This document shows, piece by piece, positions 1-36,626 of a DNA stretch of 36,626 nucleotides. Within the stretch, counting starts at the first letter, position 1; each line of letters begins with the position of its first letter. The DNA comes from Bacteroidales bacterium (GTDB lineage Bacteria > Bacteroidota > Bacteroidia > Bacteroidales > UBA932). The notes under the pieces were generated by a model. The model was not told the origin of the DNA. It ran no database searches and saw only the letters and a program-made list of their open reading frames with translations. The stretch spans positions 7,529 to 44,154 of the forward strand of contig JAQVRQ010000009.1 of assembly GCA_028700975.1 (NCBI GenBank), in the 5' to 3' direction. Position numbers and translations under genes: made by a program.

Positions 1-114
1 GGAGTTGCAGTTCCAATTTACGCAATTGGTGCAGGGAGTAATAATTTTTCCGGCAGGATGGATAATACAGAGATTTCCAGAAGAATATTCAAAAGTCTGA
101 AACTGGAGTTCTAA
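1..114 (+). CDS. Alkaline phosphatase family protein, C-terminal fragment (truncated at window start)
   Basis: Frame 1 reads GVAVPIYAIGAGSNNFSGRMDNTEISRRIFKSLKLEF*; the 'VPIYAIG..NFSGRMDNTEI' tail resembles bacterial alkaline phosphatase C-termini. Stop TAA at 112-114 overlaps the next ATG. Confidence 0.6.
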   Translation, partial: GVAVPIYAIGAGSNNFSGRMDNTEISRRIFKSLKLEF

Positions 115-1625
115 TGAAACGCATTTTATTCTTAATAATTACTCTGAGCATCTCATTTGGTGCTCAGAGTAAATCGTTGCCAAAAAGAGAATTTCGTGGA
201 GCTTGGATTCACACAGTTGGCAATCAGCAGTTTAAAAATATGTCTGCAGATTCTATAAAGAATCTCTTTACTACTACTCTTGATAACTTTCAAAGGGCCG
301 GAGTAAATGCTGTAATCTTCCAAGTAAGACCACAAGCAGATGCATTTTATATATCTGAAATTGAGCCCTGGAGTAGATTCTTAAGTGGAGAACAGGGCGT
401 AGCTCCTAAAGAGATTTGGGATCCATTACAATTTATGATTGAAGAGGCTCATAAAAGAGGAATGGAACTTCACGCTTGGTGTAATCCCTATAGAGTAACC
501 TCCAATGATAAGGAGCAACTCCATCCGGATCACCTCTATTTTAAAAGACCAGAATTATTCAAAAAATATGGGAAACAACTATATTTTGATCCCGGTGAAC
601 CAGAATCAATTGAGCATACAGTAAAAGTAATTGCAGATATTGTCTCCAGATATGATGTAGACGCAATTCACTTTGATGACTATTTTTATCCCTACCCTAT
701 TCCTTTTGAAGAGTTCCACGATGACGCATCATTTGTTAAGTATTCGGCAAACCAGGGATTCGAATACTGGCAGAAAGGAGATTGGAGAAGGAATAATGTT
801 GCAACACTGATAAAAGAGTTGAATGATACAATTAAAGCTATAAAACCTTGGGTAAGATTCGGCATAAGCCCATTTGGAATACATCGGAACCTTAAGGATA
901 CTCCAGACGGTAGCGGTAGTAAAACAAATGGTCTCTCTAACTATGAACAGCTATTTGCAGACATACCTCACTGGCTTAAAATGGGCTGGGTAGATTACAA
1001 CGTTCCACAACTTTACTGGAAAATAGGTCACCCCGCAGCAGATTACAAAACACTTATTGAATGGTGGAGCCAAGGTAATTTTGGGAGGCATCTTTATATT
1101 GGTCAGAACATCTCCACATTCAGGGAACCGGACCTTGACAATCCTGGCAGAAGTCAATTCAAAACAAAAATGGAATTAACCAGAAGCTTACCAAATATTC
1201 ACGGGAACGTATGGTGGCCGGGATGGACACTTAATACAAACCCCAATGGTTTTACCGATTCACTTGCCATAAATTATCAGCAGACACCTGCAATTATACC
1301 AGCTTTCGACTTTCTCGATTCTATAGCACCAGATCCAGTCTCTAGCACGAAAATAAGATCTGGGAAACTTGAGTGGAGCCATAAGTCCTATAAAAATGGG
1401 GCTGAAAAACTACAAGAGCCTCAATTTTTTGTAGTTTACAGATTTCCTGATGGAGTTGAACCAAATATTGAGAAGAGTGAATTTCTATTCAAAATTGTTG
1501 AAGGCACATCAATAACTCTTAATAAGCAAAAAGGGAAAAAACTAAAATACAAATACTTAGTTACCTCTCTTGATAGATGCCGTAATGAGAGTAAACCAGG
1601 CAAAATAGTTTCTTCATCATACTAG
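114..1625 (+). CDS. Glycosyl hydrolase-like 10 (GHL10/DUF187) family secreted protein
   Basis: N-terminal signal peptide; 'REFRGAWIHTVGN', 'AVIFQVRPQADAFY', 'AWCNPYRV', 'DAIHFDDYFYPYP' are typical GHL10 motifs. Confidence 0.88.
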   Translation: MKRILFLIITLSISFGAQSKSLPKREFRGAWIHTVGNQQFKNMSADSIKNLFTTTLDNFQRAGVNAVIFQVRPQADAFYISEIEPWSRFLSGEQGVAPKEIWDPLQFMIEEAHKRGMELHAWCNPYRVTSNDKEQLHPDHLYFKRPELFKKYGKQLYFDPGEPESIEHTVKVIADIVSRYDVDAIHFDDYFYPYPIPFEEFHDDASFVKYSANQGFEYWQKGDWRRNNVATLIKELNDTIKAIKPWVRFGISPFGIHRNLKDTPDGSGSKTNGLSNYEQLFADIPHWLKMGWVDYNVPQLYWKIGHPAADYKTLIEWWSQGNFGRHLYIGQNISTFREPDLDNPGRSQFKTKMELTRSLPNIHGNVWWPGWTLNTNPNGFTDSLAINYQQTPAIIPAFDFLDSIAPDPVSSTKIRSGKLEWSHKSYKNGAEKLQEPQFFVVYRFPDGVEPNIEKSEFLFKIVEGTSITLNKQKGKKLKYKYLVTSLDRCRNESKPGKIVSSSY

Positions 1626-1635
1626 ATTGTATTTA

Positions 1636-1665
1636 TTGACATTTGGCAACCTTTGCGTAACTTTG
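1636..1665 (+). promoter_or_regulatory. Bacteroidota-type promoter (-33 TTG, 19-nt spacer, -7 TAACTTTG)
   Basis: TTG at 1636-1638 and TAACTTTG at 1658-1665 match the TTG-N19-TAnnTTTG consensus, about 30 nt before the antiporter ATG. Confidence 0.65.
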
Positions 1666-1696
1666 CACAAATTTTTTATAAACTAAATATTATTAA

Positions 1697-2899
1697 ATGA
1701 AAAAAATCCTCTCTTTTTCCTTGTTTCTGATGATTGGCCTGGTTCTTTCACAGGTACTACCAGGAGTACTCGGGAACAACTATGAAAGTCTGGAAGTTAT
1801 TACTGGAGCACTTCTTTATGTTGCTCTATCCTTCATTATGATAAATGTGGGACGTGAATTTGTGCTAGATAAAACCAAATGGAAATCTTATGTGAAGGAC
1901 TATTTTGTAGCAATGGCCACGGCAGCTTTACCCTGGATTTTTGTTGCATTTTACTTTATCTTCATTATTCTGCCTGTTGAGTATAATACAGACTGGGAGG
2001 CGTGGAAGGAGAGTCTGCTTTTAAGCCGATTTGCAGCTCCCACATCTGCAGGAATTCTCTTTACAATGCTTGCAGCCATAGGGTTAAGATCAAGTTGGAT
2101 TTACAAGAAAATACAGGTTCTTGCAATATTTGATGACCTTGACACAATCCTACTAATGATTCCTCTTCAGATAATAATGATTGGAATGAAATGGCAGATG
2201 GGTGTTATTCTTTTAGTCGTAACACTATTGCTTTGGTTAGGATGGAAGCATATGAGCAAATATAATCTTAAACAGGATTGGAAGCATATTCTCTTTTACT
2301 CAATTATAGTTGTGGCAATAACCATTTCAATAGACCATTACACAAAACTACTTTTTGGGCCAGAAGGAGCAATCCATATTGAAGTATTGTTGCCTGCATT
2401 TGTGCTGGGTATGATGATGAAAAGCATTCATATAGACAGCAAAATTGAGAGAGGAGTCTCAACAGGTATATCTCTTATTTTTATGTTGCTCGTAGGATTA
2501 AGTATGCCTCACTTTATTGGAAGTACAATTATGACCGAGGCATCAATGGAGTCCGGATCAATAATGGGCGAACAACCGATGCTATCCTGGGGTAATATTG
2601 CTATGCACGTAGTATTTGTTACAATCCTTTCTAATATTGGCAAAATGGTTCCACTTCTTTTTTATAGAGATAGACTCATTGAAGAGAGGCTTGCGCTCTC
2701 TATTGGAATGTTTACCAGAGGAGAGGTGGGAGCTGGTATTATATTTATTGCGTTAGGGTATAATATTGGAGGACCGGCATTGATTATCTCTGTTCTAACA
2801 ATGGTATTGAACCTTATTTTAACCGGAATTTTTGTAGTTTGGGTTAAAAAGCTCTCCCTAAGGGCTAGTAAAAAGCTGGAGACCGCAAAAGCTGTATAA
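1697..2899 (+). CDS. Cation:proton antiporter (CPA family membrane protein)
   Basis: Polytopic membrane protein with 'FAAPTSAGILFTMLAAIGL', 'FDDLDTILLMIPLQ' and 'GMFTRGEVGAGIIFIALG', typical of CPA/Kef-type exchangers. Confidence 0.8.
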   Translation: MKKILSFSLFLMIGLVLSQVLPGVLGNNYESLEVITGALLYVALSFIMINVGREFVLDKTKWKSYVKDYFVAMATAALPWIFVAFYFIFIILPVEYNTDWEAWKESLLLSRFAAPTSAGILFTMLAAIGLRSSWIYKKIQVLAIFDDLDTILLMIPLQIIMIGMKWQMGVILLVVTLLLWLGWKHMSKYNLKQDWKHILFYSIIVVAITISIDHYTKLLFGPEGAIHIEVLLPAFVLGMMMKSIHIDSKIERGVSTGISLIFMLLVGLSMPHFIGSTIMTEASMESGSIMGEQPMLSWGNIAMHVVFVTILSNIGKMVPLLFYRDRLIEERLALSIGMFTRGEVGAGIIFIALGYNIGGPALIISVLTMVLNLILTGIFVVWVKKLSLRASKKLETAKAV

Positions 2900-2919
2900 T
2901 TGAATTTTGACACTATATA

Positions 2920-4314
2920 ATGAAAACAACTTCAAGAGTAAAAGTTTCTAATCTATTAAAAGGAGAGCCCGGCGTCTCAATATTAGTGAAGGGATGGGTC
3001 AGAACAAAAAGAGGCAACAAAAACGTAGTTTTTGTTGCCTTGAATGATGGCTCTACTGTAAACAACATACAGATAGTATTTGATATGACCCGGTTTACAG
3101 AAGAGGCTCTTAAGCCTGTAAATACTGGTTCTTGTATCTCTGTTGAGGGGATTTTGGTTGCTTCACCTGGCGGCGGGCAATCTGTTGAGGTCTCAGCCAC
3201 TTCTCTCGAAGTGTATGGATCTGCCGATCCCGAAACCTATCCTCTTCAAAAAAAGGGGCATAGTATGGAGTTTCTAAGGGAGATTGGACACCTTAGACCC
3301 AGAACAAATACATTTGGATGCATCTTTAGAATTAGACACTCTATGGCATTTGCCATACATAAATTCTTTAATGATAAAGGGTTTTACTATCTACACACTC
3401 CCATTATCACAGCATCAGATGCTGAGGGTGCAGGTGCAATGTTCCAAGTTACAACACTTGATCTGAATAATATCCCAAGAGATCCAGAAAATAAAATTGA
3501 TTTTTCTCAAGACTTTTTTGGAAGAGCATCCAATCTTACTGTAAGCGGTCAGCTTGAGGGTGAGCTGGGAGCGATGGCTCTAGGGGAAATATATACATTT
3601 GGCCCCACTTTTAGAGCAGAAAACTCAAACACACCAAGACACCTTGCAGAATTCTGGATGGTTGAGCCTGAAATGGCCTTTTATGAGATTAAGGAGAATA
3701 TGGATCTGGCCGAAGAGTTTATTAAATATCTTGTAAAATATGCTCTAGAGAACTGCTCGGATGATCTTAAGTTCCTCAACGATATGTTTGATAAAGAACT
3801 TTTGGCAAGGCTTAAAAGCGTTGTGGAGACAGATTTTGTTAGAATTTCATATACCGAGGGTGTTGAGATATTAATGAAGTCTGGAGAAAAATTTGAATTT
3901 CCTGTATTCTGGGGAGCAGATTTGCAAAGTGAGCACGAAAGATTCCTTGTCGAGAAGCACTTCAAGAGGCCTGTTATCCTTACTGACTATCCTAAAGAGA
4001 TTAAGGCATTCTATATGAAGCAAAATACTGATGGCAAGACTGTAAGAGCGATGGATGTACTTTTTCCAAAGATTGGGGAGATAATTGGAGGGTCCCAGAG
4101 AGAGGAATCTCTTGAGAAACTGGAAGCCAGAATTAAAGAGATGGGAATGGAGAGCGAGGGCCTTTGGTGGTACCTAGATACACGAAGATTCGGAACAGCT
4201 CCTCACGCAGGATTTGGACTCGGCTTTGAAAGACTCCTACTTTTCGTCACAGGAATGTCAAACATTAGAGATGTAATTCCATTTCCAAGAACACCTAAAA
4301 ACGCAGAATTTTAA
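2920..4314 (+). CDS. asnS: Asparagine--tRNA ligase
   Basis: OB-fold N-terminus '[29 protein letters not shown]' and class II core '[24 protein letters not shown]', '[29 protein letters not shown]'. Confidence 0.97.
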
Positions 4315-4323
4315 AATCAATAT

Positions 4324-4941
4324 ATGCTAATAATTGGGATAGCAGGAGGTACGGGATCGGGGAAAACCACCGTTGTAAAAGAGATTACAAAACTACTTTC
4401 AGACAGTGAAATAGTGGTTATTCCACAAGATTCATACTACAAAGACAATAGCCACTTGCCTTTGGAAGAGAGACTTGAACTTAATTTTGACCATCCGGAA
4501 TCAATAGATTTTAAATTACTCGTTAAGCAACTAAAGGATCTAAAGGCAGGCAAAGCAATTGAACAGCCAATTTACTCCTATCTCACTTGTTCAAGATCTA
4601 CAACTGAAACTGTTCACGTTAACCCAGCACATATTATTATTGTTGAAGGGATACTGATTTTCACCTGTGCAGAACTTAGAAGCGTTATGGATATCAAGGT
4701 TTTTGTTGATGCTGATGCTGATGATCGTCTTGGAAGAGTTATAACAAGAGATAATATTGAAAGGGGTCGTACCATTGATAAGGTACTTGAGCGATATGAG
4801 AAAACAGTAAAGCCAATGCATCTTCAATTTATTGAACCAAGTAAAAGATATGCAGATATTATTGTTCCCCAGGGAGGTCATAATAAGGTAGCAATAGATA
4901 TTCTTCTGGCAACAATTGAAAAGGCCTTAAAGAAAAGATAG
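4324..4941 (+). CDS. udk: Uridine kinase
   Basis: 'IGIAGGTGSGKTTVVKEI' P-loop; 'VIPQDSYYKD', 'NFDHPESIDF', 'RVITRDNIERGR' are uridine kinase motifs. Confidence 0.95.
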   Translation: MLIIGIAGGTGSGKTTVVKEITKLLSDSEIVVIPQDSYYKDNSHLPLEERLELNFDHPESIDFKLLVKQLKDLKAGKAIEQPIYSYLTCSRSTTETVHVNPAHIIIVEGILIFTCAELRSVMDIKVFVDADADDRLGRVITRDNIERGRTIDKVLERYEKTVKPMHLQFIEPSKRYADIIVPQGGHNKVAIDILLATIEKALKKR

Positions 4942-5655
4942 ATGTTTAAAAAAGACAATAATGCCGGGTTGTACATGACCATAGCGGTGCATCTCGTATT
5001 ATTGATTGTACTGCTCTCCTCCAGGATAGGTTTTATGATCCAGGAGGAGAGCTCTTTTGTACTTGACTTTACTAAAGAGGAGGAGATTGAAAAGATTAAG
5101 AGGGAAGAGCGTCTAAGGGAAGAGATTAGTAAGGAGTTAGATGATATGCTATCCGGTAGAACTCCTGTTAGGAACGTTGTCGTAGATGCAACAAACAGAG
5201 GAAATAACCTTAGAGATGATCGCTTTAAAAATCCAAATGAGGTTTACAATGAAGCTCAAGAGCTTCAAAAAAAGCTCGATGCAGCGAGAAGAGAGGCAGC
5301 CAGGTTACAAGGTTCGGATGAGGATATCGCTCCGGCAGAGAGTGAGAAAAAGGAGGAGAAGAGAGAAACATATAAAGGTCCCTCCGTGGTCTCTTATACC
5401 CTGGAGGGTAGAAAGTCAATTTCAATGCCAATTCCCGTTTATAAATGTGTTGCAGGTGGAGATGTCTCCGTTGCAATTATTGTAAACAGAAATGGCTATG
5501 TTATAGATGCTTCTGTTATCGATAATGCATCAGCCAAAGATTTGTGCATTAGAGAATATGCTGTAAGAGCGGCAGCAGCTTCCAGATTTACAAGATCTTC
5601 ATCCTCACCGGAAAGACAACGAGGAGAAATCGTCTACAGATTTATTGCTCAATAA
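4942..5655 (+). CDS. TonB-like (energy transducer/TonB C-terminal-like) inner-membrane-anchored protein
   Basis: Single N-terminal TM segment, charged coiled region, C-terminal domain with 'VSVAIIVNRNGYVIDASV' resembling TonB C-terminal-like domains. Confidence 0.6.
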   Translation: MFKKDNNAGLYMTIAVHLVLLIVLLSSRIGFMIQEESSFVLDFTKEEEIEKIKREERLREEISKELDDMLSGRTPVRNVVVDATNRGNNLRDDRFKNPNEVYNEAQELQKKLDAARREAARLQGSDEDIAPAESEKKEEKRETYKGPSVVSYTLEGRKSISMPIPVYKCVAGGDVSVAIIVNRNGYVIDASVIDNASAKDLCIREYAVRAAAASRFTRSSSSPERQRGEIVYRFIAQ

Positions 5656-7243
5656 CCTGTTCTTTTGACGCAATCTGAATTACATTATCAATTTTAGAGA
5701 TGATAGGATAATATGCAGCGTCATCCAAAGGAGAATACCTCCCCACAAGGGCTTTAAGTTGAGTAATTAAAATATCTCCAGATATACGCCACTCCTCTTT
5801 ATTTGGAATAACATTTTTTCCGGCAGCATATTTAAGAAATTTCTCTTCTAGATTAATAGAATTAAGAAATTTATTTAATTCTGCAATATCTCCAATCTCT
5901 CTTAATTCAGATCTATAGATATCAGCTATCTCTGAAGAATATCTAAAAACAAGACCCAACTCATTACTTTTAATCAGAAACTTTGTTACTCCTGTTGTAT
6001 CAAGTGGGACAAAAACATCAGGTGTAATACCTCCTCCACCAAATACAATTTTTCCCTTTGGAGTGGTGTACTTAAGAGAATCGTTTTGCCTTATACTATC
6101 TGCAGATGTAAGCTCACCGTGCTTGTACCTTTCAAGAATGTCATTTCTATAGTCTTTGCTGTAGGGCTTTTGAATTGATCTACCTGTTGGTGTGTAAAAT
6201 CTTGCAACTGTAAGCCTTATTCCTGACTTATCAGAGAAATAGATAGGTTCTTGGACAAGTCCCTTTCCAAAAGATCTTCTTCCTATGATTGTTCCTCTGT
6301 CATTATCCTGTATTGCTCCGGCAAATATTTCACTGGATGAAGCAGAGCCTTCATCAATTAAAACTTTAAGACCTATCCCCTTAAATTTACCTCTACCATC
6401 AGCAAAGAAATCCTCTCTTTTTCTGTGAAGACCCTCCATATATACAATTAGATTACCTCTCTCTAAAAACTCATTTGAGAGCAACAATGCCTGATCCAGA
6501 TAGCCACCTGTATTCCCTCTCAAGTCAATAATCACAGAATTCATCCCTCTTTCATTCAATAATGAAAGTGATTCTAAGACCTCTTTATGGCTGGTTCTTG
6601 TAAACTTTGACAACTTTAGATAGCCTAAAGTATCGTCAACCATATAACTTACATCAACACTTTTAACTGGTATCTTATCCCGTTTAATATCAAACTTAAG
6701 AATAGTATTAACACTCCCTCTTTTGAAACCAACATTTACATTTGACCCGGACTTTCCTCTTAGCATACTAACTAGTGAATCCTGATCTAACTTTACACCA
6801 GCTACAATTTTACCATCAACCTCTACAATTCTATCCCCGGAAAGGACCCCTGCCCTTTCAGATGGTCCGCCCGGAATTACCTGAATTACAATGGCAGTGT
6901 CATTTGGGACATTGAACTGAATACCAATGCCGTCAAAATTTCCCTGAAGCTCCTCTTCAGCGCTCTTAAGCTCTTGAGGAGGAAGGTATACCGAGTGTGG
7001 GTCTAGCTTCTCAAGAAGAAGTGGAATTGTCTCTTCTGTAATATGAGAATAATCAAGTGTATCAACATAATTTTTGTCAATTTCACTAATTATAAGCATT
7101 AACTTATCCCACCGTCCTGCTTTTATTTCCAACTCTCTCTTTGAATAGCCATTATCACAATATCGAGTGACTAATAACATCACAAACAAGATCCCTGCTA
7201 CTGCCGGCCATAGGCTCCTCCTTGTCCCTTCTGTGAAATTCAT
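5642..7243 (-). CDS. S41 family carboxy-terminal processing peptidase with PDZ domain
   Basis: PDZ 'DGIGIQFNVPNDTAIVIQVIPGGPSERAGVLSGDRIVEVDG'; catalytic Ser/Lys region 'LIDEGSASSSEIFAGAIQDNDRGTIIGRRSFGKGLVQ'. Confidence 0.95.
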   Translation of the reverse strand: MNFTEGTRRSLWPAVAGILFVMLLVTRYCDNGYSKRELEIKAGRWDKLMLIISEIDKNYVDTLDYSHITEETIPLLLEKLDPHSVYLPPQELKSAEEELQGNFDGIGIQFNVPNDTAIVIQVIPGGPSERAGVLSGDRIVEVDGKIVAGVKLDQDSLVSMLRGKSGSNVNVGFKRGSVNTILKFDIKRDKIPVKSVDVSYMVDDTLGYLKLSKFTRTSHKEVLESLSLLNERGMNSVIIDLRGNTGGYLDQALLLSNEFLERGNLIVYMEGLHRKREDFFADGRGKFKGIGLKVLIDEGSASSSEIFAGAIQDNDRGTIIGRRSFGKGLVQEPIYFSDKSGIRLTVARFYTPTGRSIQKPYSKDYRNDILERYKHGELTSADSIRQNDSLKYTTPKGKIVFGGGGITPDVFVPLDTTGVTKFLIKSNELGLVFRYSSEIADIYRSELREIGDIAELNKFLNSINLEEKFLKYAAGKNVIPNKEEWRISGDILITQLKALVGRYSPLDDAAYYPIISKIDNVIQIASKEQVIEQ

Positions 7244-7244
7244 T

Positions 7245-7664
7245 TTATTCAGATAGATTTACAACCTCAATTCCCACTTTTCTTAAAAGGTCAATGCCAT
7301 CGGTTACACGATAATTGTCCCTGTAGACAAGCCTTCTTATCCCAGCCTGAATAATCAGTTTTGAGCACTCTAGACAAGGGGCTGTCGTAACATACATTGT
7401 AGCACCTTCGCTGCTGTTGCCAGATTTTGCGACCTTGGTAATAGCGTTAGCCTCTGCGTGTAACACATATGGTTTAGTATGACCTGTTTCATCTTCACAC
7501 ACATTCTCAAATCCGGATGGCGTTCCATTATATCCATCAGAAATAATCATTCTATCTTTAACAATCAAAGCGCCTACTTGCCTTCTTTTACAATAGGAGT
7601 TCTTTGACCATATCTGGGCCATATCTAAATAACTGCGATCAAACTGAAGTTGTTTTTCGTTCAT
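7245..7664 (-). CDS. dCMP deaminase (ComEB-type cytidine/deoxycytidylate deaminase)
   Basis: Zn-binding 'HAEANAI' and 'TAPCLECSKLIIQAGI' motifs; 139 aa. Confidence 0.93.
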   Translation of the reverse strand: MNEKQLQFDRSYLDMAQIWSKNSYCKRRQVGALIVKDRMIISDGYNGTPSGFENVCEDETGHTKPYVLHAEANAITKVAKSGNSSEGATMYVTTAPCLECSKLIIQAGIRRLVYRDNYRVTDGIDLLRKVGIEVVNLSE

Positions 7665-7666
7665 AA

Positions 7667-9331
7667 TTACAAATCTGTTCTTTGATAAAGGTACCTTTTT
7701 ATGCTTCTCTTTGGAGTCTTTTCAAACTCTTCCGGGAAAATTCTAAAACTTGAAAGCTTACAATAATTCGGAAGCTCTTCGTTTACTAAAGCGATATTTT
7801 CACTCATTTTTTGCTCAACAACAGCTGCGTTGAAGCCGTCATTTTCTACCTGTTCAATATCCGGATATATTAGTGCCACTAATGAACCGCTCTCCTCTAT
7901 CACCAGAGATTCAACTACATATGGCATATTGTTTATAATGCTCTCGATCTCTTCCGGATAGATATTTTGACCGGAAGGACCCAATATCATACTCTTAGAT
8001 CTTCCTCTTATATAGAGGTAACCATCTGAATCAAGAACGCCCATATCACCCGTTCTCATCCATCCATCTTCAGTAAAAGTCGCGCTGGTTGCCTCCGGAT
8101 TTTTAAAATATCCTAGCATTACATTATCTCCCTTGCACTGTATCTCTCCTGGAATTCTTGCAGGATCCGGAGAGTCAATTCGAACCTCCATTCTTGGAGC
8201 AGCTTTTCCGCAAGAGTACAAACGTGTATTATTCCAGGCTGCATATGTTATAATTGGGGCGCACTCTGTCATTCCATAACCTACTGTGAAAGGGAAACCA
8301 ATTTTTCTAAAGAAAGACTCTGCCTCCTTATTAAATGCCGCACCTCCTATAATAACCTCCTTAAATCTTCCTCCGAAAGTATTTACAAGTTCGGTTAATA
8401 TCCGCTTTTGAACTTTCTGTTCCAGAACCGGTAACTTTAAAAATATCCTAATTGCAGTTTTATTAATAATAGGCTGTAGCTTTTTCTTATAGATCTTTTC
8501 AATTATTAAAGGTACTGCTATTATTATATCTGGTTTAATTTCAGCAAATGCATCCATTATAATCTTTGGACTAGGAACTCTTGTTAGAAAATGGACGTGT
8601 GCACCCACACACATTTCAAATAAAAACTCAAACATCATTCCATACATATGAGCAGTAGGAAGCATCGATACTACATTTGATTTATTTGTCAACTGTGGGT
8701 GGACCTCCTTTGCAAACATCACATTAGACCATAATGATCTATAAGGCAACATCACCCCTTTTGAGAAGCCTGTTGTCCCCGATGTATAGTTAATCATTGC
8801 AAGCTCTTCAGATGTATCTTTGTGAAAGCTAATATGATTTTCTCTGAAATTCTTTGGATATTTTTTACCGAAGTATTCATTTAATCTCTCTCTGGTTTCA
8901 TCAATTAACGGGTCCCTGGAATATAGGATTGTGAGATCTGAAACCTGGATAACAGCTTGTATATCTGGCATCTCAGCTTCATTAAGCTGCTCCCAAATAA
9001 CATCTCCCACAAAAAGTATTTTCGAGTCCGAATGGTTGACTATATGATGAATATTCCCTGGCTTGAATTCGTGAAGAATTGGTACGGCAACAGCTCCATA
9101 TGTAATTGTTGCCAGAAAAATCACACCCCAGTTTGCCTGATTTTTAGAACATAATGAGACTTTGTCTCCCTTTTTCAGACCACACCGCTCAAATACAATA
9201 TGAAGTTTTGCTATTCTTCTGGCGACATCTCTATAGTATAGTGTGATTCCTTTATAGTCCGATAATGCCGGGTTATTCCAATTATTTCTGAAACTATCTT
9301 CCAGCTGTTTATTCAATGATTTATCCATCAA
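7667..9331 (-). CDS. AMP-dependent synthetase, long-chain acyl-CoA synthetase-like
   Basis: 'INYTSGTTGFSKGVMLP' AMP-binding motif, 'GYGMTECAPIITYA', 'GWMRTGDMGVLDSDGYLYIRGRSKSMI'. Confidence 0.93.
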   Translation of the reverse strand: MMDKSLNKQLEDSFRNNWNNPALSDYKGITLYYRDVARRIAKLHIVFERCGLKKGDKVSLCSKNQANWGVIFLATITYGAVAVPILHEFKPGNIHHIVNHSDSKILFVGDVIWEQLNEAEMPDIQAVIQVSDLTILYSRDPLIDETRERLNEYFGKKYPKNFRENHISFHKDTSEELAMINYTSGTTGFSKGVMLPYRSLWSNVMFAKEVHPQLTNKSNVVSMLPTAHMYGMMFEFLFEMCVGAHVHFLTRVPSPKIIMDAFAEIKPDIIIAVPLIIEKIYKKKLQPIINKTAIRIFLKLPVLEQKVQKRILTELVNTFGGRFKEVIIGGAAFNKEAESFFRKIGFPFTVGYGMTECAPIITYAAWNNTRLYSCGKAAPRMEVRIDSPDPARIPGEIQCKGDNVMLGYFKNPEATSATFTEDGWMRTGDMGVLDSDGYLYIRGRSKSMILGPSGQNIYPEEIESIINNMPYVVESLVIEESGSLVALIYPDIEQVENDGFNAAVVEQKMSENIALVNEELPNYCKLSSFRIFPEEFEKTPKRSIKRYLYQRTDL

Positions 9332-9343
9332 TTAGTGCTCAAA

Positions 9344-11170
9344 TTATTCAAATGTCTGCAATTTGCACAAGTGCGAATATAACCCTTTTTGCTTAATAAG
9401 ATTGTTATGACTACCTGTTTCTACAATCTCACCCTCCTTCAAAACTATTATCTCATCTGCATGCTGGATGGTTGATAATCTGTGAGCTATAACAATAGAC
9501 GTCCTATTTCGCATAAGATTGGTTAGTGCCTCCTGCACAAGTCTTTCACTCTCTGTGTCCAGTGCAGATGTAGCCTCATCCAATATAAGGACAGGGGGGT
9601 TTTTTAATACAGCTCTTGCAATTGCAAGTCTTTGTCTTTGTCCTCCTGAAAGTTTCCCTCCCCTATCTCCAATGTTTGTCTCATATCCACTCTCCATTTG
9701 CATTATAAAGTCGTGAGCATTGGCAATTTTAGCAGCAGCAATAACATCTTCCCGCTTTACATTTTGCAACCCGAATGTTATATTATTATACACCGAATCA
9801 TTAAAAAGAATTGCCTCTTGAGTCACTATTCCCATTAGGCCAATGAGGTCTCTTGGTGCATAATCTCTTATATCTACTCCATCTAAAAAAATGGAACCGG
9901 ATGTGACGTCATAATATCTTGGAATAAGATCTACAAGTGTTGTTTTTCCCGCACCGGAAGGACCAACAAGCGCAATCATCTTGCCCTTTTCAACCTTAAA
10001 AGAGATATTTTTTAAGACTGGCTCATTATTGTATTTAAAACTAACCTCTTTGAATTCTATTGAGTCTTTAAACTCTTCAATCCTAACAGGATTCTCAGCC
10101 TTTTTTATCGCAACAGGTTCATCAAGAATTGCGAAAATTCTCTCTCCGGAGACCAAACCTCTCTGAATCATTGCATAAGTATTAGATATTGACTTGGCTG
10201 GCTCTAAAACTTTCCAATAGAAAGCAATATAAATCATAAGAGTCGGCAAATCCATACCCAGTCTGCCTGTAATATGCATATAACCTGCAAAAAAAAGTAT
10301 TGCAACAGCAATTGAAATTCCCATAAATTCAGAGAAAGGGCTTGCCATCTCTTGCCTGTAGTACATCTTTTTGCTGGAATTTTTATGAGCTTCATTAGTA
10401 TCATTAAACGCTCTCCTTACATATCTCTGCGCATTAAAAGCCTTAATAATTCTGGAACCGGATATGGCCTCCTCAAATTGACTTAAAATACGCCCAATAT
10501 ACATTTGAGTATCGATTGCTCCTCTACGTAAAGATCTTGTTATTCTTGTAATAATAAAAGCCGACACAGGGAGCGTAACAAGAGTAATAACAGTAAGCTT
10601 AGGTGACATATATATAAGTGCCGCAAGAAAGCCCAACACCTGAAGCGGATCTCTGAAGATTACGTGGAAACTATTTGCAACGCTATTCTGAACCTCAGTT
10701 ACATCGTTTGATATACTTGATAATATATCTCCCTTCCTTTTATCTGTAAAGTAACCAATATGAAGAGATGATATTTTTCTGAAAAGATCCTCTCTAATGC
10801 GTTGCATAATTGTAACTCTCACCCGAACAATTACTCTCTGAGACATATACTTGATTACACCCGCAAGGAAAGTAAATATAATCAGCATAACGCAAACAAA
10901 TGCAAGTCCTCTTAAGATTCCGTGAGAAGACATTACATTACCTAAATAGTACTGAAAGATATCGTTGATGTATTCGATAGACATCGAAAACTCTGGTTTG
11001 CTCTCCACTATCCTTAGAGTCTCCGGATTAAATACTACCACCAATAGTGGTTTAAAAAGAGCAAAATTCACAAGACTAAAAGCTAACCCCAATACACTTA
11101 GAATCAAATATAACGGCCAGTAGTATCTATGTGGTCTGGCATATGCCAGCAAACGTTTAAATGTATTCAT
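9344..11170 (-). CDS. ABC transporter, fused permease/ATPase (MsbA-like lipid/drug exporter)
   Basis: ABC_membrane domain; Walker A 'GPSGAGKTT', signature 'LSGGQRQRLAIARA', Walker B 'VLILDEATSALD'. Confidence 0.95.
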   Translation of the reverse strand: MNTFKRLLAYARPHRYYWPLYLILSVLGLAFSLVNFALFKPLLVVVFNPETLRIVESKPEFSMSIEYINDIFQYYLGNVMSSHGILRGLAFVCVMLIIFTFLAGVIKYMSQRVIVRVRVTIMQRIREDLFRKISSLHIGYFTDKRKGDILSSISNDVTEVQNSVANSFHVIFRDPLQVLGFLAALIYMSPKLTVITLVTLPVSAFIITRITRSLRRGAIDTQMYIGRILSQFEEAISGSRIIKAFNAQRYVRRAFNDTNEAHKNSSKKMYYRQEMASPFSEFMGISIAVAILFFAGYMHITGRLGMDLPTLMIYIAFYWKVLEPAKSISNTYAMIQRGLVSGERIFAILDEPVAIKKAENPVRIEEFKDSIEFKEVSFKYNNEPVLKNISFKVEKGKMIALVGPSGAGKTTLVDLIPRYYDVTSGSIFLDGVDIRDYAPRDLIGLMGIVTQEAILFNDSVYNNITFGLQNVKREDVIAAAKIANAHDFIMQMESGYETNIGDRGGKLSGGQRQRLAIARAVLKNPPVLILDEATSALDTESERLVQEALTNLMRNRTSIVIAHRLSTIQHADEIIVLKEGEIVETGSHNNLIKQKGLYSHLCKLQTFE

Positions 11171-11436
11171 TGTTTTTTACTCTCCTCGTAATCTACGTAT
11201 TCTCCAATATCACTATCCACAATTTTATCTCTCTTCACATCATCACTTACAATTGTACCATCTTCCTCCCGAATTTTTTTCCCTCCTCTATTAGCCTCTC
11301 TGCCAAAAACATCTGAATTGCCCGAGAGTTTTGAAAATTTTCTTTTTACCCACCACGCAAGTAATAAAGGTAAAAATCTCGTCAGTAGAAATATGACAAG
11401 AACAACAACAAAAATAAAAGTTATAAAACCTTCCAT
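11167..11436 (-). CDS. Small membrane-anchored DUF4834-like protein
   Basis: 89 aa, one N-terminal TM then a polar charged tail; start abuts the upstream gene's stop and the 3' end overlaps the ABC exporter start by 4 nt. Confidence 0.7.
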   Translation of the reverse strand: MEGFITFIFVVVLVIFLLTRFLPLLLAWWVKRKFSKLSGNSDVFGREANRGGKKIREEDGTIVSDDVKRDKIVDSDIGEYVDYEESKKQ

Positions 11437-13755
11437 CTATCTCCGCTTTTTCAATTTCTTAATATCACCTGTTTCCAAATTTAATCTTATCTCGGCACCA
11501 TCTGTTCTTCTAACCTCAACCTCTTGTTCAGAGACCTTCTTTACAGGTGTTCCGGATAACAAGCTGTGATTACCTAAAGAGGATGTAATCTCAAGTCCAT
11601 TTATTGTATAAATCCTGGTTTTAACTTGAGTCCTTAATATCCAGTATAGATTTCCTCCAGCTTCCATAAGCTCAGGGAAATCCTTAATTGTCTCCTCAAC
11701 TGTAATATCTTTCCAGGCTTCCAGTGGTTTACACTCCTTGTCATATAGACTAAGCGAATTGTCTGTATGAAGAAGCATAACCATAAATGAATCTTTGTTC
11801 TTATATACCTTAGGGCCTAGCTCAACCAATCTATTCACCCTTCTTGGATAAGGGTTAATATATCTACCAGTCCTATCAAGTAGGTAAATCATATTTCCAC
11901 TTGCAAAAAGCATCTGAAGTTTCCCATTGTTGTAAAAGTCAACCTGTTCAACAAACCCTCTCAAAGGGGTTTGGAATGGAATTGCCCAAATGCCCTTTAA
12001 ATCCTTATCTGCGAGTTGAAGTCTGTAGTTTTTCAACTGAACAAGATACTCCTTCTCTCCTGTATCAAAATTTCTAAGTTCAAAAGGACCTTCAGGAACT
12101 TTGACAATACTATCCAGTTGCCATCCGGCAGGACCATCACTACTCTCCTCTATAGGTGGCACCGGTAATTTCTCCATATTTTTGGCGTAAAACAAAACTC
12201 TAAAAGAGAGTCCCTCCTTACCAGGGAGAATACTATATTGTGCAACGCCCAAATTTCTTTTATTGAGTGCCTCTTTTACATTTTCTGATATCCCCTTCTT
12301 AAAAAAATATGCTATCGAATCCTGCAAACCGGTGTAATTTACGATTATTGAAAAGGGCATCTCTTGTGAATAGGTCTCTCCAGCAGCTGGTGTCTCTGCT
12401 ATAAAATCTGCCATAGAAAATCTTGAAGCTCTTCCTGATTTAAACTCTTCAAGAATACTCCTTGATCCGGATATTTGCCAATTATCAACATTTAAGATAT
12501 ACTCTTCTTCATTTAAGTTAAATATCGAGCCAATCAATTCGTTGATTAATCCTCTATTATCATTTTTTAAAATTGTATCTTTTATTAAGTTACTATTAGA
12601 GAATATTTTATCTGACAATCTTTTAAGAAAATTATCTCTTGAATACCTTATTAATGTAACCCATTCAATCTCCCCTCCAAATGGTATAGCAGCAAGAGAT
12701 ATCTCCTCTACAGATGAAGAATTAAGCCATTCATATGCTCTGTTCCAGAGATTTAAATTAAGTTTTTTTTCAATCTCTCTATACTCTCTTATTTTTTCAA
12801 CATTCACATCAATCTCCTTGGGAGAGACAGAAAAAAGTGCATATGTGTTAAAAGGAACAATATATTGTGCATCAGACTCTTCAGCGTTATTCAACTGTAA
12901 TGCAGAGCCATAATTACCCGCACCTTTCAAGTTATAAGAGTTTCCATCCAAAACTATATAGTCGTTCTCAACTTTTGCGGACATAACACTCCAGGATGAG
13001 AATTTTGAAATAAAATCTGCATATTTAAGATATTTTGATGCTGCAAGTCCGGAAAAAAGTTTTCCAATTTGTGTATGATTAATGAAGAGCGCATTACCAT
13101 TTAAAACTCTCTCTTCTACTATCTCTGAAAATTCTTTATTGTCTAGTATTGACGCACCTGAATTCAGATGTCTTACCGATGCCTCTACAAGCAACGGGGA
13201 TGTTGATACAAGTAGGAAATCCTTATGTATTGCCACAATTGCCTCTGATGAATTGTACAATATTGCACCATTAAAGTCTCTGTAAGTGCCAATATTACCA
13301 TTTGTAAGTCTCTCTATTAAGTTTGCTTGTAAATCTTGATTAATGCTTTTTAAATCAACCGATAGCAATAGAGAGACCTCATTCTTACCGGAATAGTGTA
13401 AAGATGTAATAAGATTTGATTGACTTAATATTTTAAAATTTTGCTCACTTTTAACCAAATAGATCAATCTATTTGATAATTTATATAGCCCGTTCTGTTG
13501 ATTAAACAGAGCAAAGTATGGTTGCTTTTGCGAGAGTACGCTCTCAGCCATTATTCCCGGAGAATTAAAAAGCCATAAGCCTACTGCATCTACGGGTACA
13601 GCACTTAATGTTCTACAGGAACTTATTGCAAAACCCGAATCACCATTCTTTTTACTACCTTGAGTATATATAATTAGCAATATTATACCAGCCATTACTA
13701 TAATAGCTGTTATTGCAAAATAATATACTTTTTTGAGGTGGAACATAGCCCACAA
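11437..13755 (-). CDS. Uncharacterised membrane-anchored periplasmic protein (DUF3352-like N-terminal part, propeller-like C-terminal part)
   Basis: 772 aa ORF with N-terminal TM ('VYYFAITAIIVMAGIILLIIYT') and a large extracytoplasmic domain; first gene of a tight minus-strand run. True start may be the internal Met4 (MFHLKK). Confidence 0.7.
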   Translation of the reverse strand: MWAMFHLKKVYYFAITAIIVMAGIILLIIYTQGSKKNGDSGFAISSCRTLSAVPVDAVGLWLFNSPGIMAESVLSQKQPYFALFNQQNGLYKLSNRLIYLVKSEQNFKILSQSNLITSLHYSGKNEVSLLLSVDLKSINQDLQANLIERLTNGNIGTYRDFNGAILYNSSEAIVAIHKDFLLVSTSPLLVEASVRHLNSGASILDNKEFSEIVEERVLNGNALFINHTQIGKLFSGLAASKYLKYADFISKFSSWSVMSAKVENDYIVLDGNSYNLKGAGNYGSALQLNNAEESDAQYIVPFNTYALFSVSPKEIDVNVEKIREYREIEKKLNLNLWNRAYEWLNSSSVEEISLAAIPFGGEIEWVTLIRYSRDNFLKRLSDKIFSNSNLIKDTILKNDNRGLINELIGSIFNLNEEEYILNVDNWQISGSRSILEEFKSGRASRFSMADFIAETPAAGETYSQEMPFSIIVNYTGLQDSIAYFFKKGISENVKEALNKRNLGVAQYSILPGKEGLSFRVLFYAKNMEKLPVPPIEESSDGPAGWQLDSIVKVPEGPFELRNFDTGEKEYLVQLKNYRLQLADKDLKGIWAIPFQTPLRGFVEQVDFYNNGKLQMLFASGNMIYLLDRTGRYINPYPRRVNRLVELGPKVYKNKDSFMVMLLHTDNSLSLYDKECKPLEAWKDITVEETIKDFPELMEAGGNLYWILRTQVKTRIYTINGLEITSSLGNHSLLSGTPVKKVSEQEVEVRRTDGAEIRLNLETGDIKKLKKRR

Positions 13756-13824
13756 AGTTATTAAAAAACTATATCATCCTTTTACTATATTTGTTCATTC
13801 TTTTATAATTAAGTAATACTCCAT

Positions 13825-15327
13825 ATGGTTTCATCATTAAAATACAACATCAATCCACTGGTAAAGCATTTGAATAAATTATCTGCTGAATTCACTAAGA
13901 AAGATATTCTTCAATATATTACCGATAAAGAAATCAGGTTAATTAATTTCAGATATGTTGCAGCTGACGGAAGGCTTAAAACGTTAAATTTCCCTGTAAC
14001 AAGTCTGGAATACGCCGACTCCATACTGTCTTATGGAGAGAGGGTAGATGGGTCCAGCCTTTTTCCATATATTGAAGCAGGATCAAGTGACCTCTATGTT
14101 ATACCCAAATTCTCTACTGCCTACGAAGATCCCTTCGCTGAAATTCCAACTATTGGTCTCCTATGCTCCTATTTCACTAAAGATGGCGTTCCCCTTGAAA
14201 GTTCACCAGAATATACACTCCACAAAGCCTCGCTCTCTTTTACAAAGGCAACCGGCTTATCCTTTGAAGCTATGGGAGAGCTGGAATTTTATATTTGTGA
14301 TGAGGCCGACTCTCTTTTTCCCACCGCAAATCAAAAGGGATATCACGAAGCCGAGCCATTCACAAAATTTGAGCATTTCAGAACTGAAGCAATGACACTA
14401 ATTGCTCAAACTGGAGGATTAATTAAGTATGGGCATTCAGAAGTTGGAAACTTTATCCTTGATGGAAAAGTGTATGAACAGAATGAAATTGAATTCTTAG
14501 TATCTCCTGTAGAGTCGGCAGCAAACCAACTGGTAATGGCCAAATGGATTATAAGAACCCTCGCATATAAATATGGACTTGATGTGACATTTGCCCCAAA
14601 AATAACTGTTGGCAAAGCCGGAAGCGGCCTCCACTTTCATACAAGAATAGTACAAAATGGAAAATCAGTAATGATTGATAACGGAGTACTATCTAATAAT
14701 GCTAAAAAAGCAATTGCAGGTTATATGAAATGTGCAGCTTCTCTTACAGCATTTGGCAATACAAATCCAACCTCATACTTTAGGCTTGTTCCACATCAGG
14801 AAGCTCCAACAAGCATTTGCTGGGGAGACAGAAACAGATCCGTATTAGTAAGAGTTCCACTTGGGTGGACAGGTGGGCACGATATGCTCTCAATTGCAAA
14901 TCCGCTAGAGAGAGAACATAACAACACAGTTGTTGACAAACAGACTGTTGAGATGAGATCTCCTGACGGATCAGCAGATATCTATATGATGCTTGCCGGT
15001 TTAGTTGTTGCCGCAAGAACAGGATTTGAAAGTGAAGATGCCCTTGAGATAGCCAATAAATGTTATGTTGATATTAACATTCACGATAAAAAGCACGAAG
15101 AGAGACTTCATTCACTTGAACAACTTCCTCTATCCTGCTGGGAATCTGCAGAACAACTTGAACAAAAAAGAAATATCTTCGAAAAAGATGGCGTATTTTC
15201 ACCTTCATTAATTGATGGTGTTATAACTAAGCTTAAATCATATAATGATAAAGAGATTAGAAAAGAGGCAGATGAGAATCCGTCTATAATCAAGGAGCTC
15301 GTTGATTTACACTATCACTGCGGTTAA
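13825..15327 (+). CDS. Glutamine synthetase family protein (divergent GSI-like)
   Basis: 'GELEFYI', 'GKAGSGLHFHTRI', 'NPTSYFRLVPHQEAPTSICWGDRNRSVLVRVPLG', 'VEMRSPDGSADIYMMLAGLV' correspond to GS catalytic motifs. Confidence 0.9.
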   Translation: MVSSLKYNINPLVKHLNKLSAEFTKKDILQYITDKEIRLINFRYVAADGRLKTLNFPVTSLEYADSILSYGERVDGSSLFPYIEAGSSDLYVIPKFSTAYEDPFAEIPTIGLLCSYFTKDGVPLESSPEYTLHKASLSFTKATGLSFEAMGELEFYICDEADSLFPTANQKGYHEAEPFTKFEHFRTEAMTLIAQTGGLIKYGHSEVGNFILDGKVYEQNEIEFLVSPVESAANQLVMAKWIIRTLAYKYGLDVTFAPKITVGKAGSGLHFHTRIVQNGKSVMIDNGVLSNNAKKAIAGYMKCAASLTAFGNTNPTSYFRLVPHQEAPTSICWGDRNRSVLVRVPLGWTGGHDMLSIANPLEREHNNTVVDKQTVEMRSPDGSADIYMMLAGLVVAARTGFESEDALEIANKCYVDINIHDKKHEERLHSLEQLPLSCWESAEQLEQKRNIFEKDGVFSPSLIDGVITKLKSYNDKEIRKEADENPSIIKELVDLHYHCG

Positions 15328-15336
15328 CAACAAATA

Positions 15337-17535
15337 TTAGTTACCCATCTCAGAGAGGAATTTTATTCTAACAAGACGAATCTCCTCTTCTGTATAACCT
15401 CTTCCTAGCTCATCAGAGGCCTCCTTAAGAGAATCTGATACAGCTTCTGTTCTGAAAAATTCATAAATATCGTCTGTTTTATCTTCGTCAATAGTCTGAC
15501 GAATATAGTAGTCGATATTTATTTTTGTACCCGAATTAACTATTGCCTCAATTTCATCAAGGATTTCATCCATCTCCAATCCTTTTGAATCTGCGATATC
15601 CTCTAAAGGAAGCTTTCTGTCAATCCCCTGAATAATGGAGACTTTAATAGCCGATTTGTTTACAACAGACTTTACAACAAAATCTACCGGTCTCTCTATC
15701 TCATTTTCGGTTACATACTTTGAAATCAAGTCAATAAACTCCTTGCCGAACTTCTTAGCTTTACCTTCTCCAACGCCCTGACAATTACGCAATTCCTCTA
15801 CTGTAATAGGGTAGTGAATTGACATATCCTCAAGAGATGGATCTGAATAAATTACAAAAGGGGGTAATTTTAGTCTTTTAGCAACAGACTGCCTCAAATC
15901 TTTAAGCATTGAAAGGAGAGTCTCATCACCAGCTGAAGAGCCTCTGGAAGAGCCGGCAACTATTGGTTCATCATCTGGTTCGTCATCTGTATACTCTCTA
16001 TCTTCAGCGAGCATTAATTCAACAGGGTTCTCAAAAAACTGCCTACCCGCCTCTGTTACAGAGATAAGGCCATACTTTTCAATATCCTTCTCAATTAAAT
16101 GGTGTACAAGAGCTTGCCTTATAACGGCCAACCAAAATTTGACTCCTTTTGACTTGCCTGCTCCAAAAAATTCAAGATTATTATGGTTATATGACTTAAT
16201 AATTGAATTTGATACTCCGGCAAGTATATTTGCCAAGTGTTCTGACTTGAACTGCTCTTTCATTGACAGGATTAACTCCAGTAAAAGTGCAACCTCCTCC
16301 TTTCCATCAAATAATTTTTTAGGTGATAGGCAATTATCACAGGCACCACAATTCTCTTGTGAGTACTCTTCGCCAAAATAGTTTAAAAGAACCTTTCTTC
16401 TGCATAGGCTTGACTCCGCATAAGCAGCAGTTTCCATAAGTAGTTGCCTCCCTATCTCTTGTTCAGAAATAGGTTTACCCTGCATAAACTTCTCTAACTT
16501 CTGTATATCCTTATACGAATAAAAGGCTATACACCTCCCTTCTCCCCCATCTCTACCGGATCTTCCTGTCTCCTGATAATAGCTCTCAAGACTTTTAGGA
16601 ATATCGTAATGTATCACAAATCTAACATCAGGTTTGTCAATACCCATACCAAAAGCGATAGTAGCAACAATAACATCTGCCTCCTCCATAAGGAACTTGT
16701 CCTGATTAGTTGCTCTTCTCGAGGCGTCAAGCCCTGCGTGATATGGTAATGCTTTTATACCATTGACAGATAAGAGTTGAGCAACCTCCTCAACCTTTTT
16801 TCTGCTAAGGCAATAAATAATCCCGGATTTACCTGAATTTGATTTAATATACTTGATTATCTCTCTCTCTGTATTAACTTTTGAGCGAATTTCATAAAAA
16901 AGATTTTCTCTGTTGAATGAGGTTTTAAAAACCCTAGCATCAAGCATTCCAAGATTTCGCTGAATATCATTCTGTACCTTAGGAGTAGCCGTTGCAGTTA
17001 GCGCAATAACAGGAGCTTTACCTATCTCTTGTACAATGGGATTAATACGCCTGTATTCAGGACGGAAGTCGTGACCCCATTCAGATATACAATGGGCTTC
17101 ATCAACCGCATAAAATGATATCTTTAATTGTTTAAGAAAATTAATATTCTCCTCTTTTGTAAGAGACTCTGGAGCAACATAAAGCAATTTAGTCTGCCCA
17201 GAGAGCAGATCCTCCTTAACCTCTTGTATTTGGGCCTTATTGAGTGATGAATTTAAAAAATGAGCAATCCCCTCTCTCTCAACAACAAATCCCCTGATTG
17301 CATCTACCTGATTTTTCATAAGAGCAATAAGAGGTGATATAATTATAGCTACACCCGGCAACAATAGAGCCGGTAATTGATAGCACAGAGACTTACCTCC
17401 ACCTGTAGGCATCAAAACAAAAGCATCGTTCCCCTCTAAAAGATGTCTAATTACATCCTCTTGCTCCCCCTTGAAGCTGCTAAAGCCGAAAAAGTGCTTA
17501 AGTTGACTGTGCAAAAACTCAGAACTGGTTTGCAT
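15337..17535 (-). CDS. recQ: ATP-dependent DNA helicase RecQ
   Basis: 'MPTGGGKSLCYQLPALL', 'DEAHCISEWGHDFRPEY', RecQ Zn cysteines 'CRRKVLLNYFGEEYSQENCGACDNC', HRDC-like region and an extra C-terminal helical domain. Confidence 0.96.
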   Translation of the reverse strand: MQTSSEFLHSQLKHFFGFSSFKGEQEDVIRHLLEGNDAFVLMPTGGGKSLCYQLPALLLPGVAIIISPLIALMKNQVDAIRGFVVEREGIAHFLNSSLNKAQIQEVKEDLLSGQTKLLYVAPESLTKEENINFLKQLKISFYAVDEAHCISEWGHDFRPEYRRINPIVQEIGKAPVIALTATATPKVQNDIQRNLGMLDARVFKTSFNRENLFYEIRSKVNTEREIIKYIKSNSGKSGIIYCLSRKKVEEVAQLLSVNGIKALPYHAGLDASRRATNQDKFLMEEADVIVATIAFGMGIDKPDVRFVIHYDIPKSLESYYQETGRSGRDGGEGRCIAFYSYKDIQKLEKFMQGKPISEQEIGRQLLMETAAYAESSLCRRKVLLNYFGEEYSQENCGACDNCLSPKKLFDGKEEVALLLELILSMKEQFKSEHLANILAGVSNSIIKSYNHNNLEFFGAGKSKGVKFWLAVIRQALVHHLIEKDIEKYGLISVTEAGRQFFENPVELMLAEDREYTDDEPDDEPIVAGSSRGSSAGDETLLSMLKDLRQSVAKRLKLPPFVIYSDPSLEDMSIHYPITVEELRNCQGVGEGKAKKFGKEFIDLISKYVTENEIERPVDFVVKSVVNKSAIKVSIIQGIDRKLPLEDIADSKGLEMDEILDEIEAIVNSGTKINIDYYIRQTIDEDKTDDIYEFFRTEAVSDSLKEASDELGRGYTEEEIRLVRIKFLSEMGN

Positions 17536-17693
17536 ATTTATTGTGTGTCCGAAAAATTCAAAATTTCGTTAAAAAAAGTTACCTTTGTTCCTCTAAGTTA
17601 TCTAATAGTTTCATTATCGCAAAATTTTTTGAAAAAGTGATTGTTACTGTTGAGATAAAAAGAATAACCATTTAATTGAAATAGAGCACAACA

Positions 17694-18722
17694 ATGACAA
17701 TTTTCAACCCTAACGACCCGGGATTAGCAAATGGTAACTATTTTGCTCTCCCATATAGCCTAGAGGAGTCTGAAATTGCCCTAATATCTGTTCCTTGGGA
17801 CGTAACTACCTCTTATAGAGCAGGAACACACAAAGGCCCCAAATCCATAATTGAAGCATCTGTTCAGGTTGATCTTTATGATGTAAATGTTAAAGATGCT
17901 TGGAATACTAAAATTGGAACTCTACCAGTTGATAATGAGATACCTAAGCAGAACAAAAAATTTAGAAAGATTGCCGAAACGGTTATTGATGGTCTTGAGC
18001 AGGGGAGAGATTTAAGCGAGTTTGAAGAGGAGAGTGCTAAAATCAATTCTGCAAGTGCAGCTCTAAACGAAAGAGTCTACAATTCGTGTAGAAAACTTAT
18101 CAACCAAGGAAAAATTACAGGTGTTGTTGGAGGAGATCACAGTGTCCCTTTAGGCAATATTAAAGCAGTCTCTGAGCTTTGTGAGGAGTTTGGGATTTTA
18201 CATCTTGACGCTCACGCAGATCTGCGAAAAGCCTACGAAGGATTTACCTATTCACACGCCTCTATAATGTACAACGCATTAAACGAGATTAATCAAATCT
18301 CTCAGCTTACCCAAGTAGGGGTAAGAGATTTTTGCGAAGAGGAGGCAGAAATAATAAACACAGATCCAAGAATCAGGTGTTTTACAGATTCAGAAATCAG
18401 AGGAAATCTTTATGATGGGAAAACCTGGAAACGTCAGTGTGAAGAGATAGTAGCAACTTTACCCTCAAATGTATACATCAGCTTTGATATTGACGGACTA
18501 TCACCTGATTTATGTCCAAATACCGGAACTCCCGTGCCAGGAGGACTAAGTTTCAGGGAGGTTGATTATCTTCTTAATATGCTAGCACAATCTAATAAGA
18601 AAATTATCGGGTTTGACCTTTGCGAGGTATCACCCGGCAAGGATAATGAGTGGGACGCCAATGTTGGTGCCAGAATTTTATACAAACTTGCCTTATACAC
18701 AAACTTGAACCAAAAAAAATAG
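17694..18722 (+). CDS. Arginase/agmatinase family ureohydrolase
   Basis: Mn-binding motifs 'GGDHSVPLG', 'LDAHADLR', 'SFDIDGLSP'. Confidence 0.9.
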   Translation: MTIFNPNDPGLANGNYFALPYSLEESEIALISVPWDVTTSYRAGTHKGPKSIIEASVQVDLYDVNVKDAWNTKIGTLPVDNEIPKQNKKFRKIAETVIDGLEQGRDLSEFEEESAKINSASAALNERVYNSCRKLINQGKITGVVGGDHSVPLGNIKAVSELCEEFGILHLDAHADLRKAYEGFTYSHASIMYNALNEINQISQLTQVGVRDFCEEEAEIINTDPRIRCFTDSEIRGNLYDGKTWKRQCEEIVATLPSNVYISFDIDGLSPDLCPNTGTPVPGGLSFREVDYLLNMLAQSNKKIIGFDLCEVSPGKDNEWDANVGARILYKLALYTNLNQKK

Positions 18723-18733
18723 CTCGATAAAGT

Positions 18734-20101
18734 ATGAGGTCTTTTAAGCACCTGTTAAAACTGAATAAAAGAATAGAGCTCAGGAATCTTTTCAGTACTT
18801 TCTTTAACAACTCATCTACCGGAGGAATACTATTACTTATATCCGTCATTGCAGCCCTTGTGATTGCTAATAATCCAGAGTGGGCTCATATTATGGATAT
18901 TCTTAATATTGAATTCGGCTTCTCATTAGGACGTTTCCATTTCGAAATGAGCGTGCTACATTGGATTAACGATGGGTTGATGACCATTTTTTTCCTTGTC
19001 GTAGGCCTTGAGATAAAAAGAGAGATGCTTGTTGGTGAATTATCAACATTTAAACAGGCTGCTCTACCAATCTTTGCCGCAATTGGAGGTATGGTCTTAC
19101 CTGCTCTTCTCTATGTTTTCTTTAATGAAAACACAATAAGTGAAAATGGTTGGGGAACTCCAATGGCCACTGATATTGCTTTTGCATTAGGGATATTATC
19201 CCTGTTAGGAAAGAGAGTCCCTGTCGCATTAAAGGTGTTCTTAACTGCACTTGCAATTGTTGACGACCTTGGTGCTATTATTGTTTTAGCAGTATTCTAC
19301 CCTACCCACGCCATTAATATTGAGCTTCTAATTTACTCGGGCATTCTCTTTACAATGTTACTTGCTTTTAATAGACTAAACATTAAAAAACCTGCATTTT
19401 ACATTGTTCCCGGAGTTATTCTGTGGTTCCTTATTCTAGGTTCAGGTATTCATGCTACAATCGCAGGTGTTTTACTAGCAATTACTATTCCCGGCAGAAG
19501 CAACATTAACGAAGTTAGGTTTATTGTTGGAAGCAGATATCTAATAAACAAGTTTGCTGCTGCCAGTGATCACAGACTAAAAGTTCTTTCAAATCACGAA
19601 CAGCAACAAGCTATTCATAGCCTTCATCAGAAATTGGACCAAGTGCATCCATTGATGATTAAGGTTGAACATATGCTACATCCGTGGGTAACATTTTTTA
19701 TTATGCCTGTGTTTGCACTTGCCAATGCAGGTGTGTTACTTGATCCAGGTCTTTTTAAAGAATCACTTGCTCCAATTGTTCCCGGAATATTTTTTGGATT
19801 ACTTTTTGGCAAACCATTCGGAATTTTTATTGCAAGTTGGATTGCCGTAAAGCTTAAAATAGCTGTTCTTCCAGGAGATATGACTTGGAGTCACGTTTTT
19901 TCTGTAGGAATTATTGCCGGCATTGGATTTACAATGTCTATCTTTATCGATAATCTTGCCTTTACAGACCAGAATGTTATTAATATGGGCAAAATGACAA
20001 TTATTGGGACATCATTTATTGCTGCAGTAATTGGACTTACTGCAATATTATTAACTACAAAGAATAAACAACAAACAACAAATAACAACAAAGAAAAATG
20101 A
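18734..20101 (+). CDS. nhaA: Na+/H+ antiporter NhaA
   Basis: 'INDGLMTIFFLVVGLEIKREMLVGELS', 'GTPMATDIAFALGIL', 'LAIVDDLGAIIVLAVFY', 'GIGFTMSIFI'. Polar low-complexity C-terminus (NKQQTTNNNKEK). Confidence 0.96.
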   Translation: MRSFKHLLKLNKRIELRNLFSTFFNNSSTGGILLLISVIAALVIANNPEWAHIMDILNIEFGFSLGRFHFEMSVLHWINDGLMTIFFLVVGLEIKREMLVGELSTFKQAALPIFAAIGGMVLPALLYVFFNENTISENGWGTPMATDIAFALGILSLLGKRVPVALKVFLTALAIVDDLGAIIVLAVFYPTHAINIELLIYSGILFTMLLAFNRLNIKKPAFYIVPGVILWFLILGSGIHATIAGVLLAITIPGRSNINEVRFIVGSRYLINKFAAASDHRLKVLSNHEQQQAIHSLHQKLDQVHPLMIKVEHMLHPWVTFFIMPVFALANAGVLLDPGLFKESLAPIVPGIFFGLLFGKPFGIFIASWIAVKLKIAVLPGDMTWSHVFSVGIIAGIGFTMSIFIDNLAFTDQNVINMGKMTIIGTSFIAAVIGLTAILLTTKNKQQTTNNNKEK

Positions 20102-20820
20102 AAACATTAAAATCGATTGCAATTGTAGCAATAGCTTCAGTTATGATCACATCTTGCGGAGAAAAGAAAAGTGCAGATTCTCTCAAAGTCTCAAAAGAGC
20201 TTACAGACTCTGCTAGCTACGCAGTGGGTGTATCTTTTGGGATGATGCTGAAAAATGCAAATTTCAATGACCTCAATTTTACAGAAATCAATAAAGCGAT
20301 GAAGGATGTTTTATCCGAAAATGAGCTTAAAATTGATGATATGACTGCTAATGTGGTTATTCAAAGATATATGACAATTAGACAAGAGGCAATTGGAGAA
20401 GCTAACAAAGCAAAAGGAGTTGAATTTTTGGAGCAGAATAAGCAGAATGACAGCGTTCAAGTTGCAGAAAGTGGCCTTCAATACAAGATAATCATTCCTG
20501 GTTCTGACATTAAGCCGGAAGGAGAAGATACTGTTTCTGTTTTTTACAGAGGCACTCTCATCGATGGTACAGAATTCGATTCCTCAATGGGAAATAGCGA
20601 ACCTGTTAAGTTTCCTGTAAATGCTGTTATACCTGGATGGAGCGAAGGTATTAAGCTAATTGGAGAGGGTGGAAAGATAAGACTTTATATTCCATCTGAA
20701 CTTGCATACGGAGCACAACAAGCTGGGCCGGTTATTTCACCTAACTCAACTCTCATATTTGATGTAGATCTTGTTAAGGTAAGCAAAGCTACTACAAAAG
20801 AGGCTTCAAAGACTAATTAA
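20098..20820 (+). CDS. FKBP-type peptidyl-prolyl isomerase, lipoprotein
   Basis: Lipobox 'MITSC'; FKBP domain 'EDTVSVFYRGTLIDGTEFDSS...GWSEGIKLIGEGGKIRLYIPSELAYG'. Overlaps the nhaA stop by 4 nt. Confidence 0.93.
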   Translation: MKTLKSIAIVAIASVMITSCGEKKSADSLKVSKELTDSASYAVGVSFGMMLKNANFNDLNFTEINKAMKDVLSENELKIDDMTANVVIQRYMTIRQEAIGEANKAKGVEFLEQNKQNDSVQVAESGLQYKIIIPGSDIKPEGEDTVSVFYRGTLIDGTEFDSSMGNSEPVKFPVNAVIPGWSEGIKLIGEGGKIRLYIPSELAYGAQQAGPVISPNSTLIFDVDLVKVSKATTKEASKTN

Positions 20821-20822
20821 AT

Positions 20823-21188
20823 ATGGCACTGGAAATAATCGGAAAAATTCACTCCAAACTAAGTGTCCAAAATGGTGTTAGTGCTCGCGGTAACTGGAGT
20901 AAACAAGAGTTTATTGTAGAGACTCAAGAGCAGTATCCGAGGAAAGTCTGTATGAACGTTTGGGGTGCAGACAAGGTTGAGGAACTTGGGAGATATAATG
21001 AGGGAGAGGTTATTAAAATCTCTGTAAATATCGAATCTAGAGAGTTCAACAACCGTTGGTATACAGATGTAAGGGCCTGGAAAATTGAGAGAATGGAATC
21101 TCAGCAGACTCAACAAGAAGGCTTTACGCCTCCACCAACAATGCCAGATTTCCCTTCAGATAGTGGAGAAGATGATCTCCCATTCTAA
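20823..21188 (+). CDS. DUF3127 family protein with SSB-like acidic C-terminal tail
   Basis: 121 aa; 'ALEIIGKIHSKLSVQNGVSARGNWSKQEFIVETQEQYPRKVCMNVWG' matches DUF3127; C-terminus ends GEDDLPF. Confidence 0.85.
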   Translation: MALEIIGKIHSKLSVQNGVSARGNWSKQEFIVETQEQYPRKVCMNVWGADKVEELGRYNEGEVIKISVNIESREFNNRWYTDVRAWKIERMESQQTQQEGFTPPPTMPDFPSDSGEDDLPF

Positions 21189-21200
21189 GTAGAATTGTTT

Positions 21201-21242
21201 AATAAATGAGACCGACTGGAATTCTAGTCGGTCTCATTTATT
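21201..21242. terminator. Bidirectional intrinsic terminator between the DUF3127 gene and miaA
   Basis: AATAAATGAGACCGACT-GGAATTCT-AGTCGGTCTCATTTATT: 17-nt perfectly complementary arms, A/T tracts on both sides. Confidence 0.9.
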
Positions 21243-22093
21243 TTTACAGGTATCAGATCGTTAAATCTGTTCCACCAGGTTATCTGTCTTTTAGCATATC
21301 TTCTAGTATTCCTCTTTATTAAATCAACTGCCTCATAAAGTGAACAATTCCCATCAAGGTATCCAAAAAGTTCTGTATATCCTACCGTTTTTAAAGCCGG
21401 TAAATGTCTGAAATCGTATAAAGATTTAACCTCATCAAGCAGTCCCTCTTCCATCATCAAATCAACTCTTGAATTAATTCTGGAGTACAAAACATCTCTT
21501 GATCTTGTAATTAGTCTCTTTTCGATAATAAAGGGCCTCTCCCTTTGTGATCCACTTTTAAAAGATGAGAAGCGTCTACCAGTTTGAATTGTAACCTCCA
21601 GTGCTCTTAAAACTCTTCTGGAATTAGCTATTTCAATTGTATCATAACTCTCTCTATCCAAGACTCTTAAATCTGCCCTTAATGATTCAATTCCCTCCCT
21701 CTCTAGCCTCTCAGCAAGATTTTTTCTCAATTCAGGGTCTGCTGGTGGAAAATTATCTAATCCATAACAAAGTGCGTGGGCATACAAACCGGAACCTCCT
21801 GCTACAATCAATGTATCGTGCTCCTTAAACAACTCCTCAATAAGAGCTAACGCTTCAACTTCATATCTTCCAGCAGTATAGGACAAATGGATAGAGTGAG
21901 AAAAAATAAAATAGTGTTTTATTTTGGCTAGTTGAGTTTCAGATGGAGGAGCTGTTCCAATTTTCAACTCTTTATATATTTGTCTCGAGTCACAAGATAC
22001 TATAGGAGAATTATAACTCTCAGCAAGAGAAATAGAATAATCTGTCTTGCCCGAGGCTGTTGGCCCAAGCACCAATATGAGTTTTTTTGACAT
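21224..22093 (-). CDS. miaA: tRNA dimethylallyltransferase
   Basis: 'LILVLGPTASGKTDYSISLA', 'SCDSRQIYKELKIGTAPPS', 'RRYAKRQITWWNRF'. Confidence 0.95.
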   Translation of the reverse strand: MSKKLILVLGPTASGKTDYSISLAESYNSPIVSCDSRQIYKELKIGTAPPSETQLAKIKHYFIFSHSIHLSYTAGRYEVEALALIEELFKEHDTLIVAGGSGLYAHALCYGLDNFPPADPELRKNLAERLEREGIESLRADLRVLDRESYDTIEIANSRRVLRALEVTIQTGRRFSSFKSGSQRERPFIIEKRLITRSRDVLYSRINSRVDLMMEEGLLDEVKSLYDFRHLPALKTVGYTELFGYLDGNCSLYEAVDLIKRNTRRYAKRQITWWNRFNDLIPVKINETD

Positions 22094-22104
22094 TTCTTGG
22101 CAGA

Positions 22105-22587
22105 TTATAACTCGCCTTCAGGCAGCTCTTCAGGACTATATCCTTCATCCAGATCTGGTTGAGGTAAAATAGACTCAAAGTCATCATAGTCATCAGAGAA
22201 CTGATCCGGATTCCTCCCTTTTTCAGCAACAAGTCTTGGATATGACCGTCTTGATAAGGGCTCTTCGGTACCAATTAACTCAAGCCTCATTCCCCTATCC
22301 TTAAACATATTATATACATACATCAAGAATTCAATTCCTGAATTGAATGCAGATTCTACGGATACTTTATCCATTGATCCATCACCCATATCAAAGAGGC
22401 CATATTCTGTCTTAACTTTACTTGACTTTGATAAACCTCTGAATATCACCATCTGATCTGGAGCAAAACCCAAATCACTTTGGAGGAAAAGGTGAAATGA
22501 ATAAAGAGAAGAGACACCTTTAACCTCATACTCTCTCATAAATATTTTATTGCCATCAATCGTGGCTTTAAGTCTGTAAATCATCAA
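22105..22587 (-). CDS. Plasmid pRiA4b ORF-3-like family protein
   Basis: 'YRLKATIDGNKIFMREYEVKGVSSLYSFHLFLQSDLGFAPDQM' resembles the pRiA4b ORF-3 family start; acidic C-terminus. Confidence 0.6.
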   Translation of the reverse strand: MMIYRLKATIDGNKIFMREYEVKGVSSLYSFHLFLQSDLGFAPDQMVIFRGLSKSSKVKTEYGLFDMGDGSMDKVSVESAFNSGIEFLMYVYNMFKDRGMRLELIGTEEPLSRRSYPRLVAEKGRNPDQFSDDYDDFESILPQPDLDEGYSPEELPEGEL

Positions 22588-22614
22588 CCTGAAACTTTTT
22601 GTAAAGATAAAGAA

Positions 22615-23652
22615 TTATTTTTGACCTAATGACAAAAGAAAAGATATGGTGTCGACTCCATCTGCATACTCGCTGGGACCAGGTTTCTGAGATTGGCCAA
22701 AAGATAGATACTTCGTTCGCTGCTTCCACTCAATAACTTGAATTTTCTCTTTTGATAATAAAATGAAATCTTCTATCTCTTTGATATTAGAATAATAATG
22801 AATTCCAACTAAAGCGAGGGGCGGCGGAAAATCAGACACTTCTGAGAGAATAAAAAAGTTCCCATCAATAAAACTTTCTCCAGAGAGAGTCATTATTGCT
22901 TTTTGATATTTATATGACGAAAAATATTCATCGTTTTCAAGCAGGTGCAAATATCTTTGGGATGATTGTAAAAATTGACTGAAATCATATCCATAGGGCA
23001 CAAACAATTTGCTAATACTCCTACATCCCATTCCAAAATATAAAAACAGATCGTCACAGAGTAAATCAATATCAACATTTGATTCCTTTCCATCCAAAAC
23101 AGCAAGAGAAGATTTGCTTCCCCTAAGTAAAGTGGGAATCAAACAATATTCACTTCCAATAATATTCATTGTAGAATCTGAACCAGAAGCGATTAACATT
23201 CGAATCTTCGTTGATATCTTTGCAACAAAGAGGACTCTATCTTCCCAGAATGGATTAATTTCAGCTAGAATATTAATAATTACAGGAAGAATAAACCTAT
23301 CCTTCTTTGAAAGCTTCACTTCACATTTAAACCCAGATGCCAAGACTGATAAAATATCGTGAAAACCAACAGCGGGTATGTTTCCGGCAGCAATAACACC
23401 AATGTACTCCTCCCTTATATTGAGCAATTCACCATAACTTCTAATCCATGTTCTCAGAGCATCCTCATTAAGCATATAATTTGCTATTGAGATTATAGCA
23501 CTTCTCTGCATCTCAATTGTAAAGTATGGGTTTACTCTTGATGAAGAACTCATTGCAATATGCAAATGGGAAGAATTTAATTCATCTGAAAGGGCTAAAT
23601 TTAGTCTTCTGCCCAACTCAACAAAATCCTTTTGAAAAACATCTACATACAT
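22615..23652 (-). CDS. Acyl-CoA reductase (LuxC-like)
   Basis: ALDH-type fold motifs, 'GVIAAGNIPAVGFHDILSVLASG' and putative active-site Cys in 'YFGMGCRSISKLFVPYGYD'. Confidence 0.82.
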   Translation of the reverse strand: MYVDVFQKDFVELGRRLNLALSDELNSSHLHIAMSSSSRVNPYFTIEMQRSAIISIANYMLNEDALRTWIRSYGELLNIREEYIGVIAAGNIPAVGFHDILSVLASGFKCEVKLSKKDRFILPVIINILAEINPFWEDRVLFVAKISTKIRMLIASGSDSTMNIIGSEYCLIPTLLRGSKSSLAVLDGKESNVDIDLLCDDLFLYFGMGCRSISKLFVPYGYDFSQFLQSSQRYLHLLENDEYFSSYKYQKAIMTLSGESFIDGNFFILSEVSDFPPPLALVGIHYYSNIKEIEDFILLSKEKIQVIEWKQRTKYLSFGQSQKPGPSEYADGVDTISFLLSLGQK

Positions 23653-23705
23653 TTTGCAAAATTAGTAAAAAGGGAGTAATTTTACGAAACGGTTCCTAAT
23701 ACTCA

Positions 23706-24311
23706 ATGGACGACATAAACTCCTCAGATTCATATAAAACGATTTCACAGCCCTCCACAGGTATCTACAAAGAACTTGGAAGCAAATTCCTCTCATTTGC
23801 ATATCCTGTATCAAGCGAAGAGGAGATAAAAGTAATAATTACAACTTTAAAAAAAGAGTACCACGATGCAAGGCACCATTGCTACGCATACAGGATTGGA
23901 CCGGAAGGAGACTTATGGCGAGCAAATGATGATGGAGAACCATCTTCCTCTGCGGGTAAACCAATATTAGGGCAGTTGCTCTCATATCAATTAAGTGACA
24001 TTCTGGTTGTAGTAGTCAGATATTTTGGAGGGACAAAACTTGGCGTTCCTGGTCTTATAAGAGCTTACAAAAGTGCTACAGCTGACTCAATTGAAAATGC
24101 TAATATTGTTGAAAAAATTGCGACAAGGTTAGTTAATTTTTCGTATGACTATCTGCAAATGAATGATGTTATGAAGATTATTCGTGATTTTTCAGCGGAG
24201 TTAACAGAACAGGAGTTTGATAATATATGTAAAATTTCAGTTAGAGTCAGAAGAGGAGAATATGAGAAATTTTGTAATACTCTTGAACCTTTAGTAATAA
24301 ATTTTGATTAG
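23706..24311 (+). CDS. YigZ/IMPACT family protein
   Basis: 'DARHHCYAYRIG', 'NDDGEPSSSAGKPILGQL', 'VVVRYFGGTKLGVPGLIRAYKSA'. Confidence 0.93.
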   Translation: MDDINSSDSYKTISQPSTGIYKELGSKFLSFAYPVSSEEEIKVIITTLKKEYHDARHHCYAYRIGPEGDLWRANDDGEPSSSAGKPILGQLLSYQLSDILVVVVRYFGGTKLGVPGLIRAYKSATADSIENANIVEKIATRLVNFSYDYLQMNDVMKIIRDFSAELTEQEFDNICKISVRVRRGEYEKFCNTLEPLVINFD

Positions 24312-24331
24312 AATTATAAAAATATATTAAA

Positions 24332-25243
24332 ATGTCTAAACATCTTATCTCTATTCACGACTTCTCTAAAGAGGAGATCTTAAAAGTCTTATCCCTGGCA
24401 TCAAAATTTGAAGAGAGAAAGTCTGACCCAATCTTCAGCGATAAAGTTGTTGCCAGTCTCTTTTTTGAACCCTCAACCAGGACAAGGCTTAGCTTTGAAA
24501 CTGCGGCAAACAGACTTGGAGCCAGAATAATAGGATTTTCAGACGCAGTAAACACGAGTGTAACAAAAGGCGAAACCTTGAAGGATACAATAAAAATGGT
24601 TTCAAACTATGCTGATCTTATCATCATACGACATCCCCTAGAAGGAAGCGCAAGATATGCTTCAGAGGTCTCCTCAGTGCCGGTTATTAACGCCGGTGAT
24701 GGTGCAAATCAACACCCTTCACAAACCCTACTTGATCTATACTCAATCCTTAAAACTCAAGGAAGACTTGATAACTTAAATATAAACATCGTTGGGGACC
24801 TGAAATATGGAAGAACTGTTCACTCTCTGATGCAAGCTATGAGCCATTTTAAACCACACTTCAGGTTTACCGCTCCAAAAGAGTTAAGAATGCCTGAAGA
24901 GTATAAGGAGCAACTTAAGATTAATGGAATTCCTTTTGATGAGAGCGAAAGGCTTGAAGATGGAATTGAAAATATGGACATAGTATATATGACTAGGGTA
25001 CAAAGGGAGAGATTCACAGATGCGATAGAGTATGAGAGAGTTAAAAATGTATATAGTCTTAAAAATGAGATGCTGGATTTTGCCAAACCAAATATGAAGA
25101 TACTTCACCCTCTACCTAGAATTAATGAGATTCACCAAGATGTTGATAACAGCAATCACGCATATTATTTCGAACAGGCAGGAAATGGTGTATACACAAG
25201 AATGGCAATAATCAAAATGCTACTTGATAAAATAGATATTTAA
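24332..25243 (+). CDS. pyrB: Aspartate carbamoyltransferase catalytic subunit
   Basis: '[15 protein letters not shown]', '[12 protein letters not shown]', 'HPLPRINEI'. Confidence 0.97.
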
Positions 25244-25254
25244 AAAAATCAACT

Positions 25255-25728
25255 ATGTCACCAATGGAAAAACATCTTAAGGTAAGTGCAATCAAGGATG
25301 GAACAGTCTTGGATCATATCCCTGCAAATCAATTATTTAAAGTTATAGACATTTTAGGGCTTAGCAAAATAACTAATCAAATCACTTTTGGAACAAATTT
25401 AGATAGCAAATTGCTTGGTAAAAAGGCAATAATAAAAATTGCGGATAAATTTTTTGAAGATAATGACATTAACAGAATTGCCCTTATCGCTCCACAAGCA
25501 AAAATTAATATAATTCACGACTTTCAGGTCGTTGAAAAAAAGGTGCTTTCTGTTCCCTCAACAATAAAGGGTATTGCTAAGTGTATGAATCCTGCTTGTA
25601 TTACAAATCATCAGGATGTCGAAACCTCATTTGCTACTATATCAGACTCACCAGAACTCAAGTTACTTTGTAAATATTGCGAAAAGGTAACTGACGAGAA
25701 AAACTTAAAAATTATTAGCAATAATTAA
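25255..25728 (+). CDS. pyrI: Aspartate carbamoyltransferase regulatory subunit
   Basis: 'VSAIKDGTVLDHIPANQLFKVIDIL'; Zn cysteines 'CMNPACITN...LLCKYCEK'; directly downstream of pyrB. Confidence 0.96.
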   Translation: MSPMEKHLKVSAIKDGTVLDHIPANQLFKVIDILGLSKITNQITFGTNLDSKLLGKKAIIKIADKFFEDNDINRIALIAPQAKINIIHDFQVVEKKVLSVPSTIKGIAKCMNPACITNHQDVETSFATISDSPELKLLCKYCEKVTDEKNLKIISNN

Positions 25729-25768
25729 CTCAAACCTAACAATTACTCAATTTTTGGCCACTTATTAT

Positions 25769-25798
25769 TTGGGATTCGTATTTTTTGATTTACCTTTG
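25769..25798 (+). promoter_or_regulatory. Bacteroidota-type promoter upstream of serC (TTG-N19-TACCTTTG)
   Basis: TTG at 25769-25771, TACCTTTG at 25791-25798, spacer 19 nt. Confidence 0.7.
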
Positions 25799-25834
25799 AA
25801 GCAAGAATACCATAATTATTAAAAACATATTATA

Positions 25835-26908
25835 ATGAAAGTTGCTCATAATTTTAACGCAGGGCCGTGCGTTCTGCCGAGGCCTGCAGTTCAGGCCGCT
25901 ATTGACTCCCTTAATGACTTCAAAGGAACAGGTATGTCTGTTATTGAAGTTTCTCACAGATCTAAGGAGTGGGAAGCTGTAATGGAGGAGTGTCGCTCAT
26001 TATGGAAAGAGTTGCTGGAGATCCCGGAGGGTTACCACGTATTATTCCTCGGTGGCGGAGCAAGTATGCAATTCCTATACGTAGCAATGAATTTACTCGA
26101 AAACAAAGCCGGGTATCTTGAAACTGGTGTATGGGCAAAAAAGGCTCTCAAAGAGGCTAAAGGTTTTGGTAATGCGTTTGCGGTAGCTTCATCTGCCGAT
26201 AAAAATTTTAGTTACATTCCAAAAGGATATGACCTTTCAGCAGATCTTGATTACTTTCATATTACAACAAATAATACTATTTACGGAACTGAGATAAAAG
26301 AGGATATGGACTGCCCTGTTAATCTCGTTGCAGATATGTCTTCTGATATTATGAGTCGCCCGGTAGATGTTAGCAAATATGCTCTTATTTATGGGGGCGC
26401 ACAGAAAAATGTTGGTCCTGCAGGTGTAACATTTGTAATCGTAAGAGAGGATATTCTTGGCAAAGTAAGTCGCTTCTTACCTACAATGCTTGATTACAGA
26501 ACTCATATTAAAGAGAGCTCTATGTTTAACACTCCGCCGGTATTTTCAATTTTCGTAATGACTGAGACACTCAAATGGGTTAAAGCAAATGGTGGTCTTA
26601 AGGCTATGAAAGTTCATAATGAAGAGAAAGCTGCCCTTTTATACAATGAAATTGATCGCAACAAAATGTTTGCAGGAACAGCAGCCATTGAAGATCGCTC
26701 CTTAATGAACATCTGCTTTGTTATGTCAGATGAGTACAAGGATAAAGAGGAGTCTTTTATGGCTTTTGCCAAAGAGAGGGGAATGGTTGGTATTAAAGGG
26801 CACCGTTCCGTTGGTGGTTTCCGTGCTTCCACATACAATGCCTGCCCTGTAGAGAGCATTAAGGCATTAGTAGAGTGTATGCAAGAATTCGAAAAGCTTA
26901 ACGCTTAA
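25835..26908 (+). CDS. serC: 3-phosphoserine/phosphohydroxythreonine transaminase
   Basis: '[18 protein letters not shown]', '[11 protein letters not shown]', PLP-Lys region '[19 protein letters not shown]'. Confidence 0.96.
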
Positions 26909-26931
26909 TTATTTAATTAAAAGCTAGTATT

Positions 26932-27852
26932 ATGAAAGTACTTGTAGCAACTGAAAAACCTTTCGCAAAGGCGGCGGTCGAAGGAATAAGAGATATTGTA
27001 GAAAATGCTGGTCATAAACTTGCCCTTCTTGAAAAATATTCAGACAAGCAAGAGTTATTAGATGCAGTTGCAGATTCAGATGCATTAATCGTTCGTTCAG
27101 ATAAAGTTACTGCCGAGGTGGTAGAAGCAGCAAAGAATTTAAAAATTGTTGTTAGAGCTGGTGCCGGATACGACAATCTTGATCTTGTAGCCTGCTCCTC
27201 CAAGGGCATTGTTGCGATGAATACCCCGGGACAAAACTCTAATGCTGTTGCAGAACTTGCAATTGGAATGATGATATATATATCTCGTAACTCATTTACA
27301 CCAGGAACAGGAGGAGAATTAAAGGGAAAAACAATTGGGATTCACGCATACGGAAATGTTGGCCGAATTGTAGCGGAACTTGCCAAAGGATTCGGAATGA
27401 ATGTAATTGCATTTGATCCGTTTGTAGATCCTGAGAAGATAAAAGCGGATGGTGTTAAGCCGGTAAAAACTCTTGAAGAACTTTATGAGAATTCTAATTT
27501 TCTCTCTCTTCATATACCTGCAACAGCAGAGACTAAAAAATCTGTTGGGACTTTGCTAATGTCCAAAATGCCTAAAGGAGCTTGTCTGGTTAACACTGCA
27601 AGAAAAGAGGTTATTAATGAAGAGGAGCTTGTAACTGTTCTAGAGCAGAGACCGGATCTTAAATACGTAACCGATATTGCAGCAGATAATCAAACTCTTC
27701 TCAATGAAAAATTTGCTGGCAGAGTATTTGCCACGGCAAAAAAAATGGGAGCAGAGACAGCTGAGGCAAACATTAATGCCGGACTAGCTGCTGCAAATCA
27801 GATTATCAAATTCCTAGCCACAGGCGATAGAACATTCCAGGTTAATAAATAA
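26932..27852 (+). CDS. serA: Phosphoglycerate dehydrogenase, short form without ACT domain, Lys at the catalytic-His position
   Basis: D-2-hydroxyacid dehydrogenase motifs 'VVRAGAGYDNLDL', 'NTPGQNSNAVAELAI', 'GIHAYGNVGRIVAELAKGFGM', 'LVNTARKEVINEEEL'; 'ATAKKMGAETAEA' replaces the canonical 'PHxGASTxEA'. Confidence 0.9.
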   Translation: MKVLVATEKPFAKAAVEGIRDIVENAGHKLALLEKYSDKQELLDAVADSDALIVRSDKVTAEVVEAAKNLKIVVRAGAGYDNLDLVACSSKGIVAMNTPGQNSNAVAELAIGMMIYISRNSFTPGTGGELKGKTIGIHAYGNVGRIVAELAKGFGMNVIAFDPFVDPEKIKADGVKPVKTLEELYENSNFLSLHIPATAETKKSVGTLLMSKMPKGACLVNTARKEVINEEELVTVLEQRPDLKYVTDIAADNQTLLNEKFAGRVFATAKKMGAETAEANINAGLAAANQIIKFLATGDRTFQVNK

Positions 27853-27873
27853 TAATATAATTTTTCTATATAA

Positions 27874-29118
27874 ATGGTAAAAGTTAAACCTTTTGCAGCC
27901 GTTAGACCTCCTAAAGAACTAGTTAAAGAGGTAGCAGCTCGCCCATACGATGTATTAAATTCTATAGAGGCCAAACAAGAAGCGGGAGAAAAGTCACTTC
28001 TCCACATTACAAAGCCGGAAATAGATTTTGATCCAATTATTGACGAACACACTCAAGAGGCTTATAACAAAGCCGTGGAAAACTTCAAACTTTGGCAAGA
28101 GAGAGGATGGCTTGTGCAAGATAAGAAAGAGATGTACTATGTTTACGCACAAACAATGGATGGAAGGACTCAGTACGGATTAGTTGTTGGTGCCAATGTA
28201 GAAGATTATCTCACTGGGAAGATTAAAAAACACGAACTTACCAGAAAGGATAAGGAAGAGGATAGAATGATTCACGTACGTATTCAGGATGCAAATATTG
28301 AACCCGTTTTCTTTGCGTACCCGGATAACAATGAGATTAATGCTATTGTTGACAGCGTTGTAAAGAGCAAACCTGCAGATTATGACTTTGTTGCTGAAGA
28401 TGGGTTTGGACATCACTTCTGGACAATTGAAGATGATATCACAAACAATAAAATCACTGAGATTTTCTCTACAATCCCAGCATTTTATGTTGCTGACGGA
28501 CATCACAGAACAGCTGCAGCAGCACTAGTTGGTGAGGAAAAGAGGAGTAAAAATCCTAATCACACCGGTGAAGAAGAGTACAACTTTTTTATGGCAGTTG
28601 TATTTCCTGAAAGTCATTTAAAGATTATTGATTACAATCGAGTAGTTAAAGATCTGAATGGAATGACTAATGATGAATTCATTGAAAAACTTACAGAGGA
28701 TTTTATAGTAGAGGATAAGGGTACAACAATTTACGCCCCTTCCGGACTTCATAATTTTTCAATGTTCATTAATAAAAAGTGGTATTCGCTTACTGCCCGC
28801 GATGGAAGGTATGACGACAACGATCCTATTGGTGTTCTTGATGTTACAGTCCTTTCAAACCTTGTATTTGATAAACTCCTAGATATTAAAGACCTCAGAA
28901 CATCAAAAAGAATTGATTTTGTTGGTGGAATAAGAGGTCTTGCTGAACTTAGCAGAAGAGTAGATTCAGGAGAGATGGCTGCTGCATTTGCTCTATATCC
29001 TGTCTCTATGAGGCAGCTTATTGATATTGCAGATACCAACAATATTATGCCTCCTAAAACCACTTGGTTTGAGCCTAAACTAAGGAGTGGTCTGGCAATA
29101 CATAAACTCAGCAAATAA
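27874..29118 (+). CDS. DUF1015 family protein
   Basis: 'VKPFAAVRPPKELVKEVAARPYDVLNSIEA' N-terminus and 'YVADGHHRTAAAALV' motif typical of DUF1015 (COG4198). Confidence 0.9.
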   Translation: MVKVKPFAAVRPPKELVKEVAARPYDVLNSIEAKQEAGEKSLLHITKPEIDFDPIIDEHTQEAYNKAVENFKLWQERGWLVQDKKEMYYVYAQTMDGRTQYGLVVGANVEDYLTGKIKKHELTRKDKEEDRMIHVRIQDANIEPVFFAYPDNNEINAIVDSVVKSKPADYDFVAEDGFGHHFWTIEDDITNNKITEIFSTIPAFYVADGHHRTAAAALVGEEKRSKNPNHTGEEEYNFFMAVVFPESHLKIIDYNRVVKDLNGMTNDEFIEKLTEDFIVEDKGTTIYAPSGLHNFSMFINKKWYSLTARDGRYDDNDPIGVLDVTVLSNLVFDKLLDIKDLRTSKRIDFVGGIRGLAELSRRVDSGEMAAAFALYPVSMRQLIDIADTNNIMPPKTTWFEPKLRSGLAIHKLSK

Positions 29119-29140
29119 CATTACAGCTTTATACTACAGA

Positions 29141-29168
29141 AACGGCCGGAAATTCCGGCCGTTTTTTT
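29141..29168 (+). terminator. Intrinsic terminator after the serC-serA-DUF1015 run
   Basis: AACGGCCGGAA-A-TTCCGGCCGTT followed by TTTTT. Confidence 0.9.
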
Positions 29169-29275
29169 GAATAATTGGAGTCTTAAAAAATACTCTATCT
29201 CCTTGTTCTTAACTTCTTTAATCATAGTGGAGACATAGGTAGACCCTATTATTAAGTAAATCAATCAACAAAAAG

Positions 29276-29305
29276 TTGGAAATCTAAAAATAAGGATTAC
29301 CTTTG
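29276..29305 (+). promoter_or_regulatory. Bacteroidota-type promoter for the RRM gene (TTG-N19-TACCTTTG)
   Basis: TTG at 29276-29278, TACCTTTG at 29298-29305, 19-nt spacer; lies about 145 nt upstream of the ATG. Confidence 0.65.
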
Positions 29306-29310
29306 TCGCT

Positions 29311-29418
29311 GATGGAGCCTTTAGTTCTTTTGACAGATATTCAAAACATCTCACTTTAATCGTAGGAAATTTCGTTAAGTAGACTTTTGCGTAATGTATA
29401 TATTCAGGTGACTCCATC
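29311..29418 (+). promoter_or_regulatory. Putative structured 5' leader of the RRM protein mRNA
   Basis: Terminal complementarity GATGGAG (29311-29317)/CTCCATC (29412-29418) enclosing hairpin TTTTGA-CAGATAT-TCAAAA (29328-29346) and a weaker stem TTAATCG/CGTTAA (29356-29378). Confidence 0.4.
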
Positions 29419-29450
29419 AATTAATTTTTTATTTATTTTTAGTTTATTTA

Positions 29451-29801
29451 ATGAACATTTTCATTTCTAATCTGAGCTGGGCTATCAAAGATGGCGACCT
29501 CAGAGAATTGTTTGCCGAGTACGGCGAAATCTCATCTGCAAAAGTAATCATGGACAGAGAAACCGGTAAATCCAGAGGATTCGGTTTTGTTGAAATGCCT
29601 AATGAAGAAGAGGGTAAAAAGGCTATCGAAGAGCTTGACAAAGCTGAATACGATGGTAAAGTAATAACAGTTAACGTTGCAAAACCTCGTGAAGACAGAG
29701 GTGGCAGCAGAGGTGGCTTCGGCGGTGGAAATCGTGGTGGCGGCTTCGGTGGCGGAAATCGTGGCGGTGGATTTGACAGAGGAAGCAGAAGAAGCTACTA
29801 A
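29451..29801 (+). CDS. RNA-binding protein (single RRM, Gly/Arg-rich tail)
   Basis: RNP2 'NIFISNLSW', RNP1 'KSRGFGFVEM'; RGG-like C-terminus GGSRGGFGGGNRGGGFGGGNRGGGFDRGSRRSY. Confidence 0.96.
   Translation: MNIFISNLSWAIKDGDLRELFAEYGEISSAKVIMDRETGKSRGFGFVEMPNEEEGKKAIEELDKAEYDGKVITVNVAKPREDRGGSRGGFGGGNRGGGFGGGNRGGGFDRGSRRSY
29721..29774 (+). repeat. Two tandem imperfect 27-bp units encoding GGGNRGGGF
   Basis: 29721-29747 and 29748-29774 differ only at a few, synonymous positions; same peptide encoded twice. Confidence 0.85.
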
Positions 29802-29826
29802 GTCATAACAAAGCTTATAAATTATA

Positions 29827-29858
29827 CGGTGTATCAAATTTGATACACCGTTTTTTTT
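29827..29858 (+). terminator. Intrinsic terminator after the RRM gene
   Basis: CGGTGTATCAAATTTGATACACCG perfect palindrome followed by eight T. Confidence 0.93.
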
Positions 29859-29890
29859 ATGTAAAATTGTATATAAGAATATTAGAATTT

Positions 29891-30496
29891 ATGAACAGAT
29901 ATCACTGGATGTTAATTATCTTCTTTATTGTTTTAATATGGTCTGCTATTAATCCGTATGATTATTTTACGTGGTTCGCAGAAGTAATCCCTGGAATAAT
30001 AATTCTGCTTATATTTGGATTAACATATAAAAAACATAGGTTCACAGATTTTACATATTATATTTTGTTTGCACACTGTTTACTACTTTTTGTGGGAGGT
30101 CACTATACTTATGCTAAAGTACCTCTCTTTACAACTCTGGGTGAATTATTAGATACAGGACGAAACAGTTATGATAAAATTGGCCATCTATTTCAGGGTT
30201 TTACGCCGGTTCTAGTTGTAAGAGAATTCCTAATAAGAAAAAGAATATTAAAAGATGGTATATGGAACTCAATATTTGCCATTTCAGTTGCGTTAGCATT
30301 TAGTGCATTTTATGAGATAATTGAATGGTTTGCTGCAATCTCCACATCAACAGGAGCAGAAGATTTTCTTGGAACACAAGGATATGAGTGGGATACTCAA
30401 GCAGATATGTTCTGGGCACTAATTGGAGGTTTGGCAATGCTGCTTATATTTAGAAAATACCACAATAGGTTAATTAATAGAGTTGATGTACCTTAA
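29891..30496 (+). CDS. DUF2238 (YjdF-like) integral membrane protein
   Basis: 'YDKIGHLFQGFTPVLVVREFLIRK', 'AFSAFYEIIEWFAA', 'LGTQGYEWDTQADMFWALIGG'. ORF-track start 29840 is a TTG inside the upstream terminator; ATG at 29891 preferred. Confidence 0.9.
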   Translation: MNRYHWMLIIFFIVLIWSAINPYDYFTWFAEVIPGIIILLIFGLTYKKHRFTDFTYYILFAHCLLLFVGGHYTYAKVPLFTTLGELLDTGRNSYDKIGHLFQGFTPVLVVREFLIRKRILKDGIWNSIFAISVALAFSAFYEIIEWFAAISTSTGAEDFLGTQGYEWDTQADMFWALIGGLAMLLIFRKYHNRLINRVDVP

Positions 30497-30506
30497 ATTT
30501 ACCGCT

Positions 30507-31316
30507 ATGAAAAAATTTATAATATCTATATTTTTTCTTTTCATCCTCTCACCCTTTTGGACTCTTTTTGGACAGGATGATTATATAATAACTATTGAAG
30601 ACAAAAAAATAAGTGGGATCTCAATTTCATCATATCCAAAGGCACTTGAAGAATATGTTGTAAATTTCTATAATGACAATCTTATGACAAAATCAGAAGA
30701 TTTAAAGATTAGTTATAATATTGTAAAAACTAACAGGGCAAGAGAGATTGAATATAGTAATGTCAAGAAATTTGTAGCGTCAGGTGTTGAGCACATTCCG
30801 TGGCACGCCCGTTCAATACCATTTAAAGAAGATAGGATAGTCTTTGACACAATAGTTCCTGTTTCCGATAAGTCAAAAGAGGAGCTCTACTCTTTGGCAA
30901 GAAGTTCAATTATCCTGGGAATGTCTTTAACAGCTGAGCAAATTCAAAAAACACTTATAGAGGATAAGGAGAGTGGATCAATTATGGTAAGAAAGCTAAC
31001 AGTGGGATCTGGAAGCCAGGGAAAGTTTACAAGCTACATCTATTTTGATCTTTTAATAAGGGTTAAAGATGGCAAAGCTCGTATGACTATTGGAGATATT
31101 AATCTCCATTACGCTAAAGGGCAAATCTTTAACGACGCAGTAGTTTACAACTATGACATTAAGGCAGAGGATTTCACAACAAGCTGGAGAAAAGGGAATA
31201 CAATAAAAAGTCACTACTATAAAGGTCTTCTTCTAATGTTCTACAATATTGAAGATGTACTTATAAAGAATTTTGTAGAACTCTACACAGAGGAAAATCC
31301 TTTAAGCGACTGGTAG
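30507..31316 (+). CDS. Secreted uncharacterised protein (DUF4468-like)
   Basis: Signal peptide MKKFIISIFFLFILSPFWTLFGQ; 'SDKSKEELYSLARSSI' resembles DUF4468/TBP-like-fold proteins of Bacteroidota. ATG 30507 preferred over the TTG at 30483. Confidence 0.6.
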   Translation: MKKFIISIFFLFILSPFWTLFGQDDYIITIEDKKISGISISSYPKALEEYVVNFYNDNLMTKSEDLKISYNIVKTNRAREIEYSNVKKFVASGVEHIPWHARSIPFKEDRIVFDTIVPVSDKSKEELYSLARSSIILGMSLTAEQIQKTLIEDKESGSIMVRKLTVGSGSQGKFTSYIYFDLLIRVKDGKARMTIGDINLHYAKGQIFNDAVVYNYDIKAEDFTTSWRKGNTIKSHYYKGLLLMFYNIEDVLIKNFVELYTEENPLSDW

Positions 31317-31324
31317 TATTGACC

Positions 31325-32023
31325 CTAGAATAATTCGAGAATTTTTACAAAGAGAGGAATAAGCAGAGAGGTAAACAATCCCATCAATGCTATAGCTAAT
31401 CCTCCTGCGGCTCCTTCAATTGCGCCCATTTCAAGTGCTTTTGCTGTTCCTATTCCGTGAGAAGCGGAACCAAGAGCTATCCCCATAGCCAGAGGAGAAT
31501 CTATTCCTGAAATTTTAAGAAACCACGGGCCGGTAACAGCTCCAAAAATTCCTGCAATTATAACAATAACAGAGGTAAGGTATATGTCACCCCCGTGTTC
31601 TGCAGAGAGCACTATTGCTATGGGATTGGTTACAGACTTTGGCATAAGAGTAATTATAGCAGATGAGTCAGAACCAGCAATTAGTGCTGGAAATACTACA
31701 GTTATCAGCGCAGTAAGACTGCCTAGTAGTGTAGCAGTAAAGATTGCTACTCCTCGTTCTTTAATATACTCATAATGCTTATGGAGAAGATAACCAAATG
31801 CAACTACTGAGATATTAAGCATATACTTTAGGACTTTTGTGTTTTCCTCATATAATTCCATACCTGCTCCGCATAATGAGCATAGTAAAATTACAAGAGC
31901 CGTTGCAACAATAACCGTATGAAATAGCATCCATTTTGTTCTCCTGTATATCTCTCTTCCAATAAAATAGGAAACAGCAGTAACAATTATGAAAAAAATC
32001 TCAAGTAAAACAGAATGGTTCAT
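31325..32023 (-). CDS. lrgB: LrgB family protein
   Basis: Polytopic; 'LMPKSVTNPIAIVLSAEHGG', 'GIALGSASHGIGTAKALEMGAIEGA'. Confidence 0.93.
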   Translation of the reverse strand: MNHSVLLEIFFIIVTAVSYFIGREIYRRTKWMLFHTVIVATALVILLCSLCGAGMELYEENTKVLKYMLNISVVAFGYLLHKHYEYIKERGVAIFTATLLGSLTALITVVFPALIAGSDSSAIITLMPKSVTNPIAIVLSAEHGGDIYLTSVIVIIAGIFGAVTGPWFLKISGIDSPLAMGIALGSASHGIGTAKALEMGAIEGAAGGLAIALMGLFTSLLIPLFVKILELF

Positions 32024-32406
32024 CTTTTATCAATTTTTTGCGCAACCGTTCCTGCAATCCAAAGAACTATCCAAGTGCTAATCGTGGCCGCAATTACAAT
32101 TGAAATAGCATCATTCTTCAAGGAGGAGAAAGAAATCAGAGCAATTCCAGCTGTTACCGGAATAAAAAACAGCATAAGATTATCAAGAAAAAAGGATGCA
32201 GGTTCCTTTATCCACTCCTCCTTCACAATCTTTAATCGCAATAGAAGAAAGAGGAGGATCATACCAGCTACCGGCGGTGATAGATATCCTCCAAAAAATT
32301 TACTTATTGCCATTCCCAAATAGTATGAAAATGCCAAAGAGGCACATCCAGCAGCAAAAAATATAACTCTTCTGTATTTCAAGGTAATTAAAATTCTTTC
32401 ATCCAT
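32020..32406 (-). CDS. lrgA: CidA/LrgA family holin-like protein
   Basis: Four TM segments; 'LSPPVAGMILLFLLL', 'FFIPVTAGI'; overlaps the lrgB start by 4 nt. Confidence 0.88.
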   Translation of the reverse strand: MDERILITLKYRRVIFFAAGCASLAFSYYLGMAISKFFGGYLSPPVAGMILLFLLLRLKIVKEEWIKEPASFFLDNLMLFFIPVTAGIALISFSSLKNDAISIVIAATISTWIVLWIAGTVAQKIDKR

Positions 32407-32852
32407 TCATAGGTTGAATAGTGCTCACCGGTCATACCAACTGCCTCATACACCCTTTGGGCTTTGGAATTACGTTTATCGACATATAATCTAATACCCA
32501 TAACATCTTTCCTACTTATAACTAATTGCTTAACATATGAGTATAAAGCACCAAAGACCCCCTCTTTTCTCATTTCAGGGATAACATATACAGATTGAAT
32601 CCACCATACCCATCCATTTCTCCAGTCACTCCATTCGGTAGTAAGCATAAGCATTCCTACCGGCTTATCGTTAATTTGGGCAACAAAATAATTTGCTTTT
32701 GATGAATCTTTTAGCGCAGAAGTAATTCCTCTCTCTAAAACAAGACGATCAAGTTTTAGTCCCTCTGTCTCTAGAGCCATCTCTAATTGAAAACCTACCA
32801 TCTGAGACAAATCAGCCTCATTAGCAGGTGCTATAACTATTTTTTTTGTCAT
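32388..32852 (-). CDS. GNAT family N-acetyltransferase
   Basis: 'WIQSVYVIPEMRKEGVFGALYSYV', 'LYVDKRNSKAQRVYEAVGM'. Confidence 0.92.
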   Translation of the reverse strand: MTKKIVIAPANEADLSQMVGFQLEMALETEGLKLDRLVLERGITSALKDSSKANYFVAQINDKPVGMLMLTTEWSDWRNGWVWWIQSVYVIPEMRKEGVFGALYSYVKQLVISRKDVMGIRLYVDKRNSKAQRVYEAVGMTGEHYSTYEWMKEF

Positions 32853-32855
32853 CTA

Positions 32856-34445
32856 TTATTTCATTTTTGGTCTGAAACCATCAATTTTAACTAATTCTTT
32901 AACAACATCATATGCAATTGCCACATCTTCTGCAACACCTCTCCAATCCCACTCTGGGTTATAATTATCTGCTGGTCTATGATATACATTGGCAATAAAA
33001 TCGTCCCAACTCTCTTTTGCCCACTCTTTCCCAAATTCCCTGCTGTCATAACATCCATATGCCCAGATTGATGGTACACCTCTTTTATAAAATGGAAAAT
33101 GATCACTTCTGAAGAATAGTCCCGTATGAGAGTTTGGATCTGGAAGAAGATACCTACCTTGACTAGCAGCAACTGACTCATAAAGAGAATCAAGAGTTGA
33201 ATATCCAAAGCCAATCATAGTCAGATCATTCATTGTACCTCTAGGAACCATCATATCATTATTCAGGCAAGCAATTGTATTACTCATTGGTATTACTGGA
33301 TTTTGTGCGTAATAGTCACTTCCAATTAATCCCTGCTCTTCAGCAGTAGGAAAAAGAATAATGATTGATCTATCCGGACGTACTCCACTCTTTTTAAACA
33401 TTCGGCCTATCTCCGTAGCCCAGGCCATTGTTGTTCCATTGTCCACAGCACCATTATATATGGAGTCTCCGTTCTGAGGCTCTCCTATACCAAAATGGTC
33501 CCAATGTGCCGTAATTACAACAGCCTCCTCTGGTTTAGTTTCTCCATTTAATATTCCAGCGACGTTAATTGAGCTATCTCTTACTATGGAGTTTGAAATA
33601 TCTACGGTGAAATATGCATCCAGTTCAAATGGTTTGAAGCCTCTTTTTGAAGAGTGCCTCCTTAATGAGTCAATATTATATCCAAGCTCTCCAAAAATTT
33701 TAGTGGCACTCTCTAAACTGAGCCACCCATTAACCAAACATCTTTTAGTTAAACCATTATCATCAATAAAAAACCTGGGTGTTATTGAGCTACCTCGAGG
33801 AACGTTAAAGTCATAACCGGCACCTTCAGTTTCGTGAATAATCAGAATTGCATCTGCTCCTTTTCTTGCAGCCTCTTCATATTTGTAAGTCCATCTACCA
33901 TAATATGTCATCTCTCTCCCTTTAAAAAGAGATGGATCATTTGTGTATAAACCCGGATCATTTATCATTACTACAAGAGTCTTCCCCTTTAGGTCTACTC
34001 CATCATAATCATTCCAGTCCCACTCTTCCGAATCTATACCGAATCCGGCAAAAACCAGTTTAGATGAGTTTAAAGCAACTCTTTCCATTGCTTGGGGAGA
34101 ATTAATCGCTATCTGATCCGGTGCCTTAAGTGCTATCTTCTTTCCCTTTACATTAAAATGGACATCACCATTAACAGAAGATGTCACCATTAACATTGGA
34201 ACATCCTGAAAATATGACCCATCAAAAGCTGGCTCAAAACCAATTGATTTTAACTCACTTGCCAGATATTTTACAGAGAGTTGCTCACCCTCTGTAAAGG
34301 GCATCCTTCCAGAAAAATGGTCAGATGAAAGATCTTTTGTGACTCTCTTCATATCTTCTATACTCACAAGATCCAGTGAATTGGTATAGTTATCACAAGA
34401 ATTCAGTAGTATCAAGGAGAACAAAATTATTATACCTCTTTTCAT
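32856..34445 (-). CDS. M28 family metallopeptidase, lipoprotein
   Basis: Lipobox 'LLNSC'; PA-domain-like insert and 'VITAHWDHFG...GAVDNGTT', 'FPTAEEQGLIGS', 'FRSDHFPFYKRGVP'. Confidence 0.93.
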   Translation of the reverse strand: MKRGIIILFSLILLNSCDNYTNSLDLVSIEDMKRVTKDLSSDHFSGRMPFTEGEQLSVKYLASELKSIGFEPAFDGSYFQDVPMLMVTSSVNGDVHFNVKGKKIALKAPDQIAINSPQAMERVALNSSKLVFAGFGIDSEEWDWNDYDGVDLKGKTLVVMINDPGLYTNDPSLFKGREMTYYGRWTYKYEEAARKGADAILIIHETEGAGYDFNVPRGSSITPRFFIDDNGLTKRCLVNGWLSLESATKIFGELGYNIDSLRRHSSKRGFKPFELDAYFTVDISNSIVRDSSINVAGILNGETKPEEAVVITAHWDHFGIGEPQNGDSIYNGAVDNGTTMAWATEIGRMFKKSGVRPDRSIIILFPTAEEQGLIGSDYYAQNPVIPMSNTIACLNNDMMVPRGTMNDLTMIGFGYSTLDSLYESVAASQGRYLLPDPNSHTGLFFRSDHFPFYKRGVPSIWAYGCYDSREFGKEWAKESWDDFIANVYHRPADNYNPEWDWRGVAEDVAIAYDVVKELVKIDGFRPKMK

Positions 34446-34456
34446 ATATTTATTTT

Positions 34457-35458
34457 TTAGAAAATTATTAGAAGTTCAATGGTTATTTTATCTGAATCCA
34501 TCTCCTCATAAAGGTTAAGTACAGGAAGAATTCTGTTAACAATATATTTCTCAAAATCTACCCTCAAAAGAGAGGAAAAAGGTTTAGTATCAAATCCAAA
34601 CGATAATCCTGCTGTAATTCTACTTGCGTCTACTAAGTTATCATCATCTGCCTCACCCATCATATCCCACCTTACAGCTGGTGTGATATCTCTAAAAATT
34701 CCTGTTTTAGATATCGGAAATGAAAAGGCTCCCTGAATAGAGAAAGCATTTAGAGTTTGTTTATCAAAATAGTTTTTTCTACTCAGAAATTCAGTCTCAA
34801 TTTTAAATCTATCTTTTCCATACCTTAAATCTCCACCCCAAACAAAGAGATCTCTCTCTACTCCAGGATATCTATATGCCTTAGCCGAAGCTTTTAACCC
34901 TTTCATACTTCCGATGGTTGCACTCGCACCCCAAGAGAGTTGCTCTGTCCACACAGGATCATTAATCTTAGAGGCGTTGAAAATCCCCCCTTCAAACTCA
35001 AAAGGCACCCCTTCAATATTAAAATTATAATTTGCAACTAACCCAATATCTCTCGTACCTGGAACAAAATACTTGACGTGAAAAGATCTGTTTGCAAAGA
35101 GCATTTGCGCAGGAGTAGTCTGGTATGAGTTATAGAGTGGGATTGAGGTCTGGCCAAGAGTGAATTTGAGGTTTGGAATTGGCTCAATAGTGGCCGAAAG
35201 GTCCAGCACTTCAAATTTACCTTGATTACTAAGTTCAACCTGTATCCTATAACTTAACTTATTAAATGGATTACCAGACAAGCCCATTCTAGAGTTCCTG
35301 ACAGAGAATCGGGACCTGGATGTCTCAGTAGCATATTCAAATTTTGTCTTAAGGCTTCCATCAAATTCTATAATCTTCAGAGAGTCTTTATTATTAGCAA
35401 ATACATTGTTAAAACATAGTAAAACGCAAAGAAATATTATAATCTTCCTCAATATCAT
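34457..35458 (-). CDS. Outer-membrane porin-like protein (phosphate-selective porin O/P-like)
   Basis: Signal peptide, alternating beta-strand pattern, 'SRFSVRNSRMGLSGNPFNKLSYRIQVELSN', terminal aromatic residue (LLIIF). Confidence 0.72.
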   Translation of the reverse strand: MILRKIIIFLCVLLCFNNVFANNKDSLKIIEFDGSLKTKFEYATETSRSRFSVRNSRMGLSGNPFNKLSYRIQVELSNQGKFEVLDLSATIEPIPNLKFTLGQTSIPLYNSYQTTPAQMLFANRSFHVKYFVPGTRDIGLVANYNFNIEGVPFEFEGGIFNASKINDPVWTEQLSWGASATIGSMKGLKASAKAYRYPGVERDLFVWGGDLRYGKDRFKIETEFLSRKNYFDKQTLNAFSIQGAFSFPISKTGIFRDITPAVRWDMMGEADDDNLVDASRITAGLSFGFDTKPFSSLLRVDFEKYIVNRILPVLNLYEEMDSDKITIELLIIF

Positions 35459-35562
35459 ATAGTGTTTTTTTAAAGAGCAAAAATACCAATTTTAATCTGT
35501 CAATTTGTTAACTTTGGGCTTTAATGATTTTTAAAATAAAAGAAACCTTAAAAATTTATTTA

Positions 35563-36626
35563 ATGAACACCCCGAAAAAAAATTATGCATTGCCTATTGC
35601 AATGATGTTTGCGCTCTTTTTTATGATTGCCTTCGTTACAGGCCTTCAAAATCCAATGGGCGTTATTGTGAAAAATCAATTTGGAGCAAGCAATTTCCTC
35701 TCACAGATAGGCAACTTTGCAATTTTCATAGCTTATGCATTTATGGGCATACCGGCTGGGATTATGCTTCAGAAAATAGGATATAAAAAAACGGCACTTA
35801 CTGCTATTGTCGTTGGATTTATTGGAGTGGGCACAACTTATTTCTCCGGCCAGGTTGAAAACTTTTCTGTATACATACTGGGAGCGTTCATAACTGGTTT
35901 TGCAATGACTATGTTTAATGTCGTTGTAAATCCTCTTCTTAACGGACTCGGCTCAAACGAAAGGCAAGGGAACCAATTGCTTCAGTTTGGAGGCTCAATT
36001 AACTCAATTGGAGCTACCATTGTACCTGTGCTTGTTGGATATCTGATGGGAACAGATGAGAGTATAAGAACTATTGCAAAGGCAAATCCTGCTCTCTTCC
36101 TTGCAATGGGTATTTTTGTCTTGGCGTTTCTTGTACTTTACTTCGTAAATATACCTGAACCTTTCATTTCAAAAGAGAAAACCATTAAGATTAAAGATCC
36201 GCACAGTGCGCTATCTTTCAGGCATTTTGTCCTAGGTATGATAGCTATATTCATTTATGTTGGAGTTGAAGTTGGAATACCTAACATTGCTAATCTTTAT
36301 CTTACATCCGGAGGTGAATCTGGTGGAATGGGCCTTGATCCCTCTGTGGCAGGAACAGTTGTTGGCACTTATTGGTTTTTAATGCTTTTAGGAAGACTTA
36401 CAGGAGGAATTCTTGGATCAAAATATTCTAGTAAAACAATGCTTACTACGGTCTCATCACTTGCTCTAATACTCGTATTACTTGGAATTTTTATGCCAGA
36501 AAGTGTTATTGTTAAAATGCCTGTTTTCAGATCTGATATTTCATTTGGACTAGCTGAAGTTCCGGTTGGTGTAATGTTTCTGATTATGGTAGGCTTATGT
36601 ACCTCTGTAATGTGGGGTAGTATCTT
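35563..36626 (+). CDS. MFS sugar transporter (FucP-like), truncated at window end
   Basis: Open frame from ATG 35563 to the window end: MNTPKKNYALPIAMMFALFFMIAFVTGLQNPMGVIVKNQFGASNFLSQIGNFAIFIAYAFMGIPAGIMLQKIGYKKTAL...; absent from the ORF track because it has no stop in the window. Confidence 0.88.
   Translation, partial: MNTPKKNYALPIAMMFALFFMIAFVTGLQNPMGVIVKNQFGASNFLSQIGNFAIFIAYAFMGIPAGIMLQKIGYKKTALTAIVVGFIGVGTTYFSGQVENFSVYILGAFITGFAMTMFNVVVNPLLNGLGSNERQGNQLLQFGGSINSIGATIVPVLVGYLMGTDESIRTIAKANPALFLAMGIFVLAFLVLYFVNIPEPFISKEKTIKIKDPHSALSFRHFVLGMIAIFIYVGVEVGIPNIANLYLTSGGESGGMGLDPSVAGTVVGTYWFLMLLGRLTGGILGSKYSSKTMLTTVSSLALILVLLGIFMPESVIVKMPVFRSDISFGLAEVPVGVMFLIMVGLCTSVMWGSI

Follow-up and report, generated by a model that had tools for sequence, protein, structure and literature searches.

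DUF3127, a probable compact second single-stranded DNA-binding protein of Bacteroidia with a conserved SSB-type tip

Does a small protein that ends like the bacterial single-stranded DNA (ssDNA)-binding protein (SSB) also resemble SSB in fold, ancestry, and function? The question is raised by a DUF3127 gene in a 36,626-nucleotide stretch of DNA from a Bacteroidales bacterium, which is referred to below as the window. The reading frame (20823-21188, forward strand) is open from ATG to TAA, intact, and encodes 121 amino acids; residues 4 to 89 match PF11325 (DUF3127) in Pfam with an E value of 2.9e-32 (111.2 bits versus a gathering threshold of 27). The genome from which the window comes (85.7 percent complete at 1.95 Mb) holds DUF3127 as a single copy. 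An earlier note on this DNA had described a basic domain followed by a linker and an SSB-type acidic tip. The layout was confirmed: an OB core and a Pro/Gln-rich linker precede a GEDDLPF end (...MESQQTQQEGFTPPPTMPDFPSDSGEDDLPF; Table 1). The domain, however, is near neutral rather than basic, with a net charge of +1 in the window protein and a family mean of +0.5; the charge of the linker is -4 and that of the tip is -3.

Table 1. Features of the DUF3127 locus and its surroundings, in window coordinates
Feature	Position	Strand	Basis or remark
RecQ helicase	15337..17535	-	PDB match to E. coli RecQ, E=2.8e-133
FKBP-type peptidyl-prolyl isomerase-like gene	20098..20820	+	Stop 2 bases before DUF3127 start; label from reading the sequence, with no family scan behind the name
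OB-fold core (DUF3127, PF11325), residues 1-90	20823..21092	+	Pfam, AlphaFold2 strands, PDB fold matches
Flexible acidic Pro/Gln/Ser-rich linker, residues 91-114	21093..21164	+	pLDDT 64-69, variable across homologues
SSB-type tip GEDDLPF, residues 115-121, and stop codon	21165..21188	+	PF in 149/149 cellular homologues
Hairpin, 19-pair stem, between convergent DUF3127 and miaA-like genes	21201..21242		Fold z-score -8.1

The cellular homologues that we extracted end in PF without exception, usually after acidic residues and L, V, or I; their number adds 69 sequences from a sample of the phylum, the window protein included, to 80 loci from named genomes, two collections that differ and may overlap. 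In the phylum sample (69/69 with a PF end), the residue before PF is L, V, I, M, A, or C, and D or E stands one position further upstream in 65 of the 69. The named-genome loci (80/80) also supplied a background, and none of their 414 neighboring genes ends in PF. Only four columns, G7, D50, P120, and F121, were invariant in an alignment of 28 sequences, in which the length and sequence of the linker varied. The simplest reading of these patterns is that the terminal PF is under strong selection and does not reflect chance; the earlier note had named an unconserved tail as refuting evidence, and this test left its proposal standing. A DNA search of the same genome for the pattern [DE][DE][hydrophobic]PF-stop returned three matches: the DUF3127 gene, a second match ending in TGG instead of a stop codon, and a third for which no matching ORF of at least 100 amino acids was found. 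This pattern is too narrow, as it misses the DGDLPF tip of the canonical SSB of that genome.

A tip that is conserved as strongly as any core residue, and that resembles the tip of the canonical SSB in the same genomes, might also be expected if DUF3127 mainly controlled access to the partners of the SSB tip and bound little DNA. We consider this highly unlikely: core residues W25, K27, Q28, E33, R73, W79, and W86 are near-invariant too, and some phage copies keep the core but lack the tip, which argues that the core is useful alone.

We therefore asked what the core has in common with SSB once the tail is set aside. When a tail-free profile of the domain was compared with canonical SSBs of the same phylum using hhalign, with a flavobacterial-type DUF3127 member as the reference sequence, the match had an E value of 4.7e-6 (probability 86 percent) versus 0.68 for the reversed control; several profile settings were tried, so that this value is somewhat favored by choice and does not represent a single pre-planned test. 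The same comparison was weak when referenced to the window protein (P0001), with an E value of 0.0011 versus 0.35 for the reversed profile, and of 0.0047 with a smaller set. The homology is detectable in the beta3-alpha-beta4-beta5 part. When the P0001 profile is used, canonical SSB has aromatic residues at the positions aligned with W47 and F75; position 47 is W or F in 76 of 88 DUF3127 members, and position 75 is aromatic in 85 of 88. The window protein itself has no match to the canonical SSB model PF00436 at an E value of 1 or below, and among its relatives, sub-cut-off matches were seen in two only, the DUF3127 genes of genome G291 (E=9.3e-4) and phage phi10:1 (E=1.8e-4). The profile comparisons support the view that DUF3127 is related to SSB independently of the tail; the PF00436 cut-off is missed, and the description "SSB-type" is based on the combination of the fold, the profile homology, and the tip.

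An AlphaFold2 model built from 88 window and locus sequences had a mean pLDDT of 88.5, with about 96 in the core and 64 to 70 in the linker and tail. The predicted strands (residues 3-12, 16-20, 23-34, 41-47, 63-75, and 78-90) and helix (49-56) follow the order beta-beta-beta-alpha-beta-beta, which is that of an OB fold plus a short extra strand at residues 16-20. Searches of the PDB by sequence found no matching entry and thus no SSB; the matches obtained with a profile, MAD2 among them, were all at chance level. The search by fold was uniform: SSB, mitochondrial SSB, and PriB make up all of the best 50 matches listed (E values of about 1e-5 to 7e-5), the best of these 50 by TM score being Rim1 (0.76 by target length, 2.6 A), and the matches in a viral library are DUF3127 and SSB proteins. 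The OB-like fold suggested by the earlier note is thus recovered in prediction, and with the tail-free homology, so is its view of DUF3127 as an OB-fold relative of SSB.

PriB ranks with the best fold matches, at an identity that is slightly higher (18-19 percent), and DUF3127 could accordingly be a PriB-like primosome protein: its OB core would cooperate with PriA to restart replication, and its tip would add a contact with PriA or another SSB partner, without a general role in coating ssDNA. Like PriB, DUF3127 is predicted to be a single small SSB-derived OB fold; no PriB was found over the cut-off in 35 genomes (34 genomes with DUF3127 and the genome of the window), and PriA is present in the latter. 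Such a layout can work, since an engineered fusion of PriB to an SSB tail outperforms PriB in ssDNA binding and has a stimulating effect on PriA (PMC8509808). PriB, however, is by definition without a tail, and it has neither the linker nor the tip of DUF3127; SSB fold scores equal or exceed those of PriB, the window protein has no match to the PriB model TIGR04418 in NCBIfam at an E value of 1 or below, and priA linkage was not seen among the largest clusters of neighboring genes. Phages that carry DUF3127 where SSB was not found likewise point closer to an SSB role, and we regard a PriB-like function as unlikely.

OB folds also bind RNA, and DUF3127 might work in transcription or on RNA while its tip makes a different contact; this would be in keeping with a weak PC4 match in 1 of 88 members (E=0.0049) and with a preceding gene that is peptidyl-prolyl isomerase-like and not a DNA repair gene. 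Such a role seems to us very improbable, because fold and homology lie specifically in the SSB/PriB group, the tip is an SSB-partner motif, and two phages place the gene among DNA replication genes.

If DUF3127 is an SSB, it is not the only one in the cell. DUF3127 was found in 172 of 297 genomes of the phylum sample, including 73 of the 74 from the same class (Bacteroidia) and about half of those from other classes. Canonical SSB was present in all 34 DUF3127 genomes tested, and 27 of the 30 SSB loci read end in PF; DUF3127 therefore accompanies SSB in cells and does not replace it. Since the tips of DUF3127 and canonical SSB in a cell are usually alike, the two proteins probably draw on a common pool of partners. 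The genome of the window also encodes a second canonical-type SSB (PF00436; C122:15383-15688, reverse strand), which adjoins a cysteinyl-tRNA synthetase-like ORF and ends in HHQPATIE, without a tip, so that of the SSB-like proteins in this genome, two would seem to bear a tip and one to lack it. Genomes G291, G045, G077, and G232 have two DUF3127 matches each; the G291 copies (L043 and L044) differ in sequence type, and the tip is present in each.

Canonical SSBs (PF00436; E. coli SSB and B. subtilis SsbA) share with DUF3127 the OB fold, the flexible acidic linker, and a DD(L/I)PF-type tip. DUF3127 differs from them in falling below the PF00436 cut-off, in sharing its genome with a canonical SSB, in its shorter core (~90 residues) and short tail (~30 residues), and, in the subfamily of the window protein, in a very short beta4-beta5 turn. 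As a second SSB beside a main one, it is reminiscent of the SsbB-type secondary SSBs, whose S. aureus and B. subtilis representatives also rank high among the fold matches. SsbB is not known to have a conserved tip, whereas the tip of DUF3127 is present in every cellular copy extracted.

Relatives of DUF3127 are also encoded by phages, in 103 records that mainly come from Flavobacterium and Cellulophaga phages; a single-sequence scan of viral records gave no match, while an alignment of closer homologues did. For several of these phage members, the RefSeq name is "single strand DNA binding protein"; the window protein aligns over residues 3-121 with positions 1-117 of the 117-position profile phrog_4932, which bears the same name (E=3e-26). 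It and the phrog_4932 SSBs (of Cellulophaga, Flavobacterium, and Bacteroides phages) are one family end to end, tip included, although the latter are phage-borne and some viral copies lack the tip: PF is kept in 50 of 58 viral copies and absent from 8 (L185, L187, L191, L196, L197, L199, L200, and L201), several of which stop directly after the OB core. A Pantoea phage SSB has been reported to match both an SSB model and DUF3127 (PMC8004638). The description of the family as uncharacterized in the earlier note thus holds for Pfam but not for its phage members, which RefSeq and PHROGs name as SSB. These names derive in part from the DUF3127 match, and may also stem from remote homology; they indicate that the idea pre-exists and are not independent evidence for it. 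Our literature searches found nothing on PF11325, Flavobacterium phage SSB, or Bacteroides essential-gene screens.

Two annotated phage maps provide the replication and recombination context. In phi10:1, the DUF3127 gene lies between genes for an exonuclease and the NinG endonuclease, with a primase/helicase downstream, and in phage mumin9-1 it lies ahead of helicase and primase genes. SSB was above the cut-off in none of 41 virus records with DUF3127, but many of these records are fragments, and the absence is therefore weak evidence.

In the window, the stop codon of the FKBP-type gene is so close to the DUF3127 start that the two genes are probably co-transcribed. An FKBP-type homologue is found in 38 of 80 relatives' DUF3127 loci, mostly directly upstream. 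The hairpin that follows DUF3127 is very stable; it encloses a terminator-like match (21214-21233) and is probably a two-way terminator common to DUF3127 and the miaA-like gene. Farther along the window, positions 29451-29801 encode a small protein in which an RNA-recognition motif, as judged from its sequence, precedes a Gly/Arg-rich tail.

The earlier note had placed recQ in the window without adjacency, which is correct: it lies ~3.3 kb upstream of DUF3127, divergent from the FKBP-DUF3127 pair, with two more genes between it and the FKBP-type gene. A recQ homologue lies within 6 kb upstream of DUF3127 in 30 of 80 relatives' loci, nearly all of which also have the FKBP-type gene adjoining DUF3127. 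The three genes form a conserved neighborhood in many relatives (15337-21188 in the window; loci L078-L155 elsewhere). Judging by their titles, the recQ-bearing loci appear to be mainly from Bacteroidales, and shared ancestry may account for the conserved neighborhood. As for RecQ as a specific partner of the tip, the pocket that receives the SSB tip in E. coli RecQ was reportedly assigned by Shereda et al. in 2009 to R425, R448, R499, and R503. Only R499 of these four is identical in the local RecQ, with K in place of R448, S in place of R425, and E in place of R503. Because this pocket is only partly conserved, the RecQ-specific recruitment that had been put forward is unsupported. For RecO, a PDB search returned no match at an E value of 1 or below.

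The fold class, the SSB homology, the conservation of the tip, the co-occurrence with SSB, and the replication context in two phages, all obtained by computation, lead us to think it likely that DUF3127 is a divergent, compact second SSB of Bacteroidia that coats ssDNA and recruits the partners of the SSB tip; its ssDNA binding, oligomeric state, partner binding, and division of labor with SSB are what we infer from them. The OB-fold core would bind ssDNA, probably as an oligomer, via aromatic residues equivalent to those of SSB, and the flexible linker would present the DDLPF-type tip. In known SSB tips, the last Phe is buried in a hydrophobic pocket, basic residues hold its carboxyl group and the Asp residues, and deletion of this Phe abolishes the interactions in vitro (PMC10164576). 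The DUF3127 tip has the same form as the SSB tip in the same cells and should fit the same pockets, so its terminal Phe and acidic residues may dock into those of replication, repair, and recombination enzymes. DUF3127 and canonical SSB could then differ in the ssDNA that they coat or in when they act, and phages of Bacteroidia hosts could use the DUF3127 protein as their own SSB. It is conceivable, though we hold this only tentatively, that the two tip-bearing proteins form a two-SSB system read by common enzymes, with DUF3127 dedicated to, e.g., replication restart or recombination.

DNA replication and repair in bacteria are organized around SSB. If DUF3127 is indeed a second SSB, models of these processes for a whole class, common gut bacteria included, would miss a core player, and the source of SSB would be explained for many phages of Bacteroidia hosts. 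Two proteins offering one tip would, moreover, make the function of that tip directly testable.
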